Source: Verrucomicrobiia bacterium (GTDB lineage Bacteria; Verrucomicrobiota; Verrucomicrobiia; Opitutales; Cerasicoccaceae). From it: a stretch of 64,000 nt of DNA. Shown piece after piece: positions 1 through 64,000 of the stretch; position 1 is the stretch's first letter; each line of letters begins with the position of its first letter. A program made the translations under genes and the position numbers. Location: NCBI GenBank assembly GCA_030432235.1, contig JAUIHT010000003.1, forward strand, positions 496,001 to 560,000. The letters are read 5' to 3'. Under the pieces are notes generated by a model. That model made no database searches and was not told the origin of the DNA. It worked only from the letters and a program-made list of their open reading frames with translations.

Positions 1-1230
1 TACGCCATGAAAGCCGCGCCGAACGCCGCGATTTTGAAGTTTTTTTCCGGCCTCGGCCTGCATATTGACGCCTCCAGCGGCTTCGAGGCCTGGCGCGCGC
101 TCAAGGCCGGTATTCCCGCCGCACACATCTGCCTCAGTTCGCAGGAGTTCCCCGGGGACTTCGCGGAGCTGCACGAGGCGGGCATCCAGTTCAACGCCTG
201 CTCGCTCAACCAGCTCGAGAACTTCGGGCGGCTCTTCCCCGGTGGCGCCTGCGGCGTGCGGCTCAACCCCGGGCTCGGCAGCGGCGGCACCGGCAAGACC
301 AATGTCGGCGGTCCACACGCCAGCTTTGGCATCTGGCATGAGTGGCTCCCGCAAATCAAGGACATCGTCGAGCGCTACGAGCTGACCGTCGAGCGCATCC
401 ACACCCACATCGGCAGCGGCAGCGATCCGGAGGTCTGGGCCAAGGTTAGCGGCATGAGCGTGGCGCTGGTCAAAGAATTCCCCGACGTGCACACGCTGGA
501 CCTCGGTGGCGGCTTCAAGGTCGGCCGCATGGCCAGCGAAGTCTCAACCGACCTGCAAAGCGTCGGCGCGCCGGTCAAGGAAGCCTTCGAAAAGCTCTTC
601 GAGGAAACTGGCCGCAAGATAAAGCTCGAGATCGAGCCCGGCACTTTCCTCGTGGCCAACTCCGCCGCGTTGCTCTGCACCGCGCAGGACGTCATCAGCA
701 CGGGCGGGCCCGACGGCATGAACTTCATCAAGCTCGACGCCGGCATGACGGAAATCCTCCGCCCCAGCCTCTACGCCGCGCAACACCCCATCGTCGTGAT
801 TCCGGAGGAAGACGACGAAAAGCAGAAAGAGGAAAGCAGAAAGAGGAATGAAGAGGAGACGCAGGCTATCAACACCGGCGACTCGTCAGTCAATACTTCA
901 TCTTTCATCTCTCATCTTTCATCTCTCACTCAACAATACCTCGTCGTTGGCCATTGCTGCGAGAGCGGTGACATCCTCACACCCTCGCCGGACGACCCCG
1001 AGGGCCTGCTTCCGCGCGAGCTGGCCACGGCCCATCCCGGCGACCTCGTGGTCATCGAAGGGGCCGGCGCATACTGCTCGGCCATGAGCGCGAAGAATTA
1101 CAACAGTTTCCCCGAGGCGGCCGAAGTCCTGCTGGACGAGTCCGGCGCAGGCCACCTTATCCGCCAGCGCCAGACGCTTGAACAGATACTTCAGAACGAG
1201 GTGGAATGGAAAGACGCTGAAAGCGAATAG
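1..1230 (+). CDS. lysA: Diaminopimelate decarboxylase, 5' end cut by window edge
   Basis: PLP-dependent decarboxylase that converts meso-diaminopimelate to lysine. The reading frame is open from base 1. The first codons read YAMKA, the motif holding the PLP-binding lysine, so the ATG at 7 is internal and the N-terminus lies outside the window. Also visible are HTHIGSGSD, the glycine-rich GGGFKVGR phosphate loop, EPGTFLV, CCESGD and a C-terminal [16 protein letters not shown]. Between the segments IVVIPEE and [13 protein letters not shown] lies about 45 residues of Lys/Glu/Arg-rich then Ser-rich sequence not expected in the family. It coincides with a heptad repeat element (about 818-934). The stop is followed after one base by the next start, so the downstream beta-helix gene may be co-transcribed. 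The family call is firm. A carboxynorspermidine decarboxylase is less likely given the motifs. Confidence 0.88.
818..934. repeat. Heptad inverted-repeat element E1, inside lysA
   Basis: The left arm (about 820-862) is purine-rich and made of 7-bp units such as AGCAGAA/AGAGGAA. The right arm (about 893-932) is pyrimidine-rich with units TCATCTT/TCATCTC. The right arm is an imperfect reverse complement of the left, with about 30 bp between. The element is in frame and stop-free in lysA. Its architecture matches the elements at 2672, 27313, 36667 and 55236, although the unit sequence differs. Confidence 0.7.
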
Positions 1231-1231
1231 C

Positions 1232-2671
1232 ATGAAAGGCATTACCGCCATTTTTCTACTGCTCACTCTTTGTTTGTTGAGCCCGCTATCCGCCGAAGAG
1301 GCAGCTTACGATCTCACGTTGCGCGTCGATGCAGCCGGAGGCAAGGGCAGCTATGCCACGGTGCAGGAGGCCGTAGACAAGGCGTTGGAATTCTCCGCCA
1401 GCGGCCAGAGCGTGCGCGTGCTGGTGACGCCGGGCACTTACCGCGAATCTGTATCACTCATAGGCGACAGATCGCAAACCTACGCGCCCATCCTCATCGA
1501 AGGCGTTTCCGGGGAGGAGGTTGCCATTAGTGGCACGGAGGTCCTCAACGGGTGGAAGCTCAACGGCGACACCTTTGAATGCAAATGGGACTACGAAAAG
1601 AATCTCGTTCCGCATCTTTTTGTGCAGGGAGCACGTGTCGAGTATGTGCCAGGCGCGCGGTCTCTGGATGTAGGCCAATGCACGTTGCGCAAAGGCAATA
1701 TCGAAATGCTGCCTCCGCGCAACGCCGTCGTACGTGACGGCACGGTGGAAGTGGCCCTGCGCCCAAGCATTCTGGAAGTACGCGATCTGCCGGAGCTGAC
1801 CGTCCAAGGTATATCTCTGAAAAACGGCGCGGTGCTGATCGAGGATGCGCCGCCAGCGACATTCTTTCAGAACGTACGCAAGCTACATCTGGAAAACGTC
1901 CGGGTCGAAGCAAACGGATTCGGAATGAAGATTCAACAGGCGCGCGACCTTGTTCTCGCGGGCGTGGACTGTGTGCGCAACCGCCTGGGCGGCGCGCAGA
2001 TCTACTGGTGCTCGAATGTCAGCATCCTCGGGGGCAGCTTTAATCTGAATGGCCACGGTGCGCCCAAGGATGCTGTCGACGCCATCGGGCTGGCAACCCG
2101 CAAGAGCCAGGGCCTCAACATCCAGCGCACTGAGTTCAACGAAAACCGCAATGGGTTGCAGGTCGAATACGCCAGCAAAGAAACATCCATGAGTGGCCTG
2201 CACATTTACCTGAACCGTGGCTTCAGCGTACAGCTCGTGGCGGTCGACGAGCTTGATCTGTCCGGCGGGCAATTCGCCTGCCAAGGGTCGTCGCAGCTTC
2301 TGGAGCTGCGAGGCACGCGCGGCACGATTCGCAATACTCTGCTGGTTGCCGAGGGCGGTGACAAGCCCCTGCTCAGCGTCAACGGCAGGGGGAATCTTAC
2401 TTTTACGAACAATATCATCGCAGCCTTCGACCACGACGGCGCCATCTTCGACCTCGAAGGGCTGGTGACGCTGGAGAAGGCCTCCGGCAATCTGTATTAC
2501 TCCAGTGATACAGATCGCGCCTTCATTTTCAAGGGCGACCGCGTTTCGCTCGAAAGGTGGCGTGAGGATACCGGGCAGGATGCAAATTCGCTCTGGGGCG
2601 ACCCGCTCTTCACCAATCGCCAGCGTTTCGACTTCTCTCTCCGTCCCGCCAGCCCCTGGTTTAAGAAATAG
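1232..2671 (+). CDS. Secreted right-handed beta-helix (pectin-lyase-fold) protein
   Basis: A 479-residue exported protein. The start at 1232 is chosen because it follows the lysA stop by one base and gives a clear signal peptide (MKGITAIFLLLTLCLLSPLSAEE). The mature start has a YATVQEAVDKALEF...VRVLVTPGTYRESV segment typical of pectinesterase/pectate-lyase-fold proteins. Beta-helix-like runs follow (LHLENVRVEANGFGMKI, ISILGGSFNLNGHG, LNIQRTEFNENRNGLQVEY). No catalytic residue set can be assigned, so the substrate is unknown; polysaccharide binding or cleavage in the periplasm or outside the cell is the family expectation. The stop codon abuts element E2. Confidence 0.7.
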   Translation: MKGITAIFLLLTLCLLSPLSAEEAAYDLTLRVDAAGGKGSYATVQEAVDKALEFSASGQSVRVLVTPGTYRESVSLIGDRSQTYAPILIEGVSGEEVAISGTEVLNGWKLNGDTFECKWDYEKNLVPHLFVQGARVEYVPGARSLDVGQCTLRKGNIEMLPPRNAVVRDGTVEVALRPSILEVRDLPELTVQGISLKNGAVLIEDAPPATFFQNVRKLHLENVRVEANGFGMKIQQARDLVLAGVDCVRNRLGGAQIYWCSNVSILGGSFNLNGHGAPKDAVDAIGLATRKSQGLNIQRTEFNENRNGLQVEYASKETSMSGLHIYLNRGFSVQLVAVDELDLSGGQFACQGSSQLLELRGTRGTIRNTLLVAEGGDKPLLSVNGRGNLTFTNNIIAAFDHDGAIFDLEGLVTLEKASGNLYYSSDTDRAFIFKGDRVSLERWREDTGQDANSLWGDPLFTNRQRFDFSLRPASPWFKK

Positions 2672-2795
2672 GGAGATGTGGAATGGGAGAGCTGGGATGT
2701 GTGGAAGGCGGGCAATAGGTTAAACGAAAACCTCATATCCTCGATCCCACATCACAGTTCTCAAATCTCCTAGCCCATATCGCACATCATCTACT
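2672..2795. repeat. Heptad inverted-repeat element E2
   Basis: The left arm (2672-2710) consists of G/A-rich 7-mers (GGAGATG, TGGAATG, GGATGTG). The right arm (about 2731-2793) has C/T-rich 7-mers (TCCTCGA, TCCCACA, TCTCCTA, TCGCACA). The right arm is roughly the reverse complement of the left. It fills the gap between the beta-helix gene and the PLP-enzyme gene and begins directly after the stop codon. Confidence 0.65.
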
Positions 2796-2854
2796 AAAAA
2801 GCCCTTGCTTGGCATGCCGCTTGCGCCTAAGCCACTGCGCCTTCTCTGACATCC

Positions 2855-4348
2855 ATGACATTCCTGCGACAGCATCCTCTTGGTGCCACCGTGCCGGACA
2901 GCGTCCACGCGGTATGCTGCAGCCTGCCCCGCATGGCCGATGTCATCGGGTACGAAGAGCGGGAGCCGGAGACGATGGCGGCGGTCAAATACGCTTATCC
3001 ACGGTTCGTTTTTCACGACTACGTGATCCAGGCGGCGAATAAAGCCGCGGAAAAACACGGGCTGAGCGGACGCGCGGTCTACGCGGTGGCTTCGGCGGCT
3101 GCGGCGTGGTCACTGGCGGAGTACGTGGACGCGCCCGGGCACGGTATTTTGCCCGAAGCGGACTTTGTCCTGGCTCACTTTCCCGAGAGCCCGGAAGTGC
3201 GCGCGCGGGCCAAGGCCTTTTTGCAGCACACCGGGGCCAGCGTTACCTCGCGTCAGGCCGAGGATTATCTGGCAGCGGCGGACCCGACATTCCCCGTACA
3301 GCAGGAGGCGGGCTTCGACGGCGATGCGGAAAAGCACGTCATGGCGGGCTTGCGCCAGTATCTGGACACGTCGCACCTGTGGCTGGCCAACTCCGGTATG
3401 AATGCCTTCTACGCCGCCATCCAGGCCGTGCGTTCGGTGCAGCGGCCCAAAGGCCGGAGGCTTTACCTGCAGTTAGGGTGGCTCTATCTGGATACCCAGC
3501 GCATACTGGAAAAGCTCATGGGCGAGGGCGACCAGCTCATTGTCGTGCACGATGTCTTCGATGCCGCCGCGATTGAGAAAATCTTTGCCGAGAAAGGGCG
3601 TGAGCTTGCGGCGGTGGTCACGGAGCTGCCCACCAACCCCCTCGTGCAGACGCCGGACGTCGAGCGGCTCAGCGCCCTGTGTCAGCGCCATGGCGTGGTG
3701 CGGGTATTCGATCCCAGCGTGGCGGGTATCGTCAATGTCGATGTGCTGCCCTATGCCGATGTCGTCGTCACCAGCCTGACGAAGTACGCGGCCTGGCAGG
3801 GGGACGTGATGATCGGCGCGTTGGCCTTCAACGAGGGATCGTTATTTGCGGAGGCTCTATCCGCCAAGCTGGGTCGCCATCTGGAGCCCCCCTACACGCG
3901 CGACCTCTCCCGCTTGGCTGCTCAAATCGGGGAGATGCCAGCCATCGCCGCGCGGGTCAACGCCAACGCCGCACAGGTGACGGCCTACCTGGAAAAGCAC
4001 CCCATGGTACGGAAGGTCTTCCATCCGCACACCGGGCAGTCTTCTGAGCATTTCAGCAAAATAGCGCGCAGCGAGGGCTCGCTGGGGGGCATCATCACCT
4101 TCGAGCTGGAGAAGCCCCTGGCGCAGTTCTACGACCTGAGCACGGTGGTCAAGGGCCCGAGCTTCGGCACGCAGTTCACCATGATGTGCCCCTTCATGTA
4201 CCTCGCCCATTACGATTTGGCCTCCAACGAGGAAGGCCGCGCCTACTTGAAGGGGCTGGGGATCGACCCGGAGCTTATCCGCCTCTCCGTCGGGGCCGAG
4301 CCCTTTGCGGATATTCGTGCCGCGCTGGCGGTGGGCCTGGACGATTAA
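2855..4348 (+). CDS. Cys/Met-metabolism PLP enzyme, cystathionine gamma-synthase family
   Basis: A 497-residue fold-type I PLP enzyme. The C-terminal 330 residues carry the family pattern: WLANSGMNAFYAAIQAV for cofactor phosphate contact, TELPTNPLVQTPDVERL, VVRVFDPSVAG with the Asp that pairs with the pyridine nitrogen, and SLTKYAAWQGDVMIG with the PLP lysine at about residue 310. The enzyme is about 100 residues longer than MetB or MetC at the N-terminus. The reaction cannot be fixed between cystathionine synthase, lyase or gamma-lyase. It stands alone between element E2 and the convergent STAS gene (15-bp gap). Upstream in-frame starts are limited; the ATG at 2855 is the longest. Confidence 0.75.
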   Translation: MTFLRQHPLGATVPDSVHAVCCSLPRMADVIGYEEREPETMAAVKYAYPRFVFHDYVIQAANKAAEKHGLSGRAVYAVASAAAAWSLAEYVDAPGHGILPEADFVLAHFPESPEVRARAKAFLQHTGASVTSRQAEDYLAAADPTFPVQQEAGFDGDAEKHVMAGLRQYLDTSHLWLANSGMNAFYAAIQAVRSVQRPKGRRLYLQLGWLYLDTQRILEKLMGEGDQLIVVHDVFDAAAIEKIFAEKGRELAAVVTELPTNPLVQTPDVERLSALCQRHGVVRVFDPSVAGIVNVDVLPYADVVVTSLTKYAAWQGDVMIGALAFNEGSLFAEALSAKLGRHLEPPYTRDLSRLAAQIGEMPAIAARVNANAAQVTAYLEKHPMVRKVFHPHTGQSSEHFSKIARSEGSLGGIITFELEKPLAQFYDLSTVVKGPSFGTQFTMMCPFMYLAHYDLASNEEGRAYLKGLGIDPELIRLSVGAEPFADIRAALAVGLDD

Positions 4349-4362
4349 GCGCCCCGGGTCGC

Positions 4363-4707
4363 TTACTTCGCGGCCACCTTGGCCAGAGCTGCCTCGGGCG
4401 TGTCTACGATGGTAAAGACCTCGTCCAGCTTGGCGATGGTGAGAGCCTCCAGGACGAGCCCACGCGGCCCTACCAGGATGAAACCACAGTCGTGGTGCGC
4501 CAGATTCTTGGCCGCATCAATCAGCATACGCATGCCAATGGACACCATGAAGGTCACGTCGCCCAGCTCCACCACGGTGGGCAGATTGCGGCCGGAAGTC
4601 AGCGCCATGAAGCCGCCCTCGATATTCTCAACCCCTGCATGATCGAGACGCCCATGCAAAGCCAGATGGGTTATTTGGTGATCGGCACGGTAGAGACGCA
4701 GTTCCAT
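4363..4707 (-). CDS. STAS-domain protein, anti-sigma-factor antagonist type
   Basis: A 114-residue single-domain protein from the ATG at 4707. Upstream in-frame codons to 4782 look non-native. A STAS fold is suggested by the alternating pattern ITHLALHGRLDHAGV ... LPTVVELGDVTFMVSIGMRMLIDAAKNLAHHDCGFILVGPRGLVLEALTIAKLDEVF. The FMVSIGMRML segment aligns with the phospho-acceptor loop of SpoIIAA/RsbV proteins and keeps a serine. Known members bind anti-sigma kinases and are regulated by phosphorylation on that serine. No partner kinase or phosphatase lies next to it. It is transcribed convergently with the PLP-enzyme gene. Confidence 0.7.
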   Translation of the reverse strand: MELRLYRADHQITHLALHGRLDHAGVENIEGGFMALTSGRNLPTVVELGDVTFMVSIGMRMLIDAAKNLAHHDCGFILVGPRGLVLEALTIAKLDEVFTIVDTPEAALAKVAAK

Positions 4708-4840
4708 GGGGGCAAACCTGTCGTTGTAGCTCCAGGATGACAAGCCCTGAGCATTAATAAAAATTTTGTAAAGTACTTGCAAAAAAAGCGTTAATGCATG
4801 CCGGCCACTGGATTTTAGGCGGCTTTGGGATTAAGTTCTG

Positions 4841-4869
4841 TTGCAAATGGCTCATATATAGGGTAATAA
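4841..4869 (+). promoter_or_regulatory. Possible sigma70-type promoter for the PEP-CTERM gene
   Basis: TTGCAA at 4841-4846 and TAATAA at 4864-4869 are separated by 17 bp. The expected start of transcription, near 4876, supports translation from the GTG at 4893 rather than the ATG at 4794. The -10 match is weak. Confidence 0.3.
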
Positions 4870-4892
4870 GCCCCTATTCACCCACACAACCG

Positions 4893-6179
4893 GTGAACTC
4901 AACCACACAGTCTGTACTACGACTGCGGTTGCCCGTCAGCATCCGCCTGGGTGGATTGTGCCTGGCCATCGGTGCTTTCTGCACTGTGGCTTCCGGCCAA
5001 ACCTGGGACGGCTCGTCGAACTCCAACTGGAGCACTTCAGCCAACTGGACGCCTGCCAGCGTGCCGGGGTACGGCGCCACGGTCGATTTTGACGATACCC
5101 CCGGCAGCAATCAGACTATCAACGTCGGGGGCACCCGCCAGATCGCGGAAGTCAACGTCAACAGCCAGTACGACTACACATTCAGCGGCGGCAACATCGT
5201 CTTCGCCACCGGTACGCGTGAGTTGAACTACAGCGGTTCCGGAGACCTGACCATCGATTCCGGGGTCAAGCTCAACGGAGATACGATTTTCAGCAACACC
5301 AGCACAGGCCAGTTGACGCTGAACGGCACTCTGGGCACTTGGAGCAATTCTATCCTGACACTCAGTGGCACCGGCGCCACTGTGTTCAATACCAGCGTGC
5401 CCGGTGGGGCCGGTCTGAACATCGAAGGTGGCGCCAACACGTTCAATAACAACATTAACAGCGGTGATATCAACATCTCCGGGGGTACCAATACCTTTAA
5501 CGCCCAATTCAACGGGGGCACCACGCTGAACATTACCGGAGGCAATACGATCATTACCGACAATATCGGTGGAGGCAGTGAAATTAACGTCAATGTCACT
5601 TCCGGTGGCCTCAGTATCGAAGGCAATATCGGTGGCGGTGCCAATATCGACGTCGAAAGCGGTCAACTGGCTCTGTCGGGCACGGTTGGCAGCGGCGCTG
5701 CAGTCGTTATTGAGAGCGGTGGCACCTTGCTGCTGGAAGACGGCGCGGACCTTTCAGGCGGCGGTAGCGACGTCACGCTGAACGGTGGTACCCTGGCGGT
5801 GTCCGCTGACGAAGTGTTCATCGCCAACCTGACCCTAAATGAAGATTCCACCATCGACATGCTCAACGATGCCGATGCCGATATCGACTTCGGTAACATC
5901 AGCGGCAGCGCCACGGTTAACATCGTCAATTACAACTCCACCGACCAAGTCTATTTTAATCCGAGCGGCTCATCCATCAATGTCAGCACGCAGGTCTTCT
6001 TTGACGGCGCGCCCGGTATGATCGACCCGGAAGACCCGAACCGCATTATCCCCGGCGCCACACCGGTACCCGAGCCCGAGACGGTGATAGCCGGCATCCT
6101 GCTGCTGCTGGTACTCGGTGGACACGGCTGGCGGCGGTATAGGCGGCAGGCCGTCCTGGCAGCAGCGGTGGCGGTTTAA
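4893..6179 (+). CDS. PEP-CTERM-sorted exported beta-strand repeat protein
   Basis: A 428-residue exported protein from the GTG at 4893; an ATG at 4794 would add 33 residues. The N-terminus has a signal peptide (IRLGGLCLAIGAFCTVASGQ). The body is Gly/Asn/Thr-rich short strands (GLNIEGGANTF, NINISGGTNTF, TLNITGGNTI), like the passenger repeats of autotransporters. The C-terminus TPVPEPETVIAGILLLLVL followed by HGWRRYRRQ is a PEP-CTERM signal: a Pro-Glu-Pro motif, a transmembrane segment and a basic tail. PEP-CTERM proteins are processed by an exosortase and delivered to the envelope or exopolysaccharide; no exosortase gene is in this window. The tail beyond the arginines (QAVLAAAVAV) is unusually long. 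Confidence 0.8.
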   Translation: MNSTTQSVLRLRLPVSIRLGGLCLAIGAFCTVASGQTWDGSSNSNWSTSANWTPASVPGYGATVDFDDTPGSNQTINVGGTRQIAEVNVNSQYDYTFSGGNIVFATGTRELNYSGSGDLTIDSGVKLNGDTIFSNTSTGQLTLNGTLGTWSNSILTLSGTGATVFNTSVPGGAGLNIEGGANTFNNNINSGDINISGGTNTFNAQFNGGTTLNITGGNTIITDNIGGGSEINVNVTSGGLSIEGNIGGGANIDVESGQLALSGTVGSGAAVVIESGGTLLLEDGADLSGGGSDVTLNGGTLAVSADEVFIANLTLNEDSTIDMLNDADADIDFGNISGSATVNIVNYNSTDQVYFNPSGSSINVSTQVFFDGAPGMIDPEDPNRIIPGATPVPEPETVIAGILLLLVLGGHGWRRYRRQAVLAAAVAV

Positions 6180-6234
6180 GATTGTCATAGCGGGAATATT
6201 TGGATGGGGTTTTCCCTCCAACCTTCTCACTATT

Positions 6235-6843
6235 ATGACAAACAAATTCCCTGCGTTCCTACTTGTTTTAACTCTTAGCGTCGGCTCGCTTTATGGCTGG
6301 AGCATTCCCGGCTTGAGCAAGACAACCGACTCCGCCGAAAAGGCGGCCGAGACCGTTCCCACTTCCGAAGCCGACATCAGCAAAGCGCTGACAAAGTCTA
6401 TCAGTGATGCCAAGGCATCCATGGGCGATAACCCTGAAATGAAATCCCTGCTGAACAACATCGGGAAGCAGGCCATTGGCGGAGACGATGTCTCCATGAT
6501 CGAGAGCCTCAAGGGACTGACGGACATCCCCGGTGCCAACATGCTGACCGGCGAACAAAAAGAGCTTCTCACCGAAGTGCAGGGCCATGCTCAGGCGCTT
6601 GCGCTGACGCGTCATTTTTCCGATGACCCCAGCATGGCCGGTCCCGTCACCGACGCCGTCAAGGCCGTACAGACCGGGGACACCACCGCGGCCGTCAGCA
6701 GCCTGAAAGCCATTTCCGAAAAAGGCAGCCTCAGCGCCACGCAGAAGACCCTGCTAAAGTCCATGCTGGGCGATTACGGCGCTTACATGGACAGTGCCTC
6801 CAAGGCGGCTGACGCAGTCAACTCCATGAAGAGCCTTTTCTAG
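6235..6843 (+). CDS. Small secreted alpha-helical protein, function unknown
   Basis: A 202-residue protein with a signal peptide (MTNKFPAFLLVLTLSVGSLYG) when started at the ATG at 6235; the longer frame from 6118 overlaps the PEP-CTERM gene and is rejected. The mature part is hydrophilic and helical, with two similar blocks of the type LLNNIGKQAIGGDDVSMIESL and ITDAVKAVQTGDTTAAVSSL, suggesting an internal duplication. No catalytic motif is visible. It lies 55 bp downstream of the PEP-CTERM gene in the same direction and is followed by a strong terminator, so the two may share a transcript. Confidence 0.65.
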   Translation: MTNKFPAFLLVLTLSVGSLYGWSIPGLSKTTDSAEKAAETVPTSEADISKALTKSISDAKASMGDNPEMKSLLNNIGKQAIGGDDVSMIESLKGLTDIPGANMLTGEQKELLTEVQGHAQALALTRHFSDDPSMAGPVTDAVKAVQTGDTTAAVSSLKAISEKGSLSATQKTLLKSMLGDYGAYMDSASKAADAVNSMKSLF

Positions 6844-6884
6844 GTTCGAGGGTAAGCCGCGGCGCAGCCAATCTTTATACATCA

Positions 6885-6914
6885 CGCCGGGGTGCTTCCA
6901 CTCCGGCGTTTTAC
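6885..6914 (+). terminator. Rho-independent terminator after the small secreted protein gene
   Basis: A 10-bp stem (6885-6894 with 6899-6908, one G-U pair) with a CTTC loop is followed by TTTTACTTTCT. Position and T tract fit an intrinsic terminator for the gene ending at 6843. Confidence 0.8.
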
Positions 6915-6973
6915 TTTCTCTCCCAAAGTCTCCAACGATACAGAAACGATATTTGTATTGTGCATTGGTGAAA

Positions 6974-6991
6974 ATGTCACATTTATGTTGC
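6974..6991 (+). promoter_or_regulatory. Pho-box-like 11-bp direct repeat
   Basis: ATGTCAC at 6974 and ATGTTGC at 6985 are exactly 11 bp apart with ATTT between, the phasing of PhoB half-sites. They lie 17-34 bp upstream of the histone-like gene. A PhoB/PhoR-like pair is encoded at 19852-21914. Assignment is by pattern only. Confidence 0.35.
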
Positions 6992-7007
6992 GATAACAGG
7001 TAGCCCC

Positions 7008-7487
7008 ATGAAAAAACTTAAAAAAGACGAACTGTCCAAAAGCGTTAAGAAGTTTCTCCGCAAGAAGAAGCTGAAGGCCTCCGAGTACGAGCACGAGTTT
7101 GTAGACAAAACGTGCGCCTTGCTCACGACCGCATTCAACAAGTCCTACGATGCCACCAGCAGCGCCTTGGGAAGCATTGAGGAACAGATCGGCAAGGTTC
7201 ACGACGCTATCTTCCGGGAAGAGCAGGAAGCGGCCAAAGCCAGTTCGAAGGGCAAGGCTTCTTCGAAGAAAGCCGGTAAGAAGGGCGCATCCAAAAAGTC
7301 GAAGAAGCCGACCACCAAGAAAGCAGCTTCCAAGCCGGTGAAAAAGAAGACCGCTACGAAGAAAGCGCCTGCCAAGAAGTCGACCGCCAAAGCGGTGAAG
7401 AAGGCAGCGCCAAAGAAAAAGGCAGCTAAGCGCGTCGCCAAGAAGACCACCCGGAAAGCACCCGCGAAAAAGACCTCCGCCGAATAA
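7008..7487 (+). CDS. Histone H1-like Lys/Ala-rich DNA-binding protein
   Basis: A 159-residue protein in two parts. Residues 1-75 form a charged helical domain (KKDELSKSVKKFLRKKKLKASEYEHEFVDKT and following). Residues from about 78 to the end are a low-complexity Lys/Ala/Thr/Pro tail with repeated KKA, KKAPAKK and KKKTATKK blocks, as in eukaryotic H1 tails and bacterial AlgP/Hc1-like proteins. The expected role is nucleoid compaction or non-specific nucleic-acid binding through the tail. It has its own promoter region with a Pho-box-like repeat and stands convergent to the CAP-protein gene, with a 21-bp gap. Confidence 0.75.
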   Translation: MKKLKKDELSKSVKKFLRKKKLKASEYEHEFVDKTCALLTTAFNKSYDATSSALGSIEEQIGKVHDAIFREEQEAAKASSKGKASSKKAGKKGASKKSKKPTTKKAASKPVKKKTATKKAPAKKSTAKAVKKAAPKKKAAKRVAKKTTRKAPAKKTSAE

Positions 7488-7508
7488 GCGGATTCGTAAG
7501 GGCCATTC

Positions 7509-8834
7509 TCAGAAGTAGGTCAGGACATCGTCGACGGTGGGGTCGTTGACGAAGTGCATGCCAGCGGTATAGTCGAAGAAAGTACGCCGAGTCGTGTTTT
7601 CTTCGTAGTAGAACAGCCAGCCGATGCCGTTGGCGTACATGAACGGGTAGAGGCTGCGGTCCGTGTAGGTCCATTCCAGTGAACTGGAGTAGAACCACAT
7701 ACCGTTTTCATCGCCCGAATAGTACAGGGCAGCATGCTGGTCGTGGTAAATCCACCCGGAGGCCGCCCCGCTCAGCGAGAGATCGAAGAAGCCGCCGAAC
7801 CACGTCGTCAGCACGTAGTTATTGATCACGGAGGTGTCGCTGCCAAAGTCCACTCCCGGATTTTGGGTGGAACCACCACCGCCACCTCCGGAGCCACCAC
7901 CGCCGCCGCTAGCAAGGAAGTCGATCTTTACGCTTTCACTGGCGAAGGTGAAGGAGTCCGTCTGGTCGTCGCCCAAACCACCCCCGGAGGCAGTCAAGGT
8001 GACGGTACCGGAAACGCTTATCAGGGGGATGGCATAACCGCCCGAGCTGGACGTGACTGCGTACCAGTCCCCTTGGTCCGGGGTGATGGTCACGCCTTCG
8101 AGGCCTTCCCCTTCGGAATAAAAGCCGTCGTTGTCGGAGTCCTCATACACAACGCCGAGGGCGTAGTAGATGGGATTCGAGGGACGTCCGAAGTCCTGCG
8201 TGACGACCAGAGGCCCGGTGACATTGGCGCCGAGCAGGTTGTCGTCGGTGAGGACGCCGATGCCGATTTCGGTGGCGGTCAGCTTGTCGATGTCGTGGAT
8301 GGCCTCGCGGTGACCCGGCGGATCCTGGATGCCAGTTGGTCCCGAACCGCCCCAGTCGATTTCAAAAGCGGCATGGCCCATGAATATATTGCTGACGTAA
8401 GCGTAGACGTTTTCCGAGAGGCCGTTACTGGACGACAGGTCGTAGCCCTCTGCCTGGGTGCGGCTCCGCAGGTCCAGCTCGCCATTGACCTGGTGGGCCT
8501 GGACATCTGCGTCGATCATGGCCCGAGAGTGCCCGCGCGCGGCGGCGATCAGGGCCGGGTGGAAAGCCAGTGGCGGCACCGCCTCGATGGTCGAGTATTG
8601 GCTGACGATAACGCTATCCTGAACGCCGTACTGAAAAAGCGCGTTGTTGATATCCGTGTCGTCGGAGGCGATAAGCAACTGCGCCTCGGCCTGGGGGGCC
8701 ATACGGGAGCGGTTGACGTACTCGAGCATCAGCTGCTCGGCATCAGTGGGATTGCCATGGCTGTACTCTTGCGAAGGCTGGGCCTGCGATACAGCCAAGC
8801 CCAGTAGAATGGAAAGAGAGCAAAAAAACTTCAT
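7509..8834 (-). CDS. Secreted CAP/SCP-domain protein with Gly-rich linker and aromatic tail
   Basis: A 441-residue exported protein. Signal peptide MKFFCSLSILLGLAVSQAQ. CAP (SCP/PR-1, YkwD-like) domain at about residues 30-220: EQLMLEYVNRSRMAP, PPLAFHPALIAAARGHSRAM, SSSNGLSENVYAYVSN, HREAIHD, EIGIGV, VVTQDFG. A short carboxypeptidase-regulatory/SdrD-like beta domain follows (VVYEDSDNDGFYSEGEGLEGV...), then a Ser/Gly-only linker. A C-terminal aromatic module (SGWIYHDQHAALYYSG ... GIGWLFYYEE) recurs in exported proteins of this bacterial group as far as I recall. CAP proteins have varied roles; no enzymatic function is claimed. It is divergent from rpsA. Confidence 0.75.
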   Translation of the reverse strand: MKFFCSLSILLGLAVSQAQPSQEYSHGNPTDAEQLMLEYVNRSRMAPQAEAQLLIASDDTDINNALFQYGVQDSVIVSQYSTIEAVPPLAFHPALIAAARGHSRAMIDADVQAHQVNGELDLRSRTQAEGYDLSSSNGLSENVYAYVSNIFMGHAAFEIDWGGSGPTGIQDPPGHREAIHDIDKLTATEIGIGVLTDDNLLGANVTGPLVVTQDFGRPSNPIYYALGVVYEDSDNDGFYSEGEGLEGVTITPDQGDWYAVTSSSGGYAIPLISVSGTVTLTASGGGLGDDQTDSFTFASESVKIDFLASGGGGGSGGGGGGSTQNPGVDFGSDTSVINNYVLTTWFGGFFDLSLSGAASGWIYHDQHAALYYSGDENGMWFYSSSLEWTYTDRSLYPFMYANGIGWLFYYEENTTRRTFFDYTAGMHFVNDPTVDDVLTYF

Positions 8835-9065
8835 GCTGCTTATCAGGGAATGAGATAAGGGGAATAAGCTTACTCCCGGGTGCCTGCGTTGGCAATGATC
8901 GAATGCCGGTGCTTTTCGCTTGTCAGACGGGGCCGGATTTGTTCTTTTTGTACTCTTTTCCGCTGCCCTCGGGCGGCGTTATTAACCTGCAAATCGGTTA
9001 ACCAAACAACCCAACCATCAACCCCCGGCATGCCTCGCGTATCCCGGGACAACCAACAGTCAAAC

Positions 9066-10724
<1,659 letters not shown>

Positions 10725-10762
10725 GCGGTGCTGCGAAAAGCATCTGCTTTTCGGCCACTTTC

Positions 10763-10796
10763 AAAACCCCGGTTGCGCACGCGACCGGGGTTTTTT
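10763..10796 (+). terminator. Terminator of rpsA
   Basis: CCCCGGT at 10767-10773 pairs with ACCGGGG at 10784-10790, flanked by AAAA on one side and TTTTTT on the other. The A and T tracts make it usable in both directions, so it could also stop transcripts from the convergent vapBC module. Confidence 0.9.
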
Positions 10797-11211
10797 ATAG
10801 CAACACTTCGAAACCTGCTTCGGTGAAATGCCGATCATGCGTCAGGGCCTGTTCGATGCCGAGGTCACGCATTACCATAAAACTGCTGCAGTCGGTAAAG
10901 GAGTAGGCGTGATCGCTGTATTGAGTGAAGTAGGCTTGTGTCTTCCTGAAAAGCTCCCGGTCAATAAAAACAATATTCAATGCCCGGGAATCGTGAACGA
11001 GGGTAAAAAAGCGCCCGGTCAAATGCCCCAGTCCACGCGCTTTCAGCAAAGTTGCCGTTTCGTCCAGGATATAGTCCGTTGTGACGAAACCTACAGGATT
11101 GTTTTTTGAAAAACTCAGACAGCGCTTTGCGTGTTCATGATGGACGTCGCGCGAGTCCAGCACACTGTAGAAGCCGGACGTATCAATGAAAACTCGTGCG
11201 CTAGTATCCAT
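10795..11211 (-). CDS. vapC: PIN-domain toxin of a VapBC module
   Basis: A 138-residue PIN-domain ribonuclease. The acidic metal-binding set is visible: Asp10 (VFIDTSGF), Glu51 (DYILDETATLL), Asp107 (SFTDCSSFMVM) and Asp126 (ALTHDRHF). VapC toxins cleave tRNA or rRNA until bound by their antitoxin. The start codon overlaps the antitoxin reading frame by 11 bp, implying translational coupling. The gene ends inside the shared terminator behind rpsA. Confidence 0.88.
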   Translation of the reverse strand: MDTSARVFIDTSGFYSVLDSRDVHHEHAKRCLSFSKNNPVGFVTTDYILDETATLLKARGLGHLTGRFFTLVHDSRALNIVFIDRELFRKTQAYFTQYSDHAYSFTDCSSFMVMRDLGIEQALTHDRHFTEAGFEVLL

Positions 11212-11446
11212 AAATCAGACGGTCGGCCTCCTCATTTGTGAGCGGCGTAGGCGTCGAGCCGGATTCGGATATTTCCGCCAAACGATAGATGGGATCGTCG
11301 CTTTGAATTTGTGTGGCTCCCCCGTCCGGAGAAAGCTTTCCGACCACTTTGCCGCGATAGGTAAGTTGATAGTGCTCTCCGTGACGCAAACCATCTATGA
11401 CCTCCCGAGACTGCTGGCGTAAATCGAGCATGCTGAGCGTTTTCAT
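11201..11446 (-). CDS. vapB: VapB/Phd-type antitoxin
   Basis: An 81-residue antitoxin. The N-terminus (MKTLSMLDLRQQSREVIDGL...YQLTYRGKVVGKL) has the Phd/YefM-like DNA-binding pattern. The C-terminus (LAEISESGSTPTPLTNEEADRLIYGY) is the flexible acidic part expected to wrap the PIN toxin. It overlaps vapC by 11 bp. A near-perfect 31-bp palindrome 18 bp upstream of the start is a candidate autoregulatory operator. Confidence 0.82.
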   Translation of the reverse strand: MKTLSMLDLRQQSREVIDGLRHGEHYQLTYRGKVVGKLSPDGGATQIQSDDPIYRLAEISESGSTPTPLTNEEADRLIYGY

Positions 11447-11463
11447 ATAACCAACCTAACGAA

Positions 11464-11494
11464 CTTTAACTTCAACTTCAAGTTTAAGTTAAAG
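11464..11494. promoter_or_regulatory. 31-bp palindrome in front of vapB, candidate operator
   Basis: The sequence begins CTTTAACTT and ends AAGTTAAAG. Thirteen of the 15 symmetric base pairs match. It is also a tandem of 6-bp units of the type CTTCAA/GTTAAA. The position immediately upstream of vapB fits a VapBC autoregulation site; no T tract makes it a poor terminator for atpC. Confidence 0.55.
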
Positions 11495-11587
11495 CCTACC
11501 AAAGGAGCCGAATACTTTATGAACTTCGTCCACCCGACGCACACCCGTCGCGATGTGAAGTATCGAGGTTCCAAGGCCGCGCCTTGC

Positions 11588-11995
11588 TTAGTGACGCTTC
11601 TTAATGAGCTGCTGGGCGATGGCGAAGCGGGCGACGGCCTCGAGCTTTTCGATTTCGGCCGGGTCCATCTTTTCGTCGCGGGCCTTGCGCAGGGCTTCCT
11701 CGGCACGCTGCTGAGCCTCGGCGACCTTGCTCAAGTCAATTTCCTTCACGTCGATGGCACCCTCAGTCAGGATGGAGACGGCGTCACCGAGTACACGGGC
11801 GAAGCCCTTGTCCACGGCGAGGAACTCGCGGCCCTCGTGGGTGCCGGCCTGAACCTCGCCCGCCTCGATAACGGTGAGGAGGGGCTGGTGGCCCGGCAGG
11901 ATATCGAGCTCGCCGCCAAGGGTGGGCAGGGTAACGTCCTGCACCTCCTTGGAGTAGGCTTTGCCTTCGGGCGTGACGATTTCGAGGGTCAACAT
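11588..11995 (-). CDS. atpC: ATP synthase F1 epsilon subunit
   Basis: A 135-residue subunit of the F1 central stalk. It has an N-terminal beta-sandwich (MLTLEIVTPEGKAY ... TLPTLGGELDILPGHQPLLT ... FLAVDKGFARVLGDAVSILTEGA) and a C-terminal helical hairpin (DLSKVAEAQQRAEEALRKARDEK). It is the last gene of the atp operon, 25 bp after atpD. Epsilon couples rotation to the c-ring and can inhibit ATP hydrolysis. Confidence 0.95.
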   Translation of the reverse strand: MLTLEIVTPEGKAYSKEVQDVTLPTLGGELDILPGHQPLLTVIEAGEVQAGTHEGREFLAVDKGFARVLGDAVSILTEGAIDVKEIDLSKVAEAQQRAEEALRKARDEKMDPAEIEKLEAVARFAIAQQLIKKRH

Positions 11996-12020
11996 GGGCT
12001 ATGAGAGTTCGGCGAAGCGC

Positions 12021-13480
<1,460 letters not shown>

Positions 13481-13481
13481 G

Positions 13482-14366
13482 TTACGCTGCGTTGGACGCA
13501 GTCGCTGCCGCGATTTCGAGAATTTCCTGGGTGATGGCGGCCTGGCGGGCCTTGTTGTATTCGAGGGTCAGGTCGGAAACGAGGTTCTTGGCGTTGTCGG
13601 TGGCGGACTTCATGGCGACCATACGGGCGCTGTGTTCGCTGGCCTTGGCCCCGAGAATCATCTGGTAGATGGCCTGCTTCAGGTAGAGCATGGGCAGCTC
13701 TTCCATGATGGCTTCCATGCTGGGCTCGAAAAGCATCTCGCGGTCGTCACCGTGGGTGTCGGCCAGGTCAATATTGAGGCGCTTGCGGAACTCCTCGAAG
13801 CTGGCGCGAAAGTCGTTGATGGGCGCGAGCGGCACATGCAGGGGCTCCTGTACCAGCGTGTTGACGAAGGCCGGGTAAAGCACCTCGATGGTGTCCACGG
13901 TGCCGTCGCTATAGGCGTCCGCCATGAACTGAACGATGGGCCGGATTTCGTGGTAGGAGGCCTTGTCGGAGACGGGGAAGTCCGCCAGCAGCTCACGCTT
14001 GGTGCGGCTGATGAACTGTGTGGCTTTGCGGCCGACGGTGACATAGGCCACGTCGCCCTTGAGCTTCATGATCTCCTTGAAGAGGTTGGCGTTGAGCGGT
14101 CCGCACAGACCCTTGTCGGTGGAAACGACCAGTACGCAGCGCTTCTTGACCTCACGCTTTTCGAAAAGCGGGTGCTTGAAGTCGCCCATGCGGCTGGCGA
14201 TGCTGCCGAAAATCTCGCCGAGCAGGATGACGTAGGCGCGCCCGGCCGTGGCCATGTCCTGCGCACGCTTCATCTTGGAAGTCGCGACCAGCTGCATCGC
14301 CCGGGTGATTTGCCCGGTGTTCTTGACCGACTTGATGCGGCCGCGAATCGCTTTTAGATTAGCCAT
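13482..14366 (-). CDS. atpG: ATP synthase F1 gamma subunit
   Basis: The 294-residue central rotor shaft. Family features are the N-terminal MANLKAIRGRIKSVKNTGQITRAMQLVATSKM, a central Rossmann-like part (VVSTDKGLCGPLNANLF) and a C-terminal helix ending SATDNAKNLVSDLTLEYNKARQAAITQEILEIAAATASNA. It connects the alpha3-beta3 head with the c-ring. It is spaced 38 bp from atpA and is in the usual operon order. Confidence 0.96.
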   Translation of the reverse strand: MANLKAIRGRIKSVKNTGQITRAMQLVATSKMKRAQDMATAGRAYVILLGEIFGSIASRMGDFKHPLFEKREVKKRCVLVVSTDKGLCGPLNANLFKEIMKLKGDVAYVTVGRKATQFISRTKRELLADFPVSDKASYHEIRPIVQFMADAYSDGTVDTIEVLYPAFVNTLVQEPLHVPLAPINDFRASFEEFRKRLNIDLADTHGDDREMLFEPSMEAIMEELPMLYLKQAIYQMILGAKASEHSARMVAMKSATDNAKNLVSDLTLEYNKARQAAITQEILEIAAATASNAA

Positions 14367-14404
14367 GGGGGGTTAAAATTACGCCTTCCTGTCTCTCGTC
14401 TCGT

Positions 14405-15949
14405 TTATGCTTTCCAAGAGCGCTTCCACTCTTCGATGGCTTCCTTGATTTCGGCGGTGAGGGTGTCGTCGAGTTTCTTCTGCTCGCGAATCTTATCAAG
14501 GACGTTGCCCTTGGCGGTAACGAAGAACTCCTGCAAAGCGGCGATGCCGGCGGCGACCTTCTTCACTTCGACGTCGGCGAAGAAGCCATTTTCGACCGCC
14601 CAGATGAGGGCGACCTGGACTTCCATCGGCTTGGGAGAAAGCGGGGGCTGCTTGAACAGCTCCACGGTGCGGTCACCCTTGTCGAGGATGGCCTTGGTCT
14701 GAGCGTCGAGGTCGGAGCCGAACTGCGCGAAAGCAGCCAACTCACGGTACTGGGCGAGCTGCCCCTTGAGCTTACCGGCGACCTGCTTGGTGGCCTTGAC
14801 CTGCGCGGCGGAACCGACACGGGAAACGGAGAGACCGACGCTGATGGCCGGGCGAATGCCCTGATTGAAGAGGTCGGTCTCGAGGAAGATCTGCCCGTCG
14901 GTGATGGAGATGACGTTCGTCGGAATGTAGGCAGAGACGTCACCGGCCTGGGTTTCGATGACCGGCAGCGCGGTCAGAGAGCCGTTACCGTTGTCTTCGT
15001 TGAGGCGAGCAGAGCGCTCGAGCAGGCGGCTGTGCAGGTAGAAAACGTCACCGGGATAGGCCTCGCGTCCGGAGGGGCGCTTGAGGATGAGGGAAATCTG
15101 GCGATAGGCCACGGCGTGCTTGGAGAGGTCATCGTAGACGATGAGCGAGTCCATGCCGTTCTGCATGTAGTACTCGCCCATGGCGCAACCGGAGTATGGA
15201 GCGATGTACTGATTGGCCGGGTTGGCCGCAGCGGGGGCGATGACAATCGTGCAGTACTCAAGCGCGCCGGCCTTTTCGAGGGCCTTGACGGTGCGGGCGA
15301 TGTTGGACTGCTTCTGGCCGATGGCCACGTAAATAGAATAGACCGGACGGAAGCCTTCCTCGAAGGTACCGTCGGCGTTCTTGTGCTGGTTGTTGATGTT
15401 CGCCTGGTTGATGATGGTGTCCAGGGCGATGGTGGTCTTACCCGTGGCACGGTCACCGATGATGAGCTCGCGCTGGCCGCGGCCAATCGGAATCATCGAG
15501 TCGATGGCCATGATACCGGTCGCCAGCGGCTGGTCGACCGACTTGCGCGGCAGAATGCCAGGGGCAATCTTTTCGACCGGGTAGCGTTCCTCGGAGTCGA
15601 TCGGGCCCTTGCCGTCGACCGGCTCGCCCAAGGCGCTGACCACGCGGCCCAGCAGACCCTTGCCAACCGGTACGGAGAGCAGGCGACCGGTGGTCTTGGC
15701 CTCGTCGCCTTCCTTCAACTGGCTGACGTCACCGAAGATGACCACGCCGACCTCGTCTTCCTCGAGGTTGAGCGCAACGCCGAAAATCCCGCCAGGGAAT
15801 TCGACCATTTCGCTGTACATGACGCCGGAGAGGCCGTCGAGCTTGGCCACGCCATCGGCGAGCTGCACGATGGTGCCGACATTGCTCTTAACGGTCTTCG
15901 TTTCGAGCTTTTCAATTTCCTTTTGGATGTCTTCGAGAACGGAACTCAT
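14405..15949 (-). CDS. atpA: ATP synthase F1 alpha subunit
   Basis: The 514-residue nucleotide-binding, non-catalytic subunit. Walker A is [15 protein letters not shown] and the signature [25 protein letters not shown] is complete. The segment [70 protein letters not shown] is canonical. The length is normal. It follows atpH in the operon with a 45-bp spacer. Confidence 0.97.
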
Positions 15950-15994
15950 GGGAAAAAGAGGTAGGGTGTTTTAAACGGGAGCGGGTGGAAGTGA

Positions 15995-16390
15995 TTAAAA
16001 ATTGGGAATGGAGAGGGTGGCCAGGCGAGTAGCGAGGGAATCCTCGTAGACGTCGTCACCGACGCGCACGCGCACACCGGCGATAAGCTCGGGATTGGGC
16101 TTGCCCACAGCCGTGACTTTGCGGCCGGTCAGCTTGGTGAACTCAGCCGCGATGGACTCGAGCGTGGCGGCGGACAGATCCCCGGCGTATTCGACAACGG
16201 CCTGGGTCTGGCGCAGTTCGCGGCGCAACTGGGTCAGGTACTCCTTGAGCAGAGCCTTGAGCTGGCGCGGCGGCTTGGCCTGCAACGCCTCCAGCACACC
16301 GTGGACGCGGTCGGCGCTGACCTGCCGCTCGTTGTCGAGGGACAGCTCCACGAGCCGCTTGGCAAAGTCTTTGATTTCGCGCTGACGCAT
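15995..16390 (-). CDS. atpH: ATP synthase delta subunit, short N-terminal domain
   Basis: A 131-residue subunit of the peripheral stalk. The C-terminal part is complete and typical (ATLESIAAEFTKLTGRKVTAVGKPNPELIAGVRVRVGDDVYEDSLATRLATL). The N-terminal helical domain, which caps the alpha subunits and is about 105 residues in E. coli, is only about 65 residues here. The start at 16390 sits 9 bp after atpF, so no room is left for a longer N-terminus. Either two helices are missing or they are supplied by another subunit. Confidence 0.88.
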   Translation of the reverse strand: MRQREIKDFAKRLVELSLDNERQVSADRVHGVLEALQAKPPRQLKALLKEYLTQLRRELRQTQAVVEYAGDLSAATLESIAAEFTKLTGRKVTAVGKPNPELIAGVRVRVGDDVYEDSLATRLATLSIPNF

Positions 16391-16399
16391 CAGTGGGTG

Positions 16400-16975
16400 T
16401 TAGTTGTTGGCGTAAATTTCTTTGGAGGCGGCTTCGGAGAAGCGGGACTTCTCGTCTTCGGACAGCTCCTTGTCGAGCACCTTGCCGGAGGTCATGACGA
16501 CCAGCTTGGCTACTTCCTGGCGGACTTCGGCGATCATCTGCTTGCGCTCCTGGGCCATGGCTTCGTGCGCCTTGGCGATGATCTGCTCCGCCTTGTGGAC
16601 GGCTTCCTGGGTTTGCTTCTCGACGTAGGCGCTGGCGTTTTCACGCGCGTCCTTGACGATCTTCGAGGCCTCGTCGGAGGCTTCACGGAGCTTTTCGGCG
16701 GCCTGCTTCTCGGTCTCGGCCAGGCGCACCTTCATCTCCTCAGCGAACTGCAGCCCGTCGGAGATCTTCTGCTTGCGCTCATCGAGTGCGCGGATGACCG
16801 GCTTGAAAGCGAACTTCCAAAGGATGACCGCAACGATGATGAAGTTGATGACCTGCGCGATGAAGAAGGGACCATTGATACCGAACTGGCCGGATATCTT
16901 ATCGGCCTTCGCGGCCAGGTCACCCACGATGCCGGCATCCGCGGCTTGTGCGATGATAGGGATGAAGTCGAGCAT
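16400..16975 (-). CDS. atpF: ATP synthase F0 b subunit
   Basis: A 191-residue peripheral stalk subunit. It has one N-terminal membrane segment (GPFFIAQVINFIIVAVILWKFAFKPVI) followed by a long charged coiled coil rich in Glu/Lys/Ala with heptads (AEEMKVRLAETEKQAAEKLREASDEA ...). About 30 residues precede the membrane segment, more than in E. coli. A single b gene is present, so the stalk is presumably a homodimer. It lies 60 bp after atpE. Confidence 0.94.
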   Translation of the reverse strand: MLDFIPIIAQAADAGIVGDLAAKADKISGQFGINGPFFIAQVINFIIVAVILWKFAFKPVIRALDERKQKISDGLQFAEEMKVRLAETEKQAAEKLREASDEASKIVKDARENASAYVEKQTQEAVHKAEQIIAKAHEAMAQERKQMIAEVRQEVAKLVVMTSGKVLDKELSEDEKSRFSEAASKEIYANN

Positions 16976-17035
16976 GAGTCGTAAAAGTAAGGCCGGGCGG
17001 TGCGGGGGTTACCCGCACCGCAGTGGCCAAAATCC

Positions 17036-17311
17036 TTAGTAAAGGAAGAGGGTGTAGAAGGCGACAGCTTCGGCCAGGGCCATACCCAGAATGGACTGGA
17101 CCAGGACTTTACCGGAAGCACCGGGGTTGCGGCCGACGGCTTCGACGGCCTTGGCGCCGGTAAGACCGACACCGATTGCGGCAGCGCCGCAACCGAAGGC
17201 GACGGCGAGGCCCTTGCCGATGTCACCGGTCAGGCCGGCGGCAGCTTCCACACCTTCGGCAGCCAGGCTGACGGCCGAAACGAGGTCGATGGAGGTGATG
17301 ATTTCCAACAT
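17036..17311 (-). CDS. atpE: ATP synthase F0 c subunit
   Basis: A 91-residue rotor-ring protein. Two membrane helices flank the polar loop KAVEAVGRNPGAS. The ion-binding carboxylate is Glu81 (GMALAEAVAFYTLFLY). The residue corresponding to Gln32 of sodium-type rings is Val and the residue after the Glu is Ala rather than Ser, so proton coupling is inferred. Only 10 residues follow Glu81, against about 18 in E. coli. An extra 25-30 residues at the N-terminus (MLEIITSIDLVSAVSLAAEG...) may be a cleaved or periplasmic extension. Confidence 0.93.
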   Translation of the reverse strand: MLEIITSIDLVSAVSLAAEGVEAAAGLTGDIGKGLAVAFGCGAAAIGVGLTGAKAVEAVGRNPGASGKVLVQSILGMALAEAVAFYTLFLY

Positions 17312-17345
17312 GATGTTTGTTTCTTTAGTGTTTTTGGTGTTTCAA

Positions 17346-17385
17346 CCCGGCCGCCCACACTCAAAGGCAAATGGTCCCGGCCGGG
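17346..17385 (-). other. GC-rich hairpin in the atpB-atpE spacer
   Basis: CCCGGCC at 17346-17352 can pair with GGCCGGG at 17379-17385, leaving a 26-base loop. It sits in the 88-bp spacer in front of atpE. A hairpin there could stabilise or separate the atpE message, whose product is needed in about 10 copies; this is inference. Confidence 0.3.
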
Positions 17386-17399
17386 AAATTCGTGAAAGT

Positions 17400-18356
17400 C
17401 TAATGGGCTTCCTCCTCGTGGGCGTGGTCGCCGCCCTCGTGATTACAGATGAGACCGATATAAACGGCCACGAGCAGGGTGAAGACAAAGGCCTGGATGA
17501 GACCGATGAGCACCTCGAGCAGGTAAAAGGGAACCGGCATGACGTAGGCGACCATGCCGTGCATGTTACTCAGCAGGTTCTCGCCGCCGAAGACGTTACC
17601 GAAAAGTCGGAAGGACAACGAGACGGGCCGGAAGAGGATGGAGACGATCTCAATGAAGCCCACCAAGAAAAAGATGAACCCGAGCAGTATGTACATGCCC
17701 TTGTTGATTTCGTCCGGGTTGGCCTTGTTGCCAAAGAGGTCGTGGTAGATGACTTTAATACCGGCATAACGGAAGATGAACCACAGCCAGGCAATAAAGG
17801 AAACCACGGAAAGGGCGAGCGTGTTGGTCAGGCTGGCGTTGCCGGGGCGGAACCAGTAGTTGAGGTGAGCCTCATAGTATTTTCCGTCAAATTCAATGGC
17901 ATGTCCGCCATTCGCCTCAAACTCGGCAACCTCAGAGGCAGGTATGAGATGGTGCTCGTCCGCTTCATACTGACCGAAGGTGCCGACGCCCGGGAGCAGC
18001 CCGCTCCAGTTATTGATCAGAATGTAAGCAAAGAAACCGATGAGTAGCGGGAAGGTTTTATCGATCATCTTCTTGCCCACGATGGGCTCGACGATGCCCT
18101 TGAGGCCTTCGATCATGTGCTCGACGACAGCTTGCCCGTGCGAAGGGACGATGCTGGCCTTGCCCACCATGATGCGGATGACGACGATCAACACCAGCGA
18201 CACCACCCAGGTCGTGACCATGGCGTTGGTTACCGGCAGGCCGAAGACTTCAAAAATTTCGTAGGGGGCGGGGCTGACCGGACCGCCAAAGGATGCCGAA
18301 GCCACGGCCGGGCTTAGGAGTAGAAGAAACAGGGCTATTTTGAGGAGCAATGTCAT
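17400..18356 (-). CDS. atpB: ATP synthase F0 a subunit
   Basis: A 318-residue proton-channel subunit. It starts with a signal-like hydrophobic segment (MTLLLKIALFLLLLSPAVASA), followed by the conserved SHGQAVVEHMIEGL region. The essential arginine lies in PVSLSFRLFGNVFGGENLL, and PFYLLEVLIGLIQAFVFTLLVAVYIG forms the last helix. A periplasmic loop of about 50 residues (GTFGQYEADEHHLIPASEVAEF...) is larger than in E. coli. It is the first gene of the operon; no atpI precedes it. Confidence 0.95.
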   Translation of the reverse strand: MTLLLKIALFLLLLSPAVASASFGGPVSPAPYEIFEVFGLPVTNAMVTTWVVSLVLIVVIRIMVGKASIVPSHGQAVVEHMIEGLKGIVEPIVGKKMIDKTFPLLIGFFAYILINNWSGLLPGVGTFGQYEADEHHLIPASEVAEFEANGGHAIEFDGKYYEAHLNYWFRPGNASLTNTLALSVVSFIAWLWFIFRYAGIKVIYHDLFGNKANPDEINKGMYILLGFIFFLVGFIEIVSILFRPVSLSFRLFGNVFGGENLLSNMHGMVAYVMPVPFYLLEVLIGLIQAFVFTLLVAVYIGLICNHEGGDHAHEEEAH

Positions 18357-18470
18357 AAGCGAATGGGCAGGCCACCCGTAAAAGAGTTAATGGAGTTGAA
18401 GAATCAGACCGGATGCGTCAATCCCGGATTTCCTTTTTCGCGTCCGGCTAGCAAAATTCTCACATCTTCG

Positions 18471-18485
18471 ATTAGCTGAGCTAAT
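18471..18485. promoter_or_regulatory. 15-bp palindrome in the atpB / small-gene divergent region
   Basis: ATTAGCTGAGCTAAT is a perfect 7-bp inverted repeat around one central base. It lies 115 bp upstream of atpB and 50 bp upstream of the ORF at 18535. Position between divergent genes fits an operator. No regulator can be named. Confidence 0.4.
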
Positions 18486-18534
18486 GACTGCGTGCAGGCT
18501 TGCTTTGTGGCAAATCGCCTCCATATTCAAATTC

Positions 18535-18735
18535 ATGGGTGGACCGAAGGATATCACCGAGTCATTGACCCGCTGGCAAGGTGGCCCACCCTCCCCTGCT
18601 CCCGCGCCCAGCGCGGAGGCTTCTCTGTCCCAGCGCCGGCTGCGGATGGATGTTCCCGGCGGTATCATATATACGCTGGTCATCGGTGCGCTTTTGTCGC
18701 AGTTAGTTTTTCTCATCACCTTCGATCTATTTTAA
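18535..18735 (+). CDS. Putative small single-span membrane protein
   Basis: A 66-residue ORF whose C-terminal third is one hydrophobic helix (GGIIYTLVIGALLSQLVFLITFDLF). The N-terminal part is Pro/Ala/Ser-rich and soluble (WQGGPPSPAPAPSAEASL). It ends one base before the ogt start, which favours a real gene translated with ogt. A longer frame from 18484 exists but would overlap the palindrome. No family is recognised. A chance ORF cannot be excluded. Confidence 0.45.
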   Translation: MGGPKDITESLTRWQGGPPSPAPAPSAEASLSQRRLRMDVPGGIIYTLVIGALLSQLVFLITFDLF

Positions 18736-18736
18736 T

Positions 18737-19270
18737 ATGCAAACAATCGCTCTTCACTCCCCCCGCGTCCAGCTCGAGGCGCACCCCGGCGGCACACCCG
18801 CCATCACTTATGGTTTTGCAGAAACACCTTACGGTACAGCTTTCGTTGCTTTTCTCGAGGACAGCCTGTGTTTCCTCGGCTTCGGCGGCGAGGATGAGCA
18901 GGCTACCCTCTTGAATGAGCTCGCTCGCAACTGGCCTGGCGCGCGCCTGACCGAGGCGGAGGCTCCCCTGCCCTGCCCCTGGGACGAGGCGGAGGCGACT
19001 CTGACCGTGCGCGGAACGGAGCTGCAACTGGCTGTCTGGCAGGCGCTTTTGGATATTCCGGCGGGTGAAACCGTTTCCTATGAGGCACTGGCATGGCGGG
19101 TGGGTCGCCCGAGTGCCGTCCGTGCCGTGGCCTCCGCCGTGGGGGCGAATCCGGTGTCATGGCTCATCCCCTGCCACCGCGTCCTGCGCAAAGACGGCTC
19201 TGCCGGTGGCTACCGCTGGGGACTGGCCGTGAAGTCCCGGCTGCTGCAATCGGAACTAAGCAATGCCTAG
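18737..19270 (+). CDS. ogt: Methylated-DNA--protein-cysteine methyltransferase
   Basis: A 177-residue suicide repair protein that takes the methyl group from O6-methylguanine. The active-site motif is PCHRVLRKDGSAGGYRWG, with the acceptor cysteine in PCHR. Upstream is the helix-turn-helix VWQALLDIPAGETVSYEALAWRVGRPSAVRAVASAVGANP. The N-terminal 90 residues form the usual poorly conserved Ada/Ogt lobe. No Ada regulatory domain is present. Confidence 0.92.
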   Translation: MQTIALHSPRVQLEAHPGGTPAITYGFAETPYGTAFVAFLEDSLCFLGFGGEDEQATLLNELARNWPGARLTEAEAPLPCPWDEAEATLTVRGTELQLAVWQALLDIPAGETVSYEALAWRVGRPSAVRAVASAVGANPVSWLIPCHRVLRKDGSAGGYRWGLAVKSRLLQSELSNA

Positions 19271-19283
19271 CGGGCTGGCGCGC

Positions 19284-19895
19284 TTAGCGCCGTTTGCTGA
19301 CTAAAGACTGCCAGTCGTCCATCAGGTCCTGGAAGAAGCTGCGTTCCTCGAAGGGCCAAGGCTCGTCGGTGATTTCCCAGTCGGGGTGCTCCGTGAGAAT
19401 TTCGCGGGTCCATTCAAAGTACTCCTCGTGATCGGTACGAAAGAAAAAACGTGCCTCGGGCGTGGCATGCTGTGCCAGGTCAGCGAGGAACCCGGGTTGC
19501 ACCATGCGATTCTTATGGTGGCGCTTTTTTGGCCAGGGATCGGGAAAGAGCATGAAGATTTTTTCCAGGCGCACAGGTTCCGGCAGCGCCTCGAGCAGCT
19601 CGCGGGCTTCAGCCTTGAGGAAACGCAGATGCGCCAAGCCGCGTTTTTCGGCCTTGGCAGAGGCCTTGGCAATACGCTTTGTCACCAGATCGACGCCCAG
19701 GCAGGTTTCCTGAGGATAGGCTTGTGCGTAGCCCGTCAGGTAGTGCCCGTGGCCGCAACCCAGCTCCAACGTGATGGCGATGGGCTCCGGAAACAGCTTT
19801 GCGCAGGTTTCACGCAGGGCGGCTTGGCGTTCTTGGATGTGCCGCAGGTAATCAGGCAGGCTGGGTGGTGGCGTCTCGGGATTGGGCGCTGTCAT
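19284..19895 (-). CDS. trmB: tRNA (guanine-N7)-methyltransferase
   Basis: A 203-residue SAM-dependent enzyme that makes m7G46 in tRNA. Motifs are SAM loop LELGCGHGHYLTGYA, GVDLVTKRIAKA and the catalytic/tRNA motif IFMLFPDPWPKKRHHKNRMVQPGFL. The C-terminal part includes RTDHEEYFEW. The start at 19895 (MTAPNPETP) overlaps the end of the upstream kinase gene by 44 bp. An alternative ATG at 19904 adds three residues. Confidence 0.92.
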   Translation of the reverse strand: MTAPNPETPPPSLPDYLRHIQERQAALRETCAKLFPEPIAITLELGCGHGHYLTGYAQAYPQETCLGVDLVTKRIAKASAKAEKRGLAHLRFLKAEARELLEALPEPVRLEKIFMLFPDPWPKKRHHKNRMVQPGFLADLAQHATPEARFFFRTDHEEYFEWTREILTEHPDWEITDEPWPFEERSFFQDLMDDWQSLVSKRR

Positions 19896-21177
19896 CTTCC
19901 GGCTCATCGTCGGGAGAGATATAGGGGATGTCGATCTCGATCCGCGTCCCCTCCCCTGGCGCACTGACGGCATGCACAGTGCCGCCGTGCAGCTGCACGA
20001 TGTGCTTGACGATGCTCAAGCCCAGCCCGGTGCCACCGGATTCACGCGAGCGACCCTTGTCCACTCGGTAAAAGCGCTCGAAGATATGCTCCACGTCATC
20101 CTCGGGAATGCCACAGCCGTTGTCCTGCACGGTGATGTAAAGGTGGTCGCCGTCCCGCCGGGTGCTGATGCAGAGGCAATCGAAGCCCTTGGCATAGCGG
20201 ATGGTGTTGTCGAGCAGGTTCTGGAATACCTGGCTGATCTTGACCGGGTCGACCATGGCCTCGTCCGAAGTTTCGTCGAGTTCCAGGCAGACTTCCGCAA
20301 CGCCGGTGCCGATGCGCTGCTGGAAGTTCTCCACCGCGTCTCCGATAATCTTTTTGAGCGAGGCCGGCTGGCGATACAGACTTTCGGTTTCCCACTCGAG
20401 CCGGGAAAGGGCCAGCAGGTCCTCCAGCAGCAGGTGCAGCCGGGCTACGTTCTTATGGATTTTCTCCAGGAAGCGCTTGCGATCAGCATCGGTAAGCTGG
20501 TCAAAGTCTTCCAGGAGCGTGTCGGAGTAGCCCTTGATGATGGTCACCGGCGTACGCAGCTCGTGCGAGACATTGGCCACGAATTCCTTGCGCACTCCCT
20601 CGAGGCGCTTGAGGTTGCTGACGTCGTGCAAAACGAAGAGCGTGAGATCCCGCGAGGTGTCGCCGGAGTCCGGAATGCGCGCCCCGGCCACCTCGAGAAA
20701 GAGGGTCTGGCGGCCGCTGAGCATTTCGATCTGGCCGCGCCCGGGGTTTTCCTCGTAGCGGATTTTGCGCATGAACTCGAGGAACTTGGAGCTCTGGATG
20801 ACGCTTTCGATCTTCTGCCCTTCCAGCGGACCGGTGATGCCGAAGAGTCCGCGCGCAGCGGGATTGGCCAGGTAAAGACGACCTGAGTTGTCCACCACGA
20901 TAACGGCCTCGGTGAGGTTGCCCAGGGTGATTTCCAACTGTCGTAAGTAGCTCTGTTCCTGACGGTTAGACTTCTCTCGCTCCGCCGACATGCGGTTGTA
21001 AATTTGGCTCAGCCGCTCCAGATGATAGCGCCGGCCCCAGTCCGCCTCGATATCGTAGAGGAATGCCTTGCCGGACTCCGCCGCGTCGGCCAGGCGGCTT
21101 AACGTGTTGCGCAAGTAGCGCAGCCGCAGCCAAAGCCAGAGTGCGATGAAGAATAGGACTGCCGCGATCAGCAACAT
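19852..21177 (-). CDS. phoR: PhoR-like sensor histidine kinase
   Basis: A 441-residue kinase. One N-terminal membrane helix (LLIAAVLFFIALWLWLRL) is followed directly by a HAMP-less linker, a PAS domain (about residues 85-190, ITLGNLTEAVIVVDNSGRLYLANPAA) and the H-box FVANVSHELRTPVTIIKGYSD with His205. The N, G1 and G2 boxes read FQNLLDNTIRYAKG, VQDNGCGIPEDD and GGTGLGLSIVKHIVQLHGG. One membrane span and no large periplasmic domain is the PhoR layout, where phosphate is sensed via the Pst transporter and PhoU. It is 41 bp after the phoB-like gene. No pst or phoU gene lies in the window, so the PhoR name rests on architecture. Confidence 0.75.
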   Translation of the reverse strand: MLLIAAVLFFIALWLWLRLRYLRNTLSRLADAAESGKAFLYDIEADWGRRYHLERLSQIYNRMSAEREKSNRQEQSYLRQLEITLGNLTEAVIVVDNSGRLYLANPAARGLFGITGPLEGQKIESVIQSSKFLEFMRKIRYEENPGRGQIEMLSGRQTLFLEVAGARIPDSGDTSRDLTLFVLHDVSNLKRLEGVRKEFVANVSHELRTPVTIIKGYSDTLLEDFDQLTDADRKRFLEKIHKNVARLHLLLEDLLALSRLEWETESLYRQPASLKKIIGDAVENFQQRIGTGVAEVCLELDETSDEAMVDPVKISQVFQNLLDNTIRYAKGFDCLCISTRRDGDHLYITVQDNGCGIPEDDVEHIFERFYRVDKGRSRESGGTGLGLSIVKHIVQLHGGTVHAVSAPGEGTRIEIDIPYISPDDEPEDDSAQSRDATTQPA

Positions 21178-21218
21178 GCAGGTTTATCCTAGGGCATGCC
21201 TGGCCGTGGCGGCGAGGC

Positions 21219-21914
21219 CTAATTGTCGTCCACGACGCGATAGCCGACGCCACGCACTGTCTGTATGACGCTGGCGTCCGGCCCGAGCTTCTCGCGCAGG
21301 CGCCGGATATGGGTGTCCACGGTGCGGGTTTCGATGTCCGCCTCGTAGTTCCAGACGTTGACCAGAAGGTTTTCCCGGCTCTGCACGCGGCCTTTGCGCT
21401 CGACCAGCAGGCGCAGGAGCTTGAACTCGGTTGCGGTGAGGTCGATTTCGTTGCCGGCAACGGTCAGGCGATGCTTGTCGATATCGATAACGACACGGCC
21501 GATGACGAGGGTCTTGGCCTCCTCCTCGCCTTCCGAGGGGCGCTGCAGCCGCTTGAAAAGGGCTTGTATGCGCAGCATGAGCTCGCGTGAGTCGAACGGC
21601 TTGCAGATATAGTCGTCGGCTCCGGTTTCGAAGCCCTTGATGCGGTCGTCCGGCTCGCCTCGGGCGGTCAGGAAGATGATGGGAATTCCCTTCATGATGG
21701 GGTCCGAACGCAGCATGCGGCAGATTTGGATGCCGTTGAGCTCGGGCATCATAATATCGAGAATCACCAGGTCCGGGTGGAATTGGCGCGCCTCGCCCAT
21801 GATAAGTAGTGGGTCATTGATGACGGACACATCGTAGCCTTCCTGGCGGAGCTTGTAGTCCAGCAGTTCGGTTACGTCGGGCTCGTCATCGACCACGAGC
21901 ACTTTTTTTTCCAT
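21219..21914 (-). CDS. phoB: PhoB-like OmpR-family response regulator
   Basis: A 231-residue regulator. The receiver domain starts at the ATG at 21914 (MEKKVLVVDDEPDV). The phosphoacceptor is Asp53 (LVILDIMMPELNG) and the conserved lysine lies in DDYICKPFDS. The C-terminal winged helix has GNEIDLTATEFKLLRLLVERKGRVQSRENLL and DTHIRRLREKLG. In E. coli PhoB binds 11-bp direct repeats with TGTCA cores. Similar repeats occur in this window at 6974, 22099 and 39740. It is the first gene of a phoB-phoR-trmB cluster. Confidence 0.8.
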   Translation of the reverse strand: MEKKVLVVDDEPDVTELLDYKLRQEGYDVSVINDPLLIMGEARQFHPDLVILDIMMPELNGIQICRMLRSDPIMKGIPIIFLTARGEPDDRIKGFETGADDYICKPFDSRELMLRIQALFKRLQRPSEGEEEAKTLVIGRVVIDIDKHRLTVAGNEIDLTATEFKLLRLLVERKGRVQSRENLLVNVWNYEADIETRTVDTHIRRLREKLGPDASVIQTVRGVGYRVVDDN

Positions 21915-22098
21915 TTGCGCGATTGTAGCCATGCAAGGCGGAAGATTGAGAAGTGGATATCCCTTTGCCAATGATCAAAATAGGGGGCCAAGAGTATATT
22001 TTCAAGTAAGAAATAGTGTTTCAAACACGCAATGCGTTGAACATCAGCGACTTAAAATGTAACAATTGAGTTATTGACAAACGGCAAATGTATGGCCC

Positions 22099-22116
22099 GT
22101 CACGCAAATGTTACAA
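22099..22116 (-). promoter_or_regulatory. Possible Pho-box-like repeat upstream of phoB
   Basis: On the minus strand TTGTAAC (22116-22110) and GCGTGAC (22105-22099) are 11 bp apart with ATTT between. They overlap the mnmG stop and lie about 190 bp upstream of phoB. A TGTTACA/TGTAACA motif also occurs at 22058. The 196-bp spacer (21915-22110) holds no gene. Weak evidence for autoregulation. Confidence 0.25.
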
Positions 22117-24090
22117 TCCCTCAACGCCTTTTGTATTGGGGGATTGGTCTTTCCGCTCCCCTTCCCCGCGCTGCTTGCGTAGCCAGACCATGAGCAGGCT
22201 GATATCTGCCGGATTCACCCCGCTGATGCGACTGGCTTGAGCCAGGTTCTGGGGCTTGATGGCGTCGAGCTTTTGGGCGCTCTCCTTCCGCAGCCCTGGG
22301 AGCGCTATGTAATTGAGCTCGCGCGGCAGTCGGATGTGCTCCAGATGCTTCATTTTCTCCAGATGGCGCAATTCGCGGTCCAGATAGCCCCGATACTGCA
22401 CACGGTAGAGAATTTCGCGCAAGGCGGTCTCCCCCACCCCTCTTAGCGCCTCGGGAAGCTGCGCACGCGTCGGTGCCCCACCCTTGCGGATGACATCGCC
22501 GTAGCTACCGCCGCTGGTGGTCAAAACCTCCAGCTCTCGCTCCCAGCGCCGCACCAGGGCTGCTTTTTCCTGCATACGGACAATACGCTCTGCCGGCGCC
22601 AGGCCAAGGCGTGCCGTGTGTTGAGCCAGGCGAATCTCTGCGCTACTGTGGTTGAACAACAGACGGTGCTCGGCCCGGCTGGTGAACATGCGGTACGGCT
22701 CGTTCGTGCCTTTCGTTACCAGATCGTCGATCAACACGCCAATGTAAGCCTCGTCACGGCCAAGGATGAGCGGCGGCTCCTCACGAAGTTTGCAGACGGC
22801 ATTGACACCGGCAACCAAGCCCTGCCCTGCTGCCTCCTCGTAGCCGGAGGTTCCGTTGATCTGACCCGCGAAAAACAGGTTTTCGACCTTCTTGGACTCC
22901 AGTGAGGCGAAAAGCTGCGTGGGCGGCGCAAAATCATACTCAACCGCGTAGGCCGGACGCAGCATGACCACATTCTCCAATCCCGTGATGCTGCGCAGCA
23001 TTTCGAGCTGGACGGCGAACGGCAGGCTCGTGCTCAGGCCGTTGATGTACCACTCGTTGGTGTTGCGACCTTCCGGCTCCAGATAGAGCTTATGGGCGGG
23101 CTTGTCCGCGAATTTGACGAACTTGTCCTCGATGCTTGGGCAATATCGTGGTCCCGAACCGGTTATTTCGCCCCCGTAGAGGGCGGACTGGTGTAGATTC
23201 TCACGCACGATGCGCTCCGTAGCCTCCGTGGTGGACGTGGTCCAGCACGGCACTTGCTCGTTGCCGGGTAGCCAACCAAGGAGCTTTTGATGTGAATGTT
23301 CCACGTGGAACAAGGATTCAAACCCCGGGCCCGCGTCACCATTTTGTTCCACGTGGAACATTTCCTCGCCTAGACGAGTATCGTAGAATCCGAAGAGCGT
23401 CGGTTGATCATCGCCGGGTTGAACCTCGCATTGTGAAAAATCGATACTGGAACCAAGGATACGCGGCGGTGTCCCGGTCTTAAGCCGCTGGAGTTCGATG
23501 CCAGCCTCGAGAAAGCTACTGGAAAGACCTTTGGCGGAAAAGTCTCCCAGACGGCCGCCTTCGTTCTTGTTCTTGCCGATGTGCATGAGGCCACGCAGGA
23601 AGGTGCCGGTCGTCACCACCACAGTTTGGCCGTAAAAGTCGATATCCAGGTTGGTTTTGACCCCAACCACGCGGTCCTTGTCAAAGATGAGGGCGGTGAC
23701 CATGGCCTGGAAGAGCGTCAGGTTCGGCTCGGTTTCCAGGCGATGCTTCATGCGGAACTGATAGGCCTTCTTGTCACATTGGGCCCGTGGGGCCTGTACT
23801 GCGGGGCCCTTGGAGGCATTTAAGAGACGAAACTGAATGGCCGTCGTGTCCGTGTTGACCGCCATTTCGCCGCCGAGAGCATCGATTTCACGGACGATGT
23901 TGCCTTTGGCCTGACCACCAATGGCCGGATTGCAGCTCATTTGGGCGATAGTATCGACGTTCCCGGTCAACATAAGCACATCGGCGCCCATGCGGGCAGC
24001 GGCCAGGGCGGCTTCACAACCAGCGTGGCCGGCGCCACACACGATGACGTCGTAAGGGGAGTGCGGTCCGAATCGCAGTGGAGACTTCAT
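22111..24090 (-). CDS. mnmG: tRNA uridine-34 carboxymethylaminomethyl-modifying enzyme MnmG (GidA)
   Basis: A 659-residue FAD-dependent enzyme that with MnmE modifies U34 of tRNA. The FAD fold is at the N-terminus ([23 protein letters not shown]). Family motifs include [34 protein letters not shown] and [18 protein letters not shown], plus [23 protein letters not shown] near the second FAD contact. The start at 24090 overlaps the mnmE stop in an ATGA. At about residues 243-265 there is an insertion absent from E. coli MnmG, encoding FHVEQ and FHVEH. This is the translation of two parS palindromes. Confidence 0.96.
23297..23312. other. parS-type ParB binding palindrome, copy 1
   Basis: TGTTCCACGTGGAACA, a perfect 16-bp palindrome, differs only at symmetric positions from the widely conserved parS core (TGTTTCACGTGAAACA) and matches the form used in pseudomonads. 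It lies within mnmG, 48 bp from copy 2. ParB loads here to recruit condensin and position the origin region. No parAB is in the window. Confidence 0.85.
23345..23360. other. parS-type ParB binding palindrome, copy 2
   Basis: A second identical TGTTCCACGTGGAACA. Both copies sit in a stretch encoding a MnmG-specific insertion (FHVEQ...FHVEH). Two identical copies so close together are not expected by chance and mark this locus as a chromosome-segregation site. Confidence 0.85.
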
Positions 24091-25442
24091 TTTCCGATGC
24101 AAAAGGTGGAGAAGAGCCTGTCGAGCATGGCTTCGTTGTCAATTTTGCCTACGATTTCGCCGAGGGACTCGATAGCGGAGCGAATATCGGCGGCGGCGAG
24201 CTCGACCGGCTCGGCTTTGGTAAGCTTGGCGCGGGCTTCGTCGATGGCATTACAAGCCCGGGAGAGGGCATCGGCGTGTCGGGCGTTGACCACCAGGGCG
24301 TCGGGCCCGGGTACAATATCGTCGGTTTCGAGCAACTTGACCAGCGTGGCCCTGAAATCGTCGAGGCCCTCACCAGTTAGGGCGGAAAGGCGTACATGAG
24401 GATGTCCGGGCAGGAAGTCGTCCATCCTGCGACTGTCGGGAAGATCGATTTTGTTCTCAAGCACCAGACTACGCTCTGGGGGAATACAAGCGAGGGCATC
24501 CTCCGGCAGGGTGGGGGAGGGCAGCGTACTGTCTACCATGAGGATGACAAAGTCCGCGGCATCCAGTCGTTCCAAGGTTTTGCGAATCCCCAAAGCTTCA
24601 ATATTATCTGTAACATAATGAATACCAGCAGTATCTGTTATTTTTAAGGCGTAAGGTCCTGCCATGATGCGCTCGGAAATGAAGTCGCGCGTCGTGCCGG
24701 GCTCGGGGCTGACGATGGCGCGCTCGTCCCCCACAAGGAGGTTGAGCAGGCTGCTCTTGCCGGCATTGGGCGGGCCAGCGATGACCGTGCTGAGGCCGTC
24801 GTTGAGCACCGATTGATAGCGCGAGGTCTGCATTAGCTCGCCAAACTCGCGGGAGAGGGTGGCGAGGTCCTGCAAAGGGCCGGACTGGTCTTCGGGTGGA
24901 AGATCTTCTTCGGGAAAGTCGATGTAGGCCTCAATGGCGGCCTGCGCGCGGAGGAGTCGATCGATGTCCGCCTCGACCCGGCGTCCAAGCGCACCGGCGA
25001 GCTGCTGTCGCGCCACGGCTAAGGCCCGCTCACTACGAGCATGGATGAGATCCGCCACCGCCTCAGCCTGGGCGAGGTCCATACGGTCGTTGAGAAAGGC
25101 CGTGCGGGTGAACTCTCCAGGCTCGGCCAGACGGCAACCTCGCGCTCTCAGGTCTTCGATAAGGCGTTGGATGATAAGCGGATTCCCGTGGCAGTTAAGT
25201 TCCAGGCAGTCCTCACCTGTGAATGAGTGACCGGCCTCGTAGAACACGGCAACCACTTCATCAATTTTATCACCACTTAGTGACAAATAGTCCCGAAAAG
25301 CAGTCTTGCGTGGCTCCAGCTTACCGCCGCTCAGGCACTCGCTGGCCAGGCGGGGGCAATCCAGCCCGGAGAGGCGGACGATGGCGAGGGCGGACTGGCC
25401 GTGCGGCGTGGCCAGCGCGACGATGGTTTCACCAAAGGGCAT
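24087..25442 (-). CDS. mnmE: tRNA modification GTPase MnmE
   Basis: A 451-residue GTPase and partner of MnmG in U34 modification. The N-terminal tetrahydrofolate-binding domain starts [25 protein letters not shown]. The helical domain follows, with an inserted G domain at about residues 215-375: G1 GPPNAGKSS (223-231), DTAG in [10 protein letters not shown], and NKID in [10 protein letters not shown]. The protein ends with the catalytic FCIGK motif. The start at 25442 is preferred over 25460 since MPFGET is the family start. mnmE and mnmG overlap at ATGA. Confidence 0.96.
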
Positions 25443-25526
25443 AGTGGCGCAGCTAAGCACACTTGCTCTCGCAGATCACGCTTTATCCAAAACAGCGACC
25501 TTTCTGGAGCTGCTCGCCCCAGAACC

Positions 25527-25571
25527 CCGCGGTGCCTGACCGCACAGGACAATGAGGGGCAAGCCCCTACG
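25527..25571 (+). repeat. Dispersed repeat copy A (recA-mnmE spacer)
   Basis: The stretch CGCGGTGCCTGACCGCAC, then A, then GGACAATGAGGGG and CAAGCCCC shares most bases with the minus-strand sequence at 57294-57340. It contains two small hairpins (GCGGT/ACCGC and GGGGC/GCCCC). It lies 34 bp downstream of recA. The remaining 145-bp spacer holds no gene. Confidence 0.45.
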
Positions 25572-25604
25572 CTACTACGTAGCTACCCCTGCTTAAGGCA
25601 CAGC

Positions 25605-26684
25605 CTAGCTTTCCTCGCCGAGGTCCTTGTCTTCGTCACTACTGCCAAGGCTGGCGCCGCCGACTACCTGCACCTTTTCCAGGATTTGCTTCTGCACATC
25701 ATCCAGCACCTTGGGGTTTTCGGCGAGGTAGGCCTTGGCAGCTTCGCGGCCCTGTCCGACGAGGTCGCCGTTGTAGCTGATCCAGGAGCCTTTCTTTTCG
25801 AGAATCTTGTGCTCGATGCCGAGGTCCAGAATAGAGCCGGTGCGGGAAATGCCTTCGTTGTACATGATGTCGAATTCGCAGTCGGTGAAGGGTGGGGCGA
25901 CCTTGTTTTTGACGACCTTGATCTTCGTACGGTTGCCGATGGTCTTGCCATCGGTGGCCTTGATTTGGCCGATACGGCGGATATCCATGCGCACGGAGGC
26001 GAAGAATTTGAGGGCGCGACCGCCGGGGGTGGTTTCGGGGCTGCCGAACATGACGCCGATTTTCTCGCGAATCTGGTTGGTAAAGATACACACGCACTGG
26101 GTACGGCTGATGGCGGCGGTGAGGCGGCGCATGGCCTGGCTCATCATACGGGCCTGTACACCCACGGTGGCATCACCCATCTGGCCGTCCAGCTCGGTGC
26201 GTGAAACCAGCGCGGCCACCGAGTCGACCACCACGACGTCCACCGCGCCGGAACGAATGAGCGTCTCGGCAATATTGAGCGCGTCTTCACCGGATTCCGG
26301 CTGGGAAACCATCAGGTTTTCCAGGTCGACACCGACGATTTTAGAGTAGCGAGGGTCGAGGGCGTGCTCAACATCGATAAAGACGGCGTTGCCGCCTTTG
26401 CGCTGGGCTTCGGCAATGATGGAAAGACAGAGCGTGGTCTTACCGGAGGATTCCGGTCCATAAATTTCCACGATACGTCCCTTGGGCAGGCCACCCACGC
26501 CGAGCGCGAGGTCGATGGCGACGGAGCCCGTCGAGATGGTGGCGATGTTCATCTTCGAGGCATCGCCCAGTCGCATGAGTGTGCCTTCGCCGAACTGCTT
26601 GTTAATCGCGGAAATGGCGAGATTGAGCGTTTTGTCGTCGCGTGCGGCGGGATCTGGGGTTTTGGATTTGGTTGCTGCGGCCAT
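25605..26684 (-). CDS. recA: Recombinase RecA
   Basis: A 359-residue strand-exchange ATPase. Walker [10 protein letters not shown] is at 76-84. MAW/signature segments include [16 protein letters not shown] and the DNA-binding loop [15 protein letters not shown]. Walker B is [11 protein letters not shown]. The acidic C-terminus reads [12 protein letters not shown]. It mediates homologous recombination and LexA self-cleavage. I found no convincing LexA box in the 136 bp upstream. TTGCAT and AAATAA with 17-bp spacing on the minus strand are a weak promoter candidate. Confidence 0.97.
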
Positions 26685-26820
26685 GGCGTTGGTTTGTTGG
26701 ATTCGTCGTTCCGTTTCCAGTTTTTATTTGTCCGCACGTCGCACGAATGCAAGCATAAATGTGGAAATATGTTCACTAATTTACCCCGAGTCCATAAAAG
26801 CCTCTCTTGGCGATTGAGAA

Positions 26821-27312
26821 ATGACCGCCGATGATCATGCTAACCGGATGCAAAGCCATTCTCGCGGCATGAATCTGGACTTCGACGAGGACGACGAAAA
26901 GCGCGCGGCCAACCGTCTGCGCAGCCTTCTTTATGCGCGCATGGTGGGAGTGGCGGCGGGTGCCTTTCTGCTTCTGTGGCTGCCGTTCAATGCCCTGCGT
27001 TGGGGTGGGGAAGCCCCCGCCGGCCTCCTGACCGCCGAGTGGTTAGTCTTCGGGCTGGTGGGTGTCCTTCTGCTGTTGCCCTGGAAGAAGCTTGAACCGA
27101 CCAAAGCATGGAAGCCACTGGTGTTCGTGCTCTGCGCAGCAGCGGCGGCCTTTGCCTTCACGCTGGTGGTCGATTTGATTTTTCAATACATGATGGCGGC
27201 GGATCAGGGGACCAAGCCGATGCCACCGGCTTTCCAAAGCCTGCTTTTGTTCCTCGTGCTGATGCAGCCCGCCGTGGTGATTTTCCAGCGGCGGCCGGAG
27301 CTGCTCGACTAA
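26821..27312 (+). CDS. Four-span integral membrane protein, unknown
   Basis: A 163-residue protein. Its cytoplasmic acidic N-terminus (MNLDFDEDDEKRAANRLRSL) is followed by four hydrophobic segments (VGVAAGAFLLLWLPFNAL, WLVFGLVGVLLLLPW, LVFVLCAAAAAFAFTLVVDLIF, AFQSLLLFLVLMQPAVVIF). No family is recognised. Internal ATGs at about residues 10 and 17 are alternative starts. It is divergent from recA, sharing the 136-bp spacer, and is followed by element E3. Confidence 0.6.
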   Translation: MTADDHANRMQSHSRGMNLDFDEDDEKRAANRLRSLLYARMVGVAAGAFLLLWLPFNALRWGGEAPAGLLTAEWLVFGLVGVLLLLPWKKLEPTKAWKPLVFVLCAAAAAFAFTLVVDLIFQYMMAADQGTKPMPPAFQSLLLFLVLMQPAVVIFQRRPELLD

Positions 27313-27420
27313 TAAGTGCTTTAGTTCTTAGTGACTGGTGCCTGGTTTATTTTTCGAACACCAGGGTCATGCGGCTTGTAGACTTTTGAATAACTAAGCA
27401 CCAAGCACTAGAACACATCC
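27313..27420. repeat. Heptad inverted-repeat element E3
   Basis: The left arm (about 27315-27345) has 7-mers such as AGTGCTT/TAGTGAC/TGGTGCC. The right arm (about 27390-27415) has ACTAAGC/ACCAAGC/ACTAGAA. The right arm reads as the reverse complement of the left. It fills the spacer between two membrane-protein genes. Confidence 0.65.
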
Positions 27421-27424
27421 ATTC

Positions 27425-28288
27425 ATGCGCTACCTTGCTCTGCTTTTTGGAGTCTTCTGTTGCTCGACATCGGTCATCTGGATCAAGTTGACAACGGTGG
27501 ATCCGGTGCTGCTGGCTGCCATTCGGCTGCTGGGGGCGGGGCTGTTGCTGAGCCCGCTTTTCGTGAAGGCCTGGACGAAGCACGCCGGAGCCTTTACCAG
27601 AAAGCACCTCCTGCGCTGCCTGTTTCCCGCCCTGATGCTGGCTTTGCATTTCATCAGCTGGATTATCGGGGCGCGCATGACCTGGGCGGCGAACTCCACG
27701 TTGATCGTCAACCTCGTGCCGGTGGCGATGCCTTTCCTTCTGTATTTTAGTATGCATGAACGCATCACCCGGGGCGAGCTGGCCGGAACGGTCGTCGCCA
27801 TTGTAGGGGTGTTGCTACTGGGCTGGGACAGCTACCGGCTGGACCCGGCACTGCTGGCGGGGGATGCCGTCTGCTTCGGCTCCATGCTGCTCTTTGCGTG
27901 GTACTTGATGCTGGGGCGAAAAAACCGCGACTTCGCCAATCTGTGGTTGTACGTGGTGCCGGTCTACGCCATCGCGGGTGTCGTTTGCGTGTGCGCGCTT
28001 CCATTCCTCGGTAATGTCTCTGCGCCGGTGCCGACGGGGCAATGGATCTTCGTGCTGGGCTTGACGGTTGTGCCGACGATTTTTGGGCATTCGTTGCTTA
28101 ACTGGGGCATGAAGCACCTGCGCGGACAACAGGTGGCCATCCTCAACCTCGCGCAGTTTATCTTCGCGGGCACCATGGCGTGGCTCATTCTCGGTGAAGT
28201 GCCCGGCTGGCTCTTCGTTGCCGCGGCGACAATGGTGGTGGCCGGGGCCGTCACCGCCATCGTCACGCAGCCGCGTAAAGCAGGCTAA
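27425..28288 (+). CDS. EamA/DMT-superfamily transporter
   Basis: A 287-residue inner-membrane protein with about ten hydrophobic helices in two EamA repeats. The first repeat includes VDPVLLAAIRLLGAGLLLSPL and the second GHSLLNWGMKHLRGQQVAILNLAQFIFAGTMAWLILGEVPGWLFVAAATMVVAGAV. The latter carries the typical E-P at the end of helix 9. Family members export metabolites or take up small solutes; the substrate here is unknown. It starts 5 bp after element E3. Confidence 0.82.
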   Translation: MRYLALLFGVFCCSTSVIWIKLTTVDPVLLAAIRLLGAGLLLSPLFVKAWTKHAGAFTRKHLLRCLFPALMLALHFISWIIGARMTWAANSTLIVNLVPVAMPFLLYFSMHERITRGELAGTVVAIVGVLLLGWDSYRLDPALLAGDAVCFGSMLLFAWYLMLGRKNRDFANLWLYVVPVYAIAGVVCVCALPFLGNVSAPVPTGQWIFVLGLTVVPTIFGHSLLNWGMKHLRGQQVAILNLAQFIFAGTMAWLILGEVPGWLFVAAATMVVAGAVTAIVTQPRKAG

Positions 28289-28347
28289 GGTTGCCTCGGG
28301 CGTTGTTTTCGTTTTTTCAGGAACCCATTCGCGTCAAACCCGTCCCA

Positions 28348-28989
28348 ATGATCATGTCGAAGTCCATCATCGCGCTCTGCCTGGCTTTGCTTTGCCTGGC
28401 AAAGCCCCTTTTGGGGGCAGAGGAAACCGCCGGGCCGACCATCCTGTTTTTTGGCGACAGCCTGACGGCCGGTTACGGGCTCGACCCGGACCAGGCCTAT
28501 CCCGCGCTCATTCAGGAAAAGCTGGATGAAAAAGAAATTCCCGGAAAGGTAGTCGTGGGGGCGGTCAGCGGGGACACCACGGCGGGCGGTCTGCGGCGCA
28601 TCAACTGGATGCTGCGGCGCCCGGTGGACATCATTGTGCTGGCCCTCGGCGCCAACGACGCCATGCGGGGAGTCGACCTCGCCGATACGGAGAAGAATCT
28701 CCAGGCCATCATCGACAAGGTCCGCGAGAAAAATCCCGACGTAAAAATCGTCATTGCAGGCATGATGATGCCGCAGAACTTCGGTCTGGAGTACAGCGAG
28801 CAGTTCAACGCCATGTACCCGCGCCTGGCCAAGGCCAACGACGCCGTGCTCATCCCGTTCATGCTGGAGGGCGTCGGCGGCATCCGCGAGTTGAACCTCG
28901 CCGACGGCATCCACCCCAACCCCAAAGGCCACCAAATCGTCGCCGAAAACGTGTGGGTCGTTCTGGAGCCGCTGATAAACAAAGAGTAA
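28348..28989 (+). CDS. tesA: SGNH/GDSL arylesterase (TesA-like lysophospholipase)
   Basis: A 213-residue exported esterase. The signal peptide (IMSKSIIALCLALLCLAKPLLGAEE) follows the ATG at 28348. Block I FFGDSLTAGYGLDPDQAYPALI holds the nucleophilic serine; block III reads ALGANDAMRG; block V DGIHPNPKGHQ holds Asp and His. This is the TesA/acyl-CoA thioesterase I layout, a periplasmic enzyme acting on acyl esters. Substrate is inferred from family only. It is 59 bp after the EamA gene. Confidence 0.85.
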   Translation: MIMSKSIIALCLALLCLAKPLLGAEETAGPTILFFGDSLTAGYGLDPDQAYPALIQEKLDEKEIPGKVVVGAVSGDTTAGGLRRINWMLRRPVDIIVLALGANDAMRGVDLADTEKNLQAIIDKVREKNPDVKIVIAGMMMPQNFGLEYSEQFNAMYPRLAKANDAVLIPFMLEGVGGIRELNLADGIHPNPKGHQIVAENVWVVLEPLINKE

Positions 28990-29328
28990 TGAAATGGGTA
29001 CCCTGTCGCTGTGTGACTTGAAGGAGTGCGGCAGCCTAAGGAAGGTGCTGTAGTAAAGTTTAGGGGGATGAAAATCCCGGAATAAATGGAAGTCCCCAGG
29101 GTGGTAAAGGGGCTATGAAAGTGCGGAAGGACGAATGTTTGGTTTTGCCCATGGTTATGCGGCTGAACTAGCGTTTTAGGCTTGTCAAACGGCTCATGGA
29201 CGACAGCCTTCACGAGTTTTTTTCGCCCAGTGCGTCGACGCTTTTTATAGAGATTTTTCGATAGCCCATTTCTCGAAACTTTCTTCCTTTCCATCGGTTT
29301 CGCCATAAGGCGGATACGTATCATCCCA
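28990..29328. other. 339-bp non-coding stretch before the large repeat protein
   Basis: No ORF of size or RNA signature was found on either strand. It contains a small hairpin (GGGGAT/ATCCC near 29065) and an A/T-richer tract (29250-29320) directly before the ATG at 29329 that may hold the promoter. Confidence 0.4.
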
Positions 29329-32300
29329 ATGTCTGAAAAGTTAATTAATTTCCGGAGTTTGCTGAAGCCGACACGCGGGTTGAACCGGTGGTGGTTGGGC
29401 GCAGGCATGCTGCTCACAGCACAAGCCTGGGCCGAGCCGGAGCCCGACTCCGTTACCCACAGTGGCATCACACTCGATACCAGTAGCCTGACCTTTACCG
29501 ACACCGGCGACGGGCTGACCTTCAGTACGGCGGGCCAGTCCACGATCAGTTTCGCGGACGAAACACTGACTCTTACCCTCGAAACGACGGACGGTGATGA
29601 TGGGCTGGTTATCGATTCGTCCGCCAATCTGGTTTCGCTTACCGCGCAGGTGACGACGGATTTCGAAATCCTCGGCGCCAGCTTCGTGGTCGACGAGGAA
29701 ACCCCGCTGGTTTTTTCCTACGATGCCGACGCGGACGAATATGTGCTCTACGGCACTGCTTTGCTAAAAGTGAACAACGGTTCGGACTCCGATGAGTTGA
29801 CGGTCGTGGTCGGCACCGATGCGGATGATCCGGGGCTGGTCATAGACGACACCGGTATCACGGCCTTCACCTTTGGCCTGATCGATGATTTCGAGTACGA
29901 CGGAGTGACGGTCGAAATCGGCAGCGAAGACACGGCCTTCTCTTTTGTTTACGATGCGGCGGACATGGTTTATGAGACCTACGGTGATGTCAGCATCAGT
30001 TACGATGAAACCGGGACGACCTTTATGGCCAGCCTAGGGGATGCGGATGCGCCCGGCCTGGTGCTCTCCAGCAATGCCTCTTCCGAGCTTATCCTCGACA
30101 GCCTCAACGCCACGATCACCGGCAGCTTTGAAATCGATGCGTTGAGCTTCGAAATCTCCGACGAGGATCCGCTGATTATTATTTATTCCGCGGATACGGA
30201 TTTCTACGAAATCGACGGCATGGTTACGGTTGCCATTGAGGAAAACATGATCGCGGCCACCTTCGGCTATGATGTGGAAGAGGAGGGTGGCGATACGACT
30301 TCTTATCCCGGCATGCAAATCCAGGACGGTGACCTTATCGGGGTCGATTTTCTGATTACGGATTCGTTCTCCATTGCTGGCATTACGATGGAGACGACCG
30401 AGGGCGGCATCGGCTTCAGCCATACCGGCATCCAGGACTACTACTATGCTTTCGGTGGCATCCAGATCGGCTTCGGCGATCAGGATGTGGAATTCGACGC
30501 TGGCACCTATGACAGCCCCGGGATCATCCTGAGCGCGGATACCACCACCAACGGGCTCGAGCTGGAGTTCCTGCTCATCAGTCTTTCCGGCAACCTGAAT
30601 TTCTACGGCGTGGAGCTCGTTCCGGACGATGTGACTTTCAACTACTCCAAGACCGATGGCACCAGCGACGATATTTTCGAATTCTATGGCGCTGTGACGG
30701 TAGGCGTCGACGGTGTGGACGTGTCGGCCTTCCTCGGCACGGAGGACAGCCCCGGTTTCGCCTTTGTCGACGGCGAGCTACTCAACCTCGACCTCGGCAT
30801 CTCGGATTCCATTACGCTCTCCGGGCTGACCGTTGCGACAACGGGCGACTACCTCGGCTTCAGTTACAGCGAGGAGAGTGAAACCTACGAGGTCTTCGGT
30901 GGGCTCAGCGTGACCTTCGACGGCCAGACGCTCGGCATCCAAGCGGGCACCTCGGATGCGCCCGGCATGCAGCTGGTGGGTGATTCCAGCAGCCACCTCG
31001 TCCTGACTTATCTGGACGCCACCTTTACGGCCGGATTCTCCCTTTATGGCATCGACCTCAGCCTCGGCGACGACGGCGTGACTTTCATCTACGACAGCGA
31101 TAACGACCTCTATGAAGTCTACGGCGATGTGGACGTCACCATCGAGGGAGACGAGATCGATGCCTTCCTGGGCGATGCCAACACGCCGGGTTTCACGATT
31201 GTCGGTGGCACGGTGACCTCGGTCGATATCGGTGTCTCGACAGAGATTAGCCTGGGCGGATTCAAGTTCTCCTCACCGGAAGACAATCCGCTCACCATCA
31301 CTTACACTTCGGACCACACGACCTACACCGTTTATGGCGAGGCCGAGCTGGATACCTTGTGGGACGTGAGTGTCACCCTCGGAGACGATACCAATCCCGG
31401 CATCGAAATCGTCGACAACAAGTGGATCATCGACGACCTCGCCATCGAGGTCGATCATATCAATCTCGGCTTCGCTCAAATCCAAGAGGTCGCCGTCGAT
31501 TACAGTCGCGATGCCGACACCGACGACATCCTCGTTGGCATCACCTTTGACGTGGTGATTCCCGAGCTTCAGGGAGAAATCGACACGACGGTCACAACGG
31601 ATAACGGCGAGATCAGTTCGATTTACCTCGAATACATCGCGGAGGGTACGACTGAGGGCATCGAAGTGCTCGACACCGGAGTAAACGTCGCCGACATGGG
31701 CGTGTATTTGCAGAACCTCGACCAGCCGGCCGACCTGCAAGTCACCGGCAACATCGGCCTGGAGTTCGGCGGGCAGCTCAGCATCGGCGGCACCACCGCG
31801 AGCCTGTCCTACATGGAGGGCAGTGTTTACATCGATAAGAACAAACTCTCGATCAGTGACTCGGTTTACTTTGGCGCCTACGAGGAAAATGAAAAATGGA
31901 AGGCCCTTATTTTCCAGGGCGACGGAGAGATGCTGCTGGACTGGGCCGACAACACTTATTCGCTGGATAGTGATCTGTACCTGCCAACCGACTACGGCAT
32001 CAAGATCACCGACGAGCTGCTCATCACCAAGGCGTATATCGTTCTGAAGGCCGACGCCGAGGTACGCGTCCCGGATGGCATTCCGCTTATTGGCGGCGAC
32101 GATCTCGGCGACATCGGATTCGACCTGCTCATCGATATGGCCGATTCCACGCAGAGCTTTGCCGCAGCCTGGGTGAACGTGAATCTGATCGCCACCACGG
32201 AACAGGCCGGCATCAAGTACACCTTCCATAACGGAAAGACGACTTTCATCGGCAGTGGTTCCATCGATGATCTCGACAATGAGATTACGGATGTCGAAGA

Positions 32301-34377
32301 CTCGATAGAGAAAGAGGGCATCACCTACGTTCAGAAGACCTACAGCTTCGACTTTACCGGCACCAACGCGTTGATCGCTGATATGAGTTGGTACCTGGAT
32401 GACGGCAGCGGCACACTCCAGGATATCTCCGATATGCGGGTGACGATGACCGGTACTATTCGTGACTTGATAAACGAAACCACGATGACCGCGCAGCCCT
32501 TGACCATGCACGTAATGGACTTTACCGACGGCTCGTACAGCACGGTGGGTGATGAGGAATCCGGCTCGTTCGAAATCGAATTTTCCAACTCCATGGGCGG
32601 CAAAGTCAGCTCCCAGGGTTTGATCAAGCAGGACATCGGTCTTGGCGGAACCATCATCGACCAGCTTCTTCCCGGCGAAGTGGTGATCACTTACTCGTAT
32701 CCCCAGTCTCTGGAGCTCGGGGCCAATGTCGTGATCAACGAACCCAGCGTCGTCAACTACTACGACTACGCTGCGCCGACCATTGCCATTTGGAAGATAG
32801 AAGACGATGACAACGTCACCACCTCTGTTTCGGCGTTTAATTCCAGCGAAAGTTGCTACGACGCCTGGCAGGCTGCCTTGGCCGCAAGCGGTGATGACAA
32901 TCTGTTCCTGAGCAATTACTCCACTTACGAGAGCGAGTGGTGCGTTACCACATCAACGACGGATTCGGTGCTTCACGCCGGGCAGCTGCTCGACTTTCAA
33001 CTCGCGGCCACAACGGTGGACGCCTATGCCAGCGGCGCCACCATCACACTATACGCGGATACCGACAACGAGAACTACGACGGCACGCCCCTCATGGATG
33101 CCATCACGTATAACTCCGGCGGAGATTACACCCATCTGGGAATTACGGAAAAGTTGTTCGCGCCGCAATGGGTGGTAGAAAACCTCACCGAGGTTCAAGA
33201 TGGCACCGTCTATTTTTACGCGGCGATCAATAATGGACATCAGAAGATCGTCTACACGTCTTACTCCGATGCCTATACCATCGAGTCTCCGGTTTACGGC
33301 GTTGTCTACGACACCGATGAAACCAACCCCCTGTCGGGATTCCGTGTCTTCCTGGACACGAATGGAGACAAACAGTACACCGCGGGTGTGGACGACTCCA
33401 CCACGACCGATACCAATGGCAACTACGTCTTCGACTGGGTTTCGGAAGGGGAGGTCACCGTGGGTGTCATCATTCCGCAAGGTTATGAATCGAATGACAC
33501 GAGTGAGGATTTGGTCACGACGACGTACCTTTCGGGGAACTCCGTCGAGGTCGACTTCGATGTGAACCTGCTCGACTCCATTTCCGGCTACGTTTTCGAG
33601 GACACCAATGGCGATGGCATACTCGACGATGGCGAATCGGGCATTCAGGGGGTCACCCTCTATCTGGACGTTGACCGAAACGGTTCTTACAGCAAGGCCG
33701 CGGACATCGAAACGATAACCAACAGTGACGGCTTCTGGCGATTCTACGACGTCGAGGTCGACACCACCTACGACGTTTACATCCTCGCTTATCCCTCACA
33801 GTTGAGCAACACGGACCAGAGCTTCATCACAGTTGAGACAACGACGGAAACGGTACCCGGCGGTGATGAGTCCGGTCTCGAGGTAGCCTCGCTTGAGGCG
33901 GAAAACTTAATCGCACTTTCCCCGTCGACCACGAAGTACACGGAGTTTGCCGGCAATAATTTCGGCGTGTATCCCAGTGCGGTGGCCGAGGTCAGTGACC
34001 GTAAGTACATGCGCTATATCCTGTCCTATTTCCCGGACGATGATGGCTCGCTGGCCAGCGCCAACCTGGATCCGGACAACGACGGCTTGATCAATAAGAT
34101 CGAGCAGCTGCTCGATACCGATCCGGGCTCAGCCAATGGAAGCCCCATCCCGGTTATTTCGGTCGGCGAGAGCAGTGGCTCGGAAAGCGAGGATGTCATG
34201 CTCATCGAGTTCGATCAGGTAGCCGGCAATCTTTACAAGGTACAAGCTTCCAGCGATCTGCAAAACTGGACGACCATCGATTCCTTTCGCGCCCATACTT
34301 CCGAATCCACCATTCTGGAAATCTTCACCGACCTCAGCGCGGAAAGAACCTTCATCCGGATCGAAATCCTGGAGTAA
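29329..34377 (+). CDS. Giant acidic secreted repeat protein (1682 aa)
   Basis: Signal peptide after a long n-region (WWLGAGMLLTAQAWAE). Residues about 120-700 hold eight related units of about 75 residues. Each contains a YxxYGxxxV strand (YVLYGTALLKV, YETYGDVSISY, YEVFGGLSVTF, YEVYGDVDVTI, YTVYGEAEL), an F/ILG-D/TxxxPG turn and an acidic beta stretch. A non-repeat beta-rich part follows. Two SdrD/CNA-B-like domains (about 1320-1490) carry SGYVFEDTNGDGILDDGESG. Near the C-terminus there is a calcium-loop segment LDPDNDGLINKIEQLLDTDPG and a terminal LYKVQASSDLQNWTTI module typical of exported proteins in this phylum. It is probably surface-attached or secreted, adhesive or matrix-forming; this is inference. 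It has no PEP-CTERM motif. Confidence 0.7.
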   Translation: MSEKLINFRSLLKPTRGLNRWWLGAGMLLTAQAWAEPEPDSVTHSGITLDTSSLTFTDTGDGLTFSTAGQSTISFADETLTLTLETTDGDDGLVIDSSANLVSLTAQVTTDFEILGASFVVDEETPLVFSYDADADEYVLYGTALLKVNNGSDSDELTVVVGTDADDPGLVIDDTGITAFTFGLIDDFEYDGVTVEIGSEDTAFSFVYDAADMVYETYGDVSISYDETGTTFMASLGDADAPGLVLSSNASSELILDSLNATITGSFEIDALSFEISDEDPLIIIYSADTDFYEIDGMVTVAIEENMIAATFGYDVEEEGGDTTSYPGMQIQDGDLIGVDFLITDSFSIAGITMETTEGGIGFSHTGIQDYYYAFGGIQIGFGDQDVEFDAGTYDSPGIILSADTTTNGLELEFLLISLSGNLNFYGVELVPDDVTFNYSKTDGTSDDIFEFYGAVTVGVDGVDVSAFLGTEDSPGFAFVDGELLNLDLGISDSITLSGLTVATTGDYLGFSYSEESETYEVFGGLSVTFDGQTLGIQAGTSDAPGMQLVGDSSSHLVLTYLDATFTAGFSLYGIDLSLGDDGVTFIYDSDNDLYEVYGDVDVTIEGDEIDAFLGDANTPGFTIVGGTVTSVDIGVSTEISLGGFKFSSPEDNPLTITYTSDHTTYTVYGEAELDTLWDVSVTLGDDTNPGIEIVDNKWIIDDLAIEVDHINLGFAQIQEVAVDYSRDADTDDILVGITFDVVIPELQGEIDTTVTTDNGEISSIYLEYIAEGTTEGIEVLDTGVNVADMGVYLQNLDQPADLQVTGNIGLEFGGQLSIGGTTASLSYMEGSVYIDKNKLSISDSVYFGAYEENEKWKALIFQGDGEMLLDWADNTYSLDSDLYLPTDYGIKITDELLITKAYIVLKADAEVRVPDGIPLIGGDDLGDIGFDLLIDMADSTQSFAAAWVNVNLIATTEQAGIKYTFHNGKTTFIGSGSIDDLDNEITDVEDSIEKEGITYVQKTYSFDFTGTNALIADMSWYLDDGSGTLQDISDMRVTMTGTIRDLINETTMTAQPLTMHVMDFTDGSYSTVGDEESGSFEIEFSNSMGGKVSSQGLIKQDIGLGGTIIDQLLPGEVVITYSYPQSLELGANVVINEPSVVNYYDYAAPTIAIWKIEDDDNVTTSVSAFNSSESCYDAWQAALAASGDDNLFLSNYSTYESEWCVTTSTTDSVLHAGQLLDFQLAATTVDAYASGATITLYADTDNENYDGTPLMDAITYNSGGDYTHLGITEKLFAPQWVVENLTEVQDGTVYFYAAINNGHQKIVYTSYSDAYTIESPVYGVVYDTDETNPLSGFRVFLDTNGDKQYTAGVDDSTTTDTNGNYVFDWVSEGEVTVGVIIPQGYESNDTSEDLVTTTYLSGNSVEVDFDVNLLDSISGYVFEDTNGDGILDDGESGIQGVTLYLDVDRNGSYSKAADIETITNSDGFWRFYDVEVDTTYDVYILAYPSQLSNTDQSFITVETTTETVPGGDESGLEVASLEAENLIALSPSTTKYTEFAGNNFGVYPSAVAEVSDRKYMRYILSYFPDDDGSLASANLDPDNDGLINKIEQLLDTDPGSANGSPIPVISVGESSGSESEDVMLIEFDQVAGNLYKVQASSDLQNWTTIDSFRAHTSESTILEIFTDLSAERTFIRIEILE

Positions 34378-34394
34378 CCCCTGCGCAAACGGGT

Positions 34395-35576
34395 TCACTC
34401 CGCCTCGAGCATACGGACGCGGCGGGATTTCAGGGGAAACTGCAGCGTAACGATCGTGCCCGCGCCGGGCTTGGAATCGATGCCGATCTGGCCACCGTGA
34501 TCGCGCAGAATGCGACGCACCACCAGCATGCCGAGGCCGTGGCCGGATTCCTTGGTCGTATTGAAGGGCTGGAACATTTTGGCCAGATCCTCCTGGGCGA
34601 TGCCCTGGCCGGTGTCGGCGACGAAGATGAAGACCCAGTTGTCGTCGTTGCGGGTGGAGACGCGCAGCTTGCCGCCCTTGTCCATGGCCTCCATCGCGTT
34701 CTTGGTGACGTTGTAGAAAACCTGCTTGAGCTGGTTACGGTCGCCGAGGATGACGGGCGGCGGCTCCTTGATGTCCAGCAGGACCTCGATGCCGAGGTTT
34801 TCGATTTCGTGCTGCTGGAACTCCAGCACTTCGGTGACAACGTCGAGGAGCTGCACGTCGTGCAGGTCGGGCGGCTGTGGGCGAATGGCCTGCAGGAAGT
34901 GCGTGATGATGCCATCCAGACGCGCGACCTCCTGCGCACAGACATCGAGGGCGTCGTCCATCTTTTCGGTGGCGGGGCCGGACTGCAGCTTGGCCAGTTG
35001 GCGCTTGAGGAGCTGCAGGTGGATGGTCAGGGAGTTGAGGGGGTTGCCGATTTCGTGGGCCACGCCGGCGGCGAGCTCAAAGATGGAGCCCAGGCGCTCG
35101 TTTTCAATCAACTCCTCGGTGTCGGCCTTCTGCTCGGAGATGTCACTGAGGATGACGGCGAAGCGCTCGCCGGGCTCGTCCTCGGGGCCTTCGAAAGGGA
35201 CCAGGTAGAGCCGTACGAAGCGGTGCTCGGGGTAAGTGATTTCAAACTCCCGGGCGGCGGCGGGCAGGGCGCGGGCCGTTCCCTCGGGCATGATGCCAAG
35301 GCTGCGGGCCACCTCCGGCACGATGCGCCAGAGCATAGCCTGGCCGACATCCGTCTCCTTCAAGCCGATAAGCCTGCAGGCGGCGGCGTTGGCATACTCG
35401 ATGCAGCCCCCGCGCTCCACCACGAGAATGCCCTCCTGGATGGTGTTGAAAACCGTCTCCAGCAATTCGCGCTCCCGGGCCAGGCGCTGTACCAGGATGG
35501 TCAGGTTGACCTCGTCGAGATCGTCCAGGCGCCCAAGAATTCGTTCAAGATGACTGGATTTCCGGCTTGGCGGCAT
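34395..35576 (-). CDS. Orphan soluble PAS-containing histidine kinase
   Basis: A 393-residue cytosolic kinase with no membrane span. A PAS domain occupies about residues 38-150 (LLETVFNTIQEGILVVERGGCIEYANAAA ... FAVILSDISEQK). The H-box LAAGVAHEIGNPLNSLTIHLQLL has His174 and is of the NtrB/AtoS type (HExxNPL). The N box is VFYNVTKNAMEAM, G1 is VADTGQGI and G2 is HGLGMLVVRRILRDHGG. Kinases of this type usually act with sigma54 activators, but no regulator gene is adjacent. It is convergent with the giant repeat gene, 17 bp away. Confidence 0.85.
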   Translation of the reverse strand: MPPSRKSSHLERILGRLDDLDEVNLTILVQRLARERELLETVFNTIQEGILVVERGGCIEYANAAACRLIGLKETDVGQAMLWRIVPEVARSLGIMPEGTARALPAAAREFEITYPEHRFVRLYLVPFEGPEDEPGERFAVILSDISEQKADTEELIENERLGSIFELAAGVAHEIGNPLNSLTIHLQLLKRQLAKLQSGPATEKMDDALDVCAQEVARLDGIITHFLQAIRPQPPDLHDVQLLDVVTEVLEFQQHEIENLGIEVLLDIKEPPPVILGDRNQLKQVFYNVTKNAMEAMDKGGKLRVSTRNDDNWVFIFVADTGQGIAQEDLAKMFQPFNTTKESGHGLGMLVVRRILRDHGGQIGIDSKPGAGTIVTLQFPLKSRRVRMLEAE

Positions 35577-35578
35577 GC

Positions 35579-35584
35579 TATAAT
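35579..35584 (+). promoter_or_regulatory. -10 box (TATAAT) for the TerB-like gene
   Basis: A perfect TATAAT 66 bp upstream of the ATG at 35650. No good -35 match is seen. The leader contains a small hairpin, ACAATC/GATTGT, at about 35612-35626. Confidence 0.4.
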
Positions 35585-35649
35585 AGAGCTAACCTTATAG
35601 TAGAAAGTGACAATCCTCGATTGTTGCCTTTCGCCAACCCCCGTCAGTT

Positions 35650-36048
35650 ATGGAAAAGTCGTTCGTTGCCAGAGCACTTGCCCGCGGGCTCGTCTTCGCG
35701 GCCTGGGCGGACGGGCGCGTAACCATTGAAGAGCGCAACTTCCTGCAGGAGGCCTTTGACAAGCTTCCGCATTTGAAAAAGGAGGACCAGAAGGCCTGCC
35801 TGAGCATGCTCAATCATAAGCCGCTGCAGAGCGAGGCTCTGGTGGCTTTCAAAGAGCTGCGGCACGCCACCGTGATTGAGGGCGACCGGATATTCGTCCT
35901 CGATACCATCCGTGAACTCATGGCCGCCGATGGTGTCACCTGCTCGGATGAGGCGGACTTCATTCAAGGGGTGGACCGCATCATCAATGGCGATGAGGAG
36001 GCCTTCTATGCGGAAATGTCCCGACTGCTCAAGCAACTGAGCTTTTAA
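35650..36048 (+). CDS. TerB-like domain protein
   Basis: A 132-residue all-helical protein. ARGLVFAAWADGRVTIEERNFLQEAFDKLPHL and VLDTIRELMAADGVTCSDEADFIQGV form two similar helical repeats with D-G-x-V/I-x-x-x-E motifs, the acidic metal-binding pattern of tellurite-resistance TerB domains. Known TerB proteins bind metal at the membrane surface; the role of stand-alone copies is unknown. Its 3' end overlaps the convergent coaB gene by 20 bp. Confidence 0.7.
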   Translation: MEKSFVARALARGLVFAAWADGRVTIEERNFLQEAFDKLPHLKKEDQKACLSMLNHKPLQSEALVAFKELRHATVIEGDRIFVLDTIRELMAADGVTCSDEADFIQGVDRIINGDEEAFYAEMSRLLKQLSF

Positions 36049-36661
36049 GCTGGTTCACGATCCATTGTGCCACATCGGCTTTTGAAGCAGGGCCGAAGGA
36101 AAGCGGCTTACCTGTTTGTGGGATGAGCTGTACAGTATTGTCATCGGCCTCAAAGGCGCCACCGGGCGCGACGGAGTTGGCCACGATATAGTCGAGATTC
36201 TTTTCCTCGAGCTTGCGCCGGGCATAAGCCTCGACGTTTTCGGTTTCGGCAGCGAAGCCTACTAGGACCTGGCCGGAGCGGCGCCGGGCGGAAAGCGTTT
36301 TTAAAATGTCGCGGGTGGCCTCGAATTCCACAGTCATGCGCAAGGCGTCCTTTTTGACCTTCTGCGGTTCACGCTGCTTCGGGCGCATGTCGCAGACAGC
36401 TGCGCACATGATGAGCAGGTCGCATTGCTCGAACAACGGTTCGCAGGCGGCGTGCATCTCCTCGCCCGTGACGACCGCGTGGGCCGTGACCCCGGCGGGA
36501 GGCTTCAGCGCCACCGGACCGTGGACCAGATCAACGGTCCAACCGGCTTCGTGTGCGGCCTCGGCCAGCGCAAAGCCCATCTTTCCACTGGAGGGATTGC
36601 TGATGTAGCGGACCGGGTCGAAGAACTCCCGGGTCGGCCCGGCGGTGATGAGAACGCGCAT
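36029..36661 (-). CDS. coaB: Stand-alone phosphopantothenate--cysteine ligase domain (CoaB)
   Basis: A 210-residue protein matching only the C-terminal half of the usual CoaBC fusion. Motifs are [45 protein letters not shown] and VGFAAETEN, plus the AxNxxV-like segment [22 protein letters not shown]. It ligates cysteine to 4'-phosphopantothenate in CoA synthesis. The decarboxylase (CoaC) must be encoded elsewhere. The start at 36661 is the family start; the extension to 36721 is translated from element E4. It overlaps the TerB-like gene tail to tail. Confidence 0.88.
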
Positions 36662-36666
36662 GGGGG

Positions 36667-36777
36667 AAGTTAAAATCGGAAAGTCGAAAGTCGAAAGACT
36701 AAAGCTCCGCGGAGTTCGCATATTTATTTTTTGACCGGACTTTTGTCTTTCGTCTTTTGCCTTTCGACTCTTAGCTC
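36667..36777. repeat. Heptad inverted-repeat element E4
   Basis: The left arm (36667-36706) has GAAAGTC/GAAAGAC 7-mers and the right arm (about 36739-36777) GTCTTTC/GTCTTTT/GCCTTTC 7-mers. It occupies the spacer between the divergent coaB and VC0807-like genes, where their promoters must lie. Confidence 0.7.
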
Positions 36778-36784
36778 CCTCCCC

Positions 36785-37519
36785 ATGCCGGACGCCCCCA
36801 AGCGCGAAAACCCGTGGATTAACCTAGGGTTCAACCTTCTGCTGCCCATCCTGATTCTCTCAAAAGGAGGGGATTGGCTGACCTTTCTGCCGGATTGGGG
36901 GGTGCTGGTCCTGGCCTTGGCCTTCCCCATCGGCTACTTCGTTTACGACCTGCAAAAGCGCCGCAAGGTCAACGGCTTCTCCATCATCGGCTTCATCAGC
37001 GTGCTACTGACCGGCGGTATTGGCCTGCTCAAGCTCAGCCCCGAGGTCTTTGCCATCAAGGAGGCCGTCGTGCCGCTCATCTTCGGTGTGGCTATCGTGG
37101 CTTCGCTCAAAACCAAAAATCCCTTGATTCGGCTGATGCTTTACAATCCGTCCGTCATGGATTGCGAAAAGGTCGACCGCGCGCTCGATACCCCGGAAAA
37201 GAAAAGCGCCTTCGACGCGCTGATGCGCACCTGCACCTGGATCCTGGCGTCGTCCTTCCTCGTGAGTGCGGTGCTCAATTACATCATCAGCCGCATGATC
37301 GTGAAGACCGATCCCAATGTGGACTCCGCCGCCTTCAACGCCGAAATCGGCAAACAGACCGGGATTACCTGGATTGTCATCACCGTGGCGACTTTACCCC
37401 TGATGGTTTTCGCCATGCTCAAACTTTTCAAGGGCATCAAAAAGCTGACCGGTTACGATATCGAGGACGTGCTCATCGGCGCCAAGAAAGAAGAGGAGCA
37501 GCCGGAACAGAGCGAATAG
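36785..37519 (+). CDS. VC0807-like six-span membrane protein
   Basis: A 244-residue integral membrane protein. The start at 36785 (MPDAPKRENPWINLGFNLLLPILILSK) is chosen because upstream codons are repeat-derived. Hydrophobic segments: LLLPILIL, WGVLVLALAFPIGYFVY, IIGFISVLLTGGIGLL, VVPLIFGVAIVASL, ILASSFLVSAVLNYII and GITWIVITVATLPLMVFAMLKL. The NPLI/NL pattern near the N-terminus resembles the uncharacterised VC0807 family. The function is unknown. Its C-terminus is acidic (KKEEEQPEQSE). Confidence 0.6.
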   Translation: MPDAPKRENPWINLGFNLLLPILILSKGGDWLTFLPDWGVLVLALAFPIGYFVYDLQKRRKVNGFSIIGFISVLLTGGIGLLKLSPEVFAIKEAVVPLIFGVAIVASLKTKNPLIRLMLYNPSVMDCEKVDRALDTPEKKSAFDALMRTCTWILASSFLVSAVLNYIISRMIVKTDPNVDSAAFNAEIGKQTGITWIVITVATLPLMVFAMLKLFKGIKKLTGYDIEDVLIGAKKEEEQPEQSE

Positions 37520-37572
37520 GCGGATCGTCGTCATGCCTAATCGGGGCGGCACGCAAGGGCGTCCTGTCCTGC

Positions 37573-39657
37573 CTAATCCCACAGATTCAAATCGTGGCAG
37601 GCGGCGATAAACTCGCTGCAGGACCAGGCCTGGTAGGCTTTGCCCATGGGTTTGCCGGTGATACCGTGGGCCCATTCGTTAAACTCCCACTCGTGATTGA
37701 CCCCGGCGCGGTTGACTTCGGCGAGCTTGACCAATTGCTCGCAGGCCAAGTCGTGCAGGCCGAGGCGTTTTAAAAAGCGAACCCAGATGCCGCCGACGAA
37801 GGGCCAGATACCGCCGTTGTGGTAGTGGTTGGGCAAGTTGAGCAGGTTGACGGTGTAGTAGCTCTTCCAGTTGGGGTCTCCAGCCTGCACGACGGGGTAG
37901 AGGTTTCTGGCGGGGAAGGGGTCGGCCACGCCGGAGCCCCACATGAAGCGGAAGGCGGTCTCCGCGCGTTCATGATCGAGCACGTTGAAGAGGGACGCGA
38001 GGCAGTTGCCAAAAACGTCGCAGCGCCAGTCGTGGTCGAAGGGCGTGATTTGCGCGAGCAGGTAGCTGGTGTCGCCCATGCCGAGCTGGGAGTCGGCAAA
38101 GGTGTAGTGCAGCTCGCCGGCGTGATGGATAGACGGCCAGAAGCTGCGCAGGATGGCTTTTTTGATCGTCCCGGCCCAACGGAGGTAATCCCCGGCCCGG
38201 CGCCAGTCCCCCAGCGTTTCCAGGAGGCGGCCGAAGGCGATGTTGGCGCGGAACCAGATGACCTCGTCCGCCATAACGTGGTAGCTGCGGCCGAAGAGGT
38301 CGGTCCAGTCCCCGGCTTCGGGGATTTCCAGCAGGGCGTCGTTGTTGGAGTCGTGGGCGCTTAGCCAGTCCATGACCTTTTGCAGGACGGGCATGTAGTC
38401 GCGCAGGAAGTCGTAGTCCTGCGTGGCACGAACGTACTCGGAGAAGGCGATGATGACCCACAGGCCGCTGTCGATGGAGCAGATGCCGCCGACCCCCGAG
38501 TAGTCCGGCTGGCCGGTGTCGAGGTTGACGTTGGCGGGGATTTGCCCGGGCGGGGAGACGCAGCCGAGCAGGGTCTCCAAGGTGGCGCGCTGGCAGGCAC
38601 GGATATCGGGGTCCTCCAGCTCGATGGTGCCGCAAATGGTGATGGAGCCGTCGCGAGCCCAGACGCTGCGGTAGTTCGCATCGGTGCCGGTGGTGATGTT
38701 GTCCTCCAGTGAGCAGGCGGAAAAGCCCTTCGGCGTGATGTTGCGACGGATGCCGGCTATAGCGGCCTCATAGGCTTCGCGGACGAAGCGCAGCTCGCGC
38801 TCGCCTAGCGGCGTGGTCTTTTCCTCGTGCAGCAGGTGCTGGATTTCCGGGGCGTGGTCCATGGCCTCGCCCTGTTGCGCTTCGATGATGTCCTTGATGA
38901 CGCCGAAGTGCTGCAAGCCCTCGAGGACGCCGTCGGCACAGAAGCCTTCCGCGCGGAAGACGCCGGGGTGGCCCACGGTACGCTCAAGCAGCTCGGGCTG
39001 GGCATTGCCCACGACGATGCCGCGCACGCCCTTTTTCAAAAACATGGCGGTGTCGTTACCGCTATCCCCGGCCACCAGGCATTGCTCACGGGGGATTTTC
39101 AAATGCTTCAAGAGCCAGGAAAGCGCGTTGCCCTTGTCCGCGAATTTCGGGAGCACATCCAGGTCGCGCCCGCTGGAGTAGACCACGTTGGTGGCCAAAC
39201 CGCGGGACTTGAGGGCATCCTCCAGGCGGGGCACATCCTGCTCCTCGTCGATATGGGCATACCAACTGGTCTTGTAGGGCGTCTGGTAATAGTCAGGCTG
39301 CTTGTGCACGTCAGGGAAGATCTCGCGAACGACCTCCTCGGCCGCGGCACGATCCCAGCCCTCGTCCAGCACCACGGAGAAATCCTTGATGTGTTGTTCC
39401 TTACGGAAGTCATACACCACCGTGCCGACTCCGCAGATGGCAAAGTCCGGTATGAGCAGGCGGCCCTTCTTGATCAGACGCTGCAAGTCGTCCAGCAGCC
39501 GACCGGTGTTATAAACCAGCAGCGGGCGTTTGCGTTTGGGCAGGGACTCCCAGGAGTGCTCGAACGCACGCGCGGCGTCGGCTTTTCCCAACAGGGTGCC
39601 GTCGATATCCGAACAGAAGACCTTGACCGGAGCAGAGTTAGCTTTCTCATCGCCCAT
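37573..39657 (-). CDS. HAD sugar-phosphate phosphatase fused to an (alpha/alpha)6 glycoside hydrolase
   Basis: A 694-residue fusion. N-terminal HAD-IIB part (1 to about 260) of the sucrose/mannosylfructose-phosphate phosphatase type: FCSDIDGTLL with Asp17/Asp19, VYNTGRLLDDLQRL, and VAGDSGNDTAMF near 196. C-terminal part (about 300-694) has (alpha/alpha)6 barrel motifs: YRSVWARDGSITICGTIEL, SIDSGLWVIIAFSEYV, EAGDWTDLFGRSYHVMADEVIWFRA and NHYHNGGIWPFVGGIWVRFL, as in GH15/GH100-like or amylo-alpha-1,6-glucosidase proteins. The likely substrate is the phosphorylated disaccharide made by the synthase at 39996. The hydrolase half might recycle the free sugar. ATG 39657 is chosen; 39693 would add 12 residues. 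Confidence 0.75.
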   Translation of the reverse strand: MGDEKANSAPVKVFCSDIDGTLLGKADAARAFEHSWESLPKRKRPLLVYNTGRLLDDLQRLIKKGRLLIPDFAICGVGTVVYDFRKEQHIKDFSVVLDEGWDRAAAEEVVREIFPDVHKQPDYYQTPYKTSWYAHIDEEQDVPRLEDALKSRGLATNVVYSSGRDLDVLPKFADKGNALSWLLKHLKIPREQCLVAGDSGNDTAMFLKKGVRGIVVGNAQPELLERTVGHPGVFRAEGFCADGVLEGLQHFGVIKDIIEAQQGEAMDHAPEIQHLLHEEKTTPLGERELRFVREAYEAAIAGIRRNITPKGFSACSLEDNITTGTDANYRSVWARDGSITICGTIELEDPDIRACQRATLETLLGCVSPPGQIPANVNLDTGQPDYSGVGGICSIDSGLWVIIAFSEYVRATQDYDFLRDYMPVLQKVMDWLSAHDSNNDALLEIPEAGDWTDLFGRSYHVMADEVIWFRANIAFGRLLETLGDWRRAGDYLRWAGTIKKAILRSFWPSIHHAGELHYTFADSQLGMGDTSYLLAQITPFDHDWRCDVFGNCLASLFNVLDHERAETAFRFMWGSGVADPFPARNLYPVVQAGDPNWKSYYTVNLLNLPNHYHNGGIWPFVGGIWVRFLKRLGLHDLACEQLVKLAEVNRAGVNHEWEFNEWAHGITGKPMGKAYQAWSCSEFIAACHDLNLWD

Positions 39658-39739
39658 GCGGGATACCGTTGGGGAAATCCCCCGGCAGGGCAAGCCCCGG
39701 TGGCAATTCTTGGAGTGGCAGACCTCGAAGGATTTACAA

Positions 39740-39779
39740 ATGTTACAAAAATATTGCTAGTTTGTTACGTTTGTGTTAC
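39740..39779 (+). promoter_or_regulatory. Four-unit 11-bp-phased direct repeat, Pho-box-like
   Basis: Units ATGTTAC (39740), ATATTGC (39751), TTGTTAC (39762) and GTGTTAC (39773) are spaced exactly 11 bp apart. PhoB sites are 11-bp direct repeats with TGTCA-like cores. The array lies 49 bp upstream of the 53-aa ORF and 83 bp upstream of the divergent phosphatase-hydrolase gene, so it could control both. Confidence 0.5.
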
Positions 39780-39827
39780 AGTGGTGTGTAATTAATCCGA
39801 TATTAGAGAAAAGAAAGGAGGTCCGAC

Positions 39828-39989
39828 ATGTCACCGAAATTCACACATATCCTGCACCGCTTGGGCGAAATACTGGGCTTCACGCTCATGGACACCGAGA
39901 CGGGCCACCGCATGATGCGCCAACTTTATCGCGTTGGCGAGTTTGACGACCACACTCCCGACAACACACCACCGCACGAACCGCGCTAG
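39828..39989 (+). CDS. Small protein of 53 aa, function unknown
   Basis: The ORF starts at the ATG at 39828 behind a near-perfect Shine-Dalgarno (AAAGGAGGT, 6 bases before the ATG), the best seen in this window. The product has a helical first half (SPKFTHILHRLGEILGF, TETGHRMMRQLYRVGEF) and an acidic/Pro-rich His-containing tail ending PPHEPR. No membrane span, no Cys and no known motif. It sits between the disaccharide genes, downstream of the four-unit Pho-box-like array. Its stop lies in a hairpin (GCTAGT/ACTAGC, 39985-40000) shared with the convergent synthase gene. The ribosome site and operator argue for a real gene. Confidence 0.6.
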   Translation: MSPKFTHILHRLGEILGFTLMDTETGHRMMRQLYRVGEFDDHTPDNTPPHEPR

Positions 39990-40000
39990 TAGAAACTAGC
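39985..40000. other. Hairpin over both convergent stop codons
   Basis: GCTAGT at 39985-39990 pairs with ACTAGC at 39995-40000 around AGAA. It covers the stop of the 53-aa gene (39987-39989) and of the synthase gene (39998-39996). It has no T tract, so termination is uncertain. Confidence 0.45.
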
Positions 40001-41348
40001 CGATATCAACGACCTCGATGCCGGGCGAAATACGCCCTTCGACTGCCTTGATCGTTTGCTGGGCGATGCCGGTCCAAGTGAAGAGGCTGCGTACCTTGTG
40101 CGAGCCGTTGACCGCCAGGCGCCGGTGAATGGCCGGATGGCGCAAGGCCTTGAGGATGGTGTAGCCGTAGTCCTGCGGGTCGAAGCTGTCCGCGTAAAGC
40201 GCATCGTTGCCGTAGGTGAGCGTACGGTAGAGGCCGCCGTGGGTAGTAACGACGGTAGGCGTACCGCAGGCCATGGCCTCAATGGCGGTCATGCCGAAGG
40301 GCTCATAGCGGCTGGGCAGGCAAAAAATGTCGGCGGCCCGATAGAAGTCCGGCATATCCGGATCGTCGAGTGAACCGCTCAAGATGAGCCTATCCGCAAT
40401 GCCGAGGGATTTGGCCTTGTCGACGATCTCCTGCAACATCGGGTCCTCGGTCGTCTGCTCGGACTCCGTGCCGACGGCCAGGCGGAGCACGGCGCGCTCG
40501 TCGTTTTTGGCCACCACGGCAAAGGCATCCACCAACAGGTCGAAGCCTTTGTTACGGGAAAGACGCCCGATGCTGGCCACCACCTTGGCCTCCGCCGGGT
40601 TGCCGAGGGATTCGCGTATGGACATGCGGGTGGCATCGCTGACGGGATAGAAGCGGTTGTCATCGTAGCCGGGGGGAATCATGCGCACCTTGTCCGGCGG
40701 CACATGGTAGTCGCGTTTGAGCATGTCCAGCTGAATGGGGGACGTGGCGATGAGCAAATCGCACTCACGGTAGAGGGTGGTCTCGTGGTGGATGCGTCGG
40801 CTGAAGTTGTAGGTTTTTTCGAGCCGCTCATCGTCGTCGGGGTAGTCCTCGCGCATCTTGTTCTGCTTCCAGGCACCCAGTGAGTGGGGCGTGTGCAGGT
40901 GCGGCACATCCAAAGACTCGGCCATGTTCTGCCCGGCCAGTCCGGCGTCCCAGTAATGCGAATTGATGAACTGGTACTTGAAGCGCTTCTTGTTGATGTA
41001 GCGCAGCGCGTTTTCGGTCCATTCCGGCAGCTTTTTGTACAGGTATTCCTTGGGGATGAACTCCTTGCCTCCACAGGGCATGCGGATGATCTGCACGTGA
41101 TCGTCGACCTTCTCGAGTTCCTTCTGGCCCTCGAAGCGGCGTGTCCAGATGTCCACCTCGTAACCCAGTTGGGCCAGTTTTTTGGACAATTCCACGACGA
41201 AAACCACTTGCCCGCCGGTATCCGGCTGGCCCAGGGGCGGCTCCGCGGCCACGTAGCCGTGCGTGGAAACCATGGCAATGCGCTCCCGGCGACGGGAGAC
41301 GCGGCGTTTTTTAACTTCAGGCGGCTTCAGATAGGTATCTTTCGGCAT
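39996..41348 (-). CDS. GT4 disaccharide-phosphate synthase, mannosylfructose/sucrose-phosphate synthase type
   Basis: A 450-residue GT-B glycosyltransferase. N-terminal half: IAMVSTHGYVAAEPPLGQPDTGGQVVFVVELSKKL, with the GGQ nucleotide-sugar loop, and SHYWDAGLAGQNMAE then PHLHTPHSLGAWK. C-terminal half: IPPGYDDNRFYPVSDATR, VVASIGRLSRNKGFDLL and the EX7E motif SRYEPFGMTAIEAMACGTPTVV. By memory the pattern is closer to mannosylfructose-phosphate synthase of Agrobacterium (MfpsA) than to plant SPS. It transfers mannose or glucose to fructose-6-phosphate. The phosphatase that would act next is fused to a hydrolase at 37573. Such disaccharides serve as osmolytes. Confidence 0.8.
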   Translation of the reverse strand: MPKDTYLKPPEVKKRRVSRRRERIAMVSTHGYVAAEPPLGQPDTGGQVVFVVELSKKLAQLGYEVDIWTRRFEGQKELEKVDDHVQIIRMPCGGKEFIPKEYLYKKLPEWTENALRYINKKRFKYQFINSHYWDAGLAGQNMAESLDVPHLHTPHSLGAWKQNKMREDYPDDDERLEKTYNFSRRIHHETTLYRECDLLIATSPIQLDMLKRDYHVPPDKVRMIPPGYDDNRFYPVSDATRMSIRESLGNPAEAKVVASIGRLSRNKGFDLLVDAFAVVAKNDERAVLRLAVGTESEQTTEDPMLQEIVDKAKSLGIADRLILSGSLDDPDMPDFYRAADIFCLPSRYEPFGMTAIEAMACGTPTVVTTHGGLYRTLTYGNDALYADSFDPQDYGYTILKALRHPAIHRRLAVNGSHKVRSLFTWTGIAQQTIKAVEGRISPGIEVVDIG

Positions 41349-41416
41349 GCTCAGTCGTAAGCTACCTCAGTATGAAGGCATTGTAAACCCCCGAGACAGT
41401 TTTCACCCAAATGTCA

Positions 41417-44400
41417 CTACGGCAGGACTGCCGCCAGGGCCGCCCGCGTGCTGTATAGCAGGGCCCTTACGTCACTTCCAAAAATGGCGAGCAGGGCACT
41501 CCGATAGGCAGCCAACTGCGGCCCGTAGGCAGCCAGCAGTTCCGCCGTCGGGTTCTTACCGACGCGATCCGTCTTCCAATCGACCAACAGCCAGCCACCC
41601 CCGGGCAAACGTGCGGTGAGGTCGATGGAGCCGTCATAGGCTTCGGCCTCACTCGCCCGCCAGAGCACGGGGATTTCAGTCCGCACGACCTCCGCGCTGG
41701 CCAACAACCCAGCGAGATCGCTTTCCAGAAAGCGCTCGATCTCCGCTTCGCCACGGATCGGATCGGGACAGGCGGGCAAAGCAGCGCGTAGCTGTTCCCG
41801 CCAGGCCTCGACAGACTTTTCCCAAGACAGGGTCTCCATCACGCCGTGCCACCAGTTACCATAGCCCGTGCCGCCCGAACTGCTGTGGGCCACCTCCGGA
41901 TACTCCGGCTCAGCCAGACGATCCCGCTCCGACCGCTCGTGCCCATGCCCTGCCTCATGCCTGGCCAGCGAGCTGGGCAAAACCCGGCGTATATAAGAAG
42001 GGGAAAGCACTAACAATGCCTCAGCCAACACCTTCGAGGGGGCATCCGGCAGGGACTTTGTCTCTTTTTGGTGATTTTTAGTATCGGTGGTAGCTTTCCA
42101 AGGAGAAAGCTCAAGCCAACGCGAACGGTTTTCCTCGTCCTCGCGCAGACGCAGGCACTCCGCAAAGGAATCGCGGCCCTTGGGGAAAAACGCCTCGTCG
42201 TCGACCAGGATGAGGCGCTGACGCGGACGGGTCATGGCCACGTAAAGCAGGCGCTCCAGGGCATGACGGTCACGGCGACCCTGCCAGGTCTTGGCTTCTC
42301 CGGTTTCATGATCGCTGTCCAGCGCGAGGGTGAGCGCTCCTCCCGGACCCGCCAGGGGCTGCGGATAGCTCATATTCGGGCTTCCCAAGGGAGAAAACAG
42401 GAAGGGCAGGATGACCACAGGCCACTCCAAGCCCTTGGCCTTGTGGCAGGTGAGGAGCTGAATTTTACCCGGCTCCGGGTCGGCCTCGCCCCCCTCGCTG
42501 GTGTAGTCTGAGCGAAGCCTTTGCGCGAATTCCACCCAGCCCTCGCCGGCCTCTTCCGCCACCGCCGCCTCGGTTGAGAGAATATCCAGCGCCTCCACAC
42601 CGGCCCCTATCGACGCCAGGCGTCCGGGCAAATCCACGGCCTCGATCATACGGGCAAATCCGGTGCGTAGCGGTAGTTCCATCAGTTCCCGTCGCAGCCC
42701 ATGGAGCTGCTCAAGCGCCACCTGCACCTGCCCTCCGCACCGGGGCGGCAACGCCAAGCTCAGTGGATGCCAGGGCCCGCGCGTACCGGACGCCTCCACT
42801 TGCGCGGCCAGCTCGCCGTCGCTCAGCCCGTACAGCTCCCGAAGCACTCCCGCCAGCTCGAAGGCGTTGCCCGGATCAGCCATAACCGCCGCCAAGCCGG
42901 CCGCCCAAGCGTAGGCCGGATCTTCACCTCGTGTATTGCGCCCCGAGTGATTCTGGTAAGGCAGCCCCGCCACAGCCAAGGCCTCCGCCAGATCCTCCAG
43001 ACGATTCCGGCGCGGACACAAGAGGGCAATTTGAGACCAATCCTTCACGCCAAAGTCACCGGGAGTAGACTTTTTCAGCCAATCCGCTAACAGGCGGGCT
43101 TCCTGACGGGCCGTTTCGTTGGTCTTGCGCGCATCGGGTGGCGATTCCGGCTCCAGACGCAGAGCCTGCACGGCGCCCGGGCCCGCCTCCGGCTTAGCCT
43201 CCAGTGCCACCAGCGACACCTGCCCTTCTGCCCCGTGCAGGGCAGCCGGCCCACTGGCGTTGACCCACGCGACGACCGCCTCGTCGCAGCGCATGGTCAC
43301 CTGAAAGGTCGCTTCCTCACCGCCCGGCGCGGCCACCAGTGCCTCATGCACCGCCAGGTAGGTCGCGATGTCCGCTCGGTCGGCGTAAATGGACTGCTGT
43401 GGATCGCCCACCATGCAATAACGCCCCGGCGGAGGCAGATTACCCTCACGCCAGTTCCCGCTCGCTTCCGGGCTTTGGGCCACGGCCAGCAGCACCTCGA
43501 ATTGCGCTGGGTCGGTGTCCTGGGCCTCATCCAGGATGATGTGAAAACCCTGCGCGCGGATGTCCCGGCCTGCCTCCGGATGGCGCATCAGCTCACAACA
43601 AAGAGACACCATATCCTCGTAGAAGACTTCCCCCTGCTCCAGCCGGTAAGCGCGAAAGCGTCGTGCCAGATCCGCTGCTGCCACTGCCGTGGCCTGAGCC
43701 AGCCAGTCACGCAAAGGCGAGAAGACCGCCTGCCACAGTGTCTTAAACTCCCTGGCCTCCGTGCTGCGTTCGGGAAGACCGAGCCATTCATCATCCAATT
43801 TTTTCTTATCCAACCACTTGCGTAGCAACTGCTGATGACGTTCAACCACCGCAACGGAGTTTTTGCGTGGCGCTTCGTAGCTGAGCAGAGCCCCCAAATC
43901 CGGCTCTGGAGGTACCTCCTCCGGTTGAGGCGGAGGGGTGGATTCCAGCGGCCATTTGCGCGCAAGTTCACACAAGTCCCGCAGGTCGACATAACGCGCC
44001 AGCTCGGCTCGCATGGACTCCGGCAAACCGCCCAGCAAAGAATCCTGCCCGGAGAGAAAAGAATTCCAAAGCGCCTCCTTGTCGGCGGCCACACGAAGCT
44101 CCGGCGGCAGACCAAGGACGTGCCCCCAGCGCCTCAGGAGCTCCAGGCAGAAGCTGTGAATAGTCCCAAAGAACGCACCGTTGAAGGCCGCCAGGCGATC
44201 CGCCGCCCGGGGCCCACCACCAGCCAGGCGCTGACGCGCCCGCTCGCTCATTTCGGCAGCGGCCTTCTTGGTGTAAGTCACCACAGCGAGACTTTTTAAC
44301 AGAGAATCGACCTCTTGCTCGTCCCGATCCGCGATGGCGGCGATGCGATCCACGATCGCGGTGGTCTTGCCCACCCCGGCGGGTGCGATAACCGAAAAAT

Positions 44401-44473
44401 TCCGATCCAGTCGACGCCGGAAGCGGTCACGCTCGGCCTGATCGGGCAGAGATGGGTGGCTGGGAGCACTCAT
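41417..44473 (-). CDS. addA: UvrD/AddA-type helicase-nuclease
   Basis: A 1018-residue SF1A helicase. Walker A APAGVGKTTAIVDR is near residues 30-43. Motif Ia is VVTYTKKAAAEMSERARQRL, motif II HIILDEAQDTDPAQFEVL, motif III GDPQQSIYADRADIATYL, and motif VI LLYVAMTRPRQRLILV. The C-terminal PD-(D/E)XK nuclease includes LLVDWKTDRVG. Together with the upstream gene it forms the AddAB-like equivalent of RecBCD that processes double-strand breaks. The start overlaps the preceding stop in ATGA, so the two are translationally coupled. Parts of the protein differ from B. subtilis AddA. Confidence 0.85.
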   Translation of the reverse strand: MSAPSHPSLPDQAERDRFRRRLDRNFSVIAPAGVGKTTAIVDRIAAIADRDEQEVDSLLKSLAVVTYTKKAAAEMSERARQRLAGGGPRAADRLAAFNGAFFGTIHSFCLELLRRWGHVLGLPPELRVAADKEALWNSFLSGQDSLLGGLPESMRAELARYVDLRDLCELARKWPLESTPPPQPEEVPPEPDLGALLSYEAPRKNSVAVVERHQQLLRKWLDKKKLDDEWLGLPERSTEAREFKTLWQAVFSPLRDWLAQATAVAAADLARRFRAYRLEQGEVFYEDMVSLCCELMRHPEAGRDIRAQGFHIILDEAQDTDPAQFEVLLAVAQSPEASGNWREGNLPPPGRYCMVGDPQQSIYADRADIATYLAVHEALVAAPGGEEATFQVTMRCDEAVVAWVNASGPAALHGAEGQVSLVALEAKPEAGPGAVQALRLEPESPPDARKTNETARQEARLLADWLKKSTPGDFGVKDWSQIALLCPRRNRLEDLAEALAVAGLPYQNHSGRNTRGEDPAYAWAAGLAAVMADPGNAFELAGVLRELYGLSDGELAAQVEASGTRGPWHPLSLALPPRCGGQVQVALEQLHGLRRELMELPLRTGFARMIEAVDLPGRLASIGAGVEALDILSTEAAVAEEAGEGWVEFAQRLRSDYTSEGGEADPEPGKIQLLTCHKAKGLEWPVVILPFLFSPLGSPNMSYPQPLAGPGGALTLALDSDHETGEAKTWQGRRDRHALERLLYVAMTRPRQRLILVDDEAFFPKGRDSFAECLRLREDEENRSRWLELSPWKATTDTKNHQKETKSLPDAPSKVLAEALLVLSPSYIRRVLPSSLARHEAGHGHERSERDRLAEPEYPEVAHSSSGGTGYGNWWHGVMETLSWEKSVEAWREQLRAALPACPDPIRGEAEIERFLESDLAGLLASAEVVRTEIPVLWRASEAEAYDGSIDLTARLPGGGWLLVDWKTDRVGKNPTAELLAAYGPQLAAYRSALLAIFGSDVRALLYSTRAALAAVLP

Positions 44474-47415
44474 GGCGCCGCCTCCTCGTCCAGGCTGGGG
44501 TGGGTCAGCGCCCAACGGGCACGCAGGACTTCGTCAGGGACGCCCAGCTCGGCCAGGGGACGCGGCGCGGAAAAGCCAAAACCGCTTCCCGGCTCCGGCA
44601 AATCCCCGAGTATGCCGGTGCTGGCGACTTCGGCGACGGTTCGCCAAAGGGGCTCGAGGGCATCCATCGTCTCCGTGCTCATCTGGGGCGAGCACACCGC
44701 GCCTGGCGTGAGCAATACGGCCTGTGTCTCGCATCCGGCAAGGTTCCGCAGTGCCAAGGCGTAAAGCGCGATTTGCAATCCTTCGCCCTTCTTTAATCGA
44801 CTGTCTGTCAAAGGCTTGTCTTGGCCTGTCTTGAAATCGATCACCACCAGACTGCCAGGGATGGGTGCGGTTTCGTCCTTAAAATCCGGCACGCGATCGG
44901 CCAGCACGAGGTCCATCCGTCCCCGTAACGACAAAGCGGGCACCCAGGTGTTCAAGTGGTAGGTTCCGGCGTCAATCGCACTCTCCGTGGTAACATAATG
45001 CCCCAGGCCACTCTCCGTCACCGCCTCGGCAAAGCCCAGCGCCAGCGCGCGGGCCTTCGCCCAATCCGCCTGCCACCATTCCGGTAAGGTCCGGCCGGCC
45101 GCAGCAAATGCCGCCTCCACACGTTCGCGGGTCACTCCGGCCTTGGCACGGACACTTTGCCACCAGTCCTCGACCGCGGGGAGTGTCAACCAGCCATCAT
45201 CTTTCGCGGATTCCAGGCTGAGCCATGCGTGGGCCCAAGTGCCGCGCGCCTGTCGCGAGGGATTCTCGTGCGCCGGATCGAAAGGGGGCTCCGCACGAAG
45301 GATGTGGGTGTACCAAACCTGCACAGGTCTTTCGAAAACCCGGCTCCACGCACTGGCCGACAGGTTCAGCCCATTTTGTGGTGGTGATTCCAGACCATAG
45401 GAAAAAGCATCAAAGGGCCGACTGCGGTCACAGCGCACGGCTTGGGCATCCGCTACTTCCGAATATGGCTTCCTTTTGCTCATCAAATTGTTACGCATTG
45501 CTTGCTCAGTACTTTCAGCCCAGTGCAGAAGCACTCGAGGCTCCGGCCAGACTCCGCGATCCGCCGAGCACAGCCGCAGGAACCATTCACTCACCGGCCT
45601 CAGCAACGCGGGCGTTGCCGGGTCCCCCAAGGACACGCTTGCGGTCAGTCCCTGCCGCACCGAACCTAGCAAGCCGGTAAAGTCCTCCGCCGCCTGACGA
45701 GCCAGTTCACCCCGGTTGGGCATTAATGCGCAGCCTTTTGCCACCGACTGGTGACCTATTCCCTGCTCGCCGCCTCGAAATGCCCGCGCATTGAGCCGGG
45801 CGATATCTCCATCCGGCAAAAAGGGTGACTCCGGCGACTGCCCCGGCCAGTCCTCATGCGTCATGCCGGTGAAAATGAGTGTGTCCCAGGACTGCCCCGC
45901 GGCTTCGGAAAGCGTCAAGAGCTGCACCGGTGCGAAAGGCTCGCGGGCGGTCCGCTCACGGGTGCGACCGGGGATGTCGGCGACGGCGGCCAGCCAGGAG
46001 AGGAAAGAGGAACCTTGAATGGGGAGCTCCGCCAGGCCCGTCTTCAGCCCGGCCAAACGCTCGAAGAGGGCAGGGCGATCCTCCGGCCATTCAAGAGCCT
46101 CGAGCTGCGGCTCAGCCACGGAAGCAAGCTCTTCCAGACTAGCAACTTGCGGCAGTAGAGGCCACGTCGCCAGAAACTCCGCGATGGCGCTGGGCGAGTT
46201 GGCGTCTCCAGTCCGGCAAGCCGCCAGCGGCCCTAAGTCCTGGCACATGAGCTCTGAAAAGAGGTGTTCACCGGTACGCTCGAGGTCACGCAGACGGGCC
46301 ACCGGCCATTGGTTCACCTCATGGAGATTTTTGGCAAATGCCAGGAGCGACGCCAAACTTCGGGCGGACTGGTACGCGACCCAGGTGGTGAACAGCCGAT
46401 GAGGCGGCGCTTTGGCGGGCCGATGGCCGAGGCGATCCTGATGCGGCAAATCGGCATCGGCAAAAACACGGGCCACCTCGCGGCCGATGCCCGCCGGGCG
46501 GGCAGGCACCACGACCCCGACGCGCCCGCCGGGGTTCTCCTTCAGTGCCGCCTGGACTTCGCGCAGGACGATTTCGGCTTCGGTAGCCTGATGGCGCGTG
46601 ACAATGAAGCGCGCCCGGGCGGAGCCGCCTTCGGTGTGCGTGGCGAAACGCTCCGCCAGGCTATCCATAGGCAGTTCCGCAGGGTCCGGAGCAGCTAGGT
46701 ATTCCTCGACCGGGCCGGCCAGTGCCTCCCAGGCTCCCGCCCACGCGGCGGCCACAGGCGCTTCCCCCTCGACACGAAAGCACAGAGACGCCTCGGCCGC
46801 GTTTTGGCAAGCAGCGCGCAGCAGTGCGAACTCCGGCCAGTCCGCCGAGGAAAAACCGACGGCCAGCCAGGCGCCCAGGCGGGGCGAAGCCTTGGCGGCT
46901 GCCTCATCGAGCCGCCAGTCCACCCGGCGCACCGTCTGCAGGCCGCACTGCTCCAACAAAGAACGCAGGGAGCGGCCCAAGGCTGCGGCCTCGGATAAGG
47001 GCAATTGTTCCGGGCCCCAGCCGCCGGCCTCAAGCGTATCCAGCGCGCGCACAAAGGCGGAGGGGTCGGCGGCGACGGACTGCGCCACAGGCTCCTCGCC
47101 CCCGGCTTCGCGTGCAACGATACGGGCCAACAAGTGCAGGTCCTCGCGCAGAGCCAGACGAACAGGGGCCTCCAGCAGCGGCGTGAGGAGCCTCCGCAGA
47201 CTGCCCGGCGTGGTAAAGTGAATGCCCAGTGCCGGAATATTTTCCTCCAGCAAGCGTTGCTTGAGCAGCGACACCAGGCCGCCGTTCGGGCAGCTCACCA
47301 CGGTGGGCAGAGGCGCTTCCCAGGCCGTCTTTACCCGCTGCTCAAACCAGGGCCGCAGCAAAGCCTCCCAAGCGTCATCGAAATCGGCGTACAGCACATG
47401 GCGGGTGACGGGCAT
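44470..47415 (-). CDS. addB: AddB-type helicase-like nuclease
   Basis: A 981-residue partner of the downstream helicase. The N-terminus is a degenerate helicase core (TVVSCPNGGLVSLLKQRLLEENIPA). Internal LLTLSEAAGQSWDTLIFTGMTHEDWPG resembles the inactivated motor of AddB/RecC. The C-terminal nuclease of PD-(D/E)XK type has LVVIDFKTGQDKPLTDSRL. The four-cysteine iron-sulfur pattern of B. subtilis AddB is not seen. The start at 47415 is chosen over 47448 because the upstream 33 bp overlap the divergent promoter. Confidence 0.75.
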   Translation of the reverse strand: MPVTRHVLYADFDDAWEALLRPWFEQRVKTAWEAPLPTVVSCPNGGLVSLLKQRLLEENIPALGIHFTTPGSLRRLLTPLLEAPVRLALREDLHLLARIVAREAGGEEPVAQSVAADPSAFVRALDTLEAGGWGPEQLPLSEAAALGRSLRSLLEQCGLQTVRRVDWRLDEAAAKASPRLGAWLAVGFSSADWPEFALLRAACQNAAEASLCFRVEGEAPVAAAWAGAWEALAGPVEEYLAAPDPAELPMDSLAERFATHTEGGSARARFIVTRHQATEAEIVLREVQAALKENPGGRVGVVVPARPAGIGREVARVFADADLPHQDRLGHRPAKAPPHRLFTTWVAYQSARSLASLLAFAKNLHEVNQWPVARLRDLERTGEHLFSELMCQDLGPLAACRTGDANSPSAIAEFLATWPLLPQVASLEELASVAEPQLEALEWPEDRPALFERLAGLKTGLAELPIQGSSFLSWLAAVADIPGRTRERTAREPFAPVQLLTLSEAAGQSWDTLIFTGMTHEDWPGQSPESPFLPDGDIARLNARAFRGGEQGIGHQSVAKGCALMPNRGELARQAAEDFTGLLGSVRQGLTASVSLGDPATPALLRPVSEWFLRLCSADRGVWPEPRVLLHWAESTEQAMRNNLMSKRKPYSEVADAQAVRCDRSRPFDAFSYGLESPPQNGLNLSASAWSRVFERPVQVWYTHILRAEPPFDPAHENPSRQARGTWAHAWLSLESAKDDGWLTLPAVEDWWQSVRAKAGVTRERVEAAFAAAGRTLPEWWQADWAKARALALGFAEAVTESGLGHYVTTESAIDAGTYHLNTWVPALSLRGRMDLVLADRVPDFKDETAPIPGSLVVIDFKTGQDKPLTDSRLKKGEGLQIALYALALRNLAGCETQAVLLTPGAVCSPQMSTETMDALEPLWRTVAEVASTGILGDLPEPGSGFGFSAPRPLAELGVPDEVLRARWALTHPSLDEEAAP

Positions 47416-47441
47416 GGCGGAAAGGTCGTTGCGCGGGCGGT

Positions 47442-47470
47442 TTGACAAGCCGGGTCCGGCGGGCTAAGAA
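47442..47470 (+). promoter_or_regulatory. Sigma70-type promoter, almost leaderless transcript
   Basis: TTGACA (47442-47447) and TAAGAA (47465-47470) with a 17-bp spacer. The predicted transcription start near 47477 is only about three bases from the ATG at 47480. Confidence 0.5.
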
Positions 47471-47479
47471 CCGCTCTCA

Positions 47480-48328
47480 ATGAAAATTCAGCGGACCCTT
47501 ACTAGCCTTATCCTGGCGTTGACGGCGGCAAGCGCAAACGCGGCCGAGCCGGACATCACCGTCACTTTCGCTCCCGAGCCCGGCGCCTGGGAACGCGAGT
47601 TCCGTATGATCGCCACGGTCAACATCAGCGGCCAGTCCGGCCCCACCACCAGCGTGCGCACGGTAAGAACACACACCATCAGCCGCGAGGGCGACGGCTG
47701 GTCCATCGAATCCGTGCCGTCCAAAGTGGAGATCGACGGTGTCGAAAGCCCGCTCGACCGCACCATTCAGGAGATCCTGCTCGGGCAAACCTTTACCTAC
47801 CACCTCGATGCACAAGGCCAACTGCAGTCGGTGGACGGCTTCACCGATCTGACCGCGCAGGTGACCAAAAAAATTCCGGCAGACAGCCGCGACGCCGTCC
47901 TGCAGGTCGTCAACGGCGAGACGCAGCGCTGGCGACTGGGCAACCAGTGGGAGACCGAATACGCCTGGCTCTACGGCAAGGCGCTTACCCCCGGAGATTC
48001 TTATCCACTGACCAAAACACTCACGCCGCCCGACGGCCCGGCCTTGCAATTCAGCCAGAGCAGTACGCCGCTCGCGGCCGATGGCGGCAAGACACTCCAG
48101 GTGACCTACACCAACGAAGCCCAGCCGGTCGAAGGCGAAAATCTGGGTCAGCTCAGCGCCATGAAGATCACCGAGCAGGGCGAACGCACCTTCGGCATAG
48201 ACACCGGTCTGCCCCTGGAGGAGACCTCCACGCGCCGGGTCTCGGTAACCATTCGTGGCCCCGGCGGCCCCATCAACCAGGTGCGCGAGGAAACCCGCCA
48301 CACCGTCTATCGCCCACTTGAGGAGTGA
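47480..48328 (+). CDS. Exported protein of unknown function
   Basis: A 282-residue protein with a signal peptide (MKIQRTLTSLILALTAASANAAEP). The mature part is beta-rich with no Cys and no obvious catalytic set; segments include VEIDGVESPLDRTIQEILLGQTFTYHLDAQGQLQSVDGF and WETEYAWLYGKALTPGDSYPL. The layout suggests a periplasmic or outer-membrane-associated protein. It overlaps the next gene by four bases (GTGA), so the two are likely translated together. Confidence 0.65.
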   Translation: MKIQRTLTSLILALTAASANAAEPDITVTFAPEPGAWEREFRMIATVNISGQSGPTTSVRTVRTHTISREGDGWSIESVPSKVEIDGVESPLDRTIQEILLGQTFTYHLDAQGQLQSVDGFTDLTAQVTKKIPADSRDAVLQVVNGETQRWRLGNQWETEYAWLYGKALTPGDSYPLTKTLTPPDGPALQFSQSSTPLAADGGKTLQVTYTNEAQPVEGENLGQLSAMKITEQGERTFGIDTGLPLEETSTRRVSVTIRGPGGPINQVREETRHTVYRPLEE

Positions 48329-49311
48329 AGGCTCCGGGCTCCAGTGATGGCCCGACCCCTCGCCGCCGCCTGGGCTGGTGGTTGATGGGCTGCGTCTGGC
48401 TGCTCATCATCGCCGTGCTTGCCGCTATGAGCCTGGCAGGCTTCTGGGGGCGTGAACACTGGAGGCTGGACACGCTCTCGCACTTCCGGCTGCAGTACCT
48501 CACCGCCGCCAGCGTGCTCAGCCTGCTTTTGATTTGGCGCCGACGCTGGCTGCTCCTGCTGCTCGCCCTGGCCTTGGTATTGCTCAATGCCGTCATCGTT
48601 TTGGACTGGCCGCGGGGCCCCGGCCTTTGGCGTGAGCCCGCCCTGAAGGCCGTCAGCATCAACGTCTACTCGCAAAACGAACAGGTCGGTCGCATCGTCG
48701 ACTACCTGCGGAAAGAACGGCCGGACTTCGTGGCCCTGATCGAGATCACGGGCAAATGGGAATCCGAACTGGAAAATCTGCGCGACCTGTATCCCTTCCA
48801 GGACGTGCGCATCTACGGGCATAACTTCGGCTCGGCCATCCTCAGCAGTCACCCCATGACCGAGCGCAGCCTCCAGCGGGAAATCGGCTATGCAGGCCCC
48901 GGCTCCATCGCGCGCGAGGTGCAGACGCCCTCCGGGCATCTCATCCTGCTACTGGCGCATCCGCTCTCGCCCATCACGGAAAAGGCCTGGGGCTGGCGCA
49001 ACAGCGCTTTCGACACCATTGCCGAATTCACCCAAAAAGCCGATGAGCCCCTGTTGCTCATGGGCGACCTCAATTGCACTCAGTGGTCCCCGATGTTTCA
49101 GGACTTCCTTGCGGACTCCGGCCTGCACGAACCCAATGCGCGCACGTTGCCACGCCGCACCTGGCCGGCAGGCCAGCCCTGGCTGTGGATTCCCATCGAC
49201 CACTTTCTGCTCTCACCCGATCTAACCGCCCTGGCCGAGTGGACCGGCCCCAGTGTCGGCTCCGACCATTACCCCATCGTGCTCATCTTCGCCTTCAGCG
49301 CGGATACGTGA
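48325..49311 (+). CDS. Membrane-anchored endonuclease/exonuclease/phosphatase-family protein
   Basis: A 328-residue protein starting at the GTG at 48325. Two or three N-terminal membrane segments (WWLMGCVWLLIIAVLAAMSLAGF, LLIWRRRWLLLLLALALVLLNAVIVL) precede a catalytic EEP fold: VSINVYSQN, DFVALIEITGKWE, LLLLAHPLSP, LLLMGDLNCTQWSP and the terminal SDHYPIVLIF. Family members cleave DNA, RNA or phosphodiester lipids. The membrane anchor and lack of a DNA-binding part make an extracytoplasmic phosphodiesterase plausible. It is coupled to the preceding exported-protein gene. Confidence 0.8.
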   Translation: MKAPGSSDGPTPRRRLGWWLMGCVWLLIIAVLAAMSLAGFWGREHWRLDTLSHFRLQYLTAASVLSLLLIWRRRWLLLLLALALVLLNAVIVLDWPRGPGLWREPALKAVSINVYSQNEQVGRIVDYLRKERPDFVALIEITGKWESELENLRDLYPFQDVRIYGHNFGSAILSSHPMTERSLQREIGYAGPGSIAREVQTPSGHLILLLAHPLSPITEKAWGWRNSAFDTIAEFTQKADEPLLLMGDLNCTQWSPMFQDFLADSGLHEPNARTLPRRTWPAGQPWLWIPIDHFLLSPDLTALAEWTGPSVGSDHYPIVLIFAFSADT

Positions 49312-49366
49312 GAAAGGTGCAGGGTATAGAGCAGTGGTTTGGGTAGCTTGAGTGGCGCCGGCCCAC

Positions 49367-49750
49367 TCATGGCTGGAAATCCTCCGTATTGACAGGCTGC
49401 CCATTCACATAGGCTTCTTTCAAAGTAAAGACCGAGCGTGGACCGTACAATTTGTCCGGGTCGACGGAATAAACGACCAGATCGTGGGGAGCGGTATAAA
49501 CTTGGATACGGGAAGGCGAGAGAATGCGGATGGCTGCTTCGTTGGGCTGAAACGTACCGTTGATTTCCGCCCCATAGGCAGGCCTCACGACCCATCCATA
49601 AGGCATCTCAAAGAAGTACGCTTTCAGAATCGCGGCGCGTTCTTCTTCCGAAACGGCGGCATGCAACGAACCTCTTGTCGGCCAAAAGATGGCTATCACC
49701 ATCCCCAGACAGGCGACAAGTATCAGCAGCCATGCAACCGCCTTGTTCAC
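49367..49750 (-). CDS. Small membrane-anchored protein, unknown
   Basis: A 127-residue protein. One N-terminal span (AVAWLLILVACLGMVIAIFW) is followed by an extracytoplasmic domain: AILKAYFFEMPYGWVVRPAYGAEINGTF, SRIQVYTAPHDLVVYSVDPDKLYGPRSVFTLKEAYVNGQPV. No family is recognised. It lies 22 bp downstream of the serine-hydrolase gene in the same direction and could form one transcript with it and the gene at 50842, which has the same size and layout. Confidence 0.6.
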   Translation of the reverse strand: MNKAVAWLLILVACLGMVIAIFWPTRGSLHAAVSEEERAAILKAYFFEMPYGWVVRPAYGAEINGTFQPNEAAIRILSPSRIQVYTAPHDLVVYSVDPDKLYGPRSVFTLKEAYVNGQPVNTEDFQP

Positions 49751-49772
49751 AAAAGATAAATATCACATCCAC

Positions 49773-50855
49773 TCAATTCCCCTCCACCAGCAGCGCCTGT
49801 ACCGTCGCGATGGTGTCATGCTGGCCGAGGAGGTTTTTCGTGATGCCGACGGCGAGGCCCCGCGAGGGATCGGCCCAACCACTACTGCCACCGTAGCCGT
49901 TGTGCCCGAAGGCGACCTGCTCGCCGCCGGGCCGGGTAAGGTGCTCGTGGCGCTGATAGCCCAGGCCCCAAAATGCGGGCTCTCCGTTTCCACGAAGCAA
50001 GCCCTGCGGCTCGGTCGCGAGGCGGACGCGCTCCGGCGGCAACAGCTCGACACCGTCCACACCCCCTGGCAGAAGCGCCGCGTAGTGAAGCGCGATGGCG
50101 CGGGCGGTTATGACGCCTGAAGTGGCTGGCATGCAAGCCCGCTGAGCGTCGCGGCGGTTCATAAAGACGTACAGCGGCTGTACCCAGGCGGGAATCGCCG
50201 CAGGCTTGCCATCGTCCTCGGGCGCCTCCACGCCGGGCTCGTCCAGCACGGCAACGGGCTTATCCACCGATTCCGGCATGCCGCAGTAAAGGTGCTCCAA
50301 GCCCAGCGGAGAGGCGATTTCCTCACGCAGCAACGTCGGAAAATCACGACCGTCGGCACGGCGCAAAACTTCACCAACGAGCCAACTGTAGGTGATGGCG
50401 TGATAGGAAGCCATCGTGCCGGGCTCAAAGGCGGGCGCCTCTGCCGCGAGGACCGCGCACATGCGATCCCAGTCCGCGAGGTCTTCCGCTTTCAGACCCG
50501 ACGGGATGTTCTGCAGACCCGCGCTGTGGTTGAGCGCCTGGCGCAAAGTGATGCCGCCCTTACCCGCAGCGGCGAACTCCGGCCAAACCACCGCGATAGG
50601 CGCATCGTAGTCCACCACGCCGCGCTCGGCCAGGATGTGCACCAGAGTGGCGGCGAAACCCTTCGTAACCGAAAACACCGGGAAGAGCGTGTCGCCGTCA
50701 ACCGGCGCGCCGTTGACATCCATCGCCCCCGCCCAGGCATCGACCACCAACTCGCCGTTTTGGTAAACGGCTACCTGAACACCGCGCTCGACCCCCTCGG
50801 CCACAAGGTGATCGAGGAGCTGCTGGATGCGGGCTTGTAAATCAGTCTTCGTCAT
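49773..50855 (-). CDS. Class C beta-lactamase-family serine hydrolase
   Basis: A 360-residue cytoplasmic-type protein without a signal peptide. The SxxK motif is FSVTKGFAATLVHILAERG, with the second motif in YHAITYSWLVGEVL. The third (K/H-x-G) motif is FGHNGYGGSSGWADP. Members include esterases, D-aminopeptidases and carboxylesterases. Lack of a signal peptide argues against a beta-lactamase. The start overlaps the end of the upstream small-protein gene by 14 bp. Confidence 0.82.
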   Translation of the reverse strand: MTKTDLQARIQQLLDHLVAEGVERGVQVAVYQNGELVVDAWAGAMDVNGAPVDGDTLFPVFSVTKGFAATLVHILAERGVVDYDAPIAVVWPEFAAAGKGGITLRQALNHSAGLQNIPSGLKAEDLADWDRMCAVLAAEAPAFEPGTMASYHAITYSWLVGEVLRRADGRDFPTLLREEIASPLGLEHLYCGMPESVDKPVAVLDEPGVEAPEDDGKPAAIPAWVQPLYVFMNRRDAQRACMPATSGVITARAIALHYAALLPGGVDGVELLPPERVRLATEPQGLLRGNGEPAFWGLGYQRHEHLTRPGGEQVAFGHNGYGGSSGWADPSRGLAVGITKNLLGQHDTIATVQALLVEGN

Positions 50856-51240
50856 CAGTCTTTACCGTCCCCGGCCCCCAATATTCACTGACACCTGTGA
50901 TCCCTCCTTGGCGGTAAATCCAGTAAGTTTTTCCGTCCTGCGAAAGATAAATGATGTATTCATAGACATCGGCCCAATTATCAGGCGGCTCGATTGCAAA
51001 AGTCTTCAAAGCTCCATGCTTCTGCTCGAAAGTACTTCGGGTAAGCGGCCATGCAAAATAGTCTATCTCCCGTAATCCATCGACAGATAGATGGTGGTCA
51101 TCAATTCTCCGCTCTTTCAAAATCGGCAGGAAAGGCCTTTCTCGTTCTCTGGCGACCTCAAGCGCTGACTTGATAGCAACTGCATAATGCAAACCTATAA
51201 GTATGAGAGCAGCGCTCAAGAGTGCCAAAAGCCATTTCAT
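50842..51240 (-). CDS. Small membrane-anchored protein, unknown
   Basis: A 132-residue protein with an N-terminal span (WLLALLSAALILIGLHYAVAI) and an extracytoplasmic charged domain ending in IIYLSQDGKTYWIYRQGGITGVSEYWGPG and an acidic tail. No family is recognised. It overlaps the serine-hydrolase start by 14 bp and lies 12 bp after gcvP, so it may be read from the gcvP transcript. Confidence 0.6.
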   Translation of the reverse strand: MKWLLALLSAALILIGLHYAVAIKSALEVARERERPFLPILKERRIDDHHLSVDGLREIDYFAWPLTRSTFEQKHGALKTFAIEPPDNWADVYEYIIYLSQDGKTYWIYRQGGITGVSEYWGPGTVKTDDED

Positions 51241-51252
51241 GGGTAAGAGTTC

Positions 51253-54204
51253 TCACCCGGCGCAGGCGGCGGTGATGCGGGCGGCGATTTCATCCACCGG
51301 CAACTGACCGAGTTCGGCGGGCGAAAGGCGGTTGGGATTGAGCGGCGGCAGTTTTTCCAACGACTCGAAGAGCTGCAAACTGCGGTTGGCCGTAACATCG
51401 TCGATGCGATCGACCGGAGTGAAATGCGGCACGCTCGCAAGGACCTCCGGCGTCTCCTTGATGGTTTGGCGGATGCGTGCGACGGCCTCGGCGAAGCGGT
51501 CGAGCTCGGCCTGGGTGTAGCTTTCGGTTGGCTCAATCATGAGTCCGAAGGTCTCCGGCCAGGCCACGGTGGGCGCATGGAACCCGTAGTCGAGGAAGAG
51601 TTTGCCGACGCGGCTGATGGCCAGGGCACGCGGCACCCCGGCGGCCTCGATGCGCGCGAAGTCTTCCTCCTCCAGCGTGAGGATGAACTCGTGCATACGC
51701 GGTTCGTCCGTCTGCGGTAGGGTCGGGTATTCCTTGCGCAGCTTGGCGAATAGGTACCGCGCCGAGAGTACAGCCATGGCCGACATCTTCGGGATGCCTT
51801 CTTTGCCCAGGCGCAGCAGGTAGGCGTAGGCCCGTATCTTGTGGGCGAAGTTGCCCCAGTGACGATGGAAGGAACCGATGCTCTTCGGCGTCTTGAAGCT
51901 GCGAAAAGTGCCGTCGGGCAACTTCTCGACCTGGCGACCCGGCAGGAAGTCGACGAGTTTATCCGACACCGCCACGATGGCATCGCCGGGCCCGCCACCG
52001 CCGTGCGGGATGGTCCAGGTCTTGTGCAAATTATTGTGAACGGCGTCGACGCCGAGCTTGTCGAGATCGAGCCAACCGGCGATGGCGTTCATGTTCGCGC
52101 CATCCATGTAGACGAGGCCTCCGGCGGCGTGCACCTTGTCGGCCACCTCGCGGAAACGCGTCTCGAAAAGGCCGCAGGTGTTCGGGTTGGTGATCATGAC
52201 TCCGCACAGGCGCGAACCGTACTCGGCGATCTTTGCGTCGAAATCCGCCATGTCGATGAGACCGTCCTCGCTGGCCTCCAGCAGGACGATGCCGCGCAGT
52301 ACACCGTGCTCCTTACGGGCATCCAGCCCGGCCATGGCGGCGGTGGCGAAGTTCGTGCCGTGGGCGCTCTTGGGAATGAGGATGACATCGCGATGCGTCT
52401 CGCCGCGGTCGCGGTGGTAGGCCTGGAAGAGTTTGACGCCGACCAGCTCGCCCTGCGCTCCGGCCACCGGCTGAGTGGTGACGCCCGGCAGGCCAGTGAT
52501 GCCCTTGAACCACTCCTGCGTCTCGTAAAGGACTTCGAGGCAGCCCTGCACGTCAGCCTCGGGCGCCTGCGGGTGCGCCTGGGTGAAGCAAGTTCGCGCA
52601 GCAGCCCAGTCGTTGAGCCACGGGTTGTACTTCATGGTGCAGGAGCCGAGCGGATAGCAACCGTCGTCCGGGCTTACATTCAGTTCCCCGAGCTTCAAGT
52701 AGTAGGCCGCCACCTCCTCCGGGTCGAACTCCGGTAACGCGGCGGGCTCGGCACGCAGCAACGCGGCGGGAACTTCAGGCACGGGGCCTTCGAGACCCTC
52801 ATCGAACTGGCGCAAGAGGACGTACACCATTTCGAGTGCTTGCTGGTCGCTGAATGAGGCCTTGATGAGCTGGCGACCTCCGCCGATGCGATCCGACACA
52901 TCCACACCCGCGAGGATCTTTTCTTCACGGGCTTCGGCCAGAAACGCGTCTACATCATCAACCTCGAAGGTGACCTCGTTAAAGAAGGGAGTCTCCGGGA
53001 AGGCGAGTTTCGCGCCGATTTCCCTGGCAAACAAAAGTGCGTTTTCGCGGGCGGCTTTCACACTCTCGGCGGTGCCGCTTTCGCCCTTCGCGAGGAGTGC
53101 CGCCCCCACCAGCGTGGCAAGGAAGGCCTGGTTCGAGCAGATGTTGGACGTGGCCTTGTCCTTACGTATGTGCTGCTCACGGGTGGAAAGGACCATGACG
53201 CAGCACTCGCGCCCGGCCTCGTCCAGAGCCTTGCCGACAAAGCGGCCCGGCGTGGCACGAATGTGGTTTTTGGTCTTGTCGTTGTGACGTACGCCAAAGA
53301 GGCCGAGGCCTGGACCGCCGAAGTTCGGCTCAAGCGCCAGGTGCTGGGCCTCGCCCACGATGATGTCGGCACCGTCCTGACCGAAGTCACTGGGACGCTT
53401 GAGGCCACCAGTGGCGAGCAGAAGCGGGTCGATGACGGCAATGGCCAGAGCACCGGCGGCATGAATGGCATCGGTCAAGGTATTGACGTCCTCCAGCAAG
53501 CCGAGGCTGTTGACCTGCGGGAAGGCCACGGCGGCCAGGCGTGGTCCCAGCGCAGCGGCTTTGTCTTGCAAAGTTTGTTGACAAGTGCGACCCGTGGCGG
53601 GGTCGAGCGGCACCCACTCGAGCTTGAGCGTGGTGTCGGCCACCAAGGTTTCCAGCACCTCGCGGTCCCCCGGATAAATGCCTTCGGAGACCAGCGCGGT
53701 GTCGGCCTTGCGGGAGAGGCGGATGGCCGCGCAGATGCCCTCGAAAAGCGCGGTGGAGCGGTCATAAAGGGAAGAGTTGACGGCCTCGAAGCCAGTCAGG
53801 CGCGTCATCAGGCACTGGTAAATCCAGTGGGTCAGCAGGGTGCCTTGGGAACGCTCCGGTTGATAGGGCGTGTAGGCGGTGGTGAGATTGCGGATGCCGC
53901 AGACAAACTCCACGATCTCGTGCTGGCGGAAGTCCGGCAGGCCGTCTCCGATATAACTGTCGAGGCCGTGTGTGTTTTTGAGCGACACATCCAACAGATA
54001 ATCCATGGCCTCCTCGTAGCCGAGCTCTTCCGGTACATTGAGGGAGCCATCGAAGAAGACGCTCTTGTCGATGTGTTTATATAAACCCGCCAAATCAGGC
54101 ACGCCGACGGCTTCGAGCATGGCCTGGATGTCCTTGTCGGAGGCCGGGATATAGTGGCGCGCTTTTTCGCGCGGATTGTCATTCAGGAAAGGCGTATCGC
54201 TCAT
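51253..54204 (-). CDS. gcvP: Glycine dehydrogenase (decarboxylating), P-protein
   Basis: A 983-residue full-length, single-chain P-protein of the glycine cleavage system (archetype alpha-beta fused). The N-terminal half includes LNDNPREKARHYIPASDKDIQAMLEAVGVP. The PLP lysine is in NLHKTWTIPHGGGGPGDA, and the C-terminal half keeps LGSCTMKYNPWLNDWA and MHEFILTLEEEDF. It decarboxylates glycine and passes the aminomethyl group to lipoyl-GcvH. gcvT and gcvH are not nearby. The start at 54204 (MSDTPFLND) is preferred over 54222. Confidence 0.93.
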   Translation of the reverse strand: MSDTPFLNDNPREKARHYIPASDKDIQAMLEAVGVPDLAGLYKHIDKSVFFDGSLNVPEELGYEEAMDYLLDVSLKNTHGLDSYIGDGLPDFRQHEIVEFVCGIRNLTTAYTPYQPERSQGTLLTHWIYQCLMTRLTGFEAVNSSLYDRSTALFEGICAAIRLSRKADTALVSEGIYPGDREVLETLVADTTLKLEWVPLDPATGRTCQQTLQDKAAALGPRLAAVAFPQVNSLGLLEDVNTLTDAIHAAGALAIAVIDPLLLATGGLKRPSDFGQDGADIIVGEAQHLALEPNFGGPGLGLFGVRHNDKTKNHIRATPGRFVGKALDEAGRECCVMVLSTREQHIRKDKATSNICSNQAFLATLVGAALLAKGESGTAESVKAARENALLFAREIGAKLAFPETPFFNEVTFEVDDVDAFLAEAREEKILAGVDVSDRIGGGRQLIKASFSDQQALEMVYVLLRQFDEGLEGPVPEVPAALLRAEPAALPEFDPEEVAAYYLKLGELNVSPDDGCYPLGSCTMKYNPWLNDWAAARTCFTQAHPQAPEADVQGCLEVLYETQEWFKGITGLPGVTTQPVAGAQGELVGVKLFQAYHRDRGETHRDVILIPKSAHGTNFATAAMAGLDARKEHGVLRGIVLLEASEDGLIDMADFDAKIAEYGSRLCGVMITNPNTCGLFETRFREVADKVHAAGGLVYMDGANMNAIAGWLDLDKLGVDAVHNNLHKTWTIPHGGGGPGDAIVAVSDKLVDFLPGRQVEKLPDGTFRSFKTPKSIGSFHRHWGNFAHKIRAYAYLLRLGKEGIPKMSAMAVLSARYLFAKLRKEYPTLPQTDEPRMHEFILTLEEEDFARIEAAGVPRALAISRVGKLFLDYGFHAPTVAWPETFGLMIEPTESYTQAELDRFAEAVARIRQTIKETPEVLASVPHFTPVDRIDDVTANRSLQLFESLEKLPPLNPNRLSPAELGQLPVDEIAARITAACAG

Positions 54205-54267
54205 CGTTGCAAAGCCACACACAAACGCCCTGCCGCCCTGCCGTCAAATGCTATGCGCGCTTTGGAA

Positions 54268-54447
54268 TTATTCCGCACCAAGATTGCGGAGTATTTTCTT
54301 CGCGAGTGGCTCCTTGATTTCCGTATGCCGGGGAACTGCTTCTACCTTTCCTGTTGCAGGATTTATCCACAACGAGTGTGAGCTGCCTTCGCGCTTGAGA
54401 TAACAACCTGCACGGCGCAAGTGCTTCTCCAGCAAACGTCGTTTCAT
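54268..54447 (-). CDS. hicA: HicA-type mRNA interferase toxin
   Basis: A 59-residue protein matching the HicA fold: KRRLLEKHLRRAGCYLKREGSSHSLWINPATGK, with the catalytic His in GSSHSLW, then AVPRHTEIKEPLAKKILRNLG. HicA cleaves mRNA and tmRNA. The ATG at 54447 overlaps the hicB stop in an ATGA, so antitoxin is made first and the toxin by coupling. This is the reverse of the usual hicA-hicB order. The gene lies between hicB and gcvP on the same strand. A DnaA-box-like TTATCCACA is just the coding sequence of its LWIN segment. Confidence 0.85.
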   Translation of the reverse strand: MKRRLLEKHLRRAGCYLKREGSSHSLWINPATGKVEAVPRHTEIKEPLAKKILRNLGAE

Positions 54448-54662
54448 CCGACAGCAACCACAGATTCAATACTGTCCCCGGTAAGACCACGCCGATAATC
54501 TTCCAGTCTATCTTCGAGTATCAACTTTATCGCTTCTCGCAGGCTTTCCTTGGCTTCTTCGATTGTATCGCCTTGGCCATTGGCACCTGAGACCTCCGGG
54601 CAAACCGCCCAGTAGCCACCTTCGGGGGCTTCTTCAATAATGGCAGTAAACTCGCCTTTCAT
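54444..54662 (-). CDS. hicB: HicB-type antitoxin
   Basis: A 72-residue antitoxin of the short HicB type: EFTAIIEEAPEGGYWAVCPEVSGANGQGDTIEEAKESLREAIKLILEDRLED, the partial RNase H fold that binds HicA. No separate helix-turn-helix or ribbon-helix-helix DNA-binding tail is seen. It is translationally coupled to hicA. A promoter 2-3 bases before its ATG suggests an almost leaderless message. Confidence 0.88.
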   Translation of the reverse strand: MKGEFTAIIEEAPEGGYWAVCPEVSGANGQGDTIEEAKESLREAIKLILEDRLEDYRRGLTGDSIESVVAVG

Positions 54663-54670
54663 GATAAATA

Positions 54671-54699
54671 ATAATGAGCGGATTTTACGTAGCCGTCAA
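54671..54699 (-). promoter_or_regulatory. Promoter of hicBA
   Basis: On the minus strand TTGACG (54699-54694) and CATTAT (54676-54671) with a 17-bp spacer. The predicted transcription start is near 54664, two or three bases before the hicB ATG at 54662. Confidence 0.5.
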
Positions 54700-54740
54700 G
54701 TGCGTGACCACACAGACAAAAAGGGACCAAACCCCTGCCC

Positions 54741-55247
54741 TTAAAACGTCCCAGCGGCTTTCGCAATCTTCGCTATCAAACTGGTGGTCGAATAGCCCTC
54801 CAAAAACGGTAAAAACTGTATATCCGCGCCCACCTTTTCGAGGGCTCCCCGCTCCTCGGGGTTGAGGGTGTCGAGGGTGTAATCGCCGGCCTTGGCGTAA
54901 ATATCGGGCTGGAGGGCCTCGATTTCAGCAGTGAGACGCGGGGTGTCGAAGACCAGCAGGGTGTCGACGAAGTCCAGCGCTCCCAGCAGGTAGGCACGCT
55001 CCTGGGCGTTCTGCACCGGGCGGGTGGGGCCTTTGAGCGCCACCACGCTGGCGTCTCCATTGAGGGCGATGAAGAGCGCGTCACCGAGAGCAGCGGCCTT
55101 CCGCAGGTAGTAGACGTGACCGGTGTGGAGCAGGTCGAAGCAGCCGTTGGTCAGGACGACGCGTTTTCCCTCCGCACGCAAGGCCTCGCGGTGAGCCACG
55201 GCCTCGTCGAGGCTGCGCAACTTGGGATTTTTTAATGAATTTGCCAC
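54741..55247 (-). CDS. hldE: D-glycero-beta-D-manno-heptose 1-phosphate adenylyltransferase
   Basis: A 168-residue nucleotidyltransferase corresponding to the C-terminal (RfaE2) domain of HldE. It makes ADP-heptose for LPS inner core. The nucleotidyltransferase motif is VVLTNGCFDLLHTGHVYYLRKAAALGD (HTGH). PDIYAKAGDYTLDTLNPEE and EGYSTTSLIAKI complete the family pattern. The kinase domain (RfaE1) is encoded elsewhere. The start is a GTG at 55247 within the left terminal repeat of element E5. No other start exists before the conserved region. Confidence 0.88.
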   Translation of the reverse strand: MANSLKNPKLRSLDEAVAHREALRAEGKRVVLTNGCFDLLHTGHVYYLRKAAALGDALFIALNGDASVVALKGPTRPVQNAQERAYLLGALDFVDTLLVFDTPRLTAEIEALQPDIYAKAGDYTLDTLNPEERGALEKVGADIQFLPFLEGYSTTSLIAKIAKAAGTF

Positions 55248-55349
55248 AGAGACACGGAGAGCACGGAGAAGATAAAATGTAATGAATGGAGGGCTCGATT
55301 AACTCAAGCTAAAGCTCCGTGCCCTCCGTGTCTCCGTGGCAAGAATTCA
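55236..55349. repeat. Heptad inverted-repeat element E5
   Basis: The left arm (55236-55268) and right arm (55315-55349) are about 33-bp inverted repeats with only a few mismatches, of the form TGAATT, CTTGCCAC, GGAGACACGGAG, GCACGGAG. Units CACGGAG recur at 7-9 bp. The element lies between dnaJ and the heptose gene. It contains the GTG start of the latter at its left end and the dnaJ stop at its right end. Confidence 0.8.
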
Positions 55350-56495
55350 TTCCTCGCCGTGGAGCCATTTCTTGGCTTTTTCGAAGAAGCCTTCACTCAC
55401 GGGCTGGTCGGCATCACCGCAGGCGGTGGCGAAGTTTTCAAGGGCTTCACGCTGCTCGCCATTGAGCTTCTTCGGCACTTCGATTTCCACGCGCACAAGC
55501 TGGTCGCCGGGGGTGCCTCCGCGCAGGTCAGGCATGCCCTTGCCGCGCAGGCGGAAGGTGGTCCCGCTCTGGGTCCCGGCGGGGATCTTCAGCGCGGCCT
55601 TGCCGGTGAGGGTAGGCACGTCGATTGTTCCGCCGAGTGCGGCTAGGGTAAACTTGATCGGGATAAGGCAGAACAGGTTGTCGTCGTGCCGTTCGAAGAT
55701 GTCGTGCTCCTTAACGTGGAGGACGATGTAGAGGTCGCCGTTGGGACCGCCCTTGGGACCGGCCTCGCCACCACCGCTGGAGCGGAGCTTGCTGCCGGTA
55801 TCCACGCCCGCCGGGATGCGGACCTTGAGCTTGCTGGTCTCGGCCGTCAGGCCGTCACCGCGGCAGGTCTGACAGGGGCTCTCGACCACCGTGCCGGAGC
55901 CGTGACAGGCCGGGCAAATTTGCTGCACCTGGAAAAAGCCGCGCGAGGTAACCACTCGTCCGGCCCCACCGCAGGTGTGGCAGGTGACAGGTGAGCTACC
56001 GGCCTCCGCTCCGCTGCCACCGCAGCTTTTGCAGGAAACCTGGCGGCGGTAGGTAATCTCCTTTTCCACACCGCTGGCCGCTTCCTCCAGGGAAATCTCC
56101 AAATCGTAACGCAGGTCGTTGCCGGCCTGCGGACCTCCACGACGACCACCGCCTCCGAAGAACTCCTCGAAGATACCGCCGCCGCCCATGCCGCCGCCAA
56201 AGACCTCGCGGAAGATGTCCATCGGATCGTGGAAGCCGCCCGCACCGGGACGCCCGCCGCCGCCTTGCTGGAAGGCCGCGTGGCCGTAGCGGTCATAGGC
56301 AGCGCGCTTATCGTCGTCCTTGAGGACCTCATAGGCCTCGGAAATCTCCTGGAACTTGGCCTGGGCGTCCGGATTGTCCGGGTTCTTATCCGGGTGCCAT
56401 TGGACGGCCAGCTTGCGGTAGGCCTTCTTGATTTCGGTGCCATTGGCGTCACGGCTCACCCCGAGCATCTCGTAGTAATCGGCTTTCGTCGTCAT
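55347..56495 (-). CDS. dnaJ: Chaperone DnaJ
   Basis: A 382-residue type I Hsp40. The J domain has HPD in [16 protein letters not shown], then a Gly/Phe-rich stretch ([15 protein letters not shown] ... [18 protein letters not shown]). Four CxxCxGxG zinc motifs begin [24 protein letters not shown] and CQTCRGDG. The C-terminal substrate-binding domain has [15 protein letters not shown]. It stimulates DnaK ATPase. It follows grpE (112-bp spacer); dnaK is not in the window. The stop codon lies in element E5. Confidence 0.97.
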
Positions 56496-56607
56496 ATCAG
56501 GTAGCTGGCGAGGTTAAAAAGCATCGTGGTGCGATCCTGCTAAAGCCGTGCCAATCGGCGATGAGGCCCGAATCATTCAATCTGAAATCTGCCATCACCA
56601 ATCTGAA

Positions 56608-57183
56608 TTACTCCGCAGGCCCCGAGGATACTACCACAGAGGCCGGTCGCAGCAGGCGTTCGTTGAGTTGATAGCCGGGCCGCATGACCTTGATTACGTG
56701 GTGATCGGCGACCTCTTCGCTGGCCTCCTGGGACACTGCGTCGTGCAAATTGTGATCAAATGGCGCACCAGAGGCGGGCTCGATGCGCTCCAGGCCGTGC
56801 TGCTGGAGGATTTGCATGAACTGCGCGGCGACGAACTCGAAGCCCTTGGCGACATTGGCCGCTTCGGGGTGGTTGGCCGCACTGGACAGGCCGAGGTCGA
56901 GGTTGTCGAGGGCGGGTAGGAGGTCTTCGATGAGCGCGGAGGCGGCGAGGCGACGGATGTCCTCCTTTTCGCGGGCAAAGCGGCGGCGCAGGTTTTCCAT
57001 ATCGGCCACGGTGCGCAGAAGCTTGTCCTTGGCTTCCTTGGATTCGGCCTGGGCCTTTTCCAGCTCAGCCATGAGGCCGCCTTCGGGCGAAGCGCCTTCC
57101 TCGGTGGCAGGCTGGGGCTCCGCGCCTTCTGGTGTTTCCACCGACTCGGGCTCTTCGGGTGCTGTCTTAGAATCGTTGCTCAT
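56608..57183 (-). CDS. grpE: Nucleotide exchange factor GrpE
   Basis: A 191-residue partner of DnaK. The acidic N-terminus (SKTAPEEPESVETPEGAEP) is followed by a long helix (ELEKAQAESKEAKDKLLRTVADMENLRRRFAREKEDI). The C-terminal wing shows EFVAAQFMQILQQHGLERIEPASGAPFDHNLHDAVSQ and VIKVMRPGYQLNERLLRPASVVVSSG. It heads a grpE-dnaJ-heptose gene cluster. A TTTGAT/TATCTT pair with 16-bp spacing upstream is a weak promoter candidate; no CIRCE repeat is found. Confidence 0.95.
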   Translation of the reverse strand: MSNDSKTAPEEPESVETPEGAEPQPATEEGASPEGGLMAELEKAQAESKEAKDKLLRTVADMENLRRRFAREKEDIRRLAASALIEDLLPALDNLDLGLSSAANHPEAANVAKGFEFVAAQFMQILQQHGLERIEPASGAPFDHNLHDAVSQEASEEVADHHVIKVMRPGYQLNERLLRPASVVVSSGPAE

Positions 57184-57293
57184 AAGTGATGCAAAAACCG
57201 CTAAAGATACCGCATTATGGCTCAGATCAAAGCCATTTTTTCAGAATACCGCGTTTCTGGGCAGTCGATGTGGGGCAGCGAGCAACACGAGCG

Positions 57294-57340
57294 ATGGGGC
57301 GCAGCCCCCCATTAATGTCCCGTGCGGTCACGCACCGCGC
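57294..57340 (-). repeat. Dispersed repeat copy B (esterase 3' end)
   Basis: Read on the minus strand: CGCGGTGCGTGACCGCAC, then G, GGACATTAATGGGG and GCTGCGCCCC. It matches copy A at 25527-25571 in most positions, with the same two hairpins. It overlaps the last codons and the stop of the esterase gene and extends toward grpE, where it could act as a terminator. Confidence 0.45.
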
Positions 57341-58116
57341 ACAGGCAGCCAGGCGAGGACATCCTGGATCATGCGGTCCCAGTAGCCCCACTCGTGCGTA
57401 CCCTCGTTTTCGGTATAGCGCAAAGGCACCTGCAAGGACTCGGCATGCCGGGCAAAAGCGCGGTTGTGCTCGATGAGGAAATCGTCCGCCCCGCAACAGG
57501 CGTACAGCGCGGGCAGGGATGTTCCGGAGGCCTGCTGGCTTTGCAGGAGGTGAAACAGATCGAGCTTGCTGCCCCGGACCCTCGCGAGGTCATCCCCGAA
57601 AACATCGCGCATCATCTGCCGTCGGAAGGGCTCGGTGGACTCACACATCTGCGCGATATCCAGCACCCCCGACAGGCTCGCCCCCGCCGCATAGCGCTCC
57701 GGGTGAGTCAGGGCCAGCCGCATGGCGCCGTAGCCGCCCATGGAGAGGCCCGCGACGAAGTTGTCCTCTCGCTTGTCTGAAAGCGGGAAAAAGGAACGGG
57801 CCAGGGCGGGCAGCTCCTCCTCGAAAAACTCACCGTAACGCGAGCCGCCGGCCATATCGCAATAAAAGCTGAGCCCCGCCGAGGGCATGACCACAGCCAG
57901 GCCGAGCTCGGCCACGTAGCGCTCGATGGAGGTGCGGCGGCCCCAGATGGTGTGGTCGTCGGAGCGCCCATGCAACAGCCAGAGCACCGGATGCCGACCC
58001 TCGCCCGCCGTGCCCTTCATACCGATCTGACCTCGCGTTGCCTGCGGCAGGATGACATTCATGCTCGTGGAAAGCCCGAGCGTTTCGGCGTAGAAATCAC
58101 ATTGAATAAAGGCCAT
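57328..58116 (-). CDS. Alpha/beta-hydrolase esterase (tributyrin esterase/esterase D type)
   Basis: A 262-residue soluble esterase. The nucleophile elbow is GLSMGGYGAMRLAL. The oxyanion segment is VLWLLHGRSDDHTIWGRRTSIERYVAELG. The acid and base lie in CGADDFLIEHN and GTHEWGYWDRMIQDVL. It resembles EstA-type tributyrin esterases and S-formylglutathione hydrolases. Its physiological substrate is unknown. Its last codons belong to dispersed repeat B. Confidence 0.82.
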   Translation of the reverse strand: MAFIQCDFYAETLGLSTSMNVILPQATRGQIGMKGTAGEGRHPVLWLLHGRSDDHTIWGRRTSIERYVAELGLAVVMPSAGLSFYCDMAGGSRYGEFFEEELPALARSFFPLSDKREDNFVAGLSMGGYGAMRLALTHPERYAAGASLSGVLDIAQMCESTEPFRRQMMRDVFGDDLARVRGSKLDLFHLLQSQQASGTSLPALYACCGADDFLIEHNRAFARHAESLQVPLRYTENEGTHEWGYWDRMIQDVLAWLPVRGA

Positions 58117-58172
58117 GAACTAAGGGGTAATAGTGAATCGATTTTACTGTAGGAGAGGCTTTATGCCTCGTA

Positions 58173-58949
58173 TCAATCGTCGCTCTTGAGCTTATCCTTC
58201 AGCCAGTCAGGCGCGGGATTGAGGTCATCGGTCAGCCCGTCGACGTCCGGGACACTTAGAATAGCGGTTAGGAGCTGGTGCAACATCGGCTGAAGCCCTT
58301 GGTCCGCGAAATCCGAAGCGACCACCTGGACAACCACCCCGGCGGGCTCTGCCTTCACGAAACGCTGCTCATAATGCAGGATGTGCTTCTCCCGGCGAAC
58401 CTCACCGCGCGAATAGTCGCTAATCTCGATCGTCCCCAGTTTTATCACCCACGACAATACCCTAATGTCTTTTTCATCAGTGGCTTGCGCAACCGTGTTT
58501 TCGGCATCCTCACCGCTGTTTTTCTCCGTCACGGCCTCGGCAAAGAGGCTGACGTTGCTCGACCCACCCTCGGTGATGACCCAGTTGACATGCTCGATGT
58601 CTAGCGTCAGCTCCTCGATATCGCGAGTGTCTCCGGCCAACCACTCCTTTGCGTCACCCTTAAGTGACAAAGTGCGGATATGCAGGAAGTCCGTCTCCGG
58701 GAAATTGGCCGGATTTTGCACCATGATGTCCTCGGAGACAAAGGCCGAGTCGAACAGATGCCAGCCAGCCTCGTCAACCGTGACGGGGAAACCGCCGCGG
58801 GACTCCACGATTTCCTTAACCCCCTGCGGCGCCAGATGGTTGAAGCTCCACAGGCCGAACACTCCCAGCAAAAAGAAGCCGAGGATGAGCGCCCCGATGA
58901 GCGAACACAGGCAGCCGATGGGCTTGGTAATGATCTTGAGCGGGTTCAA
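58173..58949 (-). CDS. Membrane-anchored protein with AsmA-like features
   Basis: A 258-residue protein with one N-terminal span (IGCLCSLIGALILGFFLLGVFGLWSF) and a large periplasmic part. The pattern GFPVTVDEAGWHLFDSAFVSEDIMVQNPANFPETDFLHIRTLSLKG resembles the start of AsmA-like proteins of the inner membrane that help move lipids. The middle is acidic (TEKNSGEDAENTVAQATDEKD). AsmA assignment is tentative. It follows higA after a short spacer and precedes the esterase on the same strand. Confidence 0.55.
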   Translation of the reverse strand: MNPLKIITKPIGCLCSLIGALILGFFLLGVFGLWSFNHLAPQGVKEIVESRGGFPVTVDEAGWHLFDSAFVSEDIMVQNPANFPETDFLHIRTLSLKGDAKEWLAGDTRDIEELTLDIEHVNWVITEGGSSNVSLFAEAVTEKNSGEDAENTVAQATDEKDIRVLSWVIKLGTIEISDYSRGEVRREKHILHYEQRFVKAEPAGVVVQVVASDFADQGLQPMLHQLLTAILSVPDVDGLTDDLNPAPDWLKDKLKSDD

Positions 58950-59016
58950 GGAGGCGTGTGTTTATTTCGAAAAACCACTGCTAGCGCGCACGGCACCAGC
59001 CATTAAGGCAGATAGA

Positions 59017-59319
59017 TCAGGCATGAGCGAGTTCGCGAGCAGGGGTAACATGTGAGGTGAGTTGTCGTCGCTGTTTGGCCAGGGCGCGAAAGTCGCACTC
59101 GACCTGTAATCCATGCCAAAAGCCCTCCGACTGGCCAAAAAATGCACCGAAGCGTATGGACATGGCGGGAGTAATCGCCCTCCTCCCAAGCACGATTTCA
59201 TTAATGGCCCGAGGGGGTACGCCCATGGCACGGGCCATGGCGTTCTGAGAGATACCCATGGGCTTCAGGTATTCTTCCAAAAGAATTTCGCCGGGTGTAA
59301 TCGGTGTTTTCATAGCCAT
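59017..59319 (-). CDS. higA: HigA-type XRE antitoxin
   Basis: A 100-residue antitoxin from the ATG at 59319 (59313 possible). The HigA N-terminus is [74 protein letters not shown], with an XRE helix-turn-helix in the middle. It lies 26 bp after the toxin gene and likely represses the operon by binding upstream of higB. Confidence 0.9.
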
Positions 59320-59345
59320 AACGTATAGCGTTACAGGGGGGTATG

Positions 59346-59624
59346 TCAATGGTAGTCCACTATGGCGACTTTTTCAGGGCCGGTGTCCGTCCAGCGAAAG
59401 ACAATGCGCCACTGGTCGTTGATGCGAATCGAGTGATAGCCTTTCAATCGACCCGACAGGGACTCCAGGCGATTACCCGGCGGCACTGCCAGGTCGGAAA
59501 GCTGTCCGGCGCGATTCATTTGAATGAGCTTACGCAAGGCGACGCGGGATATGGCACTAAAGCGACGACTTCTCTCATGCTCGAAAAGCTGCCGGGTATC
59601 GTCATCCGGGAAGGATTGAATCAT
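59346..59624 (-). CDS. higB: HigB-type RelE-fold toxin
   Basis: A 92-residue ribosome-dependent mRNA interferase of the plasmid-killer type: [87 protein letters not shown]. The C-terminal segment is typical (WRIVFRW, VxIVDYH). The start at 59624 is the family start; upstream codons to 59675 overlap manA. The order toxin-antitoxin is the usual higBA order. Confidence 0.9.
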
Positions 59625-59658
59625 AGAGGGTGTTGACCGTGCAGTCTGTTCGAGAAAA

Positions 59659-60609
59659 CTAACGAGCGAAACCACTGGTTACCAGCACGGTGCTGTCTTC
59701 CTGCGCGGTAAAGGTAAACGCCTCGGCATAGGGCAGGAGGATGTTGTCGCTCTTGGCCACAGCGGAGCCGTCTGCCTCCCGCAAAACACCCTTAACCAGG
59801 CCGAGCAAACGCGGCTCCTCGTTGGCGACGAGGGTCAATGTTTCGCCGGTCTTCAGGGTGTACTTGTCCAAAGTGAAGACGTCGCTTTCGACCAGGCGCT
59901 GTTGCGACACTTTCTTGTTCGGAACGGGGTCCGGCTCGAAGTCCTCGAAGTCGATGCTCTTCATGGACTGGTCGATGTGGAGCTGGCGCGGCTCACCGTC
60001 GAGGCCGAGGCGGCCCCAGTCATAGACGCGATAGGTGGTATCGGAGTTCTGCTGGATCTCGAGAATGAGGTTGCCGGCGTCGATGGCGTGGATGCGCCCG
60101 CTGTGCACGAACATGAAGGTGCCCGGCTGCGTGGGAATGCGCTGCACCAGAGGCTCCAGCTCGTCGTCGTGCAGGGCCTGCTCGAACTGCTGGCGCGTCA
60201 CGCCGTGCTTGAGCCCGACCAGCAGGGCCGAGCCGGGCTCGCAGGCGGCCACGTACCAGCACTCGGTCTTGGGCTCGCCACCCAGTGACGGCGCGACCTT
60301 GGCCGGCGGATGTACTTGCAGGCTGAGTCGGTCCTGGCAGTCGAGCCATTTGACCAATATCGGAAAGACCTTTTTGGTATCCCAGCCGGGCCCCATCACC
60401 TTATCCGATTTGGTCTCGATGAGCGAACGCAGGCTCAGGCCTTTGTCCGGCCCTTCACTGACGACGGACTCGGCTTCGGGCCGGTCGACGACCTCCCAGC
60501 TCTCACCGATGGGGCCGCCCTCGGGCAAGGTGCGGCCGAGCTTGTCTGCGAGGCCATGCCCGCCCCAGACGCGTTCCTGATACAGTGGCGTAAAACGATA
60601 AAAGCGCAT
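59659..60609 (-). CDS. manA: Type I mannose-6-phosphate isomerase
   Basis: A 316-residue zinc-dependent isomerase interconverting mannose-6-P and fructose-6-P. Zinc ligands are visible: Gln and His in LQVHPPAKV, Glu in KTECWYV, and His in [12 protein letters not shown]. The start at 60609 ([17 protein letters not shown]) is the family start. It supplies GDP-mannose precursors and, if the disaccharide synthase at 39996 uses GDP-mannose, could feed it. It is 31 bp after the lipoprotein gene in the pyrF cluster. Confidence 0.92.
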
Positions 60610-60640
60610 AAAGGCAGTATCCGCTATCGCCCGCGCGGCG

Positions 60641-60919
60641 TCAATCTTCCGCCTCGGTCTCGGCAGGCTTTTCTTCGGCGGGCTCGGATGGCGGCACGAT
60701 GGCCACCACGTCAAAACCCGTGAAGTCCGGCGGGTCTTTCAGCTCCTCGAAATCACGCTTGTCCGGGTCGGCACCGGAATGAAAGGCGGGCTTCTTCTGA
60801 AACATCTCCGGCACCGCCACCTGCGTGGTAGTTGTCGTGCCATTGTCGCTTTGCGTGGAAGCGCAACCGGAGAAAACCAGCACTCCGAAGAAAAGCTTTG
60901 CCACGCAAAGCCACTTCAT
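60641..60919 (-). CDS. Small lipoprotein, unknown
   Basis: A 92-residue protein with a lipoprotein signal (FFGVLVFSGCAS; Cys19 is the lipidation site). The mature part is short, Pro/Glu-rich (PPSEPAEEKPAETEAED) and probably unstructured. It overlaps pyrF in an ATGA, so it is translationally coupled to it. No family is recognised. Confidence 0.7.
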   Translation of the reverse strand: MKWLCVAKLFFGVLVFSGCASTQSDNGTTTTTQVAVPEMFQKKPAFHSGADPDKRDFEELKDPPDFTGFDVVAIVPPSEPAEEKPAETEAED

Positions 60920-61638
60920 CTGGCAAAGACCTTGGCGATGCTGGCCTGGATGGCCTCGGCGGCGGCCTTGGGGTCCTCGGCATCACGGATAGGGCGACCC
61001 ACCACTATGTAATCGGCGCCGTTCCCGAAGGCATCCTCCACCGTAACGACGCGCTTCTGGTCGTCACTGGGGCGGTTCTCCACCGGGCGGATACCGGGGC
61101 AAACCACGAGGAGTTTGTCGTCCACCGATTCCCGCAGGGCGGGCACTTCAAGGCCGCTGGAGATGACACCGTCGCAGCCCGCTTCCAGGGAACGCTTGGC
61201 CCGGGAGGTGACGAGCGCCTGCACGTCGCAATCAAACCCGAGGTCGTCGAGGTCGCCACGGTCGAGGCTGGTCAGCACGGTGACCGCGAGCACTTTTAGC
61301 GTGTCTCCCTTGGCCGAAGCGGCAGCCTCCATGATGCTCTGGTTGCCATGGATGGTGACGAAGTCCACCTCGCGATCCTTGAGCTGAGCCACAGCCAGCT
61401 TGACCGTCTCGGGCACATCGAAAAACTTCAAATCGGCGAAAACGCGTTTGCCGCGGGCCTTCATCCACTCGATGAGTTCGTAGTACTCGCCGGTCATGAA
61501 GAGCTGCAAGCCGAGCTTGTAGAAAACCACCGAGTCACCGAGCTGCTCGGCCAGTTCCTTGGCGCGGGCCACCGTGGGCACGTCCATCGCGAAGATGAGC
61601 CGCTCGCGCGGCGGAATGGGTTTTGAACTCACTGCCAT
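60916..61638 (-). CDS. pyrF: Orotidine 5'-phosphate decarboxylase
   Basis: A 240-residue TIM-barrel enzyme of the last step of UMP synthesis. Active-site motifs are LIFAMDVPTVARAK, FADLKFFDVPETVKLAV (catalytic Lys and Asp), VTIHGNQSI, VVCPGIRP and VGRPIRDAEDP. The ATG at 61638 shares its A with the TGA of the upstream 50-aa ORF. The TTG at 61641 is less likely. The gene sits in a tight cluster with the 50-aa ORF, a lipoprotein and manA. Confidence 0.93.
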   Translation of the reverse strand: MAVSSKPIPPRERLIFAMDVPTVARAKELAEQLGDSVVFYKLGLQLFMTGEYYELIEWMKARGKRVFADLKFFDVPETVKLAVAQLKDREVDFVTIHGNQSIMEAAASAKGDTLKVLAVTVLTSLDRGDLDDLGFDCDVQALVTSRAKRSLEAGCDGVISSGLEVPALRESVDDKLLVVCPGIRPVENRPSDDQKRVVTVEDAFGNGADYIVVGRPIRDAEDPKAAAEAIQASIAKVFAR

Positions 61639-61790
61639 CAACGAAACTTACGCGGACGCTTTCGGCTCTGGCGAGTTTCATTTCGCCTACGCTCCTGCTT
61701 TTTGCGGTCTCGGGCAAATTTCCAATCCCAGAAAGCATCCGCAAGCTTATCTAAAAGCTTTCCTATTAAATCACCAAAAAGCCAAGACAT
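61638..61790 (-). CDS. 50-aa strongly basic small protein, unknown
   Basis: A 50-residue ORF. Residues 1-25 form an amphipathic Trp/Leu-rich helix (SWLFGDLIGKLLDKLADAFW). Residues 26-50 form an Arg/Lys-rich tail with 16 basic residues (RDRKKQERRR, QSRKRPRKFR). Its ATG overlaps the stop of the upstream membrane-protein gene in TGATG. Its own stop overlaps the pyrF start in another TGATG. Such double overlap is rarely found by chance in a frame with this composition. A membrane-peripheral or nucleic-acid-binding role is conceivable; neither is established. Confidence 0.65.
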   Translation of the reverse strand: MSWLFGDLIGKLLDKLADAFWDWKFARDRKKQERRRNETRQSRKRPRKFR

Positions 61791-62671
61791 CAGTAGTCCA
61801 CGGTGGACCCGAAGTAATTGAGGAGCCAGATTTCCTTCCAGAGGCGATAGCGGCCCTCGCTGGTGATGCGGCCGCGCTCTTCCTGATCCTCGGGGGAATT
61901 GAGAAAGCCGGCGCGGAGGTTGATTTGCTCGAGGGTACGCTGCTGGCGGTTGAGCTCGTCCAACGGCTCCTCATCGTCCCACGGCTCGACGTTGACGCCG
62001 TCGCGCTGCAGGCGACGCTTGTGGTAGCGCATGAGGCTGCACAGGTTGCGACAAAGGGGTTTGCGCTCGATGAACCAATTTTCAGGATAGTAACCGCCGA
62101 AGGGCAGGCAGACGTTATCCGTGACCACCAGCTCGCCTTCCTTGGTCTGAGTGGAGAGCACATAGGCCGCGCTCATGCGCGGGGTGCGAGCCGGGAAAAA
62201 GAGCACCTGGCAACGCACGCTGCCGTCCTCGTTCTGATAGATGCTGGAGCGGATGGCAATGGCGTCGTCGAGGTTGGCCTTGACCGATTGGAGCTTCTTG
62301 AAGCCTTGGGTCCGCAGCCAGTCACGCAGCAGGATGAACTGCTTGGTGGCGGGCCATTCGTCACCGCTGGTGTTTTTCTGAAAGCGCGGAAAAAGCGGAA
62401 TCGGGCTACGGCTCAGCGCCGAGATGATGGCGTAGTTATAAAAGGTCTCAAGGATGAACCACCCGATGAAGACGGTCAGGGCGATGAGCCAGAAGGGGCG
62501 GCCCGTCCACTCCAGCTCGATGACCAACGAAGCGGTCAGGAGCGAAAGCACCACCCAGCGCAGCCAGCGGTTCAAAATACCCACCACCGGCAGATTCCAC
62601 TGCATGTTTCCATAGGTCACCAGCAAACTGACCAGGAAAAGCCCGGTAAATATTTCCGTTTGGTAACTCAT
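61790..62671 (-). CDS. Membrane protein of unknown function
   Basis: A 293-residue protein. Three N-terminal spans (TGLFLVSLLVTYGN, WLRWVVLSLLTASLVIEL, PFWLIALTVFIGWFILETFYNYAII) precede a cytoplasmic domain with conserved-looking aromatic and basic parts (KQFILLRDWLRTQGFKKLQSVKANLDDAIAIR, YVLSTQTKEGELVVTDNVCLPFGGYYPENWF). No family is recognised. It appears to be the first gene of a coupled cluster with the 50-aa ORF, pyrF, the lipoprotein and manA. Confidence 0.65.
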   Translation of the reverse strand: MSYQTEIFTGLFLVSLLVTYGNMQWNLPVVGILNRWLRWVVLSLLTASLVIELEWTGRPFWLIALTVFIGWFILETFYNYAIISALSRSPIPLFPRFQKNTSGDEWPATKQFILLRDWLRTQGFKKLQSVKANLDDAIAIRSSIYQNEDGSVRCQVLFFPARTPRMSAAYVLSTQTKEGELVVTDNVCLPFGGYYPENWFIERKPLCRNLCSLMRYHKRRLQRDGVNVEPWDDEEPLDELNRQQRTLEQINLRAGFLNSPEDQEERGRITSEGRYRLWKEIWLLNYFGSTVDY

Positions 62672-62721
62672 GGGAGAAGGGTGTGTAGCTCTTTAGTCAG
62701 CCAACATGCTTGAAGGGTTCC

Positions 62722-62738
62722 ACGCTTGGATCAAGCGT
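62722..62738. terminator. Hairpin downstream of dnaN
   Basis: ACGCTTG (62722-62728) and CAAGCGT (62732-62738) form a 7-bp stem around GAT, followed on the plus strand by TTAAAA. For dnaN on the minus strand the run of T is on the wrong side, so terminator function is uncertain. Confidence 0.3.
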
Positions 62739-62785
62739 TTAAAACACCCATGAATGGGAGTCGTGAAGACGTCGAAAAATTCCGC

Positions 62786-63910
62786 TTAGTTCAGCCGCAG
62801 GGGCATGATGACGCAGAGGAAAGAGTCGAGAGTCTTGAAAACGCCCGGGGATAGCTCGTCCTTGAACTCGAAGTAAACCTCGTCCTTGGTCAGGGCGCGG
62901 AGCGGGTCGAGAAGGAAGGCGGGATTAAATGCCACCTGCACCTCGGGACCCTCGTAGGCGATGGCCATGGTCTCGTGGGATTCACCGTACTCGGGCGAGG
63001 AACCGGTGATTTCCAACAGGTTTTCGCTGAGCTTGAGCTTGACGGAATTGTTCTTGTCGCTGGTCACGAGGGCGGCGCGCTGGACACACTCGGCCATCAG
63101 CTCACGCTCAATCTTGACGCGGTTCTCCGTCTCCTTGGGGATGACCTGCTTGTAGTTCGGGTAGTTGCCCTCGACGATTTTCGAGACCAGGTAAATGGTG
63201 TCGACCAGGCCGCCGTCCTGATCGTCGATTTGAATCTCGAAGGCGACCTGGCGGTCGCTAAAGGTGATTTTGACCGTCTTGCCCTGACCGAGCAGGCGCA
63301 GGAGCTCGTTGACTGTCTTGGCCGGCAGGATGAGGCTACCCGCGTTGTCCTCGGTGACTTCGAGGTCCTTGCTGACGAGGCCGAGGCGGCGACCGTCGGT
63401 GGCCACGAGGGTCAGCTTATCTTCGCCGAAGACGAAGTACACGCCGTTGAGGATGTAGCGGTTTTCGTCCTGGCTCTGAGCGTAGGAAACGCTCTTGAGC
63501 ATGCCCAGGAGCTCGTCCTGCTCCAGCTCGAAGACGTGCTGGTCGGCAAAGGAGGGCAGGGGAGGGAACTCGTCCTCGGCGATGCCCATGATGCGGAAGT
63601 TGGACCCGCCAGACGTGATTTTGGCCTGGCTGCCACTGCTGGCATCGAAGGCGACCTCGCTGTTCGGCAGAGCCTTCACGATGGTCGCGAGCTTGCGCAC
63701 CGGCAGCGTAATCCCGCCGGGCTTTTCCACTTCGGCCTGGATGCGGCAGCGAATGCCGAGGTCGAGGTTGGTCGTGGTCAGCGATAACTGGCCGCCTTCA
63801 GCCTGGATGAGCACATTGCTCAAAATAGGCATCGTGGCGCGTGCGCCGACGACGTTGAGCACTTGCTGGAGGCCTGTGGCAAAGTGATCCCGGTTGATGG
63901 TGAACTTCAT
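62786..63910 (-). CDS. dnaN: DNA polymerase III beta sliding clamp
   Basis: A 374-residue clamp with three similar domains. The start is [38 protein letters not shown]. Domain 1 has [16 protein letters not shown], domain 2 [25 protein letters not shown] and [15 protein letters not shown], and the C-terminus reads CVIMPLRLN. It forms a ring that tethers polymerase III and repair polymerases to DNA. dnaA normally precedes dnaN; on this strand it would lie beyond the right window edge. Confidence 0.96.
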
Positions 63911-64000
63911 GCTATGGCGAGATTTGGGGTTTTTGCGGTTACTGGCAATGCTTAGTTATTACTCTAATTTTAAAAAGATAAATGTAATCTCCCTAATAAG
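63911..64000. other. AT-rich spacer upstream of dnaN at window edge
   Basis: The 90 bp upstream of dnaN are much more AT-rich than the rest, with runs such as TAAAAAGATAAATG. No perfect DnaA box is visible. It may be the dnaA-dnaN spacer, possibly part of an origin; the window ends before this can be tested. Confidence 0.35.

Follow-up and report, generated by a model that had tools for sequence, protein, structure and literature searches.

A Pho-box-like array precedes a conserved small-protein gene in an Opitutales genome

The stretch of DNA analysed here, the window, comprises 64,000 nucleotides and carries on its plus strand an open reading frame for a 53-amino-acid protein (39828 to 39989). 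This frame is flanked by a divergent gene for a sucrose-6F-phosphate phosphatase/GH100-like fusion (37573 to 39657, minus strand) and a convergent gene for a GT4 sucrose-synthase-like glycosyltransferase (39996 to 41348, minus strand). The initial annotation had placed the short frame between two disaccharide genes. Sucrose-related genes do flank it; however, both are encoded on the opposite strand and neither is part of the unit described here.

Upstream of the short frame we found a Pho-box-like array at 39741 to 39779 on the plus strand, composed of TGTTAC at 39741, TATTGC at 39752, TGTTAC at 39763 and TGTTAC at 39774. Since the second unit reads TATTGC we refer to the units as TGTTAC-like. 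The unit starts are spaced exactly 11 bp apart, and the array thus contains the two or more 11-bp direct repeat units of a Pho box. When simply scored for matches to four TGTTAC units, the array reaches 22 of 24, and no unrelated place in the window exceeds 15. The four-unit pattern is found only once in the window and was absent from 100 dinucleotide shuffles, even when three mismatches were allowed. These scores confirm what had been reported from the first reading, namely four NTGTTAC-like units in exact 11-bp phase. Directly 5' of the first unit is TTTACA (39733 to 39738, plus strand), a presumed outer element that is identical in a genome of the sister genus (G001).

The probable -10 element, TGTAAT (39787 to 39792, plus strand), is found between the array and the ORF, in a block, GGTGTRTARTNATCC, that is conserved in the sister genus, where the element reads TATAGT. 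A consensus scan upstream of this -10 found neither an ordinary sigma-70 promoter nor a recognisable -35 hexamer. A Pho box is expected about 10 bp from the -10 and without a good -35; here the -35 is missing and the last array unit lies 7 bp from the -10, compared with 8 bp in the sister genus and 10 bp at pstS. The Shine-Dalgarno sequence AAAGGAGGT (39814 to 39822, plus strand) is located 5 nt before the ATG. As the initial annotation remarked, it stands out, being the sole exact copy in the window. With 0.42 copies expected by chance this match alone says little, but the sequence is conserved in the homologue.

Among ten genomes of the family, the 53-amino-acid protein is present in its own genome and in G001 only. 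The G001 homologue is 40-44% identical (E value of 3e-7, with 44% identity over 43 residues), and identity at codon positions 1, 2 and 3 is 58, 68 and 36%, a pattern which, on this alignment, is as expected for a constrained protein. The homologous gene has birA on one side and an aldo-keto reductase gene on the other, both names read from translations, and no sucrose genes nearby. The reading frame, start and Shine-Dalgarno sequence are conserved, as is a 25-bp block, TTTACAAATGTTACAAAAATRTTGC (39733 to 39757), at the upstream end of the promoter. The upstream DNA of G001 also has the -10 block and the Shine-Dalgarno sequence AAAGGAGGTCC in common with the window, and its array spans about one helical turn less. 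Since promoter and ORF are conserved together at a non-syntenic locus, we consider the array part of the promoter of the small gene. Because the sister genus has a similar protein behind the same operator at an unrelated locus, the ORF at 39828 to 39989 is, by this comparative evidence, a real and conserved gene.

A profile search extended the family to short TETKWGHRVLDQIFREGKF-type ORFs in other Opitutales families. These distant members come from four genomes of one genus, one genome of another family and one Cephaloticoccus MAG (GTDB contigs), and the named records among the family matches are Opitutales, Puniceicoccales, Cephaloticoccus and Verrucomicrobia MAGs. The pattern G-x-R-x3-Q-x2-R-x3-F, by which we define the family, is invariant in the eight aligned members. 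The homologues and the conservation of ORF and array that the initial annotation had proposed to look for are thus found in the sister genus, and the ORF in further Opitutales families. Scanning the GTDB contigs with a profile from the two-sequence alignment returned nothing; the same scan with the distant members included gave five loci, four of them in genomes already found. Weak HMM matches at six further loci (L106, L107, L021, L115, L116 and L118) were rejected as chance, as they lacked the pattern or lay inside long ORFs.

The 53-amino-acid peptide matched no family in Pfam, NCBIfam, PHROGs or the PDB sequences. Up to an E value of 10, Pfam gave only a chance match to Phage_ORF5, and the DUF1127 model was not matched. 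The protein has no transmembrane segment (highest 19-residue hydropathy mean 0.57). Its AlphaFold model (pLDDT 62) is mostly helical at low confidence and was too poor for a fold search.

The window also encodes the PhoB/PhoR-like pair noted previously, a PhoB-like response regulator (21219 to 21971) with Response_reg and Trans_reg_C domains and a PhoR/PnpS-like sensor kinase (19852 to 21177), both on the minus strand. The best NCBIfam model for the regulator, our presumed activator, is TIGR02154 PhoB, at 239 bits versus an equivalog cut-off of 296, hence our use of PhoB-like. For the kinase the best models are PnpS (318 versus a cut-off of 400 bits) and PhoR (276 versus 334). Among PDB sequences the regulator is related to members of the OmpR family, MtrA and RegX3 for example. 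The phoB-like gene is itself preceded by a Pho box, CGTCACGCAAATGTTAC (22098 to 22114, plus strand).

We then collected pst operons of relatives and the DNA upstream of their pstS genes. The 15 pstS upstream regions contained four GTNAC pairs at 11-bp spacing versus 0.05 expected (0 of 2000 shuffles); among spacings of 6 to 30 bp, more than one pair was otherwise seen only at 20 (two pairs) and 26 (three). In the genome that contains the window, YGTHACN5YGTHAC has 22 matches, some counted on both strands, versus 14 for a reversed-pattern control. These include the pstS promoter CGTCACGAAATTGTAAC (C42:441056), the phoB-like promoter (22098), the array itself, a CHAD locus (C42:330929) and a DUF3450/ExbB operon (C37:805280), so that pst genes and phoB of one genome carry the same motif as the array. 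The letter H was chosen after pstS had been seen, and the pstS site of this genome is therefore not an independent match, while the phoB site is. The syntenic CYTH-CHAD locus and DUF3450/ExbB operon of G001 likewise carry arrays.

We also searched ten genomes for exact copies of TGTTACN5TGTTAC, a pattern derived solely from the window array. The matches include the pstS promoter of one relative (G009) and the promoter of a Porin_O_P gene, encoding a phosphate-selective porin, of another (G003). This search gave 10 matches versus 6 for a reversed-pattern control. Since genome-wide counts just slightly exceed controls, isolated box sites are often due to chance, and our argument rests on the identity of the boxed genes and not on the counts. 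A box matrix from which both the array and the phoB box had been left out nevertheless ranked the array first in the 64 kb (21.8), followed by the phoB box (19.5) and a next site at 14.3. This ranking is not fully independent because several of the matrix sites were found with the array's own unit. That exact double sites are all intergenic was considered as proof and carries less weight, since 46% of single TGTTAC words in the DNA examined already lie outside long ORFs.

Several other sites with this motif were observed. The DUF3450/ExbB/ExbD/TonB-like operon has phased Pho-like boxes in two genera (L180 3396-7238; L181 8231-12103), and from these boxes the TonB-type system is possibly under phosphate control. 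A weaker Pho-box-like site, ATGTCACATTTATGTTGCGATAA, is present at 6974 to 6996 of the window directly 5' of a lysine-rich histone-like ORF (7008 to 7487). The sole exact TGTTACN5TGTTAC site in the genome besides the array (L095 3908-4054; C7:104910-105053, minus strand) precedes a 48-amino-acid ORF with one hydrophobic helix, beginning MAAEIIIILYVAILALLGSVFLLDFMWSRK, and its units and -10 are laid out as at the array. This ORF has no homologue in the ten family genomes or in the 53-amino-acid family. At a G001 locus (L098 4740-4910) phased TGTTAC units precede no long ORF; instead a G+C-rich hairpin and a run of T follow, and the locus possibly encodes a Pho-controlled small RNA.

Most distant members of the small-protein family have no Pho box, their matrix scores staying below 7. 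Four of them, all from one genus (L123, L124, L125 and L121), lie directly upstream of ychF, a gene for a translation-linked ATPase, on the same strand. Because boxes are mostly missing from distant members, Pho control appears to be a trait of some lineages and not of the whole protein family. At the homologue in one genome (G521; L121, about 2560-2610) three TGTNAC units in phase overlap both the -10 and the start codon, with a matrix score of 19.3 versus 13.7 for the 99th percentile of random 200-mers. This arrangement suggests that Pho control there, if the units are real, would be repression.

Our preferred reading is that the array is a four-unit Pho box that places a translated gene under Pho control. 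We give this a probability of about 0.78, a figure that excludes any modulator role of the protein. Since the same box precedes phosphate-uptake and regulator genes, production of the 53-amino-acid protein is very probably a reaction to phosphate exhaustion. Judged from the DNA, the protein very probably adds a new small member to a Pho regulon, a well-known response. Under low phosphate the PhoR-like kinase would phosphorylate the PhoB-like regulator encoded in the same window. PhoB-like dimers would line up head to tail on the 11-bp direct repeats, along one face of the DNA, and the bound regulator would stand in for the missing -35 contact and bring in RNA polymerase at the -10 near 39787. 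From a short transcript with a near-perfect Shine-Dalgarno sequence, a soluble, mostly helical protein of 53 amino acids would then be translated. We infer that PhoB is the binder, that binding activates the gene and that the product is a modulator; our best guess is that it binds a protein partner. It is possible, though unlikely, that the protein represents an undescribed Opitutales small-protein family which the Pho regulon captured in some lineages and which either regulates phosphate signalling by feedback or links phosphate starvation to some other basic process.

A specific form of our preferred reading, which does not compete with Pho control, is that the small protein feeds back on phosphate signalling by binding the PhoR-like kinase. 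Expression under PhoB would close a loop, and DUF1127 proteins of similar size act in this way in Agrobacterium and E. coli (PMC12501420). We regard this form as rather doubtful, as a sequence relation to DUF1127 is absent, most distant members are without Pho boxes and several adjoin ychF instead. An improbable alternative assigns the array to another response regulator of the OmpR family whose operators share the 11-bp phasing, perhaps one for envelope or osmotic stress; the gene would then belong to a different regulon. PhoB is not the only OmpR-family regulator that can use direct repeats in 11-bp phase. The small-protein promoters are also TGTTAC-rich, while pstS units are more often CGTMAC, they stand at a slightly different distance from the -10, and the phoB-like protein falls short of the NCBIfam PhoB cut-off. 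However, the motif is shared by pstS in several genomes, the phoB-like gene, the phosphate-selective porin gene and the CYTH/CHAD (polyphosphate-type) locus. The PhoB-type operator reading, a guess when the window was initially annotated, gains support from these phosphate-linked loci.

Control of the divergent sucrose-phosphate phosphatase/invertase gene by the array, which would link phosphate starvation to sucrose metabolism, is very unlikely. In the sister genus the array and ORF are located elsewhere, between birA and the aldo-keto reductase gene. The conserved -10 block faces the ORF, and no evident counterpart lies towards the sucrose gene at the usual distance. In favour of such control, the array lies about 84 bp upstream of the sucrose gene, and its GTNAC units are palindromic and hence readable from either side. 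The suggested phosphate-starvation link to the sugar pathway lacks support, since G001 keeps promoter and ORF without sucrose genes and the strand is opposite here. Slightly less credible still is that the transcript acts as a small RNA in which the ORF is incidental. The predicted transcript is short, and similar arrays in other genomes (L098, L100) precede stretches without an evident ORF, but the frame, start and Shine-Dalgarno sequence are conserved, third codon positions are less conserved than second positions (36% versus 68% identical), and Rfam gave no match in the window.

Pho boxes are established as 11-nt direct repeats and the mechanism of activation by PhoB is known for E. coli (PMC4415409). 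Our search, which covered mainly openly available literature, found no Pho box or Pho-controlled small protein in Verrucomicrobia. The analysis provides a testable Pho-box motif ([CT]GTNAC in 11-bp phase) and a first candidate Pho-regulon list for a verrucomicrobial family, and adds an unnamed small-protein family in which the promoter changed between lineages and the protein persisted. Like the E. coli-type Pho regulon, the proposed system has 11-bp direct repeats with a GTNAC-like core in place of the -35, boxes at pstS and at the regulator gene, and a PhoB/PhoR-like pair in the genome. It differs in its core, [CT]GTNAC versus CTGTCAT, in having up to four units, and in a -10 spacing at the small-protein gene of 7-8 bp versus 10. 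Small DUF1127 proteins can act on PhoR (PMC12501420), and like these (YjiS and the Agrobacterium SDPs) the protein has about 50 amino acids and is tied to phosphate metabolism. Unlike them it has no detectable sequence similarity to DUF1127, and whereas DUF1127 regulates PhoR, here it is control by PhoB that the evidence supports.
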